From Streptomyces iakyrus (GTDB lineage Bacteria; Actinomycetota; Actinomycetes; Streptomycetales; Streptomycetaceae), in NCBI RefSeq assembly GCF_000717055.1, contig NZ_JNXI01000020.1, forward strand, positions 233,013 to 297,012: a DNA stretch of 64,000 bases. Direction: 5' to 3'. The notes under the pieces were generated by a model. That model was given only the letters and a program-made list of their open reading frames with translations, did not search any database and had not been told where the DNA came from. A program made the translations under genes and the position numbers. This document shows, in pieces, positions 1 to 64,000 of this stretch. Numbering within the stretch: the first letter of the stretch is position 1; every line of letters starts with the position of its first letter.

Positions 1-363
1 GTCGAAGCCGAACGTCTCCCGCAGCTTGGCCGTGAACTCGGCGGCCACGGAGACGTCCGCCTCGATCACGTTCTGGCAGTCGCGGCAGACCAGGTGGATG
101 TGGTGGTGCCGGTCCGCGAGGTGGTACGTCGGCGCCCCGTGCCCCAGATGCGCGTGACTGACCAGACCGAGCTCCTCCAGGAGCTCCAGCGTCCGGTACA
201 CCGTGGAAATGTTGACCCCCGACGCCGTCTTCCTCACTTCCACGAGGATGTCGTCGGGGGTCGCGTGCTCCAGGGTGTCCACGGCTTCGAGCACGAGTTG
301 CCGCTGCGGGGTCAGCCGGTAGCCGCGCTGCCGCAGATCGCTCTTCCAGTCGGTGCTCACCAC
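1..363 (-). CDS. nur: Fur-family regulator Nur (nickel uptake regulator), 3' part missing
   Basis: Metal-dependent repressor of the Fur family; in S. coelicolor Nur represses nickel uptake and iron superoxide dismutase genes. About 121 N-terminal residues are visible: a winged helix with LTPQRQLVLEAV and STVYRTLELLEELGLV, then the histidine-rich metal region HHHIHLVCRDC, whose CxxC belongs to the structural zinc site. The second CxxC lies beyond the left edge. The start is taken as the GTG at 363 (MVSTDW...): a TAGACT hexamer (371-376) lies exactly 7 nt before it and no Shine-Dalgarno is present, so the transcript looks leaderless; the next codon (360) is also GTG. The promoter lies at the 3' end of the neighbouring nitrobindin gene. 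The name Nur rather than another Fur paralogue rests on remembered sequence and synteny. Confidence 0.85.
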   Translation of the reverse strand, partial: MVSTDWKSDLRQRGYRLTPQRQLVLEAVDTLEHATPDDILVEVRKTASGVNISTVYRTLELLEELGLVSHAHLGHGAPTYHLADRHHHIHLVCRDCQNVIEADVSVAAEFTAKLRETFGFD

Positions 364-379
364 ACCGGCCAGTCTAGGA

Positions 380-955
380 CTACTTGAAGAAAGCGATCCC
401 GTCGTCCGGCATGTCGTCGGGCAGGGCCTTGGCCCAGCGCTCGACCTCCTCCGGGGTGACGACCTTCTTGAGGTGGGCGGACATGTACGGGCGCAGCTCG
501 ACCTCGGGGGTCTGCTTCTCGCCGACCCACATCAGATCGCTCTTGACGTAGCCGTACAGGCGCTTGCCGCCGGTGTAGGGCTGGGAGGCGGCCGTGCGGG
601 CCACCGCGTCCGTCACGAGGTCGATCTGCGGCTTCTTGTCGGCCAGCTCGCCGTACCAGATCTCGATGACGCCGTCGTCGCGGGTCATCGTCACCTCGAC
701 CTTGCGGGCGGCGTCGATCCGCCAGAAGCCGTGCTCGGACTCCAGGGGACGGACCTTGTTGCCGTCCTGGTCCAGCACCCAGCTGTGGGACCGGTACTCC
801 AGGAAGTCCCGGCCGTCGTGGGTGAAGGAGACCTCCTGCCCGAAGTTGCACTTCTCGGAGCCGGGGAAGTCGTGCACGCCGGCGCCCGCCCAGTCGCCGA
901 GCAGGAAGGCGAGCGGGACGAGGTCCTTGTGGAGGTCGGACGGGATCTCGATCAT
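380..955 (-). CDS. nitrobindin-like haem-binding beta-barrel protein (FABP family, DUF1794)
   Basis: A 191-aa cytosolic protein of the FABP/nitrobindin family, ten-stranded barrels that bind haem b and react with nitric oxide or peroxynitrite. The family N-terminal signature GxWxGxG appears as LLGDWAGAG around residues 18-26. The histidine in YMSAHLKK near the C-terminus is the likely proximal haem ligand (inference). Length is normal for the family. It lies 16 nt before nur on the same strand, so the nur promoter overlaps its 3' end. Family assignment is firm; the ligand is inferred. Confidence 0.85.
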   Translation of the reverse strand: MIEIPSDLHKDLVPLAFLLGDWAGAGVHDFPGSEKCNFGQEVSFTHDGRDFLEYRSHSWVLDQDGNKVRPLESEHGFWRIDAARKVEVTMTRDDGVIEIWYGELADKKPQIDLVTDAVARTAASQPYTGGKRLYGYVKSDLMWVGEKQTPEVELRPYMSAHLKKVVTPEEVERWAKALPDDMPDDGIAFFK

Positions 956-975
956 GGGAACTTCCTAGACGTGGG

Positions 976-1074
976 TCAGCGCTGGCCCTGGTACAGCTTC
1001 TTCACGGTCAGTCCGGCGAAGGCGAGGACGCCGACGGCGACCAGGACCAACAGGATTTCGAAGAAGATCTCCAC
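976..1074 (-). CDS. small single-pass membrane peptide (32 aa)
   Basis: A 32-codon ORF beginning at GTG 1074 with an AAGGAG Shine-Dalgarno about 8 nt upstream. The product starts VEIFFEILLVLVAVGVLAF: one hydrophobic helix across residues 3-22 followed by a basic tail (KKLYQGQR), so the C-terminus is predicted to be cytoplasmic. It lies 20 nt upstream of the nitrobindin gene in the same direction and is probably co-transcribed. Function unknown. The good ribosome site and typical TM-plus-basic-tail composition argue that it is translated. Confidence 0.7.
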   Translation of the reverse strand: MEIFFEILLVLVAVGVLAFAGLTVKKLYQGQR

Positions 1075-1158
1075 GGGGTGCTCCTTGAGCGGGGTGCGAA
1101 TGGGTGCACAGGGCCGAGCCCAGCTTACGCGGGCCCTTTCGGCACTACGATTCCGGCT

Positions 1159-1521
1159 ATGGCGAAGAAGCTGGTGATCAAGGTGACGGCGGGGGCCGAC
1201 GCCCCCGAGCGGTGCTCCCAGGCGTTCACGGTGGCGGCGGTGGCCGTGGCCAGCGGCGTCGACGTCTCCCTGTGGCTGACCGGCGAGTCCGCCTGGTTCG
1301 CCCTGCCCGGCCGGGCCGCCGAGTTCGAGCTGCCGCACGCGGCTCCCCTGCCCGACCTGCTGGACTCCCTCCTCGCGGGCGGCCGCGTCACCCTGTGCAC
1401 GCAGTGCGCGGCCCGCCGCGAGATCACGGAGCAGGATGTCATCAAGGGTGTCCGGATCGCGGGCGCGCAGGTCTTCGTCCAGGAGTCGCTGGCGGACGGG
1501 ACGCAGGCGCTCGTCTACTGA
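1159..1521 (+). CDS. DsrE-family protein
   Basis: A 120-aa protein of the DsrE/DsrF-like fold, a group that includes sulfur-relay carriers. It starts with the core strand KKLVIKVTAGADAPERC, has a central VDVSLWLTGES strand-turn, and a LCTQCAARR segment with a CxxC pair near residue 80, placed where DsrE-type proteins often carry reactive cysteines. No Shine-Dalgarno is visible. TACGAT (1146-1151) ends 7 nt before the ATG, so the mRNA is probably leaderless. The 3' end overlaps the convergent VOC gene by 7 nt. The sulfur role is inferred from family and from the rhodanese operon nearby. Confidence 0.8.
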   Translation: MAKKLVIKVTAGADAPERCSQAFTVAAVAVASGVDVSLWLTGESAWFALPGRAAEFELPHAAPLPDLLDSLLAGGRVTLCTQCAARREITEQDVIKGVRIAGAQVFVQESLADGTQALVY

Positions 1522-1892
1522 GGCGTTTCCGTGTAGAGGCAGAACGGGTGGCCCGCCGGGTCCAGGAGCACCCGTACGTCGTCCTGCGGCTGGAACTCCG
1601 CGGGCCGCGCGCCCTCCGCGACGGCCCGCGCGGTCTCCCGCTCCAGGTCGTCGACCTCGATGTCGAGGTGGATCATCATCTGCTGCCGGTCCGCGGCGCC
1701 CGGCCAGGTGGGCGGGCGGTAGGCGGGTTCGGTCTGGAAGGACAGTCCCGTACCGCCGTCGGGCGGCCTGATGTGCACCCAGTCCGGCCCTTCCTCCCCC
1801 CGCCACACGCACCAGCCCGGCAGCAGCCGCAGATAGAACTCCGCCAGCTCACGCGCGTCCGGCGCGTCCAGCGTCGCCGCCGCCAAGCGCAT
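1515..1892 (-). CDS. VOC (glyoxalase/bleomycin-resistance fold) protein
   Basis: A 125-aa protein of the vicinal-oxygen-chelate superfamily. It shows the usual pattern: N-terminal DAPDARELAEFYLRLLPG helix, a central MMIHLDIEVDDLE strand whose H is in the metal-ligand position, and a C-terminal VLLDPAGHPFCLYTE strand with a second candidate ligand (H and E). Single-domain length. Many actinobacterial members have no assigned substrate, so no reaction is claimed. It is convergent with the DsrE gene and overlaps it by 7 nt. Confidence 0.85.
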   Translation of the reverse strand: MRLAAATLDAPDARELAEFYLRLLPGWCVWRGEEGPDWVHIRPPDGGTGLSFQTEPAYRPPTWPGAADRQQMMIHLDIEVDDLERETARAVAEGARPAEFQPQDDVRVLLDPAGHPFCLYTETPQ

Positions 1893-1913
1893 GGTTCCTC
1901 CCCCCGGCCGGTT

Positions 1914-2174
1914 TCACTGCCGGCGCTTCTTGCCGTCCAGTTCGTCCCACCACGCGTCGGACTGGGGATCCCCGGAGGGGTCGTCCCACCACCGGTCCTC
2001 CGGCCCGCGCCGGTTGGCGACCATGGCCGCGACGGGCGGGATGACCATGGCCACCACACACATACCCACGGCCACGGGGATCGACCACAGCCGCACGACA
2101 CCCCAGGCCAGCACGAAGAGGCCGATGCAGAGGCCCATCATCGCGAAGTACGTGTGACGCCGGCGTGCGTACAT
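1914..2174 (-). CDS. DUF3099-type small membrane protein
   Basis: An 86-aa protein: basic N-terminus (MYARRRHTYF), two adjacent hydrophobic helices (about residues 12-31 and 35-53), then an acidic, Trp-rich tail (DRWWDD...DAWWDELDGKKRR). This layout matches the DUF3099 family of actinobacteria, whose function is unknown. The start is the ATG at 2174 rather than an in-frame ATG at 2225, because TACCCT (2181-2186) lies 6 nt upstream of it, suggesting a leaderless transcript, and because the longer form would read through the terminator hairpin of the upstream gene. Confidence 0.8.
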   Translation of the reverse strand: MYARRRHTYFAMMGLCIGLFVLAWGVVRLWSIPVAVGMCVVAMVIPPVAAMVANRRGPEDRWWDDPSGDPQSDAWWDELDGKKRRQ

Positions 2175-2200
2175 GTGTCCAGGGTAGGTCCGGGCAGGCC

Positions 2201-2245
2201 GAAGGGCCGCACCCCAGGCGTCCAACCCGGGGGGTGCGGCCCTTC
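2201..2245 (-). terminator. intrinsic terminator of the sulfurtransferase operon
   Basis: Perfect 15-bp inverted repeat (2201-2215 with 2231-2245) around a 15-nt loop, starting 16 nt after the stop codon of the DUF1416 gene. No long U-tract, as is usual in Streptomyces. It isolates the sulfur operon from the DUF3099 gene. Confidence 0.75.
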
Positions 2246-2260
2246 GCGATCCGGTCGCCG

Positions 2261-2548
2261 TCAGACGGCGATCGCGACCTCCGCCAGTCCGCCCTGCTGG
2301 GCGACGACCGTGCGGTCGGCGGTGGCACCGGGCACGAGGGCACGGACGGTCCAGGTGCCCTCGGCCGCGTAGAAGCGGAACTGTCCGGTCGCCGAGGTCG
2401 GCACCTCGGCCGTGAACTCGCCGGTCGAGTCCAGCAGACGCACGTAGCCCACCACGGGCTCGCCGTCCTTGGTCACCTGACCCTGGATGGTGGTCTCACC
2501 GGGCTTGATCGTCGAGGCGTCGGGGCCGCCGGCCTTCGCACCGCACAT
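2261..2548 (-). CDS. DUF1416 / SseC-like protein
   Basis: A 95-aa protein of DUF1416, the family of mycobacterial SseC proteins encoded directly downstream of the CysA2/CysA3 sulfurtransferases. It begins MCGAKAGGPDAS with a cysteine at position 2, then a beta-sandwich-like domain (TIQGQVTKDGEPV ... GQFRFYAAEGTWTVRAL) resembling a transthyretin/carboxypeptidase-regulatory fold. It follows the rhodanese gene by 39 nt in the same operon, the same order as in mycobacteria, so it probably acts with that enzyme. Biochemical role unknown. Confidence 0.85.
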   Translation of the reverse strand: MCGAKAGGPDASTIKPGETTIQGQVTKDGEPVVGYVRLLDSTGEFTAEVPTSATGQFRFYAAEGTWTVRALVPGATADRTVVAQQGGLAEVAIAV

Positions 2549-2587
2549 GTCGTACTCCTGAAGTCTGGAAAGGTCGGTCGGGGAGGG

Positions 2588-3433
2588 TTACTTGTTGGCG
2601 CCGAGCTCGATCGGCACGCCCACGAGGGAGCCGTACTCGGTCCAGGAGCCGTCGTAGTTCTTGACGTTCTCCACACCGAGGAGCTCGTGCAGCACGAACC
2701 AGGTCAGCGCGGAGCGCTCACCGATGCGGCAGTAGGCGATGGTGTCCTTGGCCAGGTCGACGCTCTCCTCGGCATAGAGCTCCTTGAGCTCGTCGTCCGA
2801 CTTGAAGGTGCCGTCGTCGTTGGCGTTCTTGGACCACGGGATGTTGCGGGCGCTGGGCACGTGGCCGGGGCGCTGCGACTGCTCCTGCGGCAGGTGGGCC
2901 GGGGCGAGGAGCTTGCCGGAGAACTCGTCGGGCGAACGCACGTCGACGAGGTTCTGCGAACCGATGGCGGCCACGACGTCGTCGCGGAAGGCGCGGATGG
3001 ACGTGTCCTGGGCCTTGGCCTTGTAGTCCGTCTTCGCACGCTCGGGCACCTCGTCGCCGGGTACCAGCTCGCGGGCGTCGAGCTCCCACTTCTTGCGGCC
3101 GCCGTCGAGGAGCTTGACGCTCTCGTGGCCGTACAGCTTGAAGTACCAGTAGGCGTACGAGGCGAACCAGTTGTTGTTGCCGCCGTAGAGGACCACGGTG
3201 TGGTCGTTGCCGATGCCCTTGTCGGACAGGAGCTTCTCGAAGCCCTCCTGGTCGACGAAGTCACGCCGGACCGGGTCCTGGAGGTCCTGGGTCCAGTCGA
3301 TCCGGATGGCGTTGCGGATGTGGTTCTTCTCGTAGGCGGACGTGTCCTCGTCCACCTCGACGATGGCGATGGTCGGGTCGTCCAGGTGCTCCTGGAGCCA
3401 ATCGGCGTCGACCAGGACGTCGCTGCGGCTCAT
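2588..3433 (-). CDS. thiosulfate sulfurtransferase (two-domain rhodanese)
   Basis: A 281-aa cytosolic rhodanese that moves sulfane sulfur from a donor such as thiosulfate to a thiol acceptor. Two rhodanese domains are present: an inactive N-terminal one (about 1-140, with DHTVVLYGGNNNWFASYAYW) and a catalytic C-terminal one whose active-site loop reads YCRIGERS, with Cys as persulfide carrier. Length and motifs match the CysA2/SseA type of mycobacteria. GGAGGAG lies 8 nt before the ATG. It is the first large gene of a leader peptide-rhodanese-DUF1416 operon and is probably controlled through the leader upstream (cysteine supply). Confidence 0.95.
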   Translation of the reverse strand: MSRSDVLVDADWLQEHLDDPTIAIVEVDEDTSAYEKNHIRNAIRIDWTQDLQDPVRRDFVDQEGFEKLLSDKGIGNDHTVVLYGGNNNWFASYAYWYFKLYGHESVKLLDGGRKKWELDARELVPGDEVPERAKTDYKAKAQDTSIRAFRDDVVAAIGSQNLVDVRSPDEFSGKLLAPAHLPQEQSQRPGHVPSARNIPWSKNANDDGTFKSDDELKELYAEESVDLAKDTIAYCRIGERSALTWFVLHELLGVENVKNYDGSWTEYGSLVGVPIELGANK

Positions 3434-3570
3434 GCTTCTTCTCCTCCGGGGCAGTTACGGCGGGGCGTGCGAGGTCTGCAGGGCGCGCCCTTGAGGCAGG
3501 GCGGCGCACGGGTGCCCGTGATGCGGGGCTGCGGGGATGCGCGCGCCGGCGCGACTGCCGACGCGATCGC

Positions 3571-3651
3571 TCAGAAGGTGCGACAGAGCATGGCGGCGAC
3601 GCGGCACAGGTCTACTGCCCGCCGCTTCGTGAGGTCCGCCTGTCGCTTCAT
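3571..3651 (-). CDS. cysteine-containing leader peptide (26 aa) of the sulfurtransferase operon
   Basis: A 26-codon ORF, MKRQADLTKR...DLCRVAAMLCRTF, ending TGA 137 nt before the rhodanese start. It has two cysteine codons (16 and 23) near its 3' end and a very basic N-terminus, the layout of the short actinobacterial leader peptides annotated upstream of sulfur genes. There is no Shine-Dalgarno; the ATG is 7 nt behind a TACGAT -10, so it is leaderless. Mycobacterial orthologous operons have leaderless, cysteine-rich short ORFs shown to act as cysteine-responsive attenuators. By analogy, ribosome pausing at Cys codons here would set downstream expression (inference). Confidence 0.8.
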   Translation of the reverse strand: MKRQADLTKRRAVDLCRVAAMLCRTF

Positions 3652-3658
3652 AGCGTCG

Positions 3659-3688
3659 ATCGTAGGGACGGTCAGGCGGGCATGTCAC
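3659..3688 (-). promoter_or_regulatory. housekeeping promoter of the leader peptide-rhodanese operon
   Basis: On the minus strand, GTGACA (3683-3688) is followed by an 18-nt spacer and TACGAT (3659-3664), a good match to the Streptomyces vegetative sigma consensus. Transcription would begin at or within one base of the leader peptide ATG at 3651. Confidence 0.65.
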
Positions 3689-3853
3689 CGGCGTGTCGCA
3701 TACTGAGACGAGATGATCCGCGATGTGGGACCACAGGGCTGCGAGAGACCTCGGGATACGGACCGTGACCGGATGTATCGGCCGTCACAGCTGAGCCACG
3801 GACGTCACCGTCTCGCCCACCGGACACCTCTGGTCCGCCGCCGCGCGCCCTGC

Positions 3854-4591
3854 CTACCCGGCCAGCCGGACGTCGGAACCCTTCACCGTGATCTCGACGC
3901 CGGCCGGGGCGGCCTGGACGGTGTCGAGCTTGATGCCGCCGGGCAGGCCGTCGATCTTCTGCTGGAAGTCGGTGATCGCCCGGACGCGGTCCTCGGCGAT
4001 GTCGACACCGCCGAACTTGGGCAGGCCGTCGGCGTGCACGCGGACGGTGCCGTTCTCCACCTTCACCGAGCTGAGCACGGAGACCGGCTCCGGGAGCTTG
4101 GTGCCGAGAACCGTGGCCTCGACGGTGACCTTGATCTTGCCGTTGCCGCCGTCGGAGAGGCCGACGACGTTGGCCGTGACGCCCGGGGCGACCTGGGTGG
4201 GCTCGGACTTCGCCGTCTTCAGCAGCTCGTCGTAGGCGATGGTCGCGGTGCCGGTGGCGGTGGAGGCGGTGGCGGAGCTGTAGTCGCCGGAGAACTCGAC
4301 GCCCTTCATGTCGGCCTGGAGGTCGTCGATGCGGATCTTCTGGCCGCCGTTGCCCGCGGTGGCCTCGTAGTCCTTGATGCCGACCTCGATGTCGTCCAGG
4401 GAACCGCCCGCGACCTGGGTGAGGAACGGGAAGCCCTTGATCGACACGTCGGGCGTCGCCGACAGGTTCTCGGTGGTCCTCAGCCGGTCGGCGGCCTCGT
4501 CCTCGGCGAAGTTGACCGCGACGCGGTCGGCGATCACGAAGAGCCCGCCCAGGATCACGACGAAGATCAGCAGTATTCGCAGTGCGCGCAT
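3854..4591 (-). CDS. LmeA-like phospholipid-binding protein (DUF2993)
   Basis: A 245-aa exported or membrane-anchored protein. Residues 5-22 (RILLIFVVILGGLFVIAD) form a signal or anchor helix. The rest is the DUF2993/LmeA domain with its hallmark SIKGFPFLTQVAGGSLDDIEV near residues 48-70 and a repeated beta-rich lipid-pocket layout. Mycobacterial LmeA binds phosphoinositides and helps lipomannan elongation; Streptomyces homologues are uncharacterised. A second, longer DUF2993 protein lies at 18684-19919. Likely role: handling envelope lipids outside the membrane (inference). Confidence 0.9.
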   Translation of the reverse strand: MRALRILLIFVVILGGLFVIADRVAVNFAEDEAADRLRTTENLSATPDVSIKGFPFLTQVAGGSLDDIEVGIKDYEATAGNGGQKIRIDDLQADMKGVEFSGDYSSATASTATGTATIAYDELLKTAKSEPTQVAPGVTANVVGLSDGGNGKIKVTVEATVLGTKLPEPVSVLSSVKVENGTVRVHADGLPKFGGVDIAEDRVRAITDFQQKIDGLPGGIKLDTVQAAPAGVEITVKGSDVRLAG

Positions 4592-4738
4592 GCGGTTGTG
4601 TCCCCCACCCAGTCGGTTAGACGGCGGTCCCTGACGACCGGGTGGCCGTCCCTGGCGCGAGAGTAACCCTCCGGAGAAGAGGAACCGGAGGATTGTTGAT
4701 CATTTGTGACAGGACCCCTTGCGGCTTCGGCGCAGGCG

Positions 4739-5821
4739 CTACGCCAGCGCCCTGCCCAGGACGTACACCGCAGGGGCCGCGGCGGCCAGCGGCAGGGCCA
4801 CGCCCGCCGTGAAGTGGACGAAGCGGGACGGGTAGTCGTAGCTCGCGACCCGGTGGCCGATCAGGGCGCAGGCGGCGGCGCCCGCACCGAGGAGCGCCCC
4901 GGAGGTGCCGAGGTCCGTGACCTGCCCGGCCGCGATGCCCCCGCCCGCCGCGGCGAGGAGGGACACCACCACCGAAGCCGGGGTCGGCAGCGGCAGCGCG
5001 CGGGCCAGGACGGCCACCGCCACGGCCACCGCGCCCACCGTCACCGCGTCCGCGGCGGCCGCGAGGTACCCGCCGGCCACGATCGCCAGCGCCGAGGTCG
5101 CGACCGTCGCCATCAGGCCGTACATCCGCTCGTCGGGGTCGGCGTGCGACCGCAGCTGGAGGACCAGCGCGAGCAGCACCCATACACCGAGCGTGCCGAG
5201 GATGGCCGCCGGGGAGCGGTCCGAGGCCAGCAGTGCCGCGTCCGCGGCCAGGGCGCCCGCGAAGCCCAGCGCGATGCCCTGCCGGGCCGGCCACATGCCG
5301 TTCAGCCGGAACCAGCCCGCCGCCGTGACGGCCTGGAGCACCACCAGCGGCACGAGCAGCGCGTACGTCCCGACCGCCGCCGCACCGGCCAGCAGCAGTC
5401 CGAGCAGCGCCGTCAGCGCGGCCGGCTGGATGCCGGGCTCGATGATCGGGGACCGCCCCTCCGCCCGGGCCCGCTGCGCGTCGGTGACGCGGGTGTTCCC
5501 GCCGACGGTGGCGGGGCCGTAACCGGGAGCCGGGGAGTCGGCTCCGGCCGGGGCCGCGGATCGCCGCGGCGGGGACTGGGGGGTCAGGATCGCCGTCTCC
5601 GGATCAGCCGCCTGCGCCTGCGCCTGCGCGGACGGCACCGCCTGGTGGTTCTGCGTCTCCCAGGTCTGCCCCTGCCACTGCTGCGTGTACTGCTGAGCGG
5701 CCTGCGGGTCCTCGTACCCCTGGTGGCCCTGGTGCCCCTGCCCGGGCCACGCCTGTGGCGCCTGCGGCTGCTGTCCGTAGGGGTCGTACGGCTGGTGGGG
5801 CCGGTTCGGCTGGTCGTTCAT
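4739..5821 (-). CDS. polytopic membrane protein with Gln/Pro-rich N-terminus
   Basis: The first ~130 residues are low-complexity, rich in Gln, Pro and Tyr (MNDQPNRPHQPYDPYGQQPQ...), probably disordered and cytoplasmic. The rest is almost continuous hydrophobic sequence able to form about 8-10 helices. Two in-frame ATGs exist. The second (5821) is chosen because AGGAGG lies 6 nt upstream, whereas the first (5827) abuts that site; the first overlaps the MoaD stop as ATGA. Third gene of a hydrolase-MoaD-membrane protein operon. Function unknown. Confidence 0.85.
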   Translation of the reverse strand: MNDQPNRPHQPYDPYGQQPQAPQAWPGQGHQGHQGYEDPQAAQQYTQQWQGQTWETQNHQAVPSAQAQAQAADPETAILTPQSPPRRSAAPAGADSPAPGYGPATVGGNTRVTDAQRARAEGRSPIIEPGIQPAALTALLGLLLAGAAAVGTYALLVPLVVLQAVTAAGWFRLNGMWPARQGIALGFAGALAADAALLASDRSPAAILGTLGVWVLLALVLQLRSHADPDERMYGLMATVATSALAIVAGGYLAAAADAVTVGAVAVAVAVLARALPLPTPASVVVSLLAAAGGGIAAGQVTDLGTSGALLGAGAAACALIGHRVASYDYPSRFVHFTAGVALPLAAAAPAVYVLGRALA

Positions 5822-5823
5822 CG

Positions 5824-6078
5824 TCATCCTCCTGCGAACGGCGGGAGCACCTCGACCGTGCCGCCGTCGGCCAGCCGTACCGTCTCATGTCCGCGGGTGC
5901 CCACGGGGTCGCCGTCCACGAGGAACGAGCACCGGAGCAGGACACGCTCCAGCTCTCCGGGGTGCCGCTCACGCACCCCGTCGAGCGCCTCGGCGAGCGT
6001 GGCCGCCTCGTACGGCTCCTCGGCCACCCCGGCCGCGGCCTTGGCGGCGGCCCAGTAGCGCACCGTGACCTTTGGCAT
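5824..6078 (-). CDS. MoaD/ThiS-family sulfur-carrier protein
   Basis: An 84-aa ubiquitin-fold protein ending ...VEVLPPFAGG. The C-terminal Gly-Gly is the site that is adenylated and converted to thiocarboxylate in molybdopterin, thiamin or other sulfur-transfer pathways. The start is the ATG at 6078 (MPKVTVRYWAAAK), which has GAGGAAG just upstream; an in-frame TTG at 6090 lies inside that site and is rejected. No MoaE, MoeB or thiamin gene is nearby, so the specific pathway cannot be given. Confidence 0.85.
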   Translation of the reverse strand: MPKVTVRYWAAAKAAAGVAEEPYEAATLAEALDGVRERHPGELERVLLRCSFLVDGDPVGTRGHETVRLADGGTVEVLPPFAGG

Positions 6079-6116
6079 CTGCTTCCTCAATGAATTCGGC
6101 GGTCAACCCCGTCAGG

Positions 6117-6968
6117 CTAGCCCGCCCGGCCGACGCCCCACTCCCCGATCCGGGCCAGCAACGCGTCGCCCGCCGCGTGCTCGGCGTGCCCCATGCCCGG
6201 CTCCAGCCACAGTTCGCCCTGGTCACCGGCGGCCGCGGCCAGCATCCGCGGATGGTCGACGGGGAAGTAGCCGTCGGCATCGCCGTGCACGATCAGCAGG
6301 GGGGTCGGGGCGATCCTGCGCACCGCCTCCACCGGGGAGAGGGGCACCGGGTCCCAGTCCCGGTGGTGGATGCGCGTACGGAATCCGTAACGGCCCACGA
6401 CCCGCCCCTCGGGCCGGGTCACCAGCCAGTGCAGCCGCCGCATGGGCGCGGTGCCCCGGTAGTACCAGCGGGCCGGGGAGCTGACCGACACCACCGCGTC
6501 GGTCTGCCGCGGGTGCAGCGCCGCGTGCCGGAGCACCACCGAGCCGCCCATGGAGAAGCCCACGGTCACCACCCGCGCGTGCCCGTGGCTCCGCGCCCAG
6601 GCCACCGCCGCCGTCAGGTCGAGCACCTCGCGGTCACCGACCGTGGAGTGCCCGCCGGACCTCCCGTGCCCACGGAAGGAGAAGGTGACCACACCCCCGT
6701 ACCGGGCGAACGCCGCCGCGATCCGACGCACGTGCGGGCGGTCCACCGCGCCGGTGAACCCGTGGGCGACGACGAACACGGGATGAGCGGAAGGCGTCCC
6801 GGAGATGTCGTGCCCAGCGGCTCCCGGCTCGTACACGGCGTCGATCGCGACGCCGTCGGACGTGCGCAAAAACGCCCGCGACGACATCCGCACACGGCTT
6901 CCCCCGCCCGTCTCGGAATGCGGACGATCGGTGGAACGCGCCACATCACCTGCCCGACCAGAGCTCAT
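6117..6968 (-). CDS. alpha/beta hydrolase
   Basis: Alpha/beta-hydrolase fold enzyme, about 283 aa. Oxyanion loop FVVAHGFTG, nucleophile elbow GFSMGGS, acid residue in [14 protein letters not shown], and C-terminal catalytic His in [11 protein letters not shown] are all present. The family cleaves esters, amides or C-C bonds; substrate unknown. Two starts are possible: ATG 6968, 7 nt after a weak CAGAAT -10 element (leaderless), or ATG 6888 ([12 protein letters not shown]) with GGGGGAAG about 10 nt upstream, which fits the domain start better. It heads a minus-strand operon with MoaD and the membrane protein, divergent from glnR. Confidence 0.85.
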
Positions 6969-6990
6969 GTGGGCTATTCTGCTGGGCAGA

Positions 6991-7022
6991 GGACTCGGGC
7001 AGCGAAGCCCCCGGGTCCTTTT
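6991..7022 (+). terminator. attenuator-like hairpin in the glnR leader
   Basis: A 9-bp stem (6991-6999 with 7010-7018, one G-U pair) and 10-nt loop, followed directly by TTTT, in the 5' leader about 120 nt before the glnR ATG. A TATTCT hexamer at 6975-6980 could be the -10, putting the hairpin at the very start of the transcript. It could be an early terminator or attenuator. The promoter's -35 is weak, so this is tentative. Confidence 0.4.
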
Positions 7023-7140
7023 GTGCTTTCGGAAGCGTTGTATACGAAGCGGGAAACCGCAGGTGTACGGGGCCTTCGGGATCGCAGAGCGGTGCTGTGC
7101 CAACAAACGTCCTCGCAGGGACCGAGGAGGAACCAGACGT

Positions 7141-7920
7141 ATGAGTTCTCTGCTGCTCCTGACCAATGCCCTCCAGCCGTCGACGGAGGTGCTCCCCGCC
7201 CTCGGCCTGCTCCTGCACAACGTGCGAGTGGCCCCCGCCGAGGGCCCGGCCCTCGTGGACACCCCCGGCGCCGACGTCATCCTCGTCGACGGCCGCCGTG
7301 ATCTGCCGCAGGTCCGCAGCCTCTGCCAGCTGCTGCGCTCCACCGGCCCGGGCTGCCCGCTCGTCCTCGTCGTCACCGAGGGCGGTCTCGCCGCCGTCAC
7401 CGCCGACTGGGGCATCGACGACGTCCTGCTGGACACCGCCGGCCCGGCGGAGGTCGAGGCGCGGCTGCGCCTCGCCATGGGACGGCAGCAGATCGTCAGC
7501 GACGACTCCCCCATGGAGATCCGCAACGGCGACCTGTCGGTCGACGAGGCGACGTACTCCGCCAAGCTCAAGGGCCGCGTCCTCGACCTCACCTTCAAGG
7601 AGTTCGAGCTCCTGAAGTACCTCGCCCAGCACCCCGGCCGCGTCTTCACCCGGGCCCAGCTGCTCCAGGAGGTCTGGGGCTACGACTACTTCGGCGGTAC
7701 GCGCACGGTCGACGTGCACGTACGACGGCTGCGCGCCAAGCTGGGCCCCGAGCACGAGTCGCTGATCGGCACCGTCCGGAACGTCGGTTATCGATTCGTT
7801 ACGCCGGAGAAGCCGGAGAAGATGGAGCGGGTCGCCGAGGAGGCGAAGGCCAAGGCAAAGACGGACAAGGCGGACGAGTCAGCCGCCCTGGACGCCGCTG
7901 AGGCCCGCGCCAGGGCGTGA
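7141..7920 (+). CDS. glnR: GlnR, global nitrogen regulator (atypical OmpR-type response regulator)
   Basis: DNA-binding master regulator of nitrogen assimilation in actinomycetes (glnA, amtB-glnK, nir and ure targets). 259 aa: atypical receiver (1-~120) that keeps D50 (VILVDGRR) but lacks the usual acidic pocket and invariant Lys arrangement, then an OmpR winged helix with [20 protein letters not shown] and [15 protein letters not shown]. Orphan: no histidine kinase adjoins it. The last ~40 residues are charged, Lys/Glu/Ala-rich and variable among species. AGGAGG precedes the ATG. The start [12 protein letters not shown] and sequence match remembered S. coelicolor GlnR. Confidence 0.95.
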
Positions 7921-8047
7921 CAGGCGTACTGGGGCGCCGACCTGGGCATCGCTTCCCGCACAGGGCGCCCCGGACGGCGGTCGGGATATCGTACAGAACC
8001 TCCTTTACGCCCTGCCCACGGCCGGTATATCCGCGTAGACTCCGCGC

Positions 8048-9070
8048 GTGGCCAAGGTGACTCGGGATGATGTGGCGCGGCTGGCAGGGACTTCCACTGC
8101 CGTGGTCAGCTATGTCATCAACAACGGACCCCGGCCGGTCGCCCCGGCCACGCGCGAGCGTGTCCTCGCCGCGATCAAGGAACTGGGGTACCGGCCCGAC
8201 CGGGTCGCCCAGGCGATGGCCTCCCGGCGCACGGACCTCATAGGCCTGATCATCCCGGACGCCCGCCAGCCCTTCTTCGGGGAGATGGCGCACGCGGTCG
8301 AGCAGGCCGCCTCCGAGCGCGGGAAGATGGTGCTCGTCGGCAACACCGACTACGTGGGCGAGCGCGAGGTCCACTACCTGCGTGCCTTCCTGGGCATGCG
8401 GGTCTCCGGCCTGATCCTCGTCAGCCACGCGCTCAACGACCTGGCCGCCGCCGAGATCGAGGCCTGGGACGCCCGCGTGGTGCTGCTGCACGAACGCCCC
8501 GAGGCCATCGACGACGTCGCCGTCACCACGGACGACCTGGGCGGCGCCGAGCTCGCCGTCCGGCACCTGCTGGAGCACGGATACGAGTACGTCGCCTGTA
8601 TGGGCGGCATAGCCGAGACGCCCGCGGTCGGCGACCCGGTCTCCGACCACGTCGAGGGCTGGCGCCGCGCGATGGACGAGGCCGGGATCTCCACCGAGGG
8701 CCGCCTCTTCGAGGCCCTCTACAACCGCTACGACGCCTACCAGGCCGCCCTGAAGATCCTGTCCGGCCCCGAGCGCCCGCCGGCGATCTTCTGCTCCACC
8801 GACGACCAGGCGATCGGCCTGCTGCGGGCGGCGCGCGAGCTGCGCATCGACGTCCCGGGCGAGCTGGCGGTGGCCGGCTTCGACGACATCAAGGAGGCGG
8901 CGCTCACCGACCCGCCCCTGACGACGGTCGCCTCCGACCGTCCGGCGATGGCCCGGGCGGCCGTCGACCTCGTCCTCGACGACGGGCTGCGGGTCGCGGG
9001 GGCCCGGCGGGAGCGGCTGAAGGTGTTCCCGTCGCGGCTGGTGACCCGGCACTCCTGCGGTTGCGCGTAG
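8048..9070 (+). CDS. LacI-family transcriptional regulator
   Basis: A 340-aa repressor-type protein: N-terminal LacI helix-turn-helix ([20 protein letters not shown]), hinge helix ([14 protein letters not shown]), then a periplasmic-binding-protein-like effector domain starting [15 protein letters not shown]. It ends ...[11 protein letters not shown]. The start is GTG 8048; TAGACT (8036-8041) ends 6 nt before it and no Shine-Dalgarno exists, so it is probably leaderless. No sugar transport or catabolic operon adjoins it, so its effector and targets are not evident from context. Confidence 0.95.
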
Positions 9071-9180
9071 CCTCCGGCGGTTCAGGCGGCGGGCGTCTTT
9101 ATATCGGGCATACGAGGTTCTGTCGGGCTTCTCAGCAAGCACTCAGGAAGCTCTCATGGTCGGGCGACAAGCTCTGTTCC

Positions 9181-10203
9181 ATGACCGAGAGCTTCCACCG
9201 CAGTGGCGAGTACGAGAACCCTTACGAGGGTCAGCAGCAGGCCCCGGTGAACCCCGAGTGGCCGCCCCCGCCGGCGTACGCCCCGGCACATGCTCCGCAT
9301 CCGAAGAAGCGCGGCCGTGGCCCCCTCGCCCTGATCGCCGCCGTGGCGATCGTCGCGGCGGCGATAGGCGGCGGCACCGCCTACGGCATCCAGGAACTGA
9401 CCGGCAACGACACCGTCGCCTCCAGCTCCACCAGCACCACCGTGGTGCCTTCCAGCCAGAAGGGCACGGTCGCCGGGGTCGCGAAGGCGGTCAGCCCGAG
9501 CATCGTCGAGATCAGCGCCGACTCCAACGCCGGCTCCTCCACCGGCTCCGGCGTGATCATCACGAGCAACGGCGAGATCGTCACCAACAACCACGTCGTC
9601 GCCGGCGCCTCGCAGATCAAGGCGACCACCAGCGACGGCAAGTCGTACACCGCGAAGGTCGTCGGCACCGACAGCAAGAAGGACCTGGCGCTGATCAGGC
9701 TGGAGAACGCCTCCGGCCTGAAGGCGGCCACGCTCGGCGACTCGGCAGGGCTCCAGGTCGGCGACCAGGTCGTGGCGATCGGCTCCCCCGAGGGGCTGTC
9801 CGGCACCGTCACCAGCGGCATCATCTCGGCCCTCGACCGTGACGTCACCGTCCCGACCGAGGAGGGCCAGGACCAGGGCCAGCAGCAGTGGGGGCAGGGC
9901 CAGGGGCAGGACGGCGACCAGTGGCCGTTCGAGTTCGGCGGACGCCAGTTCAACGGCGACACCGGCTCCGACACCACGACGTACAAGGCGCTCCAGACCG
10001 ACGCGTCCCTCAACCCTGGCAACTCCGGCGGCGCGCTGATCGACATGAACGGCAACATCATCGGGATCAACTCCGCGATGTACTCGCCGACGAGCCAGGC
10101 CTCCTCGTCCTCCGACGCGGGCAGCGTCGGCCTGGGCTTCGCCATCCCGATCAACACCGTCAAGGCCGACCTGGCGAAGCTGCGGGCGGGTTCGACCGAC
10201 TGA
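9181..10203 (+). CDS. membrane-anchored trypsin-like serine protease (DegP/PepD-like, no PDZ)
   Basis: 340 aa. A Pro/Tyr-rich cytoplasmic N-terminus (about 1-45), one TM helix (about 48-67), an extracytoplasmic Ser/Thr linker, then a chymotrypsin-fold protease domain with the triad H138 (TNNHVV), D168 (KKDLALI) and S282 (GNSGGAL). A Gln/Gly-rich insertion lies at 228-250. No PDZ domain follows, unlike classic HtrA. It sits upstream of an MprAB-like two-component system; in mycobacteria mprAB is likewise next to the protease pepD, pointing to envelope-stress proteolysis. No clear Shine-Dalgarno. Confidence 0.95.
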   Translation: MTESFHRSGEYENPYEGQQQAPVNPEWPPPPAYAPAHAPHPKKRGRGPLALIAAVAIVAAAIGGGTAYGIQELTGNDTVASSSTSTTVVPSSQKGTVAGVAKAVSPSIVEISADSNAGSSTGSGVIITSNGEIVTNNHVVAGASQIKATTSDGKSYTAKVVGTDSKKDLALIRLENASGLKAATLGDSAGLQVGDQVVAIGSPEGLSGTVTSGIISALDRDVTVPTEEGQDQGQQQWGQGQGQDGDQWPFEFGGRQFNGDTGSDTTTYKALQTDASLNPGNSGGALIDMNGNIIGINSAMYSPTSQASSSSDAGSVGLGFAIPINTVKADLAKLRAGSTD

Positions 10204-10234
10204 GTCCGAGCACCTGACCGTGAGGAGTACGGCG

Positions 10235-10411
10235 ATGATCCAGCAGATGGTCCACACGGAGCCGGGCGCCGACCCGGCGGCAGTCGGGCTGGCCCTGGCG
10301 GTGGCGTACGCCCTGCATGCGCCCGCCGGCCGGGCACCGGAGGTGCCGGCCAAGGCACCCCGGCGCGGCGGCCGGGCCGCGCCGGCCCGGCGCCGCGCGG
10401 TACGGGGCTGA
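10235..10411 (+). CDS. small hypothetical protein (58 aa)
   Basis: An ORF of 59 codons between the protease and the response regulator, starting ATG 10235 with GAGGAG about 9 nt upstream. The first half is an Ala-rich helix-like stretch (DPAAVGLALAVAYALHA) and the second half a strongly basic tail (RRGGRAAPARRRAVRG). A GTG at 10220 could extend it by five residues. I do not recognise a family. The good ribosome site and position between co-oriented genes favour it being real. Confidence 0.5.
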   Translation: MIQQMVHTEPGADPAAVGLALAVAYALHAPAGRAPEVPAKAPRRGGRAAPARRRAVRG

Positions 10412-10497
10412 CGCTCCTCCCGGCACCACCCGCCGACGTGCGACGCTGAGACCGTCAGAGCACCCCCGTCCCCCTTCACACCCGAGGACCCCGACCC

Positions 10498-11235
10498 ATG
10501 AGCCCCGCAGACGGCGACCGCGACCCGCAGCGCATCCTGATCGTCGACGACGAACCGGCCGTACGCGAAGCACTCCAGCGCAGCCTCGCGTTCGAGGGGT
10601 ACGGGACCGAGGTCGCCGTCGACGGCGCGGATGCCCTGGAGAAGGCGGCGGCCTACCGGCCCGACCTGGTCGTCCTCGACATCCAGATGCCGCGCATGGA
10701 CGGTCTGACAGCCGCGCGCCGCATCCGCGCCACCGGCGACACCACGCCGATCCTGATGCTCACGGCCCGCGACACGGTCGGCGACCGGGTCACCGGCCTC
10801 GACGCGGGTGCTGACGACTACCTGGTCAAGCCGTTCGAACTCGACGAACTCTTCGCCCGCATCCGCGCGCTGCTGCGCCGCAGCACCTACGCGACGGCCG
10901 TGGGCGCGGCCGCCGCGGCCGACGAGGACGCGCTCACCTTCGCCGACCTGCGCATGGACCTGTCCACGCGTGAGGTCACGCGGGGCGGTCGGCAAGTGGA
11001 GCTGACCCGGACGGAGTTCACGCTCCTGGAGATGTTCATGGCGCACCCGCGCCAGGTCCTCACCCGTGAGCAGATCCTCAAGGCCGTCTGGGGCTTCGAC
11101 TTCGAGCCGTCGTCGAACTCCCTCGACGTGTACGTGATGTACCTGCGGCGCAAGACCGAGGCGGGCGGGGAGCCGCGCCTGGTCCACACGGTCCGGGGCG
11201 TCGGTTACGTGCTGCGGCAGGGCGGCGCGGAGTGA
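10498..11235 (+). CDS. OmpR/PhoB-family response regulator (MprA-like)
   Basis: A 245-aa two-component regulator. Receiver domain with acidic pocket (LIVDDEP), phosphoacceptor D61 (LVVLDIQMP), switch Thr (MLTARD) and Lys (YLVKPF), joined by an Ala-rich linker to an OmpR winged helix ([23 protein letters not shown] ... [11 protein letters not shown]). It overlaps the next gene by 4 nt (GTGA) and is therefore coupled to its kinase. With the protease upstream this resembles the mycobacterial MprAB-PepD envelope-stress module; targets are not known from sequence. Confidence 0.95.
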
Positions 11236-12710
11236 GTTCCCGGACGCGCAGGGCCGTACGGCGTTTCCGCTCCCTGCCGATCCGCTCCCGACTGGCCCTG
11301 CTGGTGGCGGCGGCGGTGGCGTTCGCGGTGGCGGCGGTGTCGGTGACCTGCTGGTTCATCGTGCAGGGGAAGTTGTACGACGAGATCGACAACGACCTGA
11401 GGTCGTCGGTCGGGCCGCTGCGTTCGGACGACTTCCAGCGCCTCACGCAAGACTGCCGTCAGACGCCTACCGACGAGCTGGGCATGGGGTCGCGGCCCAA
11501 GAGCTATGGGCAGTTGGTCGAGGTCGACGGCAACGTGTGCCTTTTCCCGAGCTCCACGGCACAAGTGCAGGTCAGCGGCGATGACAAGGCGGTGGCCAAG
11601 GATCCCGACCCGAACCAGGGCCATATCCGTGACGGCACCGACAACGAGGGCAACAAGCTGCGCGTCCTGACCACCGCGGTCGTCATCAAGGACGGACCCC
11701 TGACGCAGGGGGTGGCCGCGGACTACTCCCTCGTCATCGCCCTGCCGCTCAAGGGAACCCAGTCCACGCTCAACGAACTGGCGCTGATCCTCGTGCTGGT
11801 CTCCGGCGTGGGAGTGCTCGGCGCCGGAGCCGCCGGCCTGGCCGTGGCCCGGGCCGGGCTGCGCCCCGTCGACAAGCTGACCGAGGCCGTCGAGCACGTG
11901 GCCCGCACGGAGGATCTGAACATCCGCATCCCCGTGGAGGACGACAGCGAGGACGAGATCGCCCGCCTGTCCCACTCCTTCAACTCCATGACCTCGGCCC
12001 TGGCCAGCTCCCGTGACCTCCAGCAGCAACTGATCGCGGACGCCGGCCATGAACTCCGCACTCCGCTCACCTCCCTCCGCACCAACATCGAACTCCTCAC
12101 CCGCAGCGAGGAAACGGGCCGCCCCATCCCCGAGGCGGACCGCAAGGCGCTGCTCGCGTCGGTGAAGGCACAGATGACGGAACTGGCCACGCTCATCGGC
12201 GATCTTCAGGAACTGTCCCGCCCGGACCCCGGCCAGCACTCGGAGCGGACTCAGATCGTGGCCTGGCAGGACACGGTGGAGTCGGCGCTGCGGCGAGCGC
12301 GGCTGCGCGGACCGGAACTGACGATCACGGCGGACGTCGAGCCCTGGTTCGTCCGCGCGGAACCCTCCGCCCTGGAACGGGCGGTGGTCAACATCCTGGA
12401 CAACGCGGTGAAGTTCAGCCCGGAGGGCGGCCTGATCGAAGTCCGCCTGACCGAGGGCGTCCTCACGGTCCGCGACCACGGCCCGGGCATCCCCGCCGAC
12501 GAACTCCCCTACGTCTTCGACCGCTTCTGGCGCTCCCCCGGCGCGCGGTCCCTGCCGGGCTCGGGCCTGGGCCTGTCGATCGTGGCCCGGACGGTCCAGC
12601 AGGCGGGGGGCGAGGTGTCGCTGTCCCGGGCGGACGGGGGAGGCACGGTGGCGACGGTACGACTGCCGGGGGCGGCAGTTCCACCGCCGGAGGATCCTCC
12701 TACTTCTTGA
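11232..12710 (+). CDS. sensor histidine kinase (MprB-like)
   Basis: 492 aa. TM1 about 20-43, extracytoplasmic sensor about 44-180 with two cysteines (C75 and C103), TM2 about 184-206, HAMP, then dimerisation domain with phosphorylated H273 ([13 protein letters not shown]), and ATPase domain with N box ([13 protein letters not shown]), G1 (VRDHGPGIP) and G2 ([10 protein letters not shown]). Cognate kinase of the regulator it overlaps; GTG start inside that gene's stop codon. The 3' end overlaps the convergent DUF397 gene by 11 nt. Confidence 0.95.
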
Positions 12711-12897
12711 CGTGGGTGAGGAACGACGCCCAGGGGCTCGCGCCGAACACGAGTATCGGGCTGTGCGGGAGCTTGCTGTCTCGGACCGGGACTACGTCGG
12801 GGCAGTTGTCGGCGACCTCAAGGCAGTTGTTGGCCCCGCCGTCACTGTAGGTCGACTTGCGCCAGACGGCAGTGGTGAGATCGAGGGTGGGCATCAT
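12700..12897 (-). CDS. DUF397 protein paired with XRE regulator
   Basis: A 65-aa protein with the DUF397 signature: AVWRKSTYSDGGANNCLEVA, then VPVRDSKLPHSPILVF and a C-terminal WASFL. DUF397 proteins are typically encoded next to XRE/DUF5753 regulators in streptomycetes (e.g. the BldB/WhiJ-type paralogous sets) and are thought to modulate them. Its ATG overlaps the stop of the XRE gene (ATGA), so the two are coupled. Confidence 0.9.
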   Translation of the reverse strand: MMPTLDLTTAVWRKSTYSDGGANNCLEVADNCPDVVPVRDSKLPHSPILVFGASPWASFLTHVKK

Positions 12898-13709
12898 GAT
12901 CCGTGCTCCTCCAGTACGTCCCTGATGAACGCCAGCGAGTCCGACGGGGACAACGCCAGATCCCGCAACCGATCGTAGGACAAGCAGTGGTCCAGGACTT
13001 CCTCCGGATCGTCCATCAACAGGCCAAAGCTATGGCCCTCCGTATAGGCCACCGCGCTGGTGTCCTTCTGCCACAGCAGGGTCAGAGATCCCTTGCCCAT
13101 GAGGTGGTGGACCCCGGCGGAGAAGGGGAGCACCTGGACGACGACGTTCGGTCGCTGCGCGACTGCTTCGATGCGCAACAGCTGGCCCTTCCACGTCTCC
13201 GCGCTGGCCGAGGGGCGGCGCAACGCCGACTCGTCGATGACGAAGCGCGCATGGGGTGCCGGGTCCTTGCTCAACAGAAGCTGCCGCCCCATGCGCGCGG
13301 CCACCTGTTCCTCGACTTCCTCAGTGCTGCCAGGTGTTGTCTGAGGGCCAGACAACACCTCCCGGGCGAACTCCTCCGTCTGCAGCAGTCCAGGCACGTT
13401 CGGTGTGTACACCCGCAGGAGACGCGCCGTCGCCTCCAGCGCCATGTACCTCTTGTACTTGTCCTTGAAGGCGTCGTACCGGGCGATCTTCCAGTGGTGA
13501 ACCAGCAGGTCACCGCACCCGTAATAGCTGTCCAGGTCCTCCATGACCGCCAGCTTGGACAGTCGCTCGCCCGACTCCAGGCGGCTCAAGTAGCTCTTGT
13601 CGTAGCCGGTGTCCTCGGCCAACTGCCCGAGCGACTTGCCCTCCTTCTCCCGCAGAAACCTCAGCGTCCGCCCCAGCACGGCCCGTCCTCCGTCAACCAC
13701 TTCGCTCAC
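12894..13709 (-). CDS. XRE-family regulator with DUF5753 domain
   Basis: A 271-aa DNA-binding protein: N-terminal helix-turn-helix (LRFLREKEGKSLGQLAEDTG then SYLSRLESGER), and a DUF5753 C-terminal domain (LLRVYTPNVPGLLQTEEFAR, FVIDESALRR, VQVLPFSAGVHHLMGKGS). The start is GTG 13709, which has GAGGGG just upstream; longer in-frame ATG forms extend into the palindromic promoter region. Two overlapping palindromes lie 14-41 nt upstream and another long inverted repeat lies inside the gene, so autoregulation is likely. WhiJ-like XRE/DUF397 pairs affect development in S. coelicolor, but no such role can be claimed here. Confidence 0.93.
   Translation of the reverse strand: MSEVVDGGRAVLGRTLRFLREKEGKSLGQLAEDTGYDKSYLSRLESGERLSKLAVMEDLDSYYGCGDLLVHHWKIARYDAFKDKYKRYMALEATARLLRVYTPNVPGLLQTEEFAREVLSGPQTTPGSTEEVEEQVAARMGRQLLLSKDPAPHARFVIDESALRRPSASAETWKGQLLRIEAVAQRPNVVVQVLPFSAGVHHLMGKGSLTLLWQKDTSAVAYTEGHSFGLLMDDPEEVLDHCLSYDRLRDLALSPSDSLAFIRDVLEEHGS
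13332..13360. repeat. 12-bp perfect inverted repeat inside the XRE gene
   Basis: aggtgttgtctg (13332-13343), 5-nt spacer, and its exact reverse complement (13349-13360). It lies within codons for the DUF5753 domain. It shares the 8-mer caacacct with the palindromes upstream of the same gene. It could be an intragenic operator or an mRNA hairpin. Confidence 0.6.
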
Positions 13710-13722
13710 GTCACCCCTCACC

Positions 13723-13750
13723 GTTGCCTGGAGCGCCAGGCAACACCTGG
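13723..13750. promoter_or_regulatory. overlapping palindromes upstream of the XRE gene (likely operator)
   Basis: gttgcctgg-agcg-ccaggcaac (13723-13744) is a perfect 9-bp inverted repeat; its right half also forms ccagg-caaca-cctgg (13736-13750). The site lies 14 nt upstream of the XRE start codon, where a repressor would block transcription. Binding by the XRE protein is inference. Confidence 0.5.
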
Positions 13751-13845
13751 CCTCTTCCGCAGCGTACGTGCGAGCCGTAACGATGAAGGCACGAACGGTA
13801 ATCACCGCTCGTCAAACCCCTGCCTGCCTCCCGGAAGGGACACCC

Positions 13846-14064
13846 ATGCGCCTGCGCCTGCGCGCCGCCGAGCTCTGCGAGTCACTGCTCCTCACCCGCG
13901 TACGGCTCCTGCTGCCCGCCCGAGGGCGGCATCGAGCCGTCGAGCCCGCCCTGCCGCGGCCGTTGCCCCCGCCGATGCTCCTGCGCCCCCTCCAGCCGGA
14001 GCCGCTGGAACTCGACACCCCTCTCGTCCGGCCCTACCTCCGCGCCCTGGAGGTCTACGCATGA
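13846..14064 (+). CDS. small Leu/Arg/Pro-rich hypothetical protein
   Basis: 72 aa, begins MRLRLRAAELCESLLLTRV and continues as Arg/Pro/Leu-rich sequence. GGAAGGGA lies just upstream of the ATG. It is divergent from the XRE/DUF397 pair and overlaps the next gene through ATGA. I recognise no domain; such small ORFs are common opposite XRE/DUF397 pairs in streptomycetes. The composition could also come from out-of-frame high-GC sequence, but the Shine-Dalgarno and translational coupling support it. Confidence 0.55.
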   Translation: MRLRLRAAELCESLLLTRVRLLLPARGRHRAVEPALPRPLPPPMLLRPLQPEPLELDTPLVRPYLRALEVYA

Positions 14065-14324
14065 GGCTGCTCCCCTGGACCGGGGCCGACGGCAAACCCT
14101 GTTACCTCTCCACCGACGACCCCGACAGCCCCCTCTCCCGACTCGCCGACGACGTCGAGGCCGCTCAGCTCGCGTCCGCCGAGGCCGTGCTCGCCGGTGC
14201 CAGAGCCGTACTGCACGACCCCAAGGCCGGTGAGCACGCTGTGCGTTGCGCGTTGGCGCGGGCCGTGGAGTCCCTGGGCGACGTGCTGCGGATCGCTGTC
14301 GGTCGCGGCGCCGGCACCCGATAA
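14061..14324 (+). CDS. small hypothetical protein coupled to the preceding ORF
   Basis: 87 aa: MRLLPWTGADGKPCYLSTDD followed by an Asp/Ala-rich helical region (RLADDVEAAQLASAEAVLAG) and a C-terminal helix (ARAVESLGDVLRIAVGRG). Its ATG overlaps the previous stop by 4 nt. The opening WTGADGKPCYLSTD pattern recurs in Streptomyces small proteins near XRE regulators (from memory). Role unknown, possibly linked to the facing XRE/DUF397 pair. Confidence 0.6.
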   Translation: MRLLPWTGADGKPCYLSTDDPDSPLSRLADDVEAAQLASAEAVLAGARAVLHDPKAGEHAVRCALARAVESLGDVLRIAVGRGAGTR

Positions 14325-14363
14325 GGCAGGACATACACCCCGCGCACCTGTCGATGTCCTGTC
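14325..14363 (+). terminator. hairpin after the small-ORF pair
   Basis: ggcaggacat (14325-14334) can pair with atgtcctgtc (14354-14363) with one G-U pair across a 19-nt loop, directly after the TAA/stop at 14324. Likely terminator; no U-tract. Confidence 0.45.
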
Positions 14364-14448
14364 ATACCCATCAGTAGCGCACACTCCTGCCGCTGTTCTG
14401 ACATCTTCATCGCCGTCACAGAACGACAAGCAGGAGTGAGCCCCCCAC

Positions 14449-15297
14449 ATGCGTCTCATTCGCACGTCAACTGTCAGGAAAATCGGCGCCGTTGCCGCCT
14501 CCGCCGCCCTCGCCGTGACCGGTCTGCTGGCCGGCGCGGGGACCGCCTCGGCCGGCCCCGCCGGGGCGACGAACATCCGGGGTGTCGACCCCGGGGACAC
14601 CGACCGGATGATCGAGCGGCTCTGTAGCCAGGAGACGAGCCTCACGGGCGTGTACGGCGCCCTGAACGTCGACACCGGTGAGTTCAAGACCCGGGACGAG
14701 TACCTGCGGGACGTCTTCGGGCTGTGGAAGCCGGCCGGGCCGTGGGAGCTGTTCCGCGGCTGGTGCGGGTACGCCGAGGCCTCGACCTGGTCGGTCAAGG
14801 GCGAGACCGTCCGCACATCCCGCTGGATCGGGAACAAGGGGTCCGCCGACGACAAGGAGACCTTCGTCAGCAGCTACAGCACCAAGACGTTCGCGAAGAA
14901 GAGCGTCGGCGGCGAGATCAGTCTCTCCCTCGCCAAGAGCATCTTCAGCGGAACCGTGGGAGGCAGCGCCGGCTACGAGTGGGGCTGGGAGAAGGAGTCC
15001 CGGTTCGAGACCCGGAGCGAGAAGACGATTCCGCCGTGCCGGCAGGTCGCCGTGACCTGGACGCCGTACCAGCGCGTGGTGCGCGTGAACCCCGTCTTCC
15101 ACGTCGAGGACTACCAGTGGGACAAGGGCGACGGGGAGCGGACCGTGCACAGTTGGCGTGACCGCGGGTACGAGACGATCTACTCGCACGGGTACTACAT
15201 CGACGGCATCTCCGACAAGCTCCTGCCCAGCGGTCAGCCCGACGGCCGTGAGGACAAGATCGAGGAGAAGCTCGACCCCAAGTCCTGCATCCAGTAG
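14449..15297 (+). CDS. secreted protein, possibly aerolysin/ETX-MTX2-like beta-pore-forming fold
   Basis: 282 aa with a Sec signal peptide (basic MRLIRTSTVRKIG, hydrophobic core, cleavage after ASA near residue 35). The mature region begins with a cysteine-containing helical part, then a long Ser/Thr-rich alternating stretch (about 140-185: FVSSYSTKTFAKKSVGGE, ISLSLAKSIFSGTVGGSAGY) followed by a strand rich in T/R and a PPCRQVAVTWTPYQRVV strand. That pattern of polar alternation around a short amphipathic hairpin is what aerolysin-type toxins use. Four mature cysteines. No domain identified with certainty; the fold is inference. GGAG lies 12 nt upstream of the ATG. Confidence 0.8.
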   Translation: MRLIRTSTVRKIGAVAASAALAVTGLLAGAGTASAGPAGATNIRGVDPGDTDRMIERLCSQETSLTGVYGALNVDTGEFKTRDEYLRDVFGLWKPAGPWELFRGWCGYAEASTWSVKGETVRTSRWIGNKGSADDKETFVSSYSTKTFAKKSVGGEISLSLAKSIFSGTVGGSAGYEWGWEKESRFETRSEKTIPPCRQVAVTWTPYQRVVRVNPVFHVEDYQWDKGDGERTVHSWRDRGYETIYSHGYYIDGISDKLLPSGQPDGREDKIEEKLDPKSCIQ

Positions 15298-15317
15298 GGC
15301 GCCTGGAGCGGCAACCT

Positions 15318-15364
15318 TTCCGTGTGGGGCGGCGACTGATCAGCGGTCATTCCCCCACACGGAA
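15318..15364 (+). repeat. 12-bp inverted repeat reaching the ribosome site of the pectinase gene
   Basis: ttccgtgtgggg (15318-15329) and ccccacacggaa (15353-15364) are perfect reverse complements around a 23-nt loop. The right arm contains the GGAA that starts the only purine-rich segment (GGAACGGA) before the ATG at 15376, so in mRNA the stem could hide the ribosome site. It may also serve as terminator for the preceding secreted-protein gene. Confidence 0.6.
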
Positions 15365-15375
15365 CGGATCGCCGT

Positions 15376-17439
15376 ATGAGTGAGCCGCGCAGCAAGGCCC
15401 AGCACCGTCGCCGCAGAAGCCGCACCGCCCTGGCGGTCGGGGTCCCCCTGGCCCTGGCCGCCGCCGGCACCTTCACCTACGGCGCCGACCTCGGTGTCCT
15501 CGGCAGCAGTGTCCAGGAGGCCTCCGCCGCCGCACCCGCCTGGGCGGCCGACACCGCCGACGGTTTCGCCTCCGTCAACTCCCTCGGGCAGAACGGGACG
15601 TACGGCGGGCGGGGCGGGAAGACCGTCACCGTCAAGACGCTCGCCGATCTGGAGAAGTACGCGACCGCGGCCGAGCCCTACGTCATCGTCGTCGCCGGCA
15701 CCATCACGATGAACCCCGTCGGCAAAGAGATCAAGGTCAAGTCCGACAAGACCATCGTGGGGCAGGGGACCGCCGGGCACATCGTCGGCGGCGGGTTCTT
15801 CCTCGGCCAGGGCGTGCACAACGTGATCATCCGGAACCTGACCATCCGGGACGCGTACCAGGGGATCTGGAACGACAAGGACCACGACTTCGACGCGATC
15901 CAGCTGGACGGCGCCCATCACGTGTGGATCGACCACAACGATCTGCGGCACATGGCCGACGGGCTCATCGACGTCCGCAAGGACTCGACGAACGTCACCG
16001 TCTCCTGGAACAAGCTGAGCGACAACAACAAGACCTTCGGCATCGGCTGGACCGAGAACGTCAAGACCGACATCACGATCCACCACAACTGGATCCGCGA
16101 GACCGAGCAGCGCAACCCGTCCACCGACAACGCCGCCCACGCGCACCTCTACAACAACTTCCTGGAGGACGCCCCGGGCACCGCCATCACGTCCGCGTAC
16201 GGGAACTACTCGCGCGGCGGTACGAGGATGGTGCTGGAGAACTCCCTCTTCCGGGGCGTCAAGAACCCCGTCATCAAGGACAGCGGGGCCGCCGTCGTCC
16301 AGCGCGGCAACTCCTTCTCCGGCACCAGCGGTCGCAACGAGAGCGGCGGGACCGCCTTCGACCCGAAGTCGTACTACCCCTACACCCTGGACAAGGCCGC
16401 CGACCTCCCGGCGGTCCTCAAGGCCGGTGCCGGTCCCCGCGCCTCCATCGGGACGACCGCCGCCGCCACCAAGGCCGCGGCCGCCACCACCCTCACCGTC
16501 GCCCAGGACGGCAGCGGCCAGTACCGCACCGTGCAGGCCGCCGTGAACGCCGTACCGGCGAACAACCCCGCGCGCGTCGTGATCGCCGTGAAGCCGGGGA
16601 CGTACCGGGAACTGGTGAAGGTGGCCGCCAACAAACCGCACGTCACCATCCAGGGGACCGGTGGCAGCCGCAAGGACACGACGATCGTCTACAACAACGC
16701 CTCGGGCACGCCGAAGCCCGGCGGCGGGACGTACGGCACCGGCGGCAGCGCGACCGTCGCCGTCGAGGCCGACGACTTCCAGGCGCGCAACCTGACCATC
16801 TCCAACGACTTCGACGAGAAGGCCAACCAGAACATCAAGGACCAGCAGGCCGTCGCCCTGCGGACCGCCGCCGACAAGGTGTTGCTGGACGGGATCATCG
16901 TCAGCGGGGACCAGGACACGCTGCTGCTCGACACCGCCTCGAAGGACCGCCTCGGCCGGGTCTACGTCAGCAACTCCTACGTGATCGGCAACGTCGACTT
17001 CATCTTCGGCCGGGCCACGGCCGTGGTCGACAAGTCCGTCATCACGCTGAAGAAGCGCTGGAACGGCACCTCGGCCGGGTACATCACCGCACCGAGCACC
17101 GCGGCGAACCGCAAGGGCATCCTGATCGCCAACTCCACCGTGAACGGCGACGTCTCGGCCGGGAGCTTCCACCTCGGCCGGCCCTGGCATGCGGGCGGGG
17201 ACGCGTCCCTCGATCCGCAGACCACCGTCCGCAACACCAACCTGAGCAACGCGATCAAGTCCACCCCGTGGACCGACATGAGCGGGTTCTCCTGGAAGGA
17301 CGACCGGTTCGCCGAGTACAAGAACTCCGGCGCGGGTGCGGGGTCGGCGAGCACCGACCGCCCCCACCTGAGCGACGCGCAGGCCGCGAACCAGGAAGTC
17401 GCGGACTGGCTCGCGGGCTGGACGCCTTCGGCGTCCTGA
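15376..17439 (+). CDS. secreted pectate lyase (PL1) - pectin methylesterase (CE8) fusion
   Basis: 687 aa exported bifunctional pectinase. Signal peptide about 1-52 (RRRRSR n-region, cleavage near ASAAAP). PL1 domain about 55-355: IVGQGTAGHI, IIRNLTIRD, the lyase signature HHVWIDHNDL and HHNWIRETEQRNP. Linker rich in Ala. CE8 domain about 375-675: GQYRTVQAAVNAVP, QQAVALRT, SGDQDTLLLD, GNVDFIFGRA with a catalytic Asp, and GRPWH. The esterase strips methyl groups from pectin so that the lyase can cleave the resulting polygalacturonate by beta-elimination. Most bacteria encode these as separate proteins. ATG with only a weak GGAACGGA ribosome site. Confidence 0.95.
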   Translation: MSEPRSKAQHRRRRSRTALAVGVPLALAAAGTFTYGADLGVLGSSVQEASAAAPAWAADTADGFASVNSLGQNGTYGGRGGKTVTVKTLADLEKYATAAEPYVIVVAGTITMNPVGKEIKVKSDKTIVGQGTAGHIVGGGFFLGQGVHNVIIRNLTIRDAYQGIWNDKDHDFDAIQLDGAHHVWIDHNDLRHMADGLIDVRKDSTNVTVSWNKLSDNNKTFGIGWTENVKTDITIHHNWIRETEQRNPSTDNAAHAHLYNNFLEDAPGTAITSAYGNYSRGGTRMVLENSLFRGVKNPVIKDSGAAVVQRGNSFSGTSGRNESGGTAFDPKSYYPYTLDKAADLPAVLKAGAGPRASIGTTAAATKAAAATTLTVAQDGSGQYRTVQAAVNAVPANNPARVVIAVKPGTYRELVKVAANKPHVTIQGTGGSRKDTTIVYNNASGTPKPGGGTYGTGGSATVAVEADDFQARNLTISNDFDEKANQNIKDQQAVALRTAADKVLLDGIIVSGDQDTLLLDTASKDRLGRVYVSNSYVIGNVDFIFGRATAVVDKSVITLKKRWNGTSAGYITAPSTAANRKGILIANSTVNGDVSAGSFHLGRPWHAGGDASLDPQTTVRNTNLSNAIKSTPWTDMSGFSWKDDRFAEYKNSGAGAGSASTDRPHLSDAQAANQEVADWLAGWTPSAS

Positions 17440-17445
17440 ACGGCT

Positions 17446-17488
17446 CCCTTCCGGGTCCGGCTGACGAGCGGCGCCGGACCCGGAAGGG
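17446..17488. terminator. bidirectional terminator between pectinase and GH5 genes
   Basis: Perfect 16-bp stem (17446-17461 with 17473-17488) and 11-nt loop between two convergent genes; it begins 7 nt after the pectinase stop and ends 18 nt from the GH5 stop. Confidence 0.85.
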
Positions 17489-17506
17489 CCACCACCTGAG
17501 GGGTGC

Positions 17507-18541
17507 TTACCGCTTCCAGGCGTAGTGCAGCCGGTCCAGGCCGCTCTGGTTGTTCACCGTCAGGCTGAGGTTCGTGCCCGTGCCCTGGAGCGTGGTGAGG
17601 GAGTAGGTGTCACCGTTGCGCAGGCCCGGCCAGTAGACTGAGCCGAGGCCCAGTTCCCGGATGGTGTCGGTCGCGGCCTGGATGTAGGCGATCTCGTTGG
17701 AGGTGCCCACCGGGCCGTTGTAGTCCAGGCCGGTGGTCATCGAGGCGCCGAACTCGTCGAGGATCGTGCGGGAGGCGCAGTCGCCGATGCGGCTCTTGAA
17801 GTCGGCCTTCCACTGGTCGACGCTGGTCCAGTCGGTGTGCCAGAAGCCGTAGTTGTGCAGGGCCAGGCGCGTGCCCTTCAGGCGCGGGTCGGCGCAGACC
17901 GGCTTGACGTCCTCGCTGTACTTGTAGCCGCCGATCAGGATGCGGTCGCGGGGTATGAAGCGGTGCGTGCTCACCCACTTCGCCGCGATGTCCGTCCACT
18001 CCTGCGCGGTGTAGCCGAACGGTTCGTTCATCGGCTCGAAGTACACCTTGGAGTTGCCGGCGTAGGCGGAGGTGATCCGCGCCCACATCCGGTCCCAGGA
18101 CGCCTGGTCGTCGATCTTGCCGTCCTTGGCGTTGTCGGCCTCCCAGTACCCCAGGATGACCTTGAAGCCCTTGGCGGTGGCGGCGTCGATCGCGCCCCGG
18201 TACGACTTCCAGAACGGGCCGTTGACCGAGGTCGGGTTGACCGGGAGGCGGACGGTGTTGGCGCCGAGCTTGGAGAACCCGCCGATGATCGCCTTGGACT
18301 TGGCGTAGGTGGTGGCGTAGCTGTCGGAGGTGGACAGGCCCGAGGGCACGACCGCGTCGTCGGCGTAGTTGTCGCGCGGGTCGGCCCAGTTGACGCCCTT
18401 GAAGTCGCTGACGGGCGGCGGAGTGGCGGGGCGGTGGGCGGGAGAGGCGGCGGCGGGGGAGGCGAGCGCTCCACCGAATGCCGTGACGCAGGCCAGCAGC
18501 GCCCCCACGCACGCTGTTCCGCGATGGGTCTTGTGAGACAC
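17507..18541 (-). CDS. secreted GH5-family glycoside hydrolase (cellulase/mannanase type)
   Basis: 344 aa. Start at GTG 18541 (VSHKTHRGTACV...), with AAGGGG 6 nt upstream; signal peptide to about residue 32 (ALASPAAAS). The TIM-barrel catalytic region shows GVNWADPRDN, GANTVRLPVNP, the general acid/base Glu in YFEPMNEPFG, RILIGGYKYS, LALHNYGFWH and the nucleophile Glu in ILDEFGAS, then YWPGLRNGD. This places it in clan GH-A, best fit GH5; substrate (cellulose, mannan or other beta-glycan) is not decidable by eye. No carbohydrate-binding module. Convergent with the pectinase, so the two make a small plant-polymer locus. Confidence 0.92.
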   Translation of the reverse strand: MSHKTHRGTACVGALLACVTAFGGALASPAAASPAHRPATPPPVSDFKGVNWADPRDNYADDAVVPSGLSTSDSYATTYAKSKAIIGGFSKLGANTVRLPVNPTSVNGPFWKSYRGAIDAATAKGFKVILGYWEADNAKDGKIDDQASWDRMWARITSAYAGNSKVYFEPMNEPFGYTAQEWTDIAAKWVSTHRFIPRDRILIGGYKYSEDVKPVCADPRLKGTRLALHNYGFWHTDWTSVDQWKADFKSRIGDCASRTILDEFGASMTTGLDYNGPVGTSNEIAYIQAATDTIRELGLGSVYWPGLRNGDTYSLTTLQGTGTNLSLTVNNQSGLDRLHYAWKR

Positions 18542-18683
18542 GACATCCCCTTCTGAGCATGTGCGAAGGTGAGCAGCCCACAGACGGACCGCCCAGTGGA
18601 GCACGAAACTAGAAGGAGACTCGAACAGAGGTCAACACATCAGCACACAAAGTTTCACCCAGGGCTCCCGGCCGGGCCGTTCC

Positions 18684-19919
18684 TCAGCCGCCCACCGTCA
18701 GCCCCGAGCCCGACAGCCGCACCCGGATGCCGTCCTCCTCCACCCGTACGTCCTCCAGCTTCACGTCCCCCTGCTCCGGCTTCGGCAGTTCGAACGCCAG
18801 GGCCAGCCGGTCGGCCAGGACCGGGCGGGTCAGGCCCGAGAGCTCGCCGAGGAGGTCGGGGTCGAGTCCCAGGCGCCTGAGCACCTCGGGGTTGTCCAGG
18901 GCGAGGTCGATGAGGTTCAGGCGCTGGGCCTGGCGGGCGAAGCGCGGGGAGCCGGTCAGCTCGGCGAGCTTGCCGTCGTCGGCCAGAGCCTGGTCCACGG
19001 TCGCCTCGGGCACGCCCATGCGCTGCACGATGGCCGGGACCGACAGCAGCGCCTTGGCCTTGCGGGTCTCCCGGGCCAGGCCGGCGGAGGCCTCGGGCGT
19101 CAGGTGCAGGCCTTCCGAGGCGCGCTTGCCGGGGCGGTAGGTGGCCAGGTTCCCGATGTCCAGGCGCATGCCGCCGATCTCCGTGGCGATGCCCCGCTCC
19201 CCCTGCCGCTGGATCCGGGCCTCGGCCCGCAGCTTCAGGTTGTGCCCGGCGACCGGCAGGGTGCCGCGCGCCCGCACCCGGTCCCGGCCCTCACCGCTGA
19301 ACGTCACCTGGGACGCGCCGAGTTCGCGGTTGAGGTCCGCGAAGGACAGCATGACGTCCCCGTCGAAGCGCGGGACGTCGGCGCCGCGCACGGAGGTCAG
19401 GCCGTCGGCGTTGAGCGTCACGTCGTGGGCCGTGGCCGACACCTTGGCCAGCGAGACCCGGTCGGCCGCGACGTCCGGGACGGTCACCTTCACCGACTCC
19501 AGCCGCTTGTCGGCGAGCTGGGTGAGGAAGGGGAAGCCGCCGATCTCCACCTCGGGCGCGGCGGCCAGGTCCAGGCGGTCCTTGAGGGTGTCCGCGGCCC
19601 GGTGCTCGGCGTACAGCACGGCCCAGCGGTCGCCGAGGGCGGCGAACGAGGCGAGGACGACCAGGCCGACCACCGCCTTCACGGCGAGCGGCAGCCCGGC
19701 GAAACGATTCTTTCGACGTCGGCCGCCGCGGCGGTGGTCGGGCGGCGACCACTCCGGCTCCGGCTCGTGCCGCTGCTCGGCGTCATCGCCGAGAAAGTCC
19801 TCCAGAGGGGTCGCCTCCAGAGGCCCGTCGTCGAGTGCGCCGAGTTCCTCGTAGGGGTTGCGGGGCTGCTCGGAGCGGTCGTCGGGATGATGCGTGTCCA
19901 TGCGGTGGGGGGTGCGCAT
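18684..19919 (-). CDS. large LmeA-like protein (DUF2993), membrane anchored
   Basis: 411 aa. An acidic, disordered cytoplasmic N-terminus (about 1-75, ending in RRGGRRRKNRF), one TM helix (about 77-95), and a DUF2993 lipid-binding domain marked by EIGGFPFLTQLADKRLESVKV, the same signature as the shorter paralogue at 3854-4591. The C-terminal ~120 residues carry a second beta-rich part (VRVEEDGIRVRLSGSGL). Likely binds a phospholipid or glycolipid on the outer face of the membrane (inference from LmeA). A second ATG at 19901 is possible. The gene follows the 5'-nucleotidase by 58 nt in the same direction. Confidence 0.85.
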   Translation of the reverse strand: MRTPHRMDTHHPDDRSEQPRNPYEELGALDDGPLEATPLEDFLGDDAEQRHEPEPEWSPPDHRRGGRRRKNRFAGLPLAVKAVVGLVVLASFAALGDRWAVLYAEHRAADTLKDRLDLAAAPEVEIGGFPFLTQLADKRLESVKVTVPDVAADRVSLAKVSATAHDVTLNADGLTSVRGADVPRFDGDVMLSFADLNRELGASQVTFSGEGRDRVRARGTLPVAGHNLKLRAEARIQRQGERGIATEIGGMRLDIGNLATYRPGKRASEGLHLTPEASAGLARETRKAKALLSVPAIVQRMGVPEATVDQALADDGKLAELTGSPRFARQAQRLNLIDLALDNPEVLRRLGLDPDLLGELSGLTRPVLADRLALAFELPKPEQGDVKLEDVRVEEDGIRVRLSGSGLTVGG

Positions 19920-19977
19920 CGTCTCATCCGACCATGCGCACCGCCCCGTCCCGCAACTCGAACCCGCGGTATGCGAC

Positions 19978-21795
19978 TTACTTCACGATCGTGATGCGGT
20001 CCGCCTTCGGCGGTGCGATCGGGTTCGCGGCCGAGGAGTTGGCCGTCAGGTACTGCTCCAGCGCGGTCAGGTCGTCGGAGCCGACGACGTCGTTCGTGCC
20101 CTGGCCGAGGGTCGGGAAGCCGTCGCCGCCGCCCGCGAGGAAGCTGTTCGTCGCGACGCGGTAGGTGGCCGCCGGGTCGATGGCCGAGCCGTTCAGCCTG
20201 ATGCTGTCCGTGACCACCCGGTCGGCACCGGACTTGGTGAGGTCCAGCGTGTAGGTCAGGCCGGACGAGACCTGGAGGACCTTCGGGGCCGCCGCGTTGG
20301 GGCCGGTCACCTGCTCCTTGAGCACCTGGATCAGCTGCGCGCCCGTGAAGTCCTGGAGGTTCACGGTGTTCGCGAACGGCTGGACGGTGAAGCCCTCGGC
20401 GTAGGTGACGACGCCGTCGCCCTCGGCGGCCTTGGCCGCGTAGGTCAGGGGCGCCCGGATACCACCCGGGTTCATCAGCGCCAGGTCGGTCTCCGGGTCG
20501 AGCTTCTTGCCGTGGGCGAGCTGGGCGTCGGCGATGAGGTCGCCGAGCGGCGACTCGGTGCCGGTGTTGCCGATGTCGCCGGAGATGTAGCCGATCGGCT
20601 TGTTGCCGATGGGCGCGGCCAGCGTGTTCCACTTGCTGATCAGCTCGGTCATGTCGGGCGCCTTGGGGACGTCCCGGGTGACCACGCGGTTCGCGGACTT
20701 CACCGCCGTACGGGCGATGTCGCCGGTCCTGCGGTCGTAGGTCAGCGTGGTGTCGGTGTAGAGGCGGCCGAAGGACGCGGCCGAGGTGACCATGCGGGGC
20801 TTGCCCGCCGGGTCGGCGATGCTGCACACGTACGCGTTGTGGGTGTGGCCGGTGACGAGCGCGTCCACCTGAGGCGTGACGTTCTTGGCGATGTCGACGA
20901 TCGGGCCGGAGATGCCGTCCCCCGCACCCGGCGCGTCACAGTCGTAGTTGTACGACGTCGACGCCGGGAAACCGCCCTCGTGGATGAGCGCGACGATCGA
21001 CTTCACGCCCTGCTTCTGGAGCACCTTGGCGTACTTGTTGATCGTCTCGGTCTCGTCCTTGAAGGACAGGCCCTTGACGCCCTCGGCCGAGACGATGTCC
21101 GGGGTGCCCTCCAGGGTCACGCCGATGAAGCCGACCTTGACGCCGTTCTTCTTCCACACCCAGTAGGGCTTGAGGATCGGCTTCCTCGTCTTCTCGTCGA
21201 GGACGTTGGCCGCGAGGTAGGGGAAGTCCGCGCCCTGGAACTTCTGGTCCGTGTAGCAGCCGTCCTTCGGGTGGCAACCGCCGTTCTGGAGGCGGGCCAG
21301 CTCCTTGGCGCCCTCGTCGAACTCGTGGTTGCCGACCGAGGTGACGTCGAGGTCGAGCTTGTTCAGCGCCTCGATGGTCGGCTCGTCGTGGAACAGCCCG
21401 GAGATCAGCGGGGACGCCCCGACCATGTCGCCGCCGGCGGCCGTGATGGAGTACTTCTCGCCCTTGCGGGCCTGGCGCAGGTGCGTGGCGAGGTACTCGA
21501 CACCACCGGCGTCGATGGTCTTCGTCGTGCCGTCGTGCTGGTGCTCGGTGACCCGGCCGGACGAGCCCGCCGGCGGCTCCAGGTTGCCGTGCAGGTCATT
21601 GAAGGACAGCAGCTGCACGTCCTGGTAGCGGCCGGGCCAGTGCCCGCCCTCACGGTGGTCCTCGCCGGCCGTCGCCGAACCCGGCAGCCCGGCGGCGGCC
21701 AGCGCGCCGACGGTGACGACACCGGCGGCGAGAGCGGCGAAACGGTTCGTACGACGTCTCCGGCGCTCCGGATGCGCCGGTGAAGTGGCTGGCAT
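19978..21795 (-). CDS. secreted bifunctional metallophosphatase / 5'-nucleotidase
   Basis: 605 aa exported enzyme. Start at ATG 21795 (MPATSPAHPERRRRR, then a signal peptide ending near ATAGED). Metallophosphoesterase domain: LLSFNDLHGNLEP, AGGDMVGASP, SVGNHEFDEG, IHEGG and TGHTHN supply the two-metal site. C-terminal 5'-nucleotidase domain: NPGGIRAPL and AGGGDGFPTLG, which form the nucleoside pocket. It releases phosphate from extracellular nucleotides, fitting a phosphate-scavenging habit. Length and order are typical of the UshA/YfkN group. AGGGGGG just upstream of the ATG. Confidence 0.95.
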   Translation of the reverse strand: MPATSPAHPERRRRRTNRFAALAAGVVTVGALAAAGLPGSATAGEDHREGGHWPGRYQDVQLLSFNDLHGNLEPPAGSSGRVTEHQHDGTTKTIDAGGVEYLATHLRQARKGEKYSITAAGGDMVGASPLISGLFHDEPTIEALNKLDLDVTSVGNHEFDEGAKELARLQNGGCHPKDGCYTDQKFQGADFPYLAANVLDEKTRKPILKPYWVWKKNGVKVGFIGVTLEGTPDIVSAEGVKGLSFKDETETINKYAKVLQKQGVKSIVALIHEGGFPASTSYNYDCDAPGAGDGISGPIVDIAKNVTPQVDALVTGHTHNAYVCSIADPAGKPRMVTSAASFGRLYTDTTLTYDRRTGDIARTAVKSANRVVTRDVPKAPDMTELISKWNTLAAPIGNKPIGYISGDIGNTGTESPLGDLIADAQLAHGKKLDPETDLALMNPGGIRAPLTYAAKAAEGDGVVTYAEGFTVQPFANTVNLQDFTGAQLIQVLKEQVTGPNAAAPKVLQVSSGLTYTLDLTKSGADRVVTDSIRLNGSAIDPAATYRVATNSFLAGGGDGFPTLGQGTNDVVGSDDLTALEQYLTANSSAANPIAPPKADRITIVK

Positions 21796-21940
21796 ACGCC
21801 CCCCTGTGGGTCTGCTGGGACAGTGATGTCGTCCGGCGCAGCCTAGAGTCAACGCGCGTAGCGCGACAGGCCTTTCCGGGTTACGACCTGGTTGCTTCTT
21901 TGCCGCCGTTTTGCCGGTGGCGCCCCGTACCCTCGTACGC

Positions 21941-22867
21941 ATGACCAGCGACGACACCGTACGGCCAGGCCACCCCCGCTCGATCGAGACCCTTGCCGCG
22001 CTCTCCGCGGAGCAGACCGAGGCCGTTCTCGGGCTGCTCGACGAGGCGGCCCGGACCGACGGGCAGCAGGCGGTGTCCGAACAGGGCCGGTTGCAGCTGC
22101 GGGGCGGCGAGCGCGAGGGCGTGTCCCATCTGCTGCTCACCGCCGGCGGGGAACTTGTCGGTTATGCCCAGTTGGAGGACACGGACCCGGTGGAGCCGCC
22201 GGCCGCCGAGCTGGTGGTGCATCCCGGGCATCGCGGGCACGGGCACGGACGCGCGCTCGGCTCGGCCCTGCTGGCCGCGTCGGGCAAGCGGCTGCGGGTG
22301 TGGGCGCACGGCGGGCACTCCGCCGCCCGGCATCTCGCGCAGGTCCTGGGCCTGACGCTGTTCCGTGAACTGCGTCAGATGCGACGGCCGTTGACCGACT
22401 TCGACGCACCCGAGCCGGTGCTTCCCGAGGGTGTCACCGTGCGGACCTTCGAGCCGGGCCGCGACGACGCGGCCTGGCTCGCGGTGAACGCCGCCGCCTT
22501 CGCCCACCACCCCGAGCAGGGCTCCCTCACCCAGCGCGACCTCGACGACCGCAAGGCCGAGCCGTGGTTCGACCCGGCGGGGTTCTTCCTGGCCTTCCGC
22601 GGCGACGAACTCGTGGGCTTCCACTGGACCAAGGTGCACGCCGAGGAGGGCCTGGGCGAGGTGTACGTCCTCGGTGTGGGGCCGGGCGCGCAGGGCGGCG
22701 GCCTCGGCAAGACCCTGACCACGATCGGGCTGCGGCACCTGGCGCGGCAGGGACTGCCGACGGCGATGCTGTACGTCGACGCCGACAACAAGGCGGCGGT
22801 GTCGGTGTACGAGCGGCTGGGATTCACCACGCACGAGGTGGACCTCATGTACCGGACGGAGACCTGA
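21941..22867 (+). CDS. mshD: mycothiol synthase MshD
   Basis: Acetyl-CoA:cysteinyl-glucosaminyl-inositol acetyltransferase, last step of mycothiol synthesis. 308 aa made of two GNAT domains: N-terminal (about 1-145, ELVVHPGHRGHGHGRALGSAL) and C-terminal catalytic (about 155-305, VYVLGVGPGAQGGGLGKTL, YVDADNKAAVSVYERLGF). Two-domain length and the C-terminal LYVDADN-AAV--YERLGF pattern are the MshD hallmarks. The start is ATG 21941: TACCCT (21928-21933) ends 7 nt before it with no Shine-Dalgarno, indicating a leaderless mRNA; an in-frame ATG 30 nt upstream lies before this -10 and is rejected. Confidence 0.95.
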   Translation: MTSDDTVRPGHPRSIETLAALSAEQTEAVLGLLDEAARTDGQQAVSEQGRLQLRGGEREGVSHLLLTAGGELVGYAQLEDTDPVEPPAAELVVHPGHRGHGHGRALGSALLAASGKRLRVWAHGGHSAARHLAQVLGLTLFRELRQMRRPLTDFDAPEPVLPEGVTVRTFEPGRDDAAWLAVNAAAFAHHPEQGSLTQRDLDDRKAEPWFDPAGFFLAFRGDELVGFHWTKVHAEEGLGEVYVLGVGPGAQGGGLGKTLTTIGLRHLARQGLPTAMLYVDADNKAAVSVYERLGFTTHEVDLMYRTET

Positions 22868-22870
22868 GGC

Positions 22871-23392
22871 TTGCTCCCGGTCCGTGACCTGCGCGTCCGC
22901 CCCGCCGCCGAGACCGACCTGACCGACCTCGTGCGCCTGCGCGACGACGCCGCCCGGTGGATGCTGGCCCGTGGTGTCACCGGGCAGTGGCGGCCGGGTG
23001 AGCTGGACGAGGACCACTTCCGCCGGGTCATGGCGCACGGCGAGGTCTGGCTCGCGGAGGCCGGCGGGCGCCTCGCGGGTGCCTGGGAGCTGTGGTGGGA
23101 GGACGAGGACGCCTGGGGCCCGCAGCCGCCCGTGGCCGGGTACGTGCACCGCCTGATGGTGGACCGGACCGTCACCGCACCCGGTACGGGCCGGCTGCTG
23201 CTGGACGCCGCCGAGCGCCGGGTGGCCGGGGCGGGGCGCACCCGGGTGCGCCTGGACTGCCTCGCGGGCAACGCGCAGCTCAACGCCTACTACGCCGACG
23301 CCGGTTACCGCGTCGTGGGACACAAGGCGGGCAAGCCGCAGCCGGGCGGGCCGCCCAAGTCCTTCACGCTGATGGAGAAGCGGCTCCGCTAG
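22871..23392 (+). CDS. GNAT-family N-acetyltransferase
   Basis: 173 aa acetyl-CoA-dependent acyltransferase of unknown substrate. GNAT core: LRVRPAAETDLTDLVRLRDD, GYVHRLMVDRTVTAPGTGRLLLDAAE with the acetyl-CoA pyrophosphate loop, and LDCLAGNAQLNAYYADAGYRVVG. TTG start only 3 nt after the mshD stop, with GGAG about 9-12 nt upstream inside mshD, so it is coupled to mshD. The 3' end overlaps the convergent LysR gene by 29 nt. Confidence 0.82.
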   Translation: MLPVRDLRVRPAAETDLTDLVRLRDDAARWMLARGVTGQWRPGELDEDHFRRVMAHGEVWLAEAGGRLAGAWELWWEDEDAWGPQPPVAGYVHRLMVDRTVTAPGTGRLLLDAAERRVAGAGRTRVRLDCLAGNAQLNAYYADAGYRVVGHKAGKPQPGGPPKSFTLMEKRLR

Positions 23393-24326
23393 GTGGGAGT
23401 TGCGCCCAAGACGGCCGCCAGAGCTCGCCCTCCGGCGGTCGCGGCCGGGTCGCCACCAGGTGGTCGCGCAGGGCCGCCAGGCCGGGATGCGGGTTGTCCG
23501 TCCGCCACAGCAGCGAGTGCGGGTAGACCGGGACCGGATCCACGAGCGGGACGAGCCGCAGGTCGTGGCCGACCGGCCAGACGTGCGGGGTGCGTTCGCT
23601 GAGGAAGGTCGCCACGGTCGGGGAACCGGCGATCGTGTCGAGGAGCGCCTCCAGACCGAAGTTGGGCCCGATGGTGTCGATGGCCGGCCCGAAGACGGCG
23701 GCCAGTTCCTCGTAGTAGGCGTGCCACTCGGTCCCCGGCACGTTGCCCGGCATCCAGATCCGGTGTCCGGCGAGCTGCGCGGTCGTCACCTTGTCGGCCC
23801 GGGCGAACGGATGGCCGGGGCCGACGCACAGCCGCAGCGGCTCGTCGAGGACCGGGGTGGCCGTGATGCCTTCGGGGAGCCGCTGCCCGGGCATGGTGAC
23901 GGCCCGGAAGGTGGCGTCGACGGCCCCGTCCCGCACGGCCACCACGGCCGTCTCGACGTCGAACAGCGTGACGACGTCCAGCGCGGTCTCCGGGTGGGCC
24001 CGGTGGAAGTGCTGCACCAGTCCGCCGGTGGCGGCCCGGCGTCCCACGACGTCCACCCGCAGCGCCCGGTCCCCGGGCCGGACGGCGGCCGTCGCCCGCT
24101 CCTCGGCCCGGAGCAGGACCCGGGCGTGCGGCAGCAGGGCCTGCCCGTCGATGGTGAGTTCCGCCCCGCGCGGCGTCCGGAGCAGCAGCCGCACCCCGAG
24201 GTCCTTCTCCAGCGCGGCGATCCGCTTGGACACGGCCTGCTGAGTGAGGCCCAGATCCACGGCGGCCTTCTGGAACTGCCCGGAGTCGGCGATCGCGACG
24301 AAGGCCCGTACGGCTTTGAGGTCCAC
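23364..24326 (-). CDS. LysR-family transcriptional regulator
   Basis: 320 aa: N-terminal LysR winged helix (DLKAVRAFVAIADSGQFQKA, LTQQAVSKRIAALEKDLGVR) and a type 2 periplasmic-binding effector domain (LRLCVGPGHPFA, LVDPVPVYPHSLLWR). Start GTG 24326, 7 nt behind a TACGCT hexamer, no Shine-Dalgarno, probably leaderless. The neighbours give no clear target; LysR regulators usually control a divergent gene, but the gene to its right is co-oriented, so its target lies elsewhere or is itself. Confidence 0.95.
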   Translation of the reverse strand: MDLKAVRAFVAIADSGQFQKAAVDLGLTQQAVSKRIAALEKDLGVRLLLRTPRGAELTIDGQALLPHARVLLRAEERATAAVRPGDRALRVDVVGRRAATGGLVQHFHRAHPETALDVVTLFDVETAVVAVRDGAVDATFRAVTMPGQRLPEGITATPVLDEPLRLCVGPGHPFARADKVTTAQLAGHRIWMPGNVPGTEWHAYYEELAAVFGPAIDTIGPNFGLEALLDTIAGSPTVATFLSERTPHVWPVGHDLRLVPLVDPVPVYPHSLLWRTDNPHPGLAALRDHLVATRPRPPEGELWRPSWAQLPPSGAASPSA

Positions 24327-24421
24327 GAGGGGCAGCGTAGCCACAACGGGTGGCTGTCGGAGGGACCGGCTAATCCCATGAGGAAGCTTAATCCACCCTC
24401 CTTGCACAACCACTCGGAGTA

Positions 24422-25042
24422 CTAGAGCCGGATCCGCCGCCGCACCGGTTCCACCGCGCACACCACGCCGAGGACCACCGCCCCGGCCAGCAGCACGGCC
24501 CACCGGTCGTGTGCCGCGGCCCACCGCTCGTCCTCCACCGGCACGAACAGGGCCCAGCGGCCGGGCCAGAACAGCAGGGCCAGGACGGCCGTGGCCAACA
24601 GGCCGACCGCGACCGGCAGTCCGGGCCGGGTGACCTCGCTGAAGCGCACCGCGGCCGCCGCGCCGGTCACCGCCAGGACGACGGCGGCCGCGGCCTCCAG
24701 CGTGATGTCGCCGACCGGGGGCCGCACGCCCGGCGGCACGAGCAGCAGGGCCACCGTCCACCAGGCCGCCGCGGCCGGGACTGCCAGCGCGACGCGCAGG
24801 CCGATACGCACCGGGCGCGGGGTCGGCACGGCGGCCGTGGTGTGCCGGGCGGGGTCGTCCAGGAGGAAGGCCAGGCCCACCGCGAAGGCGAGGACCGCGG
24901 CCCGCAGCAGGTACAGGGAGAGTCCTTCCGCCGTCTCGCCGGCCCGGGTCAGCGCGGCGAGCAGCAGTCCCGCCGCCCCGGCCGCGCCGACCGTGCCCCA
25001 CGGCACCGTCCGGTGGACGGGGAGCACCAGCTGCCGGGTCAT
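24422..25042 (-). CDS. polytopic membrane protein, last gene of sigma/ABC operon
   Basis: 206 aa, about six hydrophobic helices with short polar loops (e.g. TVGAAGAAGLLLAALT, AVLAFAVGLAFLLDD, WWTVALLLVPPG, WAVLLAGAVVLGVVCAV). Start ATG 25042 overlaps the permease stop (ATGA). Probably a second membrane subunit of the ABC exporter encoded upstream. No recognised signature. Confidence 0.85.
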   Translation of the reverse strand: MTRQLVLPVHRTVPWGTVGAAGAAGLLLAALTRAGETAEGLSLYLLRAAVLAFAVGLAFLLDDPARHTTAAVPTPRPVRIGLRVALAVPAAAAWWTVALLLVPPGVRPPVGDITLEAAAAVVLAVTGAAAAVRFSEVTRPGLPVAVGLLATAVLALLFWPGRWALFVPVEDERWAAAHDRWAVLLAGAVVLGVVCAVEPVRRRIRL

Positions 25043-26549
25043 GAGAGGCACTTGTCCTCCCCCTCGGGCGCGGGCAGGCCCAGCAGCCCGGCCGCCCGGG
25101 CCGCGGTGATCTTCGGTGCGGTGAGTTCGTCCCACCGGTCCTCGACCCGTGCGCCGGCCTCGGCGCGGGGCAGGTCGAGCAACGCGCGCAGCACCTCGGT
25201 CTGGGCCTCGGTCATGTACAGCCCGTTCGTGGGCTGGAGCACGGAGTCGGAGCCGGTGACGGTGTCGTTGAGGCGGACCCTGCGCAGCGCGTCGAGCGGG
25301 TCGGACTCCCAGCCCACGGCCAGCCACATGAGAGGCACGATGCGGCCGTCGCAGATCGAGGTGGCGGCCTTCTCGTCGCCCGCGATGAGCACACCGGCCA
25401 CGGCGGCCGAGAACTCGGGGACGCGGTTGCCGCCCCACTGGGTGCCCACCGTCACTTCGTGCGGGCGTTTCAGGGGGTCCAGAGCGGCGTCACCGGAGAG
25501 GCCGTAGCGCGCGTCGACCCGCTGCCGTACGACGACGTCCTGCTCATGGGCGCTACCGCCGGCCAAGGAGCGGACCCGGTCCACCACCGCGGCCCAGTCC
25601 CCGACCCGCGGCCCCCACTCGGGGAACGCGCAGTAGGTGGAGCCGTCCCGGCGCACACAGGACTGCACCTGCTCGGGGTGCACGGTGGCGCGCTCGCGCG
25701 CCTTGACCAGCTCGGGGGAGTCGCCCGCCGACTGGGCCACTCCGCCCACCAGCGTCAGGGCCAGCGCCCCGGCGGCACCGGCGAAGACGGCCGGCTTGCG
25801 GCCACCGGCGACCAGGACCGCCACCAGGCCCAGGAGCAGGGCCAGTCCGGCGAGGTACAGGGCGTGCCAGGCGGCCGGCCGGCCCATCAGGTCCGACGGC
25901 AGGGTGTTGGAGGTCGCCTCCTCGACCGCCGGCAGCAGCCACCTCCCCCCGTAGTCCAGGCCCGAGAAGAACAGGAACAGGAACAGGAAGAGCACCACCA
26001 GCAGCGGCGCCACGAGAGCGGACCGCACCAGCCCCGCCACGAGCAGTCCGGCCAGGCCGAACAGCAGCACCGTCAGCGGGCCGACGAGCAGTTCGGCCAC
26101 CGAGCCCTGCCCGATCGCCCCGGGGCGCATCGCTTCCCGGCCGAACTGCCCGGCCACGCACACGGCGGTGACCAGGGCCGCGGCCGCGACCGACAGGGCG
26201 TGGGCGACCGTACGGCACCAGTGCGGGAGCACCAGCACCGCGAAGTGCCGCTCGGTGCCGTGCCGTCGGGAGCGCAGCGCGGCCTGGTTGACGGACAGCA
26301 GGACCGCGAGGCCGACGAGCATCGGCGCGCCCTGGGTGGCCCGGTCGGCGTCCTGGAGGGCCGGGTAGTCGCCCCAGGCCCTGCCGGCGCGCCACACGGT
26401 CCAGCCGATGTACACGGTGAAGGCGAGGAGCACCGGGATCCGGGTCAGCAGGCGGCGGGACTCGAACAGGGTCAGGGCGAGCACGGCCTTGAAGGCCCCG
26501 CCGGGCTCGTTCCGTGTCCCGGACACGGCCGGCTTCTCCACGAGCGTGG

Positions 26550-26553
<4 letters not shown>
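25039..26553 (-). CDS. ABC exporter permease with C-terminal extracytoplasmic domain
   Basis: 504 aa. About seven TM helices in residues 30-310, including LLVVLFLFLFLFFSGLDYG, then a soluble domain of roughly 190 residues after the last helix (GVAQSAG). That domain has a conserved-looking VQSCVRRDGSTYCAFPEWG segment, a further Cys (TSICDGRIVPL) and C502 near the end (CLS). Similar YCAFPxW segments occur in other actinobacterial ABC permease C-termini (from memory). Likely senses or binds a substrate outside the cell (inference). ATGA overlaps on both sides place it in a fully coupled operon. Confidence 0.88.
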
Positions 26554-27406
<853 letters not shown>

Positions 27407-27410
<4 letters not shown>

Positions 27411-28243
27411 ACGGCACGTCCCTGGAAGAGGTCGAATCGGTCACGGAGCAGGAAGAGCAGCCCGGCGGCGAGCGCGGCGACCACCGCCGCCACGCCCTGC
27501 CCGGCCACGGTGAACGGCGCGAGCGGCACGTCCGCCCCCGCCCGCAGCACATCGGCCGCCAGCAGCAGCCCGGCCCACGCCCCGCCCACCAGGGACGGCG
27601 CGAGCACCGGCCCCAGCCGGGGCATCAGCGCGAGCCCGGTCGCCGTCAGCGCCAGCCCGGGCAGCAGCCAGGCCAGCGCCCGCAGCCCGTAGGCGGGCAG
27701 GGCGAGGGTCGCAAGACCGTTCAGCGCGAGCACGACGGCGAGCACGGCCACCGTCCGGATCATCAGCAGCCGGAACCCGTGCATCGGCGCAACGACGGCC
27801 ATCTCGTACGTCGGGTCCAGCGCGGGCCCGTACGACAGCGCCACGCCCGCCAGCGGCAGCAGCGGCGCCAGGGCCAGGAACAGCGTCGGGAACTCCCCGG
27901 TGCGCACCGAGTGCCCGGCCGCCACGCTCAGGAGCAGCACGGCGACGACGGCCCCCAGCCAGGACCGCCGCAGCACCGGCGTCGCCGCCAGCAGCCGCGC
28001 GGTGTGCCCGGCCACGCCCATCCGCACGAGCAGCTTCTCCAGAAGCCCCGTCCGGGGCGCGTCCAGCTCTGCGTCGAGCCGTTCCCACCCGGCGTCGAGA
28101 GCGACCGGGTCGCCGACCTCGGCCAGTGCCCCGCGGCACCGGGCGCAGGAGGTCAGATGCGCGTCGGCGGACCAGAGCGCGGGAGCCGCCAGCTCCCCTC
28201 GGACGTAGGCCCGCAGGTCCTCTTCCGGCACGTGCCAGCTCAT
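27407..28243 (-). CDS. zinc-finger anti-sigma factor fused to polytopic membrane domain
   Basis: 278 aa. N-terminal zf-HC2/ZAS motif: H28 and the C33xxC36 pair (DAHLTSCARCRGAL), the zinc-binding helix bundle that holds an ECF sigma factor. Residues about 90-270 form some six TM helices, more than the single helix of usual anti-sigmas, resembling a membrane transport subunit. It overlaps both the sigma gene upstream and the ABC ATPase downstream (ATGA), so sigma release may be linked directly to exporter activity (inference). Confidence 0.88.
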
Positions 28244-28791
28244 GCCAACGCCTCCCTCAACTGCTTGCGGGCCCGCATCGCCCGTGTCTTGACCGTCCCG
28301 GGCGGTATCCCGAGCAGCACCGCCGCCTCACGCGTGGTCAGCCCGTCGATGACGGTCGCCTGGAGCACCGCCCGCAGCTCCGGCGACAGCCGGACCAGCG
28401 CTCCGGCGAGGTCCCCGTGCTCCACCCCCGCGAGCACGCGTTCCTCCGCCGACGCCTCGTCCCGGTGCCGCAGCCGCGCCAGGGCCTGCCGCAGCCGCCC
28501 CCGCGCCCCGTCGCCGCGCAGCGCGTCCACCAGCCGCCGCGACGCGATGCGCCACAGCCACCCGGCCGCGTCCGCGGAACCGGCCTCCTCCCGGTGGCGG
28601 GCCTTGCCCCGCCACACCGCGAGGAACGTCTCCTGCACGACGTCGTCGACGACCCCGAGGTCGGCGCACCGTCCCCGCAACCGGGCCCGGAGCCAGGGCG
28701 CGTAGCGCCGGTACAGCTCCTCGAAGGCATGCCGGTCGGCGTCCGCGGCTATGGCCCGCAGCAGCTCCCCGTCGCTTCTCGTATCGCTCAC
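28240..28791 (-). CDS. ECF-family RNA polymerase sigma factor
   Basis: 183 aa sigma-70 group 4. Region 2 (HAFEELYRRYAPWLRARLRG ... DDVVQETFLAVWRG) recognises -10 and core polymerase; region 4 (LSPELRAVLQATVIDGLTTREAAVLLGIPPGTVKTRAMRAR) binds -35. GTG start 28791 with GAGGAG 5 nt upstream. First gene of a five-gene operon (sigma, anti-sigma, ATPase, permease, membrane protein) whose junctions are all 4-nt overlaps. Divergent from the GntR/ABC operon. Confidence 0.95.
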   Translation of the reverse strand: MSDTRSDGELLRAIAADADRHAFEELYRRYAPWLRARLRGRCADLGVVDDVVQETFLAVWRGKARHREEAGSADAAGWLWRIASRRLVDALRGDGARGRLRQALARLRHRDEASAEERVLAGVEHGDLAGALVRLSPELRAVLQATVIDGLTTREAAVLLGIPPGTVKTRAMRARKQLREALA

Positions 28792-28859
28792 GTCTCCTCA
28801 TCGGACGGCCCGGCCCGAACGGTTCACGAAAGCACGCTTGACTTTGCCGGCCCGTTCCA

Positions 28860-28893
28860 CCACCCTTTCACTACTCAATTAGTGAAAGGGTGG
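28860..28893. promoter_or_regulatory. 34-nt palindromic operator of the GntR/ABC operon
   Basis: Perfect 14-bp inverted repeat (28860-28873 and 28880-28893) with a 6-nt spacer, ending 8 nt before the gntR ATG. A TTGACT hexamer at 28838-28843 could act as -35, placing the palindrome over the -10/start region. Such sites upstream of YtrA-type GntR genes are bound by the encoded repressor. Confidence 0.75.
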
Positions 28894-28901
28894 TTCAAGC
28901 A

Positions 28902-29294
28902 ATGGTCGAGTACCGCATCGACCGGCGCAGCGGCGTGGCCACCTACGTCCAGATCGTCCAGCAGACCAAGCAGGCCCTGCGCCTGGGCCTGCTGGAGCCG
29001 GGCGACAAGCTCCCGACGGCCCGTGAGGTGGTGGAGGCCACCGCCATCAACCCCAACACGGTCCTCAAGGCCTACCGGGAGCTGGAGCGCGAGGGCCTGG
29101 TCGAGGCCCGCCGCGGACTGGGCACGTTCGTCCGCAAAGCCCTGAGCACCGCCCCCGCCGACTCCCCGCTGCGCGCCGACCTGGACGCCTGGGCGGCCCG
29201 GGCCCGCGAGGCCGGGTTGGAACGCGAGGACGTGGCCGCCCTCTTCACTTCCGTACTCGACGCGCATTTCGCTGACTTCAAGGGGGACGCATGA
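28902..29294 (+). CDS. YtrA-type GntR-family repressor
   Basis: 130 aa. N-terminal GntR winged helix (YVQIVQQTKQALRLGLLEPGDKLP, TAINPNTVLKAYRELEREGLV) with only a short helical C-terminal extension, the hallmark of the YtrA subfamily. These repressors usually sit first in an operon with ABC transporters, exactly as here (ATGA overlap with the ATPase). ATG 28902 chosen; an in-frame GTG at 28890 lies inside the palindromic operator. Effector unknown; in other species cell-wall antibiotics relieve YtrA repression. Confidence 0.93.
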   Translation: MVEYRIDRRSGVATYVQIVQQTKQALRLGLLEPGDKLPTAREVVEATAINPNTVLKAYRELEREGLVEARRGLGTFVRKALSTAPADSPLRADLDAWAARAREAGLEREDVAALFTSVLDAHFADFKGDA

Positions 29295-30175
29295 CCGACA
29301 CCGCCATCGAGGCGGCCGGACTGGGCAGGAGGTTCGGGCGACGCCGCGCTCCGGCCCTGGACGGCTGTACCTTCCGGCTCCCCGCGGGCCGCGTCTGCGC
29401 GCTCACCGGCCCCAACGGCGCCGGCAAGTCCACCCTGCTCGCCCTGGCGGCCGGGCTGCTCCGCCCCACCGAGGGCGGCATCACGGTGCTCGGCACGACC
29501 CCGGCCGCGGCCCGTGAGCGCCTCGCCTACGTCGCCCAGCACAAGCCCCTGCACCCGCAGCTGACCATCGCCGGGACCCTGCGGCTGGGCCGTGACCTCA
29601 ACCCCCGGCGCTGGGACGCCCGGGTCGCCGAGCGGATCGTCGCGGAGGGCGGCCTCGACCCCGACACGAAAATCCGGGCGCTCTCCGGCGGCCAGCGCAC
29701 CCGCGTCGCGCTCGCCCTCGCCCTCGGCAAGCGCCCCGAACTGCTGCTGCTGGACGAGCCGATGGCCGACCTCGACCCGCTCGCCCGGCACCAGCTGACG
29801 GCCACGCTCATGGCCGACGCCGCCGACCACGGCACCACGGTTGTCATGTCCTCGCACGTCGTCGCGGAGCTGGAGGGCTCCTGCGACCACCTGCTGCTCC
29901 TCGGCTCGGGCCGCGTCCGGCTCGCCGGGCCGCTCGACGACCTGCTCGCCGCGCACACCCTGGTCACCGGCCGGGCGGGCAAGGCCCTCGACCCGCACAC
30001 GGTGGTCGAGTCGCGCGCCACCGGCCGCCAGCTGACCGCCCTGGTCCGGCCCGCGGGTCCCCTCGGCGACGGATTCCAGAGCGACCGCCCGTCCCTGGAA
30101 GAAGTCGTCCTGGCCCACCTGCGCTCCCCCGACGCCCCGCCGCTCCTGCTCGACCGGCGGGGGGCCGCCGTATGA
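29291..30175 (+). CDS. ABC transporter ATP-binding protein
   Basis: 294 aa. Walker A GPNGAGKST, Q-loop VAQHKPLHPQ, signature LSGGQRTRVALALALGK, Walker B LLLLDEPMADLDPL, switch His SSHVVAE. C-terminal ~70 residues are a variable extension. Coupled to gntR upstream and the first permease downstream by 4-nt overlaps. Confidence 0.95.
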   Translation: MTDTAIEAAGLGRRFGRRRAPALDGCTFRLPAGRVCALTGPNGAGKSTLLALAAGLLRPTEGGITVLGTTPAAARERLAYVAQHKPLHPQLTIAGTLRLGRDLNPRRWDARVAERIVAEGGLDPDTKIRALSGGQRTRVALALALGKRPELLLLDEPMADLDPLARHQLTATLMADAADHGTTVVMSSHVVAELEGSCDHLLLLGSGRVRLAGPLDDLLAAHTLVTGRAGKALDPHTVVESRATGRQLTALVRPAGPLGDGFQSDRPSLEEVVLAHLRSPDAPPLLLDRRGAAV

Positions 30176-31182
30176 CCGCCCTCGACACCGTGACGGCACC
30201 GGCCGTCACCCGGCACACCTCGCCGTCGCGCGGCCTGGTCCTGGCCATGCTCCGGCTGCACCGCACGGCGCTGCTGTTCTGGCTGGGGCTGGTGGTGGTG
30301 GCCGCTGGGGCGCTCCTGTGGGCGATGGGCCCGGGCGCGGACGCCGCCTGGGCCGAGTACACGGACCTGGGCTGCGACCAGGCCGCCCCGAACCTGGGCT
30401 GCGACTCCCCCGGCCCCGCGAACAGCCGGTACCAGACGGCCGTGACGGTCGCCATCGGCCTCGTCAGGCTCCTGCCGCTGCTCACCGGGGCCTGGGCGGG
30501 CGGCGCCCTCATCGGTCGCGAGCTGGAGAACGGCACCGCCCAGCTCGCCTGGACCCAGTCGGTCGGCCCGGCCCGCTGGCTGGCCGCCAAGCTCGCGGTC
30601 CCGGCCCTGCTGCTCGTGACGGGCACGCTCACACTGACGCTGCTGCACCGCATGCTGTGGTCGGCGGACCGGGGGGCCGCGATCAATGTCATGGGCTGGC
30701 GCGCGTGGCACGACACCGGCGTCTTCGAGGTCAACGGCACCATCGCCGCCGCCGAGGCCCTCGCCGCCCTGGCCCTCGGCGTCCTGGCGGGGATGCTGCT
30801 GCGCCGGACGCTGCCCGCCCTCGGCGTCGCGGTCCTGACCGTCATGTCACTCGTCTACGTCCTCGACGCCCTGCGCCCGTACCTGTGGCCGGTGAAGACG
30901 GTCGTGACGAGCCTGGACGACGGCACCCCCGGCATCGACAGCATGATCGTCGAGACCGGCGCCATGACCGCTTCCGGTGCCCGCGTCCCGATCCCGTCGT
31001 GCTCGGGTGAGCCCGGCTGCGACGCCAGGACCGGCATCACCCACTACTACGCCGACTACCACCCGGCCTCCCACTTCTGGCCCCTCCAGCTCATGGAGAC
31101 CGGCCTCCTCCTCGCCGTCGCCGCCCTGGCCGCCGCGACCGCCTTCGTCCTGCTGCGCCGCCGGACGGGAGCGGCCGTATGA
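30172..31182 (+). CDS. ABC permease, twin 1
   Basis: 336 aa, about six TM helices (GLVLAMLRLHRTALLFWLGL start region; LLPLLTGAWAGGALIGRELE; AALALGVLAGMLL; METGLLLAVAALAAATAFVLL). An early extracytoplasmic loop carries two Cys (DLGCDQAAPNLGCD) and a later loop two more (PSCSGEPGCDA), likely disulfides. Just before the last helix is HPASHFWPLQ, nearly identical in the next gene. ABC-2-like permease; substrate unknown. Confidence 0.88.
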   Translation: MTALDTVTAPAVTRHTSPSRGLVLAMLRLHRTALLFWLGLVVVAAGALLWAMGPGADAAWAEYTDLGCDQAAPNLGCDSPGPANSRYQTAVTVAIGLVRLLPLLTGAWAGGALIGRELENGTAQLAWTQSVGPARWLAAKLAVPALLLVTGTLTLTLLHRMLWSADRGAAINVMGWRAWHDTGVFEVNGTIAAAEALAALALGVLAGMLLRRTLPALGVAVLTVMSLVYVLDALRPYLWPVKTVVTSLDDGTPGIDSMIVETGAMTASGARVPIPSCSGEPGCDARTGITHYYADYHPASHFWPLQLMETGLLLAVAALAAATAFVLLRRRTGAAV

Positions 31183-32093
31183 CCGCCCTCGGCACGGCGA
31201 CGGCACCCGCGGTCCCTCCGGGCGGCCTGGTCCGTACGGTCGCGCGGACGCACCGCACGGCCCTCGTGCTGACCCTCCTGGTCCTGGCCACCGCGACGGC
31301 GGCGCTGGCCTGGCTGCACTCCCTCGGGGACGAGGCCCGGGCAGGAAACCGCGCCTGCGCCACGCCCCCGACCGACGGGCTGCCGTCCTGCGCGGCCGTT
31401 GAGGCGATCACCGTCGACGAGACGTACGCGAGCGGCCTCGCGGTGATCGCCACGGTGCTGTCCTGGGTGATGTTCCCGGTGGCGGCCTGGGCGGGCGGCG
31501 CCCTGGTCGGCCGCGAGCTGGAGAGCGGCACCGCCCAGCTCGCCTGGACGCAGTCGGTCGGCCCACTGCGCTGGCTGGCCGCCAAGCTGGCCGCCCCCGC
31601 CGCGCTGCTCACCGCCGGCACGGGCGGGCTGGTCCTGGTGAACGTCTGGGCGCGCGGGGACAGCAATCCCAACCTGGCCGGCGACTGGTACTACCCGGAC
31701 GTGTTCGTGTCGACCGGCCCGGTGGCCGTGGCCTACGCCCTGGCGGGTCTTGCCCTCGGAGCCCTGGCCGGACTGGTGTGGCGCCGGGCCCTGCCCGCCG
31801 CAGGAGTGGCCCTCGCGGCCTCCCTGCTCCTGCACAGCCTCCTGGAACGCCACCGCGAGGACCTCTGGCCGTCCGTCACCCGCACCGAGGCCGGCAGCTT
31901 CGAACTGCCGCGCTCGGCCCTCCAGGTCGCCTGGGCCGACTCCCCCGTGAACGGCGTCCCGGTCACTCGCGCGACCTTCCACCCCGAGTCCCACTTCTGG
32001 CCCCTGCAATACGTGGAGACCGGGCTGCTCCTGGCCGTGGCCGCCACCGCGACGGCCGCCGCCTTCGTCCTGCTGGCCCGCCGCCTCCCCTGA
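31179..32093 (+). CDS. ABC permease, twin 2
   Basis: 304 aa paralogue of the preceding permease: shared GGALVGRELESGTAQLAWTQ, SVGPLRWLAAKLAAPA and HPESHFWPLQ segments and the same TM layout, with an early Cys-containing loop (CATPPTDGLPSCAA). The two very probably arose by tandem duplication and form a heterodimer with the ATPase (inference). ATGA overlap with twin 1. Last gene of the gntR operon. Confidence 0.88.
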   Translation: MTALGTATAPAVPPGGLVRTVARTHRTALVLTLLVLATATAALAWLHSLGDEARAGNRACATPPTDGLPSCAAVEAITVDETYASGLAVIATVLSWVMFPVAAWAGGALVGRELESGTAQLAWTQSVGPLRWLAAKLAAPAALLTAGTGGLVLVNVWARGDSNPNLAGDWYYPDVFVSTGPVAVAYALAGLALGALAGLVWRRALPAAGVALAASLLLHSLLERHREDLWPSVTRTEAGSFELPRSALQVAWADSPVNGVPVTRATFHPESHFWPLQYVETGLLLAVAATATAAAFVLLARRLP

Positions 32094-32228
32094 ACCCGGT
32101 CCGTGCGTCCTTCCACGGGGGGATGGACGCGCGGACCCTCCCCCGGACCCCTCGCGAGCCGCCCCCCGGTGTCCCGCACGTCATGTCGCCGTAACCATTG
32201 ATTCAGACGAGCTTGCGAAGCTCGGCCA

Positions 32229-34595
32229 ATGAATCCCGCCGTGCCAGAGCCTTCCCCGCCCCGTGAGGGTCCCGAGGGAAACGGGAGCACTCATGTGACA
32301 CCTCAGCTCCCGCCCGCGCTGTCCGACGCGCCCGTGATGCTCGCGGCGCGGAAGAATGGGTCCATGAGCCAGCCGAACACCCAGGCACAGGTCCAGCACG
32401 CGCAGCCCTCCGTGGGCTCCATCGCAGCCCACCGCCCCCACACGGTGGCGGCGGTGGTCTCCGATCTGGAACCGGACATCGACGCCGACCTCGACGCGTA
32501 CGAGGAGTCGCCGTACGACGGGCCCGAGCTGCCGCAGGGCCGTTTCCTCGACCGGGAGCGCAGTTGGCTCGCGTTCAACGAGCGCGTGCTCGAACTCGCC
32601 GAGGACCCGAACACGCCCCTGCTGGAGCGGGCCAACTTCCTCGCGATCTTCGCCAGCAACCTGGACGAGTTCTTCATGGTCCGGGTGGCCGGTCTGAAGC
32701 GCCGCATCGCCACCGGCGTGGCCACCCGCTCCGCCTCCGGCCTCCAGCCCCGCGAGGTGCTGGAGATGATCTGGGCCCGCTCCCGTGAGCTGATGGCCCG
32801 GCACGCCGCCTGCTACCACGAGGACGTCGCCCCCGCCCTCGCGGAGGAGGGCATCCACCTGGTCCGCTGGAACGAGCTCCAGGAGAAGGAGCAGGCCCGC
32901 CTGTTCACCCTGTTCCGGCACCAGATCTTCCCCGTGCTGACCCCGCTGGCGGTCGACCCGGCGCACCCCTTCCCGTACATCTCCGGCCTGTCGCTGAACC
33001 TGGCCGTCGTCGTGCGCAACCCGGTCACCGGCCACAAGCACTTCGCCCGGGTCAAGGTGCCGCCGCTGCTGTCCCGCTTCCTGGAGAGCTCCCCGGGCCG
33101 CTACGTCCCCATCGAGGACGTCATCGCCGCCCACCTGGAGGAGCTGTTCCCGGGCATGGAGGTGCTGGAGCACCACGCCTTCCGCCTCACCCGCAACGAG
33201 GACCTGGAGGTCGAGGAGGACGACGCGGAGAACCTCCTCCAGGCCCTGGAGAAGGAGCTCATGCGGCGCCGCTTCGGGCCGCCGGTGCGCCTGGAGGTCG
33301 AGGAGTCCATCGACCGCGAGGTCCTGGACCTGCTGGTGCGCGAGCTGAAGATCAGCGAGGCCGAGGTCTACCCGCTGCCCGGGCCGCTGGACCTGACGGG
33401 CCTGTTCCGGATCGCCTCCCTGGACCGGCCGGAGCTCAAGTACCGCAAATTCGTCGCCGGTACCCACCGCGACCTCGCCGAGGTCGAGTCGGCGTCCCCG
33501 CCGGACATCTTCGCCGCGCTGCGCGAGCGGGACGTCCTGCTGCACCACCCGTACGACTCGTTCTCCACCTCCGTCCAGGCCTTCCTGGAGCAGGCGGCCG
33601 GCGACCCGGCCGTCCTCGCCATCAAGCAGACCCTGTACCGCACTTCGGGCGACTCCCCGATAGTCGACGCGCTCATCGAGGCCGCCGAGACCGGCAAGCA
33701 GGTCCTGGTCCTGGTCGAGATCAAGGCCCGCTTCGACGAGCACGCCAACATCAAGTGGGCGCGCAAGCTGGAGGAGGCCGGCTGCCACGTGGTCTACGGC
33801 CTGGTCGGGCTGAAGACCCACTGCAAGCTGTCGCTGGTGGTCCGCCAGGAGGGCGAGACGCTCCGCCGCTACAGCCACGTCGGCACCGGCAACTACCACC
33901 CGAAGACGGCCCGCCTCTACGAGGACCTCGGCCTGCTCACGGCCGACCCGCAGGTCGGCGCGGACCTCTCGGACCTCTTCAACCGCCTGTCCGGCTACTC
34001 GCGCCGGGAGACCTACCGCCGGCTGCTCGTGGCGCCCAAGTCGCTGCGCGACGGCCTGGTCTCGCGGATCACCAAGGAGATCCAGCACCACCGCGCGGGG
34101 CGGCCCGCCTACGTCCGCATCAAGGTCAACTCGATGGTCGACGAGGCCGTCATCGACGCCTGCTACCGCGCGGCCCAGGCGGGCGTGCCGGTGGACATCT
34201 GGGTGCGCGGCATCTGCGCGGTGCGCCCGGGCGTGGCCGGCCTGTCGGAGAACATCCGGGTCCGCTCGATCCTCGGCCGTTTCCTGGAGCACTCCCGGGT
34301 GTTCGCCTTCGGCAACGGCGGCGAGCCCGAGGTGTGGTTCGGCAGCGCCGACATGATGCACCGCAACCTCGACCGCCGGATAGAGGCCCTCGTCCGGGTC
34401 ACCGACCCGGCCCACCGGGCGGCCCTGAACCGGCTGCTGGAGACCGGCATGTCCGACTCCACCGCCTCCTGGCACCTCGGCCCGGACGGCGACTGGACCC
34501 GGCATGCGACCGACGCGGACGGACAGCCCCTGCGCAACGTCCAGGAGATGCTCATAGACGCCCGGAGGCGCCGGCGTGGCACAGCAACACCTTGA
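32229..34595 (+). CDS. ppk: polyphosphate kinase PPK1
   Basis: Reversibly makes inorganic polyphosphate from ATP. Up to 788 aa: variable N-terminus, helical N domain from [20 protein letters not shown], then head and two PLD-like C domains with [19 protein letters not shown], whose His is the phosphoryl carrier, and [16 protein letters not shown]. Start uncertain: ATG 32229, GTG 32295 or ATG 32364 ([10 protein letters not shown]) all fit; the ~100 residues before FLDRERSW are low complexity. In S. lividans ppk responds to phosphate limitation. I see no clear PHO box here. A small palindrome gagctt-gcg-aagctc lies just before ATG 32229. Confidence 0.95.
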
Positions 34596-35652
34596 CCCGA
34601 CCGATCCCCGGTCCAGGCACGCCGGGCCCGTCCCCACCGGTGACGCCCTCGCGGGCTATCTGCGGGCCCAGGCCACGGAGTTCCTCCGGGCACTGCGCCT
34701 GCACCGGGAGACGGGGTCCGGGGCGAACGGCTCGGAGAGCTCCGCCGAGGCGGCCCGCGCCCTGCGCCGCTCGGCCCGCCGCATCAGCGCCAGCCTGCAC
34801 ACCTTCCAGCCCCTCCTGGACTCGGACTGGTGCGAGGCGATGCGCCCCGAACTGGCGTGGGTGTCGGGGACGCTGGCGATGGAGCACGCGTACACGGCAC
34901 GCCTGGAACGCCTGCTGGCCGCCCTGCACCGGCTGTCGGGCTCGGCGGCGTTCCCGCCCCAGAGCGGTGCCCGGGCGACGGCGGCACCGTCTCCCAAGGC
35001 CGGCGCGCCCGCCCAGGAACGCGGCAACCTGACGGTGGGAGCGGCCAAGGCGGGTGCCCTGCTCGACCGGCAGCTGACACTCGCCCGCACCCGGGCCCAC
35101 TCCACGGCCCTGCAGGCCCTCGGGAGCAGCCGCTTCCACGCCGTCGCGGACAAGGTCGCGGTGCTGGCCAGCGAGGTCCCGCTCGCCAAGACCGCCGGCA
35201 CCACCGACCTGCGCCCCCTCTCCATCGCGGCCCAGGACCGTCTCGCCGACGCCGTGACCGCGCTGCCCCTCGTCGTCGCGGGGCACCCGTACAACGCCGC
35301 GGCCCTGGTCCACGGCCTGTCCCCGGACACCGTCCCGCACCCGCAGGACGCCCCGTGGCACCAGGTCCGCCTGCTGCTGCGCCTGCACCGCTACGCCCGC
35401 GAGGCGGTCAGCGGCCCCCAGGGCAACACCGTGGTCGACCTGCGGCTGCTCGCCGCCGGCCAGGCCCTGAACCGGCACCGCGACGCCTCGGAGGCGTCGG
35501 CGTCGGCGGCCCAGGCCGCCCGCACCCCGCGCATCGCCCCGGCCACGGCCTACGCCCTCGGCGTGCTCCACGCCGACCAGCGGCACGAGGTGGAGGCGGC
35601 GCGTTTCGCGTTCCAGCAGGCCTGGCAGAAGGAGACCGTCGGCGCGTCATGA
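34576..35652 (+). CDS. CHAD-domain protein (polyphosphate-binding)
   Basis: 358 aa all-helical protein with two four-helix repeats rich in conserved His/Arg/Lys: [62 protein letters not shown] domains bind polyphosphate and localise to polyP granules. It starts with GTG 34576 inside the 3' end of ppk (20-nt overlap), so it is coupled to the kinase and probably organises or protects its product (inference). Confidence 0.9.
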
Positions 35653-35683
35653 CCGGGCCCGGCACCAGGAGGCGGTGAAACCG

Positions 35684-36118
35684 GTGAGCACCCCCAAGGA
35701 CACCACGGTTCAGGCGGCGGGCTGCGTGCTGTGGCGCCGCCCCCGCGCCACCGGCGAGCCGGAGCTCTGCCTCATCCATCGGCCGAAATACGACGACTGG
35801 TCGTGGCCGAAGGGGAAACTGAAGCGCGGCGAGGAGGCACTCGCGGGCGCGCTGCGCGAGGTGGCGGAGGAGACGGGCTGCCGGGCGGTTCCCGGCCCCG
35901 AGCTGTCCACCCAGCGCTATCGGGCCAACGGCCGACCCAAGAAGGTCCGCTACTGGGCGGCCGAGGCCGTGTCCTGCGCGTTCTCCCCGACATCCGAGGT
36001 GGACCGGGTCCTGTGGCTGACTCCCGCCGCCGCCCGGGAGCGCCTCACCCAGGCCCACGACCGGCCCCTGGTGGACGAGCTGCTCGCCGTCCTGCGCCTG
36101 CCCCGGACGGCCGGCTGA
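35684..36118 (+). CDS. Nudix hydrolase
   Basis: 144 aa. Nudix box GKLKRGEEALAGALREVAEE-TG is intact, giving the Mg-binding helix that hydrolyses X-linked nucleoside diphosphates. AAGCVLWRR and LIHRPKYDDWSWPKG fit the MutT/DIPP-like group. GTG 35684 is preferred because AGGAGG (35667-35672) is 11 nt upstream; GTG 35675 is only 2 nt from it. Lying after ppk and the CHAD gene, a role on nucleotide or polyphosphate substrates is attractive (inference). Confidence 0.9.
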   Translation: MSTPKDTTVQAAGCVLWRRPRATGEPELCLIHRPKYDDWSWPKGKLKRGEEALAGALREVAEETGCRAVPGPELSTQRYRANGRPKKVRYWAAEAVSCAFSPTSEVDRVLWLTPAAARERLTQAHDRPLVDELLAVLRLPRTAG

Positions 36119-36205
36119 CCGGAAGATCCCCTTTCGTCAGCAAAAGCGGAATGCCGACGTGCTCTCCCCGTGAGCATTCCGTGACCTAACCAGGCCTTAG
36201 GCAGG

Positions 36206-36249
36206 GGTTCACCCCGCGTTCATTTGCGGCCATCGGCGGCTTCACCTGA
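36206..36249 (+). promoter_or_regulatory. PHO box (PhoP operator), four 11-nt direct repeats, upstream of pstS
   Basis: Four consecutive 11-nt units: ggttcaccccg, cgttcatttgc, ggccatcggcg and gcttcacctga. Units 1, 2 and 4 match the Streptomyces PhoP repeat consensus GTTCACC-like core; unit 3 is degenerate. A TAATTT -10-like hexamer follows at 36256-36261. This is the classic phosphate-starvation promoter layout of pstS. Confidence 0.85.
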
Positions 36250-36364
36250 TCTGCCTAATTTCGGCCTTACCGACGCGAGCCGCGCCCACTGAGGGCGACC
36301 GCGTCCGCATCACTCAGACTTCGCACGCCGCCGATCAGGACGGCGGCTCCTGGAAGGAACTCAA

Positions 36365-37489
36365 GTGAAGCTTCAGCGCATGAACCGGCGGGCCCTCGCT
36401 CTCGGTGCTCTCGCCGTCTCCGGCGCCCTGGCCCTCACGGCGTGCGGCTCCGACGACACCGGCGGCGGCGCCAACGGCGGTTCCTCCAACGCCGCCGCGC
36501 CGAGCAACGTCAAGTGCGACGACGCTTCGGGCCAGGTACTCGCCGACGGCTCCTCCGCTCAGAAGAACGCGGTCGACGCCTGGGTCAAGCAGTTCTCCGC
36601 CGCCTGCAAGGTGGAGATCAACTACAAGGCCGGCGGTTCCGGCGCCGGTGTCACCGCGTTCACGCAGGGCCAGGTCCCCTGGGCCGGTTCCGACTCGGCC
36701 CTGAAGCCCGAAGAGGTCGAGGCTTCCAAGAAGGTCTGCTCCGGCGGCCAGGGCATCGACCTGCCGATGGTCGGCGGCCCGATCGCCGTCGGCTACAACG
36801 TGCCGGGGGTCGACAAGCTCGTCCTGGACTCCGCGACGATCGCCAAGATCTTCGACAGCAAGATCACCAACTGGAACGACCCCGCGATCGCGAAGCTGAA
36901 CCCCGACGCGAAGCTGCCCAACCTCAAGATCCAGGCGTTCCACCGCTCGGACGAGTCCGGCACCACGGACAACTTCACCAAGTACCTGATCGCCACCGCG
37001 AAGAAGGACTTCCCGTACGAGGGCGGCAAGGCCTGGCAGGCCAAGGGCGGCCAGTCCGCTCCGCAGTCCTCGGGCGTCGCCGCGCAGGTCAAGCAGACCG
37101 CCGGCGCGATCGGCTACTTCGAGCTGTCGTACGCCAAGGACGGCATCAAGACCGTCGCCATCGACACCGGTGCCGCCGAGCCCGTCGAGGCGACTGTCGA
37201 GAACGCCACCAAGGCCATCGCGGACGCCAAGGTCGTCGGCACCGGCAAGGACCTCGCGCTGAAGCTGAACTACGAGACCAAGGCCGACGGCGCCTACCCG
37301 ATGGTCCTGGTGACGTACGAGATCGTCTGCGACAAGGGCAACAAGGCCGAGACCCTGCCCGCGGTCAAGGCGTTCCTGCGCTACGCGGCCTCGGAGGACG
37401 GTCAGAAGATCCTCGCCGAGAACGACTACGCGCCCATGCCCGAGGACATCATCGCCAAGGTCCGCACGACCGTCGAGAGCCTGAGCTGA
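36365..37489 (+). CDS. pstS: phosphate ABC transporter substrate-binding lipoprotein PstS
   Basis: 374 aa. Lipoprotein signal with lipobox LTAC (C27) followed by a Gly/Asn/Ser linker. The phosphate-binding fold shows DGSSAQKNAVDAWVKQF, GSGAGVTAFTQGQVPWAGSD, HRSDESGTTDNFTKYL and the C-terminal ATVENATKAIAD. GTG start with GGAAGGA 8 nt upstream. High-affinity phosphate capture outside the membrane; under PhoP control through the PHO box. Confidence 0.97.
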   Translation: MKLQRMNRRALALGALAVSGALALTACGSDDTGGGANGGSSNAAAPSNVKCDDASGQVLADGSSAQKNAVDAWVKQFSAACKVEINYKAGGSGAGVTAFTQGQVPWAGSDSALKPEEVEASKKVCSGGQGIDLPMVGGPIAVGYNVPGVDKLVLDSATIAKIFDSKITNWNDPAIAKLNPDAKLPNLKIQAFHRSDESGTTDNFTKYLIATAKKDFPYEGGKAWQAKGGQSAPQSSGVAAQVKQTAGAIGYFELSYAKDGIKTVAIDTGAAEPVEATVENATKAIADAKVVGTGKDLALKLNYETKADGAYPMVLVTYEIVCDKGNKAETLPAVKAFLRYAASEDGQKILAENDYAPMPEDIIAKVRTTVESLS

Positions 37490-37494
37490 CCCGA

Positions 37495-37530
37495 GTGCGG
37501 TCCGGCCTCCCCAGGGAGACCGGACCGCAC
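37495..37530 (+). terminator. intercistronic hairpin after pstS
   Basis: gtgcggtccgg (37495-37505) pairs perfectly with ccggaccgcac (37520-37530), and an inner ctccc/gggag pairing can extend it. It lies 6 nt after the pstS stop and 63 nt before pstC. Probably a partial terminator or mRNA stabiliser that keeps pstS transcripts above pstCAB. Confidence 0.65.
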
Positions 37531-37592
37531 CGTCCGGTGCACCGCCGCCAGTGGCCGTACCTCACGTACGGCTCCGCAGACCGGAGAACCTG

Positions 37593-38594
37593 ATGGGCAC
37601 ACCCACACAGATAACCGACACACCACCACCCGCTCCGCAGCCGGCCATCGACAAGCGCGCCGCGCGCGGGGCCACCCGGCCCGGAGACCGGATCTTCCTC
37701 GGTCTCTCCCGTGGTTCGGGCATCCTGCTGCTGGTGATCATGGCCGCGATCGCGGGCTTCCTCACCTACCGCGCGGTCCTCGCCATCAGTGAGGACGAGG
37801 GCAACTTCCTCACCACCTTCGAATGGAACACCGGCGTCACCCCGCCGGTCTTCGGCATCGCGGTCCTGGCCTACGGCACGATCGTCTCCTCGATCATCGC
37901 CATGATCATCGCGGTCCCGGTATCGGTCGCCATCGCGCTGTTCCTCACCCACTACGCCCCCCGCCGGCTGCGCGGCCCGATCGCCTATGTGATCGACCTG
38001 CTCGCCGCCGTGCCGTCCATCGTGTACGGCCTGTGGGGCGCCCTGGTCCTCGTGCCGCACATGAACGGCCTCTTCGGCTGGCTCAACGACTACCTCGGCT
38101 GGACCGGCATCTTCTCCTGGCAGGGCGGCGCCGCCCGCTCCATGCTCACCGTGGGCATCCTGCTCGCGATCATGATCCTGCCGATCATCACCAACGTGAG
38201 CCGCGAGGTCTTCCGCCAGGTCCCGCAGATGCACGAGGAGGCGGCCCTGGCGCTCGGCGCCACCCGCTGGGAAGTGATCCGCATGGCGGTCATCCCCTTC
38301 GGCCGCTCCGGCGTCATCTCCGCCTCGATGCTCGGCCTCGGCCGCGCCCTCGGCGAGACGATGGCCGTCGCCACCGTGCTCTCCCCCGACTTCCTGATCC
38401 ACAGCAGCCTGCTCGACCCGGGCGGCGGTACCTTCGCCCAGAACATCGCCAGCAAGTTCAGCGAGGCCACCGAATTCGGCCGTGACGCGCTGATCGCCTC
38501 CGGTCTGGTCCTGTTCGTCATCACCCTGCTGGTCAACGGAGCGGCCCGCGCGATCATCGCCCGCCGCAAGGAGTACTCGGGGGCCAACGCATGA
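37593..38594 (+). CDS. pstC: phosphate ABC transporter permease PstC
   Basis: 333 aa, six TM helices (first about residues 44-66), with the permease EAA-type loop EEAALALGATRWEVIRMAVIPFGRSG that docks on PstB. GGAGAACCTG precedes ATG 37593; an upstream in-frame start at 37551 runs into the pstS hairpin region and is rejected. Overlaps pstA by 4 nt. Confidence 0.96.
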   Translation: MGTPTQITDTPPPAPQPAIDKRAARGATRPGDRIFLGLSRGSGILLLVIMAAIAGFLTYRAVLAISEDEGNFLTTFEWNTGVTPPVFGIAVLAYGTIVSSIIAMIIAVPVSVAIALFLTHYAPRRLRGPIAYVIDLLAAVPSIVYGLWGALVLVPHMNGLFGWLNDYLGWTGIFSWQGGAARSMLTVGILLAIMILPIITNVSREVFRQVPQMHEEAALALGATRWEVIRMAVIPFGRSGVISASMLGLGRALGETMAVATVLSPDFLIHSSLLDPGGGTFAQNIASKFSEATEFGRDALIASGLVLFVITLLVNGAARAIIARRKEYSGANA

Positions 38595-39646
38595 GCACCG
38601 CAACCGTCACCCCGAAGCGCCCCAGCACCCTGCGCGGCGGCCAGTTGCCCAAGTGGGCCCCGTGGGCCATCGCCGCCGGATCCGTCGCCCTCGGCATCGG
38701 CATCAGCGCCGCCGCCGGCCTGCACAGCAGCATCCAGTGGGCCCTGATCGCCGCGATCCTGCACGTCCTCGGCACGTATGTCATCGCAGCCAAGGTCGAG
38801 AACCGCCGCCAGGCCAAGGACCGCGTGGTCACCTCGCTGGTGTGGGTCGCGTTCCTGCTCGCCGTGGTGCCACTGGCCTCGCTGGTCTGGTCGACCGTCC
38901 AACGCGGCGTGAAGGTCCTCGACGTCTACTTCCTGACCCACTCGATGGGAGTGGTCGCCGACTCGGAGACGGGCGGTGGCATCTACCACGCCATCCTCGG
39001 CACGCTGGAGCAGGTCGGCCTCGCCACGCTGATCGCAGCGCCGGTCGGCGTGCTCACCGCGATCTACCTGGTGGAGTACGGGCGCGGCAACCTCGCCAGG
39101 GCCGTCACCTTCTTCGTCGACGTCATGACCGGCATCCCGTCGATCGTCGCCGGCCTGTTCATCCTCAGCCTCATGCTGATGTTCGAGATGGAGCCGTTCG
39201 GTTTCGCCGGCTCGCTCGCCCTCGCGATCCTGATGATGCCGGTCGTCGTCCGCTCCACGGAGGAGATGCTCAAGCTCGTCCCGAACGAGCTGCGCGAGGC
39301 CTCGCTGGCACTGGGCGTCCCGAAGTGGCGCACCATCCTGAAGGTGGTCCTGCCGACCTCCATCGGCGGCATCACGACCGGCATCATGCTGTCCATCGCC
39401 CGTATCGCCGGTGAGACCGCGCCCGTGCTGCTGCTGGTGTTCGGCAGCAAGTTCATCAACGCCAACCCCTTCGAGGGTGCGCAGGCGTCGCTCCCGCTGT
39501 ACATCTACCAGCAGTACGGATCGGGCGAGGTCACAGCGTACGACCGTGCGTGGGCGGCGTCCCTGACGCTGATCGCCTTCGTGATGCTCCTGAACCTGGT
39601 GGCCCGCGGCATCGCCCGCTGGAAGGCCCCGAAGACCGGTCGCTGA
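38591..39646 (+). CDS. pstA: phosphate ABC transporter permease PstA
   Basis: 351 aa. Two hydrophobic segments near the N-terminus (WAIAAGSVALGIGISAAAGL and a second at about 50-70) precede the usual PstA core; the EAA loop reads REASLALGVPKWRTILKVVLPTSIGG. The extra N-terminal membrane stretch makes it longer than E. coli PstA and is common in actinobacteria. ATGA overlap with pstC. Confidence 0.96.
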   Translation: MSTATVTPKRPSTLRGGQLPKWAPWAIAAGSVALGIGISAAAGLHSSIQWALIAAILHVLGTYVIAAKVENRRQAKDRVVTSLVWVAFLLAVVPLASLVWSTVQRGVKVLDVYFLTHSMGVVADSETGGGIYHAILGTLEQVGLATLIAAPVGVLTAIYLVEYGRGNLARAVTFFVDVMTGIPSIVAGLFILSLMLMFEMEPFGFAGSLALAILMMPVVVRSTEEMLKLVPNELREASLALGVPKWRTILKVVLPTSIGGITTGIMLSIARIAGETAPVLLLVFGSKFINANPFEGAQASLPLYIYQQYGSGEVTAYDRAWAASLTLIAFVMLLNLVARGIARWKAPKTGR

Positions 39647-39690
39647 CGCGGCCACAGCGACTGATCTGACTGTCTGGAAGTGAAGTAATC

Positions 39691-40467
39691 ATGGCCAAGC
39701 GAATCGACGTAAGCGGACTGACCGCCTACTACGGCTCCCACAAGGCGATCGAGGACATCTCGATGACCGTCGAGCCGCGCTCGGTGACGGCGTTCATCGG
39801 TCCGTCCGGCTGCGGCAAGTCGACGTTCCTGCGCACGCTGAACCGGATGCACGAGGTGACCTCGGGCGGCCGGGTCGAGGGCAAGGTGCTCCTCGACGAC
39901 GAGGACCTCTACGGCACGGGCATCGACCCGGTGTCGGTCCGCCGTGAGGTCGGCATGGTGTTCCAGCGGCCGAACCCCTTCCCCACGATGTCGATCTTCG
40001 ACAACGTGGCGGCGGGCCTGCGGCTGAACGGCGACTACAAGAAGAGCGAGCTGGCGGACATCGTCGAGCGCTCCCTCAAGGGCGCGAACCTCTGGAACGA
40101 GGTCAAGGACCGGCTGAACAAGCCCGGCTCGGGCCTCTCCGGCGGCCAGCAGCAGCGTCTGTGCATCGCGCGGGCGATCGCGGTGGAGCCGAACGTCCTG
40201 CTCATGGACGAGCCCTGCTCGGCGCTCGACCCGATCTCCACGCTCGCGATCGAGGACCTGATCGGCGAGCTCAAGGAGCGCTTCACGATCGTCATCGTGA
40301 CGCACAACATGCAGCAGGCGGCCCGCGTCTCCGACCGCACGGCGTTCTTCAACCTCGCGGCGGTCGGCCAGCCCGGCAAGCTCATCGAGATCGACGACAC
40401 GGAGCGGATCTTCTCCAACCCGTCGGTCCAGGCCACGGAGGACTACATCTCCGGCCGCTTCGGCTGA
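39691..40467 (+). CDS. pstB: phosphate ABC transporter ATP-binding protein PstB
   Basis: 258 aa. Walker [10 protein letters not shown], PstB-specific [16 protein letters not shown] at the Q-loop, signature [15 protein letters not shown], Walker [13 protein letters not shown] and switch His VTHNMQQ; C-terminal [19 protein letters not shown] is diagnostic of PstB. GAAGTGA precedes the ATG. Closes the pst operon; no phoU follows, the PhoU-like gene being with pit. Confidence 0.97.
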
Positions 40468-40522
40468 GCCGGACCCCGCCGACTCCTCGCGGTGCTGCAT
40501 GGCGGTGCCACCGCGAGGCCGA

Positions 40523-40558
40523 AAAAGGGCCCGCCCCTCTCCCAGGGGCGGGCCTTTT
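40523..40558. terminator. terminator of pstSCAB (and facing pit operon)
   Basis: GC-rich stem aaaagg..cccgcccct with aggggcgggcctttt, 5-nt loop and one bulged base, followed by a U-rich end. Flanking A and T runs make it work in both directions, for pstB and for the convergent pit gene. Confidence 0.85.
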
Positions 40559-40581
40559 CGCGTGCGGCGGTTCTTGCCGGT

Positions 40582-41580
40582 CTACAGAAACGCCAGATTC
40601 ACGATCCCGAACGAAGCCGCAGCCACCAGCGCCGCGGCCGGCATCGTGATGAACCACCCCAGGATGATGTTCTTGGCGACACCCCAGCGCACCGCGTTCA
40701 CGCGCTTGGTCGCCCCCACGCCCATGATCGCCGAGGTGATCACATGCGTCGTGGAGATCGGCGCCTTGAACAGGAACGCCGTGGTGAACATGATCGACGC
40801 ACCCGTCGTCTCCGCCGCGAATCCCTGCGGCGGGTCCAGCTCGATGATCTTCCGCCCCAGCGTGCGCATGATCCGCCAGCCGCCGGCGTACGTCCCCAGC
40901 GACAGCATCACCGCACAGGCGACCTTGACCCAGATCGGAATCGGATCGCCGTAGTCCTCGACATCGGCGATGACGAGCGCCATCACCACGATGCCCATGG
41001 TCTTCTGCGCGTCCTGCAGACCGTGCCCCAGCGCCATGCCGGCCGCCGAGACGGTCTGCGCGATGCGGAACCCGCGCTTGGCCTTGTGCGGGTTCGCCTT
41101 CCTGAATATCCACAGGATCGCGGTCATCACGAGGTAGCCGGCCAGCATCCCGACCACCGGAGACACGAACATCGGGATGACGACCTTCTCCAGCACGCCG
41201 TGCCAGTAGACCGTCGTCCCCCCGGCCAGCGCCGCCCCGACCATGCCGCCGAACAGCGCGTGCGAGGAGGAGGACGGCAGCCCGAAGTACCAGGTGATGA
41301 GGTTCCAGACGATCGCGCCCACCAGCGCGGCGAAGAGGATGCCCATCCCCTTCGACCCGGTCGGCGTCTGGATCAGCCCCTCACTGACGGTCTTGGCGAC
41401 CCCGGAGCCCATGAAGGCACCGGCGAGGTTCATCACCGCCGCCATGGCCAGCGCGGCCTTCGGCGTCAGCGCCCGCGTCGAGACGGACGTGGCGATCGCG
41501 TTCGCCGAGTCGTGAAAACCGTTGGTGTACGTGAAGAAGAGCGCGACCGCGATGGTCACGACCAGAGCAAAGGTGTCCAT
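40582..41580 (-). CDS. low-affinity inorganic phosphate transporter (Pit family)
   Basis: 332 aa secondary transporter, about ten TM helices, moving metal-phosphate with protons. Pit signatures: YTNGFHDSANAIATSVSTRAL near the N-terminus and the repeated FKAPISTTHVITSAIMGVGA near the C-terminus, the inverted-repeat halves of the family. Follows the PhoU-like gene by 7 nt. From memory its S. coelicolor counterpart is PitH1. Confidence 0.95.
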   Translation of the reverse strand: MDTFALVVTIAVALFFTYTNGFHDSANAIATSVSTRALTPKAALAMAAVMNLAGAFMGSGVAKTVSEGLIQTPTGSKGMGILFAALVGAIVWNLITWYFGLPSSSSHALFGGMVGAALAGGTTVYWHGVLEKVVIPMFVSPVVGMLAGYLVMTAILWIFRKANPHKAKRGFRIAQTVSAAGMALGHGLQDAQKTMGIVVMALVIADVEDYGDPIPIWVKVACAVMLSLGTYAGGWRIMRTLGRKIIELDPPQGFAAETTGASIMFTTAFLFKAPISTTHVITSAIMGVGATKRVNAVRWGVAKNIILGWFITMPAAALVAAASFGIVNLAFL

Positions 41581-41587
41581 GAAGGGC

Positions 41588-42208
41588 TCAGGACTCCTTG
41601 ACGGCGATGGTCTCCACCGTGTTCGCCACGTGCTCGAACGCGTCCGCCGCTTCCTCCAGCACGTCCACGATCTGCTTCAGCTTCAGGACGTCCATGGCGT
41701 CGTACTTGCCGTTGAAGAGGTGCGCGAGCAGCTTGCGGTGGATCTGGTCGGCCTGGTTCTCCAGCCGGTTGACCTCGATCCAGTACTCGGTGAGGTTCTC
41801 CATCGTCCGCAGGTGCGGCATGGCCTCGGCCGTGAGCTCGGCCGCGCGCGCCAGCACCTCGATCTGCTGGTCGACGCCCTTGGGCAGTTCCTCGACGTTG
41901 TAGAGGACGACCAGGTCGACGGCCTCCTCCATGAAGTCCATGATGTCGTCAAGGGACGAGGCGAGGGAGTAGATGTCCTCGCGGTCGAACGGCGTGATGA
42001 AGGAGGAGTTCAGCTGGTGGAAGATCGCGTGCGTGGCGTCGTCACCTGCGTGTTCCGCTGCCCGCATACGCTCTGCGATCTCGGCCCGGCCGGCGGTGTC
42101 CGCCCCGAGCAGTTCCATCAGGAGCTTCGAGCCCGTGACGATGTTGTCCGCGGAGGCGGCGAACATGTCGTAGAAGCTCGTCTCCCTGGGGGTCAGACGA
42201 AAGCGCAC
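41588..42208 (-). CDS. DUF47/PhoU-like Pit accessory protein
   Basis: 206 aa all-helical protein with PhoU-type repeats: ELLGADTAGRAEIAERMRAAEHAGDDATH, SFITPFDREDIYSLASSLDDIMDF and IEVNRLENQADQIHRKLL. The acidic E-x-x-x-D sites bind metal clusters in PhoU proteins. Such proteins are encoded with Pit transporters and probably gate them. GTG start 42208 with GAGGA upstream; first gene of the two-gene pit operon. Confidence 0.93.
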   Translation of the reverse strand: MRFRLTPRETSFYDMFAASADNIVTGSKLLMELLGADTAGRAEIAERMRAAEHAGDDATHAIFHQLNSSFITPFDREDIYSLASSLDDIMDFMEEAVDLVVLYNVEELPKGVDQQIEVLARAAELTAEAMPHLRTMENLTEYWIEVNRLENQADQIHRKLLAHLFNGKYDAMDVLKLKQIVDVLEEAADAFEHVANTVETIAVKES

Positions 42209-42364
42209 GTGGGGTCCTCGGGGTGTTTCGGCTTCGGTCAGGCTGATGCTAGGCGCATCATCCGGCCACGGCTATCGGGCCGCCCACCAGTGTCGCCCAT
42301 CGGGCACAGTGATGAGCACGGGGGCGGTTCCCAGGGCCGTATACCCGGCAAAGTTCGGTACCAT

Positions 42365-42381
42365 ATACCCACCAGGGGTAT
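42365..42381. promoter_or_regulatory. CsoR-type operator
   Basis: ATACCC-N5-GGGTAT palindrome (42365-42370 and 42376-42381) 31 nt upstream of csoR. It matches the known CsoR site form TACCC...GGGTA. A further half-site-like gtataccc lies at 42349-42356. Confidence 0.8.
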
Positions 42382-42412
42382 CAGTTCACCCACTGTCCAC
42401 CAGGAGGAAGCG

Positions 42413-42790
42413 ATGACGGACGTGACCGACACGACAGATGTCGCACATGTCACCCCCGGCACCGCCGACACCGCCGGGGCGGACGTGGCGGCCGATCACG
42501 ACCACGGCGTGCACGGGTACCACCAGCAGAAAGACGAACACCGCAAGCGCCTGCGCCGCATCGAGGGCCAGATCCGCGGCCTGCAGCGCATGGTCGACGA
42601 GGACGTCTACTGCATCGACATACTCACGCAGGTCTCCGCCTCCACCAAGGCCCTGCAGTCCTTCGCGCTCCAGCTCCTGGAGGAGCACCTGCGGCACTGC
42701 GTCGCCGACGCGGCCCTCAAGGGCGGTGACGAGATCGACGCGAAGGTGAAGGAGGCCACCCAGGCGATCGCCCGCATGCTGCGGACGTGA
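42413..42790 (+). CDS. csoR: copper-sensing repressor CsoR
   Basis: 125 aa. The N-terminal ~33 residues are acidic and variable; then the CsoR helical bundle KRLRRIEGQIRGLQRMVDED, with Cu(I) ligands C67 (VYCIDIL), H92 and C96 (EEHLRHCVADA). Cu(I) binding releases DNA. AGGAGG 5 nt upstream of the ATG. From memory this corresponds to the studied S. lividans CsoR. The operator in front of it implies autoregulation. No copper pump or chaperone gene adjoins it. Confidence 0.95.
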   Translation: MTDVTDTTDVAHVTPGTADTAGADVAADHDHGVHGYHQQKDEHRKRLRRIEGQIRGLQRMVDEDVYCIDILTQVSASTKALQSFALQLLEEHLRHCVADAALKGGDEIDAKVKEATQAIARMLRT

Positions 42791-42811
42791 ACCGGTCCCC
42801 CGAGCCGGTGA

Positions 42812-42985
42812 TCAGCGCCTGGAGGAGTCCCGCTCCTCGGCGACTTTCAGCACCTCGTCGATGCTTTCCAGGCTGAGCCGCTCCTGGGCGGCCGAGGCCG
42901 CGATGATCAGCTCTCCGCACAGCTCGATCTCGGCGAGGGCCACGTGGTCCTGAACTGCCGTACCGCCGACCGGAGCCACGTGCAT
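42812..42985 (-). CDS. small conserved hypothetical protein (57 aa)
   Basis: A 57-aa ORF, MHVAPVGGTAVQDHVALAEI then ELCGELIIAASAAQERLSLE and SIDEVLKVAEERDSSRR: predicted helical, acidic, with one Cys. GAGG is just upstream of the ATG. Helical periodicity and normal high third-position GC support it being coding. Function unknown; convergent with csoR. Confidence 0.7.
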   Translation of the reverse strand: MHVAPVGGTAVQDHVALAEIELCGELIIAASAAQERLSLESIDEVLKVAEERDSSRR

Positions 42986-43070
42986 CACCTCGTCTCTGCC
43001 GTCACCGGCTTCCTAGAGTAGGGAGCGGCCTACACACCGCGCATGGCACGGACGGGCTAGTTCACGCCGG

Positions 43071-43922
43071 TCACTCCTCGGCGATCTTGCCCGCGTAGAT
43101 GTCGTCGGCCGCGGGCAGCCGTACGCGCGCCGGGGCCCCGAAATCGTAGAGCAGCGTGGTCGAGGCGACGGCCACCGGGCTCTTCTGCTGCCCGTTCAGG
43201 AAGCTGAAGCGGTGCCTGACCTTGCGGATGCGCCCCTCGTCGTCGAGGTAGGCGTCGAACGGCACCGCGGCGGTGGCGAACCCGTCGGCCGCCGCCCTCA
43301 GGGAGTCCTCGTTCCCGTCCGAGGCGCGCCGGGCCGCGTCCCCGAGGTCCGCCGTCCCCCGGTAGTGCCGCACTCCGGTGCCCGCGACCTCCGTCCTGCC
43401 CACGTACGCCGCCGTCCGCGTCCCGAGCAGCACCTCGGCCGCCGCGAACGGATCGGTGGCGCCGCCGGTGACGAGGTTTCCGTCGGACAGGGTCCGCGTG
43501 TCCACCCGCACCCACTTGTCCGGGGGCACACCGGCACCCCGGTTCTTCATGAACAGCGCACCCGGAGCGAGCAGTTCGGTGATCGGCCGGCGCTTGGCGA
43601 CTCCCGCGGGATCCTGCGGCAGCAGCACCTTCAGCTGCCCCATCCGCTTCCGGTAGTCGTACACCCCGGCACCCCGGATGGTCACCCGGGTGCCGCCGGC
43701 GGCCATCTCCATCGACGTACGGGCCTTGGAACTCCCCGCGTCCACCAGCCTGCCGGCGGCCTGGCGCAGCACCACGACCGCGTCCCCGCCGCGGGAGTCC
43801 CCGGCGACCGCGTCGCCCCCGGAGCACCCCGTGGTCCCGAGCCCCGCCCCGGCCAGGACCGCGGCCGCGACGACCGCCATACCCGCCCGCCCGCGCCGCC
43901 GTTCGCGCTGCCGCCCAGTCAT
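43071..43922 (-). CDS. secreted lipoprotein (LppX/LprG-like architecture possible)
   Basis: 283 aa from ATG 43922: basic n-region (MTGRQRERRRGRAG), hydrophobic core, lipobox TTGC followed by SGGDAV. The mature protein has an alpha/beta pattern with ARTSMEMAAGGTRVTIRGAG, LLAPGALFMKNRG, KWVRVDTRTLSD and DAYLDDEGRIRKVRHRFSF, reminiscent of actinobacterial lipoproteins that bind lipids or sense envelope state. An in-frame GTG at 43955 is less likely because it lengthens the signal n-region. Precise family not certain. Confidence 0.82.
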   Translation of the reverse strand: MTGRQRERRRGRAGMAVVAAAVLAGAGLGTTGCSGGDAVAGDSRGGDAVVVLRQAAGRLVDAGSSKARTSMEMAAGGTRVTIRGAGVYDYRKRMGQLKVLLPQDPAGVAKRRPITELLAPGALFMKNRGAGVPPDKWVRVDTRTLSDGNLVTGGATDPFAAAEVLLGTRTAAYVGRTEVAGTGVRHYRGTADLGDAARRASDGNEDSLRAAADGFATAAVPFDAYLDDEGRIRKVRHRFSFLNGQQKSPVAVASTTLLYDFGAPARVRLPAADDIYAGKIAEE

Positions 43923-44059
43923 CGCCTGCCTACCCCCAGCCGGTACGTCCGTCACGGGCCCCCTGTTGTTCCGGTTAACGACGGGTATGTGCCGCCGTCA
44001 CGCGGGCCCGTGCCGACCGCCGTGCCGACTGTCCACCCGGGGTGGGTAACGTTGTCGGC

Positions 44060-44230
44060 GTGGCGCAGCAGGACGGGCCGGAGCCTCCCCCCAACCTCCC
44101 GGAACACCGCACGACGACCATGGAGAAGGGCCGGTTCTGCATGGCCCACTGCAGTTGCGGCTGGCGCGGCCCGGCGCGAAGAGCCAGAAGCCAGGCCCGC
44201 ACGGACGCGGAGCAGCACGCGCTGCGTTGA
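44060..44230 (+). CDS. small Cys-rich protein (56 aa, CSCGW motif)
   Basis: 56 aa with GRFCMAHCSCGWRGPARRARS near residues 25-45: three Cys and a His in zinc-ribbon-like spacing, then a basic helix. GTG start 44060; TAACGT (44047-44052) ends 7 nt upstream, no Shine-Dalgarno, so probably leaderless. Similar short CSCGW proteins are frequent in actinobacteria (from memory), function unknown. Confidence 0.68.
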   Translation: MAQQDGPEPPPNLPEHRTTTMEKGRFCMAHCSCGWRGPARRARSQARTDAEQHALR

Positions 44231-44323
44231 CGCCAGTGGCGGACGGTGTTCCGCCCGGGGCCGGACCGTGGAACCCTCGCTCCCACCACCCCGTCTCCCA
44301 GGACGGAACCACCGGGAGGCCCC

Positions 44324-45877
44324 ATGGAACGGCGCACGATCCTCACAGCCGGCACGGCGGCGATCGCCGCGGCCGCGAGCCCCTTCACCACCGCCTGCAC
44401 CCCGTCGGGCGACCGCTCCGCGGCCACGGCCGCCAACGCCTCGCGCACCACGACCACGTCGAGAGCCACCGCCGCCGGCTGGTCCGCCCTGGCCCGCGAC
44501 CTCGACGGCCCCCTGGTCCGCCCGGGCGACGCCGACTGGCCCGCGGCCCGGCAGCTCTACAACACCCGCTTCGACAGCCTGAAGCCCGCCGCGGTCGCGT
44601 ACGTGTCCCACCCGGAGGACATCCGCACGACCCTGGCCTACGCCCGCACCCACGCCCTGCGCGTGGCGATCCGCAACGGCGGCCACTCCTACGCCGGCTG
44701 GTCCTCCGGCGACGGCCGGCTGATCATCGACGTCTCCAAGCTCGGCCGCGTCCGGGCCTCCGGCACCACCGCGGTGGTCGGCGCCGGCGCCAAACTCATC
44801 GACGTCTACCGCGCCCTGGCCGCCAAGGGCGTCACGATCCCCGCCGGTTCGTGCCCGACCGTCGGTGTCTCGGGCCTCACCCTCGGCGGCGGCCACGGCG
44901 TGGTCTCCCGCGCCTACGGCCTGACCTGCGACAGCCTCACCCGGGCCACCCTGATCACCGCCGACGGCAAGCAGCTCACCGCCGACGCCCGGGAGAACAA
45001 GGACCTCTTCTGGGCCCTGCGCGGCGCCGGCAACGGCAACTTCGGCGTGGTCACGGAGCTGCACTTCAGGACCCACCCGGCCCCGCAGGGCGTCTCGGCG
45101 TACCTGTCCTGGCCCTGGTCCAGGGCGGCCGCGGTGGTGAAGGCCTGGCAGGAGTGGGGGCCGTCGCAGCCCGACGAGATCTGGTCGTCCCTGCACCTGG
45201 CGAACGCCGCGGGCGGCACCCCGACCGTCTCGGTCGCGGCGTTCTCCCTCGGCACGTACGGCGAGCTGAAGAACGCCGTCGACCGCCTGGCCGACCGCGT
45301 CGGCGCCCCGGCCCGCAGCGTCTCCCTCAAGCGCCGCTCGTACGAGGAGTCGATGGAGGTGTACGCGGGCTGCTCCTCGTTCCCGACGGACGCGCAGTGC
45401 CATCTGCCGGGCTCGACCCCGGGGCGTTCCCCGAAGGGCGCGCTGGGCCGCGAGACGTACGCGGCGGCGTCGGACTTCTTCGACCGCTCCCTGTCCACGG
45501 CCGGCATCCGCACGCTGCTGGCGCAGATCGGGTCGGTGCGCGGCGGCACGGGCAGCATCGCGCTGACCGCCCTCGGCGGAGCGGTCAACCGCGTCTCCCC
45601 CACGTCCACGGCGTTCGTCCACCGCCGCTCCCGCATGCTGGCCCAGTACATCGCCGCGTGGCGGGCCGGCACGAGCGGTGGGACGGCCCGCGACTGGCTG
45701 GCCTCCGCCCACAGGTCGATGCGCCCGTACGCCTCGGGGGCGGCTTACCAGAACTACACCGACCCGACGCTGACCGACTGGCGCAAGGCGTACTACGGCG
45801 ATGCGGCCACGCGCCTGACGAAGCTGAAGAAGCAGTACGACCCCGACCGCTTCTTCACGTATCCCCAGGCGCTGTAG
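44324..45877 (+). CDS. FAD-linked oxidoreductase (berberine-bridge-enzyme-like), exported
   Basis: 517 aa. N-terminus MERRTILTAGTAAIAAAASPF-TTACTPSG looks like a twin-arginine signal with a lipobox-like TTAC. PCMH-type FAD domain: IRNGGHSYAGWSSGDG with the His for 8-alpha-histidyl FAD, VSGLTLGGGHGVVSRAYGLTCDSL with the Cys for a 6-S-cysteinyl bond, so bicovalent FAD is expected. BBE C-terminal motif YQNYTDPTLTDWRKAYYG. Family members oxidise sugars, alkaloids or polyketides with O2. GGGAGG upstream of the ATG. Stand-alone gene; substrate not deducible. Confidence 0.92.
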   Translation: MERRTILTAGTAAIAAAASPFTTACTPSGDRSAATAANASRTTTTSRATAAGWSALARDLDGPLVRPGDADWPAARQLYNTRFDSLKPAAVAYVSHPEDIRTTLAYARTHALRVAIRNGGHSYAGWSSGDGRLIIDVSKLGRVRASGTTAVVGAGAKLIDVYRALAAKGVTIPAGSCPTVGVSGLTLGGGHGVVSRAYGLTCDSLTRATLITADGKQLTADARENKDLFWALRGAGNGNFGVVTELHFRTHPAPQGVSAYLSWPWSRAAAVVKAWQEWGPSQPDEIWSSLHLANAAGGTPTVSVAAFSLGTYGELKNAVDRLADRVGAPARSVSLKRRSYEESMEVYAGCSSFPTDAQCHLPGSTPGRSPKGALGRETYAAASDFFDRSLSTAGIRTLLAQIGSVRGGTGSIALTALGGAVNRVSPTSTAFVHRRSRMLAQYIAAWRAGTSGGTARDWLASAHRSMRPYASGAAYQNYTDPTLTDWRKAYYGDAATRLTKLKKQYDPDRFFTYPQAL

Positions 45878-45882
45878 GGCTG

Positions 45883-46581
45883 TTACGCGGCGAGGTCCCG
45901 CTCCGAGGCCCGCTCGCTGCGCGCCTCGGGGATCACCGTGTCCTCTCCTGACGCCCGCCCTCTGCTGCGCACCAGCCACCCCACCCGGGGCGAGCGCTCG
46001 ACGGCCTTGACCACCGGGGTCAGCAGGGCCATGGCGAGCGGCGACAGCAGCAGCGCCACGGCCGTGCCCAGCGCGAACCCGCCCACGACGTCCGTCGGAT
46101 AGTGCACGCCCATGTACACGCGGATGAACCCGCCGAACAGCGCCAGCACGAGCCCGATGAGCCCGAACTTCCGGTTGGCGACGAACAGGCCGACCGCCAG
46201 TGCCATGACGATCGTCGCGTGGTCGCTGACGAACGAGTAGTCGGTCTTGCCCTGGACGAGCACGTCGAGCCCCTGGTGGTCCAGGAACGGCCGGGGCCGT
46301 TCCACGAACCCCCGGATGGGCACGTTCACCAGCACGGCGACCCCGGCGGCCAGCGGCGCCCAGACCAGTGCGGCCACGGTGGAGGCCGCGTCCTCGTCGC
46401 CCCGCCGCCGCACGGTCCACCAGCACCACACCACGAGCAGGACGATGGCGAGCAGCAGCCCGTACTCACCGACGTACTCCATGACGCGGTCGAACCAGGC
46501 CGGCGCGTCCTTGGCCAGGCCATTGATGTCGTACAGCAGGTCGACGTCAGGGTTCGACCCGGAATCGGCGAGTCCAGCCAT
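45883..46581 (-). CDS. PAP2-family membrane phosphatase
   Basis: 232 aa, six TM helices. Phosphatase motifs: IRGFVERPRP (C1), SFVSDHATIVMA (C2) and FIRVYMGVHYPTDVVGG (C3). The C2 SDH in place of SGH and IR in place of SR are as in BcrC-like undecaprenyl pyrophosphatases, so a lipid-carrier or lipid phosphate substrate is likely. Start ATG 46581 (MAGLADSGSN) with GAAGGGG about 10 nt upstream; a longer form from 46641 adds only an Arg-rich stretch. Confidence 0.9.
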   Translation of the reverse strand: MAGLADSGSNPDVDLLYDINGLAKDAPAWFDRVMEYVGEYGLLLAIVLLVVWCWWTVRRRGDEDAASTVAALVWAPLAAGVAVLVNVPIRGFVERPRPFLDHQGLDVLVQGKTDYSFVSDHATIVMALAVGLFVANRKFGLIGLVLALFGGFIRVYMGVHYPTDVVGGFALGTAVALLLSPLAMALLTPVVKAVERSPRVGWLVRSRGRASGEDTVIPEARSERASERDLAA

Positions 46582-46827
46582 GGCGCTGCGGCCCCTTCGT
46601 CGTCTCTCCCGGCGCACTTGTGCGTGCGCCGCTCCTGCCACCCCCGTGGTTGTAGATCCGCTTCCGCTGCACGCGTGCGTGACGCGCGCCGAATGAACGT
46701 CTGCTCGGCTACGTCACCAGGAACGCATGGTCCCCGTCGATCCGTTCCACACTCCACCGAATGATCACGCAGACGTTATCGAAGAGAGATACGTCGTCGC
46801 AGCTCAGGGGGTGGGTTCACACACGGT

Positions 46828-47829
46828 TCACACCGTCGTGGGCAGTGCTTTCGCGCCATCTTCGGTGACGCGGGTGGCTCCGAAGTAGTCGGGGGTGTCG
46901 ATCGGGTCGAACCGGATGACGGCACCGGTCCGGGGCGCGTCGATCATGTACCCGCCTCCGACATAAATGCCGACATGCCGGATGGCACGGGAATTGGTGA
47001 GGTCGTCCGAGAAGAACACGAGGTCGCCGGGGAGCAGTTCGTCCCGCGAGGGGTGCGGACCGGCGTTGTACTGGTCGTTGGCGACGCGCGGCAGCTTGAT
47101 GCCCACGCTCGCGTAGGCGGCCTGGGTCAGTCCCGAGCAGTCGAAGCGTCCGCCCTGCTCAGCGGTGCCGGTACCGCCCCAGAGGTAGAGCGTGCCGAGC
47201 TTCTTCTGCGCGTACTCGATCGCGCCTGCGGCCTGCTCGGAGGGGTCGACCCGCCCGACCGGCGCCGCGAAGCTCTCCGAGAGCGTCGTGATCCGCTTCA
47301 CGTAGTTCCGGGTCTCGCTGTACGGCGGCACGCCCCCGTACTTGATCACCGCGTACGCCCCCGCGTTGTAGGCGGCCAGCATGTTTTCGGTCGGATTCCC
47401 GCCAACCTTCTTCACGTACGACGCGAGTTCGCAGTCGTAGGAGGCGGCGGAGGGGATCGCGTCCTTCGGATCCCACACGTCACGGTCGCCGTCGCCGTCG
47501 CCGTCGATGCCGTGACTGGCCCACGTTCCGGGGATGAACTGCGCTATGCCCTGCGCGGCGGCGTGGCTCTGGGCCCTGGGGTTGAAGCCGCTCTCCTGGT
47601 AGAGCTGCGCGGCGAGCAGGGCCGGGCTGATGGCGGGGCAGAGATTGCCCCACTTCTGCACGAGGGCCGCGTACGCGGCGGGCACCGATCCTTTGGCGAG
47701 CGATTTCGCCCCGCCGCCCACGCCGTTGACCAGGTTTCCGGCGACGAGGTAGACCCCGACGACGAGCAGCATCACGAAGGCCAGGGCGGAGCTGATGGCG
47801 ACACTCGCCACGATCCATGCCTTACGCAC
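46828..47829 (-). CDS. membrane-anchored lytic transglycosylase - NlpC/P60 hydrolase
   Basis: 333 aa. TM anchor about 6-33; SLT domain about 55-190 with catalytic Glu in LYQESGFNPRAQS and a DGDGDGDRDVWDPKDA acidic loop that may bind calcium; NlpC/P60 domain about 200-333 with Cys in RFDCSGLTQAAY and His in IRHVGIYVGGG. Such two-enzyme proteins open peptidoglycan for conjugation or type IV secretion machines (e.g. Tn916-like Orf14), which fits the type IV-like operon at 52.4-59.6 kb. GTG 47829 preferred (GAGGGG 9 nt upstream); TTG 47835 is an alternative. Confidence 0.93.
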   Translation of the reverse strand: MRKAWIVASVAISSALAFVMLLVVGVYLVAGNLVNGVGGGAKSLAKGSVPAAYAALVQKWGNLCPAISPALLAAQLYQESGFNPRAQSHAAAQGIAQFIPGTWASHGIDGDGDGDRDVWDPKDAIPSAASYDCELASYVKKVGGNPTENMLAAYNAGAYAVIKYGGVPPYSETRNYVKRITTLSESFAAPVGRVDPSEQAAGAIEYAQKKLGTLYLWGGTGTAEQGGRFDCSGLTQAAYASVGIKLPRVANDQYNAGPHPSRDELLPGDLVFFSDDLTNSRAIRHVGIYVGGGYMIDAPRTGAVIRFDPIDTPDYFGATRVTEDGAKALPTTV

Positions 47830-47866
47830 CGTCAACCGCCCCTCGCTGCCCAGGAGTCCGTTGGTC

Positions 47867-47895
47867 AGTGTAGAGGCGGCCGGCTCACCCGGGAA
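47867..47895 (-). promoter_or_regulatory. promoter of the transglycosylase/NlpC gene
   Basis: TTCCCG (47890-47895 on the minus strand), 17-nt spacer, TACACT (47867-47872); predicted start about 47860, giving a ~30-nt leader with its GAGGGG ribosome site. Confidence 0.45.
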
Positions 47896-48000
47896 TGATC
47901 ACGGGGAGGGGAGTCGGGGCGGACGGAGGAACGGGCCACAGCACGGGCAGCACGGCGAGAGCACGGTGGTTCCGGCCGGGCGCACGGGTTCACGGCCCGT

Positions 48001-48090
48001 CACGGATTTGCCGCCTGCTTCACGTCCCGTCACGGATACGCCGCCTGCTTCACTCCCGGTCACGGATACGCCGCCGCCTGCTCGTACAGC
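48001..48090. repeat. three tandem 30-bp repeats at the 3' end of the protease gene
   Basis: Units begin at 48001, 48031 and 48061, each starting cacggatNNgccgcc; the first two differ at a few positions and the third carries a 3-nt insertion and diverges at its end. The unit at 48061 encodes the last codons of the protease; the others lie downstream of its stop. Confidence 0.75.
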
Positions 48091-48770
48091 CGCCGCGCCT
48101 GCGCGCCGAGGACCACGCTGTAGGAGACGCCGGAGGTGGTCCCGCCCTGGTCGTGCCCGCCGAGGACCCCGACGACCTGCCCGTCCCCGTTCACCCAGGG
48201 GCTGCCGCTGGTGCCACCGCTGAACCCGGGGCACGCGATGCGCTGCTGGGTGCGGCTGAGCGCGTGCGGCTCGGCGGTGCAGCTGACGGCCGTCTCGCGC
48301 GCGTCGGGATACCCGGTGACGGTCACCGCGGTGGCCCCGGTCGCCGTGCCCGTGACGAACCGGTTCCCGCCGACGGCGTCCTGGACCTCCTCCCCGCCCC
48401 GGGGCGCGACCGCGGCGAATCCCACGTCGCTGTCCTCGTCCCGCCCGGCGGCCCACCCGCGGGCCAGGAACCGCCGCCGTACCGTCCACTGCCCGTAGGG
48501 CGCACGTCCGTCCCGGTACCCCGGCACGAAGACCAGCCCTCCGCCACCGCCCAGGCAGTGCGCCGCGGTCACGATCAGATTCCGGTGCGGGGCGTCCACC
48601 ACGGACGCCGTACAGAAGTGCCGTCCCCCCGCGGCGGGCACGAGCACCCCGACCCGGGCGTCCCGCGCGGTGACGGTCACCCCGAGGGGCCCGCCACCGT
48701 CGTCGGCGGTGGCGACGGACACGGTGAGGAGGGCGACGAGCATGACGACGACGGCCAGGACGCGCTTCAC
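48060..48770 (-). CDS. secreted trypsin-like serine protease
   Basis: 236 aa. Signal peptide about 1-24 (VKRVLAVVVMLVALLTVSV, cleavage near ATA). Chymotrypsin fold with His in VTAAHCLGGG, Asp in DEDSDVGFAAV and Ser in GGTSGSPWVNGDG. Four cysteines in the mature part likely pair. GTG start 48770; no clear Shine-Dalgarno. The stop falls within a tandem repeat array. It resembles glutamyl-endopeptidase-like S1 proteases; target unknown. Confidence 0.9.
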   Translation of the reverse strand: MKRVLAVVVMLVALLTVSVATADDGGGPLGVTVTARDARVGVLVPAAGGRHFCTASVVDAPHRNLIVTAAHCLGGGGGLVFVPGYRDGRAPYGQWTVRRRFLARGWAAGRDEDSDVGFAAVAPRGGEEVQDAVGGNRFVTGTATGATAVTVTGYPDARETAVSCTAEPHALSRTQQRIACPGFSGGTSGSPWVNGDGQVVGVLGGHDQGGTTSGVSYSVVLGAQARRLYEQAAAYP

Positions 48771-48805
48771 CGGGGGGACTGTGCCGGACGAAGGTGAGAG
48801 GAACG

Positions 48806-49738
48806 TCAGATGCCTGCCTGCTCGTCCTGGGCGAGCGGGAAGTGGGTGCCCGTCAGTTCCTCCGAGACCCGCCACAGCCGCCGGGCCGTCAGCGGATCGC
48901 CGGCGGCGCGGGAGCGCCCCACCAGGGTCGGGGCCCCGCGCATCTCGCCCAGGCCGTCGGGACCCACGTAGCTCGCGCCGGGGAGGTCCTCGGTGGCGGC
49001 GTAGAGGGTGGGGAGGGCGCCCGCGCGGTCGTCCTGCGCGAAGAACCTGTTGCCGAGGCGCATGAAGGCGCGCAGCACCGGGCTGGCCGCGTGGCTCTGG
49101 AGGTTGGTCGCCGCGTACCCGGGGTGTGCGGCCAGGGCGCGGACCGGGGAGCCCGACTCCGTGAGGCGGCGCTGGAGTTCCAGGGTGAACAGCAGGTTGG
49201 CGAGCTTGGACCGGGCGTAGGCGCGCTGCGGGGTGTAGTTCGCCGCCAGGTCCAGGTCGTCGAAGTCGATCCTCGCGCCGCCCCAGCGGTGGGCGCCCGA
49301 GGAGACCGTGACGACGCGGTCGGTGATGTGCGGCAGCAGCAGGTTCGTCAGGGCGAAGTGCCCGAGATGGTTCGTGCCGAACTGCATCTCGAAGCCGTCC
49401 TTGGTGCGCTGTCTGGGCAGCATCATCACGCCGGCGTTGTTGACGAGGAGGTGCAGCGGCCCCTGCCAGGCCTCGGCGAAGGCCCGCACGGAGGCCAGGT
49501 CCGCCAGGTCCAGCCGGCGCACCTCGGTGCTGCCGTGGACGGCCGCCGCCGCGGCCCGCCCGCGCTCGGTGTCCCGTACGGCGAGGACGACGTGCGCCCC
49601 CGCCCGGGCGAGCGCGTCGGCCGCGGTGAGGCCGATGCCGCTGTTGGCGCCGGTGACGACGACGGTCCGCCCGCCGAGGTCGGGCAGGCGGTCCGCGCTC
49701 CATGTCCCGCCGCTCTGGGTGTTCGTCTTCTCAGCCAT
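48806..49738 (-). CDS. short-chain dehydrogenase/reductase
   Basis: 310 aa. Rossmann nucleotide loop TVVVTGANSGIGLTAADALA, NNAGVMM, and the catalytic pair YARSK preceded by Ser in VVTVSSGAHRWGG. The RDTERGR after strand 2 suggests NADP. Similar to retinol-dehydrogenase-like actinobacterial SDRs. Leaderless: TACATT lies 6 nt before the ATG. Divergent from a TetR regulator that probably represses it. Confidence 0.93.
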   Translation of the reverse strand: MAEKTNTQSGGTWSADRLPDLGGRTVVVTGANSGIGLTAADALARAGAHVVLAVRDTERGRAAAAAVHGSTEVRRLDLADLASVRAFAEAWQGPLHLLVNNAGVMMLPRQRTKDGFEMQFGTNHLGHFALTNLLLPHITDRVVTVSSGAHRWGGARIDFDDLDLAANYTPQRAYARSKLANLLFTLELQRRLTESGSPVRALAAHPGYAATNLQSHAASPVLRAFMRLGNRFFAQDDRAGALPTLYAATEDLPGASYVGPDGLGEMRGAPTLVGRSRAAGDPLTARRLWRVSEELTGTHFPLAQDEQAGI

Positions 49739-49744
49739 GACCCG

Positions 49745-49811
49745 AATGTAGGCGCCGTCAACAATGCTGTCAATGACAACAATGATGGCATCGCCAACAT
49801 CGGGATACGAT
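49745..49811. promoter_or_regulatory. divergent SDR/TetR promoters with palindrome
   Basis: Minus strand: TTGACA (49768-49773), 17-nt spacer, TACATT (49745-49750), an almost consensus promoter for the SDR gene. Plus strand: TACGAT (49806-49811), 7 nt before the TetR ATG at 49819. The palindrome TGTCA-A-TGACA (49768-49778) covers the SDR -35 and is a good TetR operator candidate. Confidence 0.65.
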
Positions 49812-49818
49812 GGTGCGC

Positions 49819-50427
49819 ATGCCAGCCAGCCGCCCGGCGGAGAGCCGCCCCTACCACCACGGAGACCTGCGCTCCACCCTGCTCGCCGGCGCGGAACGCA
49901 CCCTGCGGGAGAAGGGGACCGGCGCGCTGTCGCTGCGCGAGCTGGCCCGGGAGGCGGGCGTCAGCCACGCCGCGCCCGGCCGCCACTTCAAGGACAAGCA
50001 GGCCCTGCTCGACGCCCTGGCACTCGTCGGCTACGACCGGCTGGGCCAGGCCCTGTCGGCCGCCGACGACCCCGCCCTCCCCCTGGAGCGGCGGCTCACC
50101 GTGCTGGCCCGGGCCTACCTCGCGTTCTCGATCGACAACGCCGAGCTGCTGGAGCTCATGTACGCCCGCAAGCACGAGCCGGACGCCTCCGAGCAGATGG
50201 CCGCCGCCGTCGACCGGACGGTGGGCTCCCTGGAGCGGGTCATCGCCGACGCCCAGGAACGCGGCGAGATCGTCGCGGGCGACCCCCAGCACCTGACCCT
50301 GCTGACCGGCGCCACCCTCCAGGGCATCGCCTCCTTCGCGGCGGGCGGCATGCTCGCGCCCGAGGCGGCCCTCGACGGCATCGAGGAGTTCGTCCACCTC
50401 CTCCTGCACGGCCTCAAGCCCCGCTGA
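49819..50427 (+). CDS. TetR-family transcriptional regulator
   Basis: 202 aa. N-terminal TetR helix-turn-helix (YHHGDLRSTLLAGAERTLRE, LSLRELAREAGVSHAAPGRHF, KDKQALLDALA) and a helical ligand domain. ATG 49819 chosen over 49810 because the latter lies within the TACGAT -10. Likely represses the divergent SDR gene and itself. Confidence 0.92.
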   Translation: MPASRPAESRPYHHGDLRSTLLAGAERTLREKGTGALSLRELAREAGVSHAAPGRHFKDKQALLDALALVGYDRLGQALSAADDPALPLERRLTVLARAYLAFSIDNAELLELMYARKHEPDASEQMAAAVDRTVGSLERVIADAQERGEIVAGDPQHLTLLTGATLQGIASFAAGGMLAPEAALDGIEEFVHLLLHGLKPR

Positions 50428-50537
50428 TCCCGGCCTCCGGGGTCAAGCCGCACCCATCGCCCGGCCATCGGCCCGTCAGCGATCAGTAAGCCCTCAACCT
50501 CCTTCAGCAATGCGGAGGTCAGGATTCCGAAACTCGT

Positions 50538-50560
50538 CTTGTTGTCACGTACCCAACAAG
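50538..50560. repeat. inverted repeat upstream of the sedolisin gene
   Basis: cttgttg (50538-50544) and caacaag (50554-50560) around 9 nt, about 95 nt before the TTG start. Possible regulatory site. Confidence 0.4.
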
Positions 50561-50654
50561 CGATCGTCGTCGCGGGTCGCCGCCCCCGCCGGGAAACGCA
50601 CCGGCGGTTCCCCCACCCGCAGGCCTCTGCCCACCACTGCCAGGAGGCTGTACC

Positions 50655-51947
50655 TTGCGCACGACACCGCACAACACCCTCTCCACACACCGCAGATGGC
50701 GCCGCACGCTCTCCGCCGTCACCGCAACCGCCGCGCTCCTCCTCACCGGCCTCGCCACCGCCGCCCAGGCCCAGGCCGCCGCGGACACGAGCACCTCCAA
50801 GGTCACCTGGACCCGTTCCTGCGCCCTGCCCCGCCACCAGGACGAGATGGCCTGCAACGCCCTGCGCGTCACGGGAGGCGTCACCGCCTTCCAGAAGCAG
50901 CACGGCATGTCGGCGAAGACCGCCGAAGCCACCTCCCCCTCCGGCTACGGCCCCACCGACCTGCGCAGCGCCTACGGCCTGGCCTCCGCCGCCACGAGCA
51001 ACGGCTCCGGCCGGACCATCGCCATCGTCGACGCCTACGACGACCCGAACGCCGAGTCCGACCTCGCCGCCTACCGCTCGCACTACGGCCTGCCCGCCTG
51101 CACCACCGCGAACGGCTGCTTCAAGAAGGTGAGCCAGACCGGCTCCACCACCGCCCTCCCCACCGCCGACAGCGGCTGGGCCGGCGAGATCTCCCTCGAC
51201 CTCGACATGGCGAGCGCGGTCTGCCCCAACTGCCACATCACCCTCGTCGAGGCGAAGTCGGCGACCATGGCCAACCTCGGCACCGCCGTCAACGAGGCCG
51301 TCGCCCTGGGCGCCAAGTACGTCTCCAACAGCTACGGCGGCGGCGAGTCCTCCTCCGACGCCTCCTACGACTCCGCCTACTTCAACCACCCGGGCGTCGC
51401 CATCACCGTCAGCGCGGGCGACGCCGGCTACGGCGCCGAGTACCCGGCCGCGTCGAAGTACGTGACGGCCGTCGGCGGCACCAGCCTCACCGCCTCCTCC
51501 ACCGCCCGCGGCTGGACCGAGAGCGTCTGGCGGACCAGCAGCACCGAGGGCACCGGCTCCGGGTGCTCCGCCTACGACACCAAGCCCGCCTGGCAGACCG
51601 ACACCGGCTGCACCCGGCGCATGATCGCCGACATCTCGGCCGTCGCCGACCCGGCGACCGGCGTCTCCGTCTACGACACCTACGGCGCCGACGGCCAGGG
51701 CTGGGCCACCTACGGCGGCACCAGCGCCTCCGCCCCGATCATCGCAAGCGTCTACGCCCTCGCGGGCACCCCGTCCACCGGCTCCTACCCCGCCGAGTTC
51801 CCCTACGCGAACACCTCCGCCCTGAACGACGTCACCAGCGGCAGCAACGGCAGCTGCACGACCAGCTACTTCTGCACCGCCCGGACGGGCTACGACGGTC
51901 CGACCGGCCTGGGCACCCCGGAGGGACTCGGCGCCTTCACCGGCTGA
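50655..51947 (+). CDS. secreted S53 (sedolisin) serine-carboxyl peptidase
   Basis: 430 aa. Signal peptide about 1-42 (ends AQAQAAA). Sedolisin catalytic residues: Glu and Asp in GWAGEISLDLDMA, oxyanion Asp in VSAGDAGYGAEY and nucleophile Ser in YGGTSASAPIIA. The usual ~180-residue inhibitory pro-domain is missing; only about 60 residues precede GYGPTDLRSAYGL. Cysteine pairs suggest disulfides. TTG start with AGGAGG 7 nt upstream. Acid-active secreted protease by family. Confidence 0.92.
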   Translation: MRTTPHNTLSTHRRWRRTLSAVTATAALLLTGLATAAQAQAAADTSTSKVTWTRSCALPRHQDEMACNALRVTGGVTAFQKQHGMSAKTAEATSPSGYGPTDLRSAYGLASAATSNGSGRTIAIVDAYDDPNAESDLAAYRSHYGLPACTTANGCFKKVSQTGSTTALPTADSGWAGEISLDLDMASAVCPNCHITLVEAKSATMANLGTAVNEAVALGAKYVSNSYGGGESSSDASYDSAYFNHPGVAITVSAGDAGYGAEYPAASKYVTAVGGTSLTASSTARGWTESVWRTSSTEGTGSGCSAYDTKPAWQTDTGCTRRMIADISAVADPATGVSVYDTYGADGQGWATYGGTSASAPIIASVYALAGTPSTGSYPAEFPYANTSALNDVTSGSNGSCTTSYFCTARTGYDGPTGLGTPEGLGAFTG

Positions 51948-52020
51948 CGCCTCCCGGACGGTGACAGACCGTCACCGAAGAACGCCACCGGGGCCGTGGG
52001 GGCCCGGGGTCGGCCGAAGA

Positions 52021-52056
52021 CGAAGGGGCCGCGGCAACCCAGCCGCGGCCCCTTCG
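52021..52056 (+). terminator. terminator of the sedolisin gene
   Basis: Perfect 15-bp stem (52021-52035 with 52042-52056) and 6-nt loop, about 74 nt after the stop codon. Confidence 0.85.
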
Positions 52057-52424
52057 CCGTGCCGGGTAGCCTTCACCCCGGGAACACCGGCGCGACCACT
52101 CACCCGATCAGCCGTCAGAAACAGCCCACAAGGGTGAGAAAGACCGCAAGAGGGCACAACGACGGAACCACACACCAGGTTCCGCTCCGACCTCATTGCC
52201 CGGCGTGACCTGCCGTGATACACAGAGTGACCATACGATCCTTCGCACACCACCCGTCGCCTCCCCTAGGGGCGGGAGCGGAAGGGTGGCAAGGTATTCG
52301 TACGAAACCCGCCAATCAATGACGCCAAGTCGACATCCGACAGCATCATTGTCGGCGAGAATGAGGCCTGACCTCTGCACGACCGCAGAGGATGCGGAAC
52401 TACCCAACAGGGGCGGTGACTTAC
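52057..52424. other. gene-free region before the type IV-like operon
   Basis: 368 nt with no convincing ORF on either strand and lower GC than its surroundings. It holds the palindrome cccctagggg (52263-52272) and ccgaca-N7-tgtcgg (52337-52355), the latter 70 nt before the first gene and possibly an operator. The operon promoter must lie here, but no strong -35/-10 pair is evident by eye. Confidence 0.6.
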
Positions 52425-52733
52425 ATGCTCTTTGCGGCCGACAAGGGAGACATCAACACCATCATCGGCGGGATCGCTCCGGACTGGGGCCCCTTCGGCA
52501 GCCTGGGCAACGAGGCGAAGGTGATGATCGAGGTCGTGATGGCGGTGGCCATCCTGCTCTGCCTCGGCATCGCCATCTGGGGCGCCGCCAAGCAGCGCAT
52601 CGGAGCGACCGCCCTGCGCGACACCTTCAGCGCGGAGCAGGGCAAGGGCCTCATCATCGCGGGTCTGACGGGAGTCTTCATCATCGGCTCACTCGGCACG
52701 CTGTTCACCATCGTGTACGGCATGGCCGTGTAG
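52425..52733 (+). CDS. small two-TM membrane protein, first gene of type IV-like operon
   Basis: 102 aa: MLFAADKGDINTIIGGIAPD, TM1 about 33-56 (VMIEVVMAVAILLCLGIAIW), a basic loop with a short helix (KQRIGATALRDTF), TM2 about 74-100. Two close TM helices, small size and first position resemble VirB2/VirB3-class subunits of type IV machines, although no signal peptide is present. ATG 52425 chosen; GTG 52416 and ATG 52392 are alternatives. Confidence 0.8.
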   Translation: MLFAADKGDINTIIGGIAPDWGPFGSLGNEAKVMIEVVMAVAILLCLGIAIWGAAKQRIGATALRDTFSAEQGKGLIIAGLTGVFIIGSLGTLFTIVYGMAV

Positions 52734-52823
52734 CCCGGGCACCGACCGCCCGGCCGGGCACGCCCGGCTCCCTCTCCATCCCACCCGCCCGTCGTGCCCA
52801 CCGGCTGAGGTTGCGTTTCCCTG

Positions 52824-52946
52824 ATGTCGAGTCACCACACCGCGCCCGCGCGGGAACCAGCACGGCTACCGTCGTACGAGGAGTATGAGAAGTACGACCG
52901 GTACGAAGTGTTTCCGCACGACGTGGAGGGGGCGCACGCGGCATGA
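52824..52946 (+). CDS. 40-aa Tyr/Glu-rich peptide coupled to the VirB8-like gene
   Basis: An ORF of 41 codons: MSSHHTAPAREPARLPSYEE then YEKYDRYEVFPHDVEGAHAA. Its TGA overlaps the next ATG as ATGA, the junction used throughout this operon, and the YEEYEKYDRYE run is unusual for random frames. Only a distant GAGG serves as ribosome site. Soluble, acidic; function unknown. Confidence 0.62.
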   Translation: MSSHHTAPAREPARLPSYEEYEKYDRYEVFPHDVEGAHAA

Positions 52947-53770
52947 GTCTCGGTGACGACCACGAGTCCTCCGGCGGTTACGGCGGCACGGGCCACACCC
53001 GCACCCGCCTGCCCGACTCCGGCGACGCCTTCGGCGACCCCCGCCGCCGCTCCTCCTCGCGCAGCCTGGTCACGGTGGTCGGCGTGGTGGTCCTCCTGAT
53101 CGCGGCGATCGCCTTCGCGAACCGGGGGGACGGCGATGCGTCCTCCTCGACGGAGGGTTCCGCGGGCAAGCCGGAGACGTCGGCGACGGCGCCCTCCGGT
53201 AAACGCCCCGTCACGGCCAAGTCGGCCGCAGGCATCCCGTCGGGCTTCGCCCAGGACCAGGAGGGTGCGGAGAGCGCCGCGGCGAACTACGCCGTCGTCC
53301 TCGTGTCAGCCGACATCCTCAAGCCCGCCCGGCGACCCGAGATCGTCCGCCAGGTGTTCGACGCCGGCAAGGTCCCCGAGCTGGAGAAGAACCTCGACCG
53401 GGTCTACAGCAAGGCGTTCCTGGAGAAGGTCGGCCTGGACGCGAACGGCGACGCGCCCAAGGGCAGCACCTACGTCTCCCGCACGATGCCGGTCGGCACC
53501 AAGGTCACCGACTTCTCGGGCAGCACCGCCACCGTCGAGGTCTGGTGCACAGGCGTGTTCGGGATGACGGGAGAGAGCTCGCAGAACCCGGTCACCAACG
53601 ACTGGTTCACCATGACCCTCCAACTGCGCTGGGCCGACGGCGACTGGAAGGTCGACAGCTTCTCCCAGAAGGAAGGCCCCGCGCCGGTCAACGGCGACAA
53701 CAGGGTGTCGACGTCGGAGGCCATCTCCAAGGCCGTCGAGGAGTTCGGAGGGTTCACGTATGCCCGGTAG
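52943..53770 (+). CDS. VirB8/TcpC-like bitopic membrane protein
   Basis: 275 aa. Cytoplasmic Gly/Arg-rich N-terminus, single TM about 42-60 (LVTVVGVVVLLIAAIAFA), Ser/Thr/Lys linker, then an extracytoplasmic domain (about 105-270) with SAAANYAVVLVSADILKPAR, PVGTKVTDFSGSTATVEVWC and TLQLRWADGDWKVDSFSQKEGPAP, the alpha+beta pattern of NTF2-like VirB8/TcpC domains. Such proteins scaffold the conjugation channel. Overlaps the neighbours on both sides. Confidence 0.8.
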   Translation: MSLGDDHESSGGYGGTGHTRTRLPDSGDAFGDPRRRSSSRSLVTVVGVVVLLIAAIAFANRGDGDASSSTEGSAGKPETSATAPSGKRPVTAKSAAGIPSGFAQDQEGAESAAANYAVVLVSADILKPARRPEIVRQVFDAGKVPELEKNLDRVYSKAFLEKVGLDANGDAPKGSTYVSRTMPVGTKVTDFSGSTATVEVWCTGVFGMTGESSQNPVTNDWFTMTLQLRWADGDWKVDSFSQKEGPAPVNGDNRVSTSEAISKAVEEFGGFTYAR

Positions 53771-55088
53771 CCCGCGCCGCGCGGTCAAGGTCGCCGCAAC
53801 CCTCACCGCCGTGCAGACCGCCCTGGTCCTGTTCGCCACCCGGGCGGCAGCCGCTCCCACCCCCTCGCCCAGCCCCAGCAACGACAACTGCTCCCTGCTC
53901 TCCGGCCGGGCCCGGGAAATCTGCGAGGGCGACACCGGCAGCGGATCCGGCAGCGGAACCTCCCGCCTCGACCCCACCTCCACCCTCGACCCCCTCTCCT
54001 CCCTCGCCAAAGGCTGCGCCGACGCCGCCTCCTGGACCGTCGACAAGCTCAGCGAGGCCGTGAAGGAGACCGCCAACGTCGACTTCACCAACCCCAAGTT
54101 CCTCCAGCAGTACGCCGTCGTCTTCGCCGCGTCGACGATCCTCACGCTCCTGCTCTGGCTCCTGGCCGTCGCCAAGCGAGCCGTCCGCGGCGTGCCCCTG
54201 ACCACCGCCCTCTCCGAAGCCATCGGCTTCCTGTGGCTCACGGTGCTGGCCTCCGCCTTCACCCCGCTGATCCTCTACACCGTCGTATCGGCCACCGACG
54301 GCATCACCGAGGTCCTCGCGAAAGCCACCGGCGACCAGACCGACGCGTTCTTCGGCACGTTCTCCGAGGCCCTCAAGAAGGGCGAGGACATCGGCGGCGG
54401 CCCGATCATGCTGATCGTCGTCTCCCTGGTCAGCATCCTCGCCGCCGGCGTCCTCTGGCTGGAGCTCGTCATCCGGGCCGCCCTGCTCTACGTCGGCGCC
54501 CTCCTCGGCACCGTCGTCTACGCAGGCCTCGTCGACAAGAACCTGTGGGGCCACGTCCGCCGCTGGGCCGGCATCATGATCGCGGTCATCCTCATCAAGC
54601 CGGTCATCGTCATCGTCCTCGGCCTCGCCGGCGCACTCTCCGCCGACGACGGCCCGAACGCCTTCTCCGCCGTCGTCTCCGGCCTCGCCATCATCCTGCT
54701 CGCCATCTTCGCCAGCGCGATGATCTACCGCTTCGTCCCCGGCTTCGGCGACGAGATCGCCGGCTCCCGCAACAACCGCCTCATGCAGGGCGCCGAGAGC
54801 AAGGCCGCCGCGGTCATCAGCTCCCCGGCCACCCTCGTCGCGCAGGGCATCAAGACCCACAGCTCCCGCGCCGACAACAACGGCGGAGGCGGCCAGTCCG
54901 CCGCCCCCCGCCCCAGCAACCCCGCCTCCGGCGGAGTCGCCGCGCACAGTGGGCGCACCTCGAACGGCGGCGGCGGATCTGTCCCCTCCGCCGCACCCGC
55001 CCCCCGTTCGAGCAGCCCCGTCAACACTCCCCACGCCAGCAACACCCGCAACAGCAGTACCAACCGCACGGGAGGTGAAGGGCGTTGA
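53760..55088 (+). CDS. VirB6/TrbL-like polytopic channel protein
   Basis: 442 aa. Signal peptide about 1-32 (ends RAAAA), Cys-containing loop (DNCSLLSGRAREIC), helix DFTNPKFLQQYAVVFAASTI, then six or seven TM helices to about 335, and a ~100-residue Asn/Gly/Ser/Pro-rich tail. This order, a polytopic core with a long disordered tail, matches TrbL/VirB6-type proteins of Gram-positive conjugation systems. Start ATG 53760 overlaps the VirB8-like gene by 11 nt. Confidence 0.82.
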   Translation: MPGSPRRAVKVAATLTAVQTALVLFATRAAAAPTPSPSPSNDNCSLLSGRAREICEGDTGSGSGSGTSRLDPTSTLDPLSSLAKGCADAASWTVDKLSEAVKETANVDFTNPKFLQQYAVVFAASTILTLLLWLLAVAKRAVRGVPLTTALSEAIGFLWLTVLASAFTPLILYTVVSATDGITEVLAKATGDQTDAFFGTFSEALKKGEDIGGGPIMLIVVSLVSILAAGVLWLELVIRAALLYVGALLGTVVYAGLVDKNLWGHVRRWAGIMIAVILIKPVIVIVLGLAGALSADDGPNAFSAVVSGLAIILLAIFASAMIYRFVPGFGDEIAGSRNNRLMQGAESKAAAVISSPATLVAQGIKTHSSRADNNGGGGQSAAPRPSNPASGGVAAHSGRTSNGGGGSVPSAAPAPRSSSPVNTPHASNTRNSSTNRTGGEGR

Positions 55089-56641
55089 CGACCGAGTCCC
55101 ACGTGTCCCATCCGGTCACGCCCCGCCGGACATACCTGATCGGCCGCGCCCGGCCGAACGCGATCATCGGCCGCAACCGCGAGACCGGCGAGATCGCCCT
55201 GATCGTCGTGGGCGCGTTCCTCGGCATGATGTGCGGGCTCCTCGTCCCGGTGCTGTCCCTGCGCATCGTGCTGCTCGCCGGGTTCCCGATGCTGGCGCTG
55301 GCCGCGGTGTACGTGCCGTACAAGCACCGCACGTTCTACAGGTGGTTCGAGATCAACCGCAGCTACAAGCGGACCCTCAAGCAAGGCACCACCTACCGCT
55401 CCACCGCGATCGAGGCCGGCACCCGGCTGGACGGCAAGGAGATCGAGGTCGGCCCGCCCCCGGGCATCGGCCGCATCACCTGGCTGGCCGCCCCCTTCGG
55501 CCCCGACGAGATCGCCGTGCTCCTGCACGCCGACCGCAAGACCGTCACCGCCGCCATCGAGATCGAGGGCCCCGGCGTCGGCCTGCGCGACAGCGAGGAC
55601 CAGGAAGCCCTCGTCGACCGCTTCGGCACCCTGCTCAAGCACGTGGCCAACGGCGACGGCTTCGTCACCCGCCTCCAGATGCTGGCCCGCACCCTCCCGG
55701 CCGACCCGGACGCCCACGCCAAGGACGTCGCCGTCCGCGGCGACGACAAGGCCCTGCCATGGCTCCAGGAGTCCTACGACCAGCTCCAGTCGATGGTGTC
55801 CACCAGCAGCGAGCAGCACCGCGCCTACCTCGTCGCCTGCATGCACTACACGCGCGACCTCGCCGCCGAGGCGGGCGCCATGGCCCGGGCGGCCCGTGCC
55901 CACGGCGGCAAGGTCGACCGCGACGCCGGACTCGCCGTCGTCATGGCCCGCGAGCTCACCGACATCTGCTCGCGGCTCCAGGAGGCCGACATCCGCGTCC
56001 GGCAGCCCCTCGGTCAGGGACGGCTGGCCTCGCTGATCCACTCCATGTACGACCCGGACCACCCCATCGACCACATCCAGGCGATGACCAAGCGCAACGC
56101 CTGGCCGGCCGAGCTCGACGCCATGGAGCCCACCTACCTCCAGGCCAAGACCCGCGAGTCCTCCACCCGCGCCCCCTGGTGCCATGCCACGGCCTGGGTG
56201 AAGGAGTGGCCGATGACCCCCGTCGGCGTCAACTTCCTCGCCCCGCTGCTCGTCCACACCCCGGACGTCATCCGCACGGTCGCCGTCACGATGGACCTCG
56301 AACCCACCGAGGTCGCCATCGAGCGCATGCTGACGGAGAAGACCAACGACGAGGCCGAGGCCTCCCGCGCCGCCAAGATGAACCGCACGGTCGACCCGCG
56401 CGACATCGCCGCCCACTCCCGGCTCGACCAGCGCGGCGAGGACCTCGCCAGCGGCGCGGCCGGCGTCAACCTCGTCGGCTACATCACCGTCTCCTCCCGC
56501 AACCCCGACGCGCTCGCCCGCGACAAGCGCACGATAAGGGCCTCCGCGGGCAAGTCGTACCTCAAGCTGGAATGGTGCGACCGCGAGCACCACCGCGCCT
56601 TCGTGAACACCCTTCCCTTCGCCACCGGCATTCGGAGGTAG
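55085..56641 (+). CDS. SCO6880-family protein: VirB3/VirB4 N-terminal half
   Basis: 518 aa. Two adjacent TM helices (about 38-75) like VirB3/PrgI, then a soluble region with the N-terminal VirB4-type features (GPPPGIGRITWLAAPFGPDE, HYTRDLAAEAGAMARAARAH) and a C-terminal GVNLVGYITVSSRNPDALARD stretch. No Walker motifs: the ATPase half is the next gene. TTG start with GGAGGTGAAGG upstream; TTGA overlap with the previous gene. Confidence 0.85.
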   Translation: MTTESHVSHPVTPRRTYLIGRARPNAIIGRNRETGEIALIVVGAFLGMMCGLLVPVLSLRIVLLAGFPMLALAAVYVPYKHRTFYRWFEINRSYKRTLKQGTTYRSTAIEAGTRLDGKEIEVGPPPGIGRITWLAAPFGPDEIAVLLHADRKTVTAAIEIEGPGVGLRDSEDQEALVDRFGTLLKHVANGDGFVTRLQMLARTLPADPDAHAKDVAVRGDDKALPWLQESYDQLQSMVSTSSEQHRAYLVACMHYTRDLAAEAGAMARAARAHGGKVDRDAGLAVVMARELTDICSRLQEADIRVRQPLGQGRLASLIHSMYDPDHPIDHIQAMTKRNAWPAELDAMEPTYLQAKTRESSTRAPWCHATAWVKEWPMTPVGVNFLAPLLVHTPDVIRTVAVTMDLEPTEVAIERMLTEKTNDEAEASRAAKMNRTVDPRDIAAHSRLDQRGEDLASGAAGVNLVGYITVSSRNPDALARDKRTIRASAGKSYLKLEWCDREHHRAFVNTLPFATGIRR

Positions 56642-56647
56642 GACCTG

Positions 56648-58057
56648 ATGCGGGACCCGCTGTCCGTCCTCACCGACGCCTTCACCTCCTTCCTCTTCGG
56701 GAAGGTCGAGACGACCAGGCTCCCGGTGCGCACGTCCACGGGCCAGGCCCAAGCGGTCTACCTCCCGACCGCCGCCCCCGGCCTCGGCGACTCCGGCGTC
56801 ATCATCGGCCGCGAGGTGTACTCCGGAAAGGGCTACATCTACGACCCCTTCCAGCTCTACGGCCAGCAGCTCCCCGCCCCCCACTGGCTGGTCCTCGGCG
56901 AGTCCGGCAACGGCAAGTCGGCGCTGGAGAAGACGTACGTGCTGCGTCAGCTCCGCTTCCGCGACCGCCAGGTCGTCGTCCTGGACGCCCAGGGCGAGGA
57001 CGGCGTCGGCGAGTGGAACCTCATCGCGCAGGAGCTGGGCATAACTCCCATCCGCCTGGACCCGATGGCGGCCCTGGACATGGGCATCCGCCTCAACCCG
57101 CTCGACCCCGCGATCACGACGACGGGCCAGCTGGCCCTGCTCCGGACGATCATCGAGGTCGCCATGGGCCACGGCCTGGACGAACGCTCCGGCTTCGCCC
57201 TCAAGGTCGCCCACGCCTACGTCAACGAGACCATCGTCGACCGCCAGCCGGTCCTCACCGACATCGTCGAGCAGCTGCGTCACCCCGAGCCCGAGTCGGC
57301 CGAGTCGATGAACGTCGCCATAGACGACGTACGGGCCTGGGGCCTCGACGTCGCCCTGGTCCTGGACCGCCTGGTCGACGGTGACCTGCGCGGCATGTTC
57401 GACGGCCCGACGACGGTCGGCATCGACCTGGACGCCCCGCTCATCGTCTTCGACCTGTCCCACATCGACCGCAACTCCATCGCCATGCCCATCCTCATGG
57501 CGATCGTCGGCGTGTGGCTGGAGCACACCTGGATCCGCCCCGACCGGAAGAAGCGCATCTTCCTCGTCGAGGAGGCCTGGCACATCATCAACAGCCCCTT
57601 CGTCGCCCAGCTGTTCCAGCGCCTGCTGAAATTCGGCCGACGCCTGGGCCTGTCCTTCGTGGCGGTGGTCCACCACCTGTCGGACGTCGTGGACGGGGCG
57701 GCCGCCAAGGAAGCGGCGGCGATCCTCAAGATGGCCTCGACCAGGACGATCTACGCCCAGAAGGCCGACGAGGCGAGAGCCACGGGCCGGGTCCTGGGCC
57801 TGCCCCGCTGGGCGGTGGAGATCATCCCGACCCTCACCCCCGGCATCGCCGTCTGGGACGTCAACGGCAACGTCCAGGTCGTCAAACACCTCGTCACGGA
57901 GACCGAACGCCCTCTGGTCTTCACCGACCGCGCGATGACCGAGTCCTCCGCGGAACTGGCGGACGACGCCCTGCACGCCGCCGAACTGGAGGCGGAGGAA
58001 CGGGCCGCGGCCTTCGTGGAGCACCACCTGGGCGACTCCGAATCGACGGTGGCGTAG
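56648..58057 (+). CDS. VirB4-like ATPase (C-terminal half of a split VirB4)
   Basis: 469 aa cytosolic AAA+/RecA-type ATPase. Walker A LVLGESGNGKSALEKTY, Walker B RKKRIFLVEEAWHIINSPF and downstream VVHHLSDVV as in VirB4/TraC. It powers assembly and transport in type IV systems. Begins 6 nt after the previous stop, so the pair acts as one VirB4 (inference). Confidence 0.9.
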   Translation: MRDPLSVLTDAFTSFLFGKVETTRLPVRTSTGQAQAVYLPTAAPGLGDSGVIIGREVYSGKGYIYDPFQLYGQQLPAPHWLVLGESGNGKSALEKTYVLRQLRFRDRQVVVLDAQGEDGVGEWNLIAQELGITPIRLDPMAALDMGIRLNPLDPAITTTGQLALLRTIIEVAMGHGLDERSGFALKVAHAYVNETIVDRQPVLTDIVEQLRHPEPESAESMNVAIDDVRAWGLDVALVLDRLVDGDLRGMFDGPTTVGIDLDAPLIVFDLSHIDRNSIAMPILMAIVGVWLEHTWIRPDRKKRIFLVEEAWHIINSPFVAQLFQRLLKFGRRLGLSFVAVVHHLSDVVDGAAAKEAAAILKMASTRTIYAQKADEARATGRVLGLPRWAVEIIPTLTPGIAVWDVNGNVQVVKHLVTETERPLVFTDRAMTESSAELADDALHAAELEAEERAAAFVEHHLGDSESTVA

Positions 58058-58074
58058 GCGCAAGGGGAGGACGC

Positions 58075-59628
58075 GTGAGACCGGACGACCGCCACACCCA
58101 GCGGGACGGCCAGGGAGGCATCCCCGACGGCCTGCTGGTCGGCATACTGGCGTTCCTCCTCGGCATGACCGTGCTGGTGTGGACGGCCACCGGCCTCGCC
58201 GCCCTGTTCGCCCACGGCTCCTGGCCGTCCGGCGTCACCTTCGCCCGCACGCCCCTGGCCATGCGCGGCCTCATCGCCCAGCCCCACGACATCCCCGGCG
58301 CCTGGCCCGAGACACCCCCGGGCGAACTCTCCGGCTACGGCCTGTTCTGGGGCCTGTTCATCGGCCAGCTGATGATCCTGGTCGTCCTGACGGTGTTCGT
58401 GATGGGCACGCTGGCCCGGTGGCGGGCGGTGCGGGCGAGGAACCGGGAGAACAGGATCCGGGCGGCGGAGGAACGGCCGGCACCGACGCCGCACGAGGTA
58501 CCGGCGGCGGCTCAGGAGCACACATCCACAGCAGTGCAGCACGAGGTCCCGACACCTCGCCGCTCGGCATCCGATCCCGCGAGCCCTCCGGGTCCGCCGG
58601 CAAGCCCTGCCGACCGCCCCCACCCGACGGCGACCGCCACCCCACCCCCGGCTGCCGTCCCCGCGACCCCGGCATCTCTGTTCGGGCAGGAACGCCTGGG
58701 CGGGTGGGAAAAGATCTTCGTGGCCCCCAGGGAAACCCGCCGAACCACCGCCACCCAGGCCGTACGCGACGCGGAAGGCCCCGCCCTCGTCGTCACCTCG
58801 AACCCCATCCTCTGGCAGGAAACCAAGGACGCCAGAGCCAAACTGGGCCCCACCCACCTCTACGACCCCACCCACCTCTGCGACACCCCGTCCCGGCTCC
58901 ACTGGTCCCCCACAGCCGGCTGCGAGGACAAGGCGACGGCAACCACGAGGGCCACCGCCCTCCTCACTCCTGTCCGCCCCACCGCCAAACTCGATCAGGC
59001 CCTCAGCGACACAGCCGAGATACTCCTGCGCAGCTACCTGCACGCCGCGGCGATCGACGGCCGCACCATCCGCCATGTCCACCGCTGGTCCCAGGGCACC
59101 CAGATCCAGGACGCCGTACGCATCCTGCGCACCAGCCCCAAGGCCGCCCCCGGCTCCGCGGGCGAACTCGAAGGCGCTCTCACGGCCCACCCCGAACGCC
59201 GCGACATGGCCCAGCAGCTGACGACCCGTGCGCTGGCCGCCCTCACCACGGTCAATATCCGCGAGGCCTGCACTCCCAACCGAACTGATGCCCTTGCCTT
59301 GGATTCCTTCGTCCACGAAGGGGGCACGCTTTATGTGGTGGGGGAATCCATCGAGGACCCCAGGACGAATCCGGGCGCGATGCCCCTCCTGACGGCCCTC
59401 GTCTCCAGCGTGGTCGAGCGCGGCCGGCACATGGCCGAACGGTCATCGGCCGGTCGCCTCGACCCACCAATGACGCTCGTCCTGGACGACGTCGCGGCCG
59501 TGGCCCCGCTTCCCCAGCTTCCGGAGCTGCTGGCCACCGGAGCGGACCGGGGCATGCCGACCCTGGCCCTGCTCCGGTCCCGCGAACAGGGCCGCGCCCG
59601 CTGGCCGCACGACGAACTTCCCGTCTAG
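58075..59628 (+). CDS. VirD4/TraG-like coupling protein with degenerate Walker A
   Basis: 517 aa. Two TM helices (about 20-47 and 92-113), a ~85-residue Pro/Ala/Thr-rich linker, then a VirD4-like domain: LVVTSNPILWQETKDARAKL, YDPTHLCDTPSRLHWSPTAGCED, LLRSYLHAAAIDG and Walker B LVLDDVAAVAPLPQLPELL. Where the P-loop GxxxxGKT belongs the protein reads APRETRRT (217-224): both Gly and the Lys are replaced. It may bind nucleotide poorly or not hydrolyse it. GTG start with GGGGAGG 4-5 nt upstream; last gene of the operon. Confidence 0.85.
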   Translation: MRPDDRHTQRDGQGGIPDGLLVGILAFLLGMTVLVWTATGLAALFAHGSWPSGVTFARTPLAMRGLIAQPHDIPGAWPETPPGELSGYGLFWGLFIGQLMILVVLTVFVMGTLARWRAVRARNRENRIRAAEERPAPTPHEVPAAAQEHTSTAVQHEVPTPRRSASDPASPPGPPASPADRPHPTATATPPPAAVPATPASLFGQERLGGWEKIFVAPRETRRTTATQAVRDAEGPALVVTSNPILWQETKDARAKLGPTHLYDPTHLCDTPSRLHWSPTAGCEDKATATTRATALLTPVRPTAKLDQALSDTAEILLRSYLHAAAIDGRTIRHVHRWSQGTQIQDAVRILRTSPKAAPGSAGELEGALTAHPERRDMAQQLTTRALAALTTVNIREACTPNRTDALALDSFVHEGGTLYVVGESIEDPRTNPGAMPLLTALVSSVVERGRHMAERSSAGRLDPPMTLVLDDVAAVAPLPQLPELLATGADRGMPTLALLRSREQGRARWPHDELPV

Positions 59629-59634
59629 GGCCCG

Positions 59635-60177
59635 TCACTCCCGTTCGAGCACGAACTCCAGCTCCAGCTCACCGGCATCCCCCAGCGGCACCGTCACCCC
59701 GCTCGGCAGGAACCCCACCCGCCGGTAGAACCGCTGCGCCCGCCCGTTCTCCTCGTGCACGATGAGCCGCACGCGCTCAAGACCCCGCCCCCACGACCAC
59801 TCCAGGGCCGCGTCGAACAGCACCTCGGTCAGCCCGCTGCCGCGCTCCTCGGGCCGTACGAACACGCCGACCACATGCCCCTGCTTCCGCTCCACCGGAA
59901 ACCCGGCCCAGTCCGTCGTCCCGGGTTCCTCCACGAGCACGGTCAGCGTCGCCACCCACCGCCCGTCCGGCCCCTCGGCGATGATCTGCTGCGCCCTGTC
60001 CGCCCCTTCGGCGGCCCCCGCGGTCCGCTCCTGCCAGAAGGCGTCCGGCCGGGCCGCCGCCTCCTCGTACGTCTCCAGGAAGGCCAGGTGCGCCACCGGG
60101 TCGCGCAGCGCCGCGAGCCGCAGCTCCTTCGCCGCAGGCCACTCATCAGCACGGACGGACCGGATCACATAGCTCAT
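59635..60177 (-). CDS. GNAT-family N-acetyltransferase
   Basis: 180 aa: MSYVIRSVRADEWPAAKELR, HVVGVFVRPEERGSGLTEVLFDAA (acetyl-CoA loop) and VRLIVHEENGRAQRFYRRVGF. Start ATG 60177, 6 nt after TACCGT with no Shine-Dalgarno, so probably leaderless. Convergent with the coupling-protein gene; divergent from the ABC operon. Substrate unknown. Confidence 0.9.
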   Translation of the reverse strand: MSYVIRSVRADEWPAAKELRLAALRDPVAHLAFLETYEEAAARPDAFWQERTAGAAEGADRAQQIIAEGPDGRWVATLTVLVEEPGTTDWAGFPVERKQGHVVGVFVRPEERGSGLTEVLFDAALEWSWGRGLERVRLIVHEENGRAQRFYRRVGFLPSGVTVPLGDAGELELEFVLERE

Positions 60178-60269
60178 ACGGCCACGGTAGTACCCGGGTA
60201 CGACGCCCCTCACCCCGATTACCCCGCCGGTCCGACGCCCACAGCCCCCGCACGCACGAGCATCGAACC

Positions 60270-61190
60270 ATGCTGACGGCACACGAACTCACCAAACGCT
60301 ACGGCGACCGGACGGTCGTCACGGACCTGTCCTTCAGCGTCCGCCCCGGCACCGTCACCGGCTTCCTCGGCCCGAACGGCGCCGGCAAGTCCACGACCAT
60401 GCGGATGCTCCTCGGCCTCGACGCCCCCACCCGCGGCCACGCCACCGTGGGCGGACGCTCCTACGCCGCCCACCCCGCACCCCTCACCGAGGTCGGCGCC
60501 CTGCTGGAAGCCCGCTCGGTCCACCCCGGCCGCACCGCCTTCCACCACCTGCGCGCCCTCGCCCACACGCACGGCATCCCCCGCGCCCGGGTCGACCACG
60601 TCCTCGGCCTCACCGGCCTGACCGACGTCGCCCACCGCCGCGTCAAGGGCTTCTCCCTCGGCATGGGGCAGCGCCTCGGCATCGCCGCCGCCCTCCTCGG
60701 CGACCCGGCCACGCTCATCCTCGACGAGCCGGTCAACGGCCTCGACCCGGAGGGCGTCCTGTGGATCCGCAACCTGCTCAAGTCCCTCGCCGCGGAGGGC
60801 CGCACGGTCCTCGTCTCCTCCCACCTGATGAGCGAGACGGCCCTCACCGCCGACCACCTCGTCATCATCGGCCGCGGCCGCCTCCTCGCCGACACCACGG
60901 TCACCGACTTCGTCCGCGACTCCGGCGCCGCCACCACCAAGGTCGTCACCCCGGACGCCACCGCCCTCGCAGGCCACCTGGCCGCACCCGGCGTCGACAT
61001 CACCACCGACACCCCCGGCACCCTCCACATCCGCGGCACGGACGCCCGGCACGTCGGCCGCACCGCAGCCGCCCACGGCATCCCCCTCTACGAACTGACC
61101 CCGGGCGTCGCCTCCCTGGAGGAGGCCTTCATGGACCTCACCCGCGACGCGCTGGAGTACCCGGCGACCCTGGAAGGAGCAGCGGCATGA
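60270..61190 (+). CDS. ABC transporter ATP-binding protein
   Basis: 306 aa ABC-2 ATPase of the BcrA/DrrA-like group: Walker A GPNGAGKST, signature FSLGMGQRLGIAAALL (SLGMG variant common in this group), Walker B TLILDEPVNGLDP, switch His SSHLMSE. The C-terminal ~80 residues form a regulatory extension. First of a coupled ATPase-permease-kinase-regulator operon. Confidence 0.95.
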   Translation: MLTAHELTKRYGDRTVVTDLSFSVRPGTVTGFLGPNGAGKSTTMRMLLGLDAPTRGHATVGGRSYAAHPAPLTEVGALLEARSVHPGRTAFHHLRALAHTHGIPRARVDHVLGLTGLTDVAHRRVKGFSLGMGQRLGIAAALLGDPATLILDEPVNGLDPEGVLWIRNLLKSLAAEGRTVLVSSHLMSETALTADHLVIIGRGRLLADTTVTDFVRDSGAATTKVVTPDATALAGHLAAPGVDITTDTPGTLHIRGTDARHVGRTAAAHGIPLYELTPGVASLEEAFMDLTRDALEYPATLEGAAA

Positions 61191-61966
61191 CCACGGCGAC
61201 CCTCCCCTACCGCGTGACCCCGGCCCGCGTCCTGCGCTCCGAGTGGCACAAGCTCTGGACCCTGCGCTCCACCTGGATCACCCTCGCCGTCACGAGCCTC
61301 CTGACCGCCGCGATGGGCGCGGGCCTCGGCGCCGCCTACGACGGGTCCGGCGAAGGCGGCATGGACCCCGTCATGTTCGCCCTGCTCGGCACCCAGTTCG
61401 CCACGATCAACCTCGGCGTGCTGGGCATCCTGGCCACCGCCGGCGAGTACTCCACCGGCCAGATACGCGCCACGATGACCGCGGTCCCCCGCCGCCTGCC
61501 CGTCCTGTGGTCCAAGGCCGCCGTCCTGGCCGCGGTCGTCCTCCCCCTCACCCTGGCGACGAACCTCCTCACCTTCCCGCTGGCCCAGTCCTTCCTCACC
61601 GGCACCGACCTCTCCGCCTCCCTCGGCGACCCGGGCGTCCTGCGCGCCCTCGCGGGCAACGCGGCCGGCCTCACCCTCCTCGCCGTCCTCGCCCTCGGCA
61701 TCGGCGCCCTGCTCCGCTCGTTCCCCATGGCCATCGGCGCCTTCATCGGCCTCGTCATGGTCCTCCCGGAGATCCTGGCCATGCTCCCGTACGCCTTCGT
61801 CGACGACGCCGTCCGCTCCTTCCCCGGCAAGGCCCTCGAAGCCCTCACCACGGCCCAGCCCCAGCCCGGAGCCGCCTCCCCGGGCGCCTCCCTGCTGGCG
61901 ATGCTCCTGTGGACGACGGCCGTCCTCGCGGTGGCCGCGGTGGTCCTGCGCCGCAAAGACGTATGA
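61187..61966 (+). CDS. ABC-2 permease
   Basis: 259 aa, six TM helices, N-terminal VLRSEWHKLWTLRSTWI typical of actinobacterial ABC-2 permeases, with GEYSTGQIRATMTAVPRR in the first cytoplasmic loop. ATGA overlaps with the ATPase and with the kinase gene. Exporter or antibiotic-resistance type; substrate unknown. Confidence 0.93.
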   Translation: MTTATLPYRVTPARVLRSEWHKLWTLRSTWITLAVTSLLTAAMGAGLGAAYDGSGEGGMDPVMFALLGTQFATINLGVLGILATAGEYSTGQIRATMTAVPRRLPVLWSKAAVLAAVVLPLTLATNLLTFPLAQSFLTGTDLSASLGDPGVLRALAGNAAGLTLLAVLALGIGALLRSFPMAIGAFIGLVMVLPEILAMLPYAFVDDAVRSFPGKALEALTTAQPQPGAASPGASLLAMLLWTTAVLAVAAVVLRRKDV

Positions 61967-63234
61967 CGCCCGGCACCGGACCCCTCACGATGGACCCCGT
62001 GACGGAAAACCGGGCGCCGGAGCCCCTCACCGCATACGCCCAGCGCCTGACCCACAAGGTGCGCGCCTTCGACCGGCGCCACCCGCTGCTGTGGGACCTC
62101 CACTTCACCGGCTTCTGGGTCACCGCCGCCCTGATCGACTACGCGGGCGGCGGCTGGCGCAACAACGCCCATCACCTCGACGTCCCCGGCTGGCTCCTCC
62201 TGACCCTGAGCCTCGGCCTGTCGGCCCCGCTCCTGTGGCGCCGCACCCACACCGGCACGGTCCTGGCCGCCATGGCCCCCTTCGCCCTCGTCAACGCCTG
62301 GACCGGCGCCGCCCTCCAGGCGGCCCTGCTCCAACTGGTCCTCGTCTACCACCTGGCCCTGCGCCGCCCGCTGCGCAACCTGTGGTGGGCGACGGCCCTG
62401 GTGATCGCCCCGGTCCTGGTGTCGGCCGTCCGCCACGGCGAGGGCACCTGGGACCAGCAGATCGGCTCGCACCTGATGTCCATCACCGTGGCCGCCCTCA
62501 TCGGCGCCACGGTCCGCACCCGCCGCGACTACACCGAGGCCCTGGAGGACCGCGCCCGCCGCCTGGAGACCGAACGCGACCAGCAGGCCCAGCTCGCCGC
62601 CGCCGCCGAACGCGCCCGCATCGCACGCGAGATGCACGACATCATCGGCCACAACCTCTCCGTCATCACCGGCCTCGCCGACGGCGGCCGGTACGCGGCC
62701 GCCAAGTCCCCCGAGCGCGCGGCCCAGGCCCTCGACGCCATCGCCACCACCAGCCGCCAGGCCCTCACCGAACTCCGCCGCCTCCTCGACGTTCTGCGCG
62801 AGGAAGAGCGGCACCAGGCCGACCTGACCCCCCAGCCGGGCCTCACCGACCTCGACCGGCTCCTCGACGGCGTACGCTCCGCCGGCCTCCCCGTCAGCAC
62901 CACCACCCACGGCGACCCCACCCTCCCCCCGGGCCGCCAGCTCACCGTCTACCGCGTCATCCAGGAAGCCCTCACCAACACCCTCAAACACGGCGGCCCC
63001 CACGCCACCGCGGAGATAGAGCTCTCCTACGAGGAGAAGTCCGCCGTGACCGTCACGATCACGGACACCGGCCACGGCAGCAGGCCCGACGGGACCTCCC
63101 GGGACGGCCGCGGCCTCCCCGGAATGCGCGAGCGAACGGCCCTGTACGGCGGCACACTTGAGGCCGGCCCCCGCCCCCACCCGGAGCGGGGCTGGCGTGT
63201 CCGCCTGTCTCTCCCGGAGGAGTCCCCGCAGTGA
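61963..63234 (+). CDS. NarL/DesK-type sensor histidine kinase
   Basis: 423 aa. Four to six N-terminal TM helices (about 48-180) with little extracytoplasmic sequence, HisKA_3 domain with His in AREMHDIIGHNLSVI, and HATPase with VIQEALTNTLKHG and GRGLPGMRERTALYGG. Intramembrane-sensing architecture; being coupled to the ABC genes, it probably senses the transporter or its substrate. Confidence 0.94.
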   Translation: MTPGTGPLTMDPVTENRAPEPLTAYAQRLTHKVRAFDRRHPLLWDLHFTGFWVTAALIDYAGGGWRNNAHHLDVPGWLLLTLSLGLSAPLLWRRTHTGTVLAAMAPFALVNAWTGAALQAALLQLVLVYHLALRRPLRNLWWATALVIAPVLVSAVRHGEGTWDQQIGSHLMSITVAALIGATVRTRRDYTEALEDRARRLETERDQQAQLAAAAERARIAREMHDIIGHNLSVITGLADGGRYAAAKSPERAAQALDAIATTSRQALTELRRLLDVLREEERHQADLTPQPGLTDLDRLLDGVRSAGLPVSTTTHGDPTLPPGRQLTVYRVIQEALTNTLKHGGPHATAEIELSYEEKSAVTVTITDTGHGSRPDGTSRDGRGLPGMRERTALYGGTLEAGPRPHPERGWRVRLSLPEESPQ

Positions 63235-63902
63235 CCACGGTCCTCATCGCCGACGACCAGCCCCTTCAGCGCTTCGGCTCCCGCATGCTGCTGGAGAGCC
63301 AGGACGACATGACGGTCGTGGGCGAGGCGGCGAACGGCAGCGAAGCGGTCCGCCTGACGGCCGAGCTCCACCCCGATGTCGTCCTCATGGACATCCGCAT
63401 GCCCGGCCTCGACGGGATCGAGGCGACCCGCCGCATCACCGCCGCCGGCGACCGCACCCGCATCCTGATCGTCACCACCTTCGACCTGGACGAGTACGCC
63501 TACGCCGGACTCCGCGCGGGCGCCTCCGGCTTCCTCGTCAAGGACGCCCAGCCCGAGGAACTCCTCGCCGGCATCCGAGCCGTGGCCACGGGAGACGCGG
63601 TGGTCGCCCCCAGCCTGACCCGCCGCCTCCTGGACGCCTACGTCCACCACCTGCCGGCCGGTCCCTCGTCGGAAGCCCTACCTCAGGAGGACCCGCGTCT
63701 CGCTTCCCTGACGGACCGGGAACGCGAAATCCTCACGGTCATCGGCAAGGGCTGGACCAACACGGAGATAGCCACGCGTCTCCACCTGACCGAGTCGACG
63801 GTGAAAACACACGTGGGACGTATTCTCGCCAAGACCGGCTCCCGCGACCGCATTCAGGCGGTCATCCTGGCGTACGACACCAAGCTCGTTCAGACGTCCT
63901 GA
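63231..63902 (+). CDS. NarL-family response regulator
   Basis: 223 aa. Receiver with IADDQPLQR acidic pair, phosphoacceptor Asp in VVLMDIRMPGLDG, and VTTFDLDEY/FLVKDA; LuxR-type helix-turn-helix LTDREREILTVIGKGWTNTE and STVKTHVGRILAKTG. GTG start overlaps the kinase stop (GTGA). Likely regulates the ABC operon itself. Confidence 0.95.
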   Translation: MTTVLIADDQPLQRFGSRMLLESQDDMTVVGEAANGSEAVRLTAELHPDVVLMDIRMPGLDGIEATRRITAAGDRTRILIVTTFDLDEYAYAGLRAGASGFLVKDAQPEELLAGIRAVATGDAVVAPSLTRRLLDAYVHHLPAGPSSEALPQEDPRLASLTDREREILTVIGKGWTNTEIATRLHLTESTVKTHVGRILAKTGSRDRIQAVILAYDTKLVQTS

Positions 63903-63909
63903 AACGCAG

Positions 63910-63941
63910 AAAACCCCCGCATCCGAAGATGCGGGGGTTTT
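63910..63941. terminator. bidirectional terminator shared by ABC/two-component operon and rRNA operon
   Basis: 14-bp perfect stem (63910-63923 with 63928-63941) with a CGAA/TTCG tetraloop and A/T runs on both sides, lying between the regulator stop (63902) and the 5S rRNA 3' end. Confidence 0.92.
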
Positions 63942-63951
63942 CCCAAAAATT

Positions 63952-64000
63952 GTTCGGCGGCGTCCTACTCTCCCACAGGGTCCCCCCTGCAGTACCATCG
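63952..64000 (-). rRNA. rrf: 5S ribosomal RNA, 3' part
   Basis: On the minus strand the sequence reads cgatggtactgcagggggga ... gagtaggacgccgccgaaca, the conserved 3' half of actinobacterial 5S rRNA. About 49 nt are inside the window; the rest, and presumably 23S and 16S genes, lie to the right. The operon is transcribed leftwards. Confidence 0.93.

What the first reader, a model, noticed from the sequence alone, without database searches (positions are those of the whole stretch)
52425..59628. Relaxase-free type IV secretion-like operon in the chromosomal core
Seven co-directional genes with mostly overlapping starts encode a two-TM subunit, a 40-aa peptide, VirB8-like and VirB6-like proteins, VirB4 split over two genes, and a VirD4-like protein. 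There is no relaxase, replication, integration or entry-exclusion gene, and it sits among housekeeping genes, so it does not look like a mobile element. A transglycosylase/NlpC protein at 46.8-47.8 kb could serve as its wall-opening enzyme. It may export protein or be used in development or DNA handling.
Basis: partly seen in the sequence, partly recalled or inferred. Interest (0 to 1): 0.8.

Follow-up and report, generated by a model that had tools for sequence, protein, structure and literature searches.

The report
Streptomyces cmd operon, plasmid-borrowed T4SS core
This is the known Streptomyces cmd operon, a DNA-transfer-like machine kept by the host for spore development; its substrate-feeding ATPase has decayed, and some plasmids carry copies of its parts without the main motor, as if they borrow the host's.

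Summary
[quoted passage not shown] It is no integrated element: CmdF is in 197 of 200 Streptomycetaceae genomes, 17 of 17 genera. The lytic enzyme TgdA lies divergently upstream in 43 of 80 loci, within 1 kb in 21. CmdE has a VirB8 fold; CmdB/CmdC are a split VirB4. New here: (1) the VirD4-like CmdA decays. Walker A is lost in 66 of 66 Streptomyces copies, intact in 7 of 7 mobile cousins; the ATPase domain is missing in some genera, while CmdB and CmdF are most constrained. Canonical coupling-protein export is unlikely. (2) Streptomyces MobF plasmids carry CmdD, CmdE or CmdF captured from chromosomal Cmd, and 16 of 17 examined encode no CmdB-like VirB4, suggesting they feed DNA through the host's Cmd motor. 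Against: VirB4-less MobF plasmids also occur in 2 of 4 non-Cmd hosts, 7 of those 16 lack CmdD, and no transfer test was seen.

The parts
52425..52733 (+). cmdF: 102-aa two-TM subunit, VirB2/VirB3-like by architecture only (inferred)
   Evidence: in 197 of 200 Streptomycetaceae genomes; pN/pS 0.073
52824..52946 (+). conserved 40-codon ORF, stop overlapping the cmdE start; not among the six published cmd genes
   Evidence: present in 73 of 80 loci, the other 7 contigs end too early; pN/pS 0.91 with low pS 0.143 over 61 sequences, so coding status uncertain
52943..53770 (+). cmdE: VirB8-like, one hydrophobic segment plus extracytoplasmic NTF2-like domain
   Evidence: relatives carry precomputed PF26526, named DUF8175, which my own Pfam scan did not list
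53760..55088 (+). cmdD: polytopic VirB6-like candidate
   Evidence: SCO6881 family 1.5e-6, below cut-off; model poor
55085..56641 (+). cmdC: N-terminal half of a split VirB4 (SCO6880 family), two hydrophobic segments near the N-terminus (VirB3-like, inferred by eye)
   Evidence: E 7e-52
56648..58057 (+). cmdB: VirB4 ATPase half, Walker A GESGNGKS with Lys90
   Evidence: mutation of Lys90 abolished complementation in S. coelicolor, loss of protein stability not excluded by its authors (PMC2782261)
58075..59628 (+). cmdA: VirD4-derived coupling protein, Walker A lost, C-terminus truncated
46828..47835 (-). tgdA (SCO4132 by domains and place): SLT transglycosylase + NlpC/P60, VirB1-like; separated from cmdF here by four other genes

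Best explanation
The cluster is cmdFEDCBA with its partner tgdA: a vertically inherited, relaxase-free type IV secretion core that Streptomycetaceae keep for aerial growth and sporulation. Likely working, partly inferred: CmdB and CmdC form the VirB4 motor under a membrane platform of CmdD and CmdF, CmdE forms the outer arches, and TgdA opens the wall. ATP hydrolysis by CmdB drives assembly or turnover of the envelope structure (CmdF is the likely moved or polymerised subunit). Shown: gene content, conservation, VirB8 fold, VirB4 homology, loss of the CmdA P-loop; mutant phenotypes are from the literature. Inferred: complex formation, subunit roles, what moves. Because the coupling protein is dead or gone, the host machine probably has no VirD4-fed substrate of its own.
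Against: No biochemical complex is known to me. CmdD as VirB6 and CmdF as VirB2/3 rest on context. In some genomes the operon is broken up: in G410 and G500 F/tgdA lie far from CmdA, and in G482 the E-A stretch (L187) has no F or tgdA. One CmdA (L182) still has GTGKS, so the loss is not universal. CmdA is still kept in the Streptomyces loci, so its remnant may have a structural role. The published mutants do not all behave alike: cmdA, C and F mutants made little or no blue pigment.
Confidence: 0.72

Rival explanations
1. Cmd doubles as a shared conjugation engine: MobF plasmids bring relaxase, a live coupling protein and captured CmdD/E/F, and use host CmdB/CmdC (VirB4), CmdA being bypassed.
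For: 17 Streptomyces MobF plus coupling-protein plasmids examined: 9 carry CmdD, 7 CmdE, 3 CmdF of Cmd type; 1 of 17 has a CmdB-like VirB4 in whole-record search, while the positive controls gave 3 of 3; coupling-protein Walker A intact in 10 of the 10 looked at; the MobF-plasmid CmdD copies are one clade inside the chromosomal Cmd clade, grouping of plasmid-only CmdD with full-T4SS cousins rejected, p-AU 0.006, a chromosomal-only clade rejected, p-AU 0.001; a plasmid with a related coupling protein (NZ_CP023993) has its own complete VirB4-bearing set.
Against: 2 of 4 MobF plasmids from non-Cmd hosts also lack a CmdB-like VirB4. 7 of the 16 VirB4-less plasmids have no CmdD, and closely related S. 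anulatus plasmids exist with and without D/E. D/E lie away from mobF. Three 24-28 kb linear plasmids carry CmdD without mobF. Published: deleting cmd did not change transfer of SLP2-derived pQC542 (but SLP2 has its own VirB4-like protein and an FtsK-type protein). Long branches weaken the tree. No transfer data seen for these plasmids.
Confidence: 0.35
2. The plasmid CmdD/E/F copies are exclusion or host-manipulation factors that jam or retune Cmd, not transfer parts.
For: Accessory D/E module, divergently transcribed in 7 of 7 plasmids that have both, present or absent on related plasmids; CmdD alone on linear plasmids.
Against: CmdF copies lie a few genes from mobF; the CmdD copies of MobF plasmids form one clade, with purifying selection in the closest pair (pN/pS 0.09).
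Confidence: 0.3
3. A working type IV exporter of protein or DNA fed by CmdA.
For: Core homologues present; CmdB ATPase conserved.
Against: CmdA P-loop lost or domain missing; no relaxase found; cmdA deletion sporulated normally.
Confidence: 0.1
4. A defective integrative conjugative element left in the chromosome.
For: An ICE scan of 11 related Streptomyces strains called one 'DICE' near mid-chromosome in all of them (PMC9513070 section 11), possibly this locus (my inference).
Against: Family-wide presence, strong purifying selection on B and F, mutant phenotypes.
Confidence: 0.03

Closest known systems
cmdABCDEF of Streptomyces coelicolor (SCO4126-4131)
   Same: Same six genes and order; CmdB Walker Lys90 at the same position
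   Different: Nothing essential; the 40-codon ORF, the decay of CmdA and the plasmid copies are not in the parts of the paper that I read
SLP2 tra genes; SCO6871-6884 cluster
   Same: SLP2: VirB4 halves and a TgdA-like enzyme. SCO6878/6880/6881 resemble cmdB/C/D according to PMC2782261
   Different: SLP2 carries an FtsK/SpoIIIE protein and is a transmissible plasmid; CmdB about 33% identical
Plasmid-borne cousin sets (for example pMDJK44.2, 59-kb contig of G579)
   Same: All seven parts, TgdA included, in one block
   Different: Coupling protein intact, extrachromosomal, CmdD outside the chromosomal clade
VirB/D4 and Gram-positive conjugation T4SS (pCF10, pIP501)
   Same: VirB4, VirB8 fold, lytic enzyme
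   Different: No relaxase, dead coupling protein, developmental role
CloDF13-type mobilizable plasmids with their own coupling protein (recalled, not tested)
   Same: Relaxase plus coupling protein without VirB4
   Different: Here the plasmids also carry captured VirB6/VirB8-like parts of a host core operon

Membership tests
cmd operon | six co-directional genes orthologous to SCO4126-4131 beside tgdA | tested here: met
   order, Lys90, SCO6880/6881 relation, tgdA upstream; no S. coelicolor sequence was aligned directly
type IV secretion system | VirB4 ATPase | tested here: met
   (split over CmdC and CmdB)
type IV secretion system | VirB8 subunit | tested here: met
type IV secretion system | VirB6 subunit | tested here: inconclusive
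   weak family hit, model pLDDT 45
type IV secretion system | VirB2/VirB3 subunits | not tested
   two-TM CmdF and CmdC N-terminus, by eye only
type IV secretion system | functional VirD4 coupling ATPase | tested here: not met
   Walker A lost in 66 of 66 Streptomyces CmdA; activity itself not tested
type IV secretion system | VirB1-type lytic enzyme linked | tested here: met
   tgdA in 43 of 80 loci within the fetched flank, under 1 kb from cmdF in 21, up to 5.4 kb in the rest; in mobile cousins L165-L167
conjugative element (ICE/plasmid) | relaxase | tested here: not met
   no TrwC in genome; none in 14 neighbours; other relaxase families not searched genome-wide
conjugative element (ICE/plasmid) | patchy, horizontally acquired distribution | tested here: not met
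   197 of 200 genomes, 17 of 17 genera

The most novel reading that the evidence does not exclude
A core, developmentally used T4SS of the host serves as the public conjugation motor for a class of Streptomyces MobF plasmids: the plasmids provide relaxase, a live coupling protein and host-derived CmdD/E/F adaptors, the chromosome provides VirB4, VirB3 and the wall hydrolase. The host's own coupling protein has decayed, so only plasmid-borne receptors can feed DNA into it. Plasmid transfer would then depend on a sporulation operon.
Probability: 0.33. Interest if true: 0.87.

Novelty: new variant of a known kind. Interest (0 to 1): 0.62.

Why it matters
The operon has been known since 2009 but its mechanism is open. 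The dead coupling protein narrows its function: the machine is kept for what VirB4 does without VirD4. The captured subunits on VirB4-less MobF plasmids give a direct, cheap test of whether such Streptomyces plasmids use a host developmental machine. That would change how they are typed (11 of the 17 examined are called non-mobilizable by MOB-suite in the records) and would add to the TraB picture of Streptomyces conjugation.

Tried and rejected
Rejected: defective ICE (family-wide presence, constraint); working coupling-protein exporter (P-loop loss); plasmid CmdD as remnant of a full mobile T4SS (AU test). Led nowhere: AlphaFold of CmdD (pLDDT 45, not searched further); PF12846 search of the plasmids, insensitive: matches below cut-off in 4 of 23 records, over the cut-off in 0 of 23, two of the three positive controls missed; order-wide search around G588 (only one genome held). 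Not fetched from the 16 plasmids with CmdD at 40-61%: CP003722 (same length as CP003277), NZ_CP109036, NZ_CP109398, NZ_CP129916. The 17 MobF plasmids were picked by similarity to CmdD, CmdF, the coupling protein or the relaxase, not at random; six of them were fetched with a few kb missing, which the whole-record search covers for CmdB and the complete hit lists cover for F, D and E. In one search the rows L177 and L184 are 5'-nucleotidases placed by mistake, and L152 and L180 are N-terminal stubs; these four rows are left out of the count of 15. In some searches I give only what is listed; most misses are unlisted. Papers: PMC2782261 abstract, background, Results and Discussion read; PMC6585502, PMC12857230, PMC3218068 passages only; PMC9513070 passages and section 11; the 2013 tgdA paper only as an entry in a reference list. 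Searches for a link of Cmd to MobF plasmids found none in the held library (listings).
Full report
Identity. The seven ORFs exist as described. Six correspond in number, order and family to cmdF-E-D-C-B-A (SCO4131-4126) of S. coelicolor; I read that paper's background, Results and Discussion. It reports one transcript, sporulation, septation and chromosome-segregation defects and early actinorhodin in mutants, membrane location of CmdB, need for Lys90 (with protein instability not excluded), wild-type-like sporulation of the cmdA deletion, no significant effect of deleting the whole cluster on transfer of SLP2-derived pQC542, and it already raises a type IV-like channel. Our CmdB has its Walker lysine at residue 90; its second mutated lysine, 404, does not fall on a lysine here. 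I had no S. coelicolor sequence to align; L065 (S. violaceoruber) carries the same order. The NlpC/SLT gene at 46.8-47.8 kb is SCO4132 (tgdA) by domain content and place; a genome-wide mutagenesis paper lists it with cmdB-F among actinorhodin down-modulators (PMC6585502, passages).

Conservation. B, C, D and A are found in all 80 (several cut by contig ends), F in 72 and E in 73, the rest being contigs that end too early; none is out of order. CmdF occurs in 197 of 200 Streptomycetaceae genomes and 17 of 17 genera; the three misses have 660-1260 contigs. In a phylum sample it occurs in 13 of 396 genomes, 12 of them in the window's genus and one at E 1.9e-4. In a class sample of 394 genomes, 40 genomes of the genus are listed with CmdB at 90-100%, G588 of another order at 78%, and the other listed matches are at 27-38% apart from one second copy at 49%. 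G588 has tgdA-F-E-D-C-B on a contig that also holds a PhoU-like gene 74% identical to the one at 41.6 kb here, so the locus is probably old and vertical. TgdA was found in 43 of 80 loci: under 1 kb from cmdF in 21, 1.2-5.4 kb in 22. In this window four genes (a trypsin-like protease, a short-chain dehydrogenase, a TetR regulator, an unassigned 430-aa protein) sit between tgdA and cmdF. The operon is not always intact: in G410 and G500 F/tgdA lie far from CmdA, and the E-A stretch of G482 has no F or tgdA in the piece held.

The coupling protein decays. Aligned to mobile cousins, CmdA keeps the region and the TraG-D_C start, but GK[ST] is gone from the Walker A site in 66 of 66 Streptomyces sequences, LDE has become LDD, and the chain ends 37-40 residues after Walker B against 156-178 in cousins; 7 of 7 cousins keep the P-loop. 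Of 15 further CmdA from other loci, one (L182) keeps GTGKS. Genus g249 has no CmdA at the locus in 5 of 5 genomes (one has a 29% match on another contig), g237 has an N-terminal stub with a stop in 3 of 3, G399 only a stub of this kind, G409 only a 28% match. Contig lengths identify g249 as Kitasatospora and g237 as Yinghuangia. Constraint over Streptomyces pairs, pN/pS: B 0.064, F 0.073, C 0.158, TgdA 0.256, D 0.363, A 0.438, E 0.530. So the motor and the small subunit are guarded and the substrate receptor much less.

Mobile cousins. L165-L167 and pMDJK44.2 have tgdA in front of F in one block, which ties TgdA to the machine as its VirB1.

Captured parts on plasmids. Three circular plasmids carry a CmdF 85-89% identical to ours, a few genes from a MobF relaxase. 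Sixteen plasmids carry CmdD at 40-61% identity; 15 of them are above the 35-43% of the full sets. I examined 12 of the 16. Together with other MobF plasmids found through the coupling protein or relaxase, 17 Streptomyces MobF plasmids were examined: all 17 have a coupling protein; 9 have CmdD, 7 CmdE, 3 CmdF of Cmd type; one (NZ_CP023993) has its own VirB4 set with a TgdA homologue and divergent D/E/F (the mobF of NZ_CP108972 is from its annotation). Whole-record search for CmdB found a match in that one and in the three positive controls, and in none of the other 16 nor in three small linear plasmids with CmdD. Walker A of the coupling protein was looked at in 10 plasmids and intact in 10. 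In the CmdD tree the nine MobF-plasmid copies are one clade (100/100) inside the chromosomal Cmd clade, while the full-set cousins lie outside (99/97); the alternatives are rejected (p-AU 0.006 and 0.001), with long branches as a caution. In the CmdE tree the plasmid copies are also one clade, at 92/90, with long branches. The closest plasmid pair shows pN/pS 0.09 for CmdD.

Results against the borrowing idea. Of four MobF plasmids from non-Cmd hosts, two have a distant CmdB-like match and two have none, so lacking VirB4 is not peculiar to Cmd hosts. Seven of the 16 VirB4-less Streptomyces plasmids carry no CmdD. Closely related S. anulatus plasmids exist with and without D/E. D/E lie apart from mobF and could be exclusion or host-manipulation factors. 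No transfer data for these plasmids were seen.

A second case. In another family of the class (f90, unnamed; Frankia is my guess) 31 of 35 genomes carry a CmdC relative at 82-100% identity to the f90 query. In five loci looked at it sits with a ParA-like protein, a two-TM protein, E, D and B, and no coupling protein or TgdA was detected in the fetched stretch.

Literature. In the held library the listings show no paper that links Cmd to MobF plasmids. The Streptomyces passages that I saw of a 2025 T4SS review treat TraB transfer. An ICE survey found a 'defective ICE' near mid-chromosome in all its strains, which I suspect is cmd.

Verdict. The decay of CmdA and the plasmid capture of CmdD/E/F are the new points, and the second makes a direct genetic test possible.

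Noticed in passing
L157-L161 (family f90): A second family-wide chromosomal T4SS-like core (ParA-like, two-TM, E, D, C, B) with no coupling protein detected nearby; CmdC relative in 31 of 35 genomes.
   Followed up: partly
window 52824-52946: Conserved 40-codon ORF coupled to cmdE; its synonymous sites are conserved too, so it may also be an RNA or DNA element.
   Followed up: partly
window 47899-52200: Four genes between tgdA and cmdF, which are 0.3-0.8 kb apart in 21 of the 43 relatives where both were found.
   Followed up: partly
L178, L187, L188: cmdF/tgdA separated from other cmd genes in some genomes.
   Followed up: no
L151 (G506, near chromosome end) and L168 (G412): Second copies of CmdF, and of CmdD in L168, away from the cmd locus.
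   Followed up: no
L155, L156 (own genome): Two more T4SS-like clusters with TgdA-like, CmdC-like and CmdB-like genes at 36-37% CmdB identity.
   Followed up: no
L212, L214, L215: Small linear plasmids with a CmdD copy but no mobF or CmdB-like VirB4; L215 has an AAA_10-like ATPase below cut-off.
   Followed up: partly
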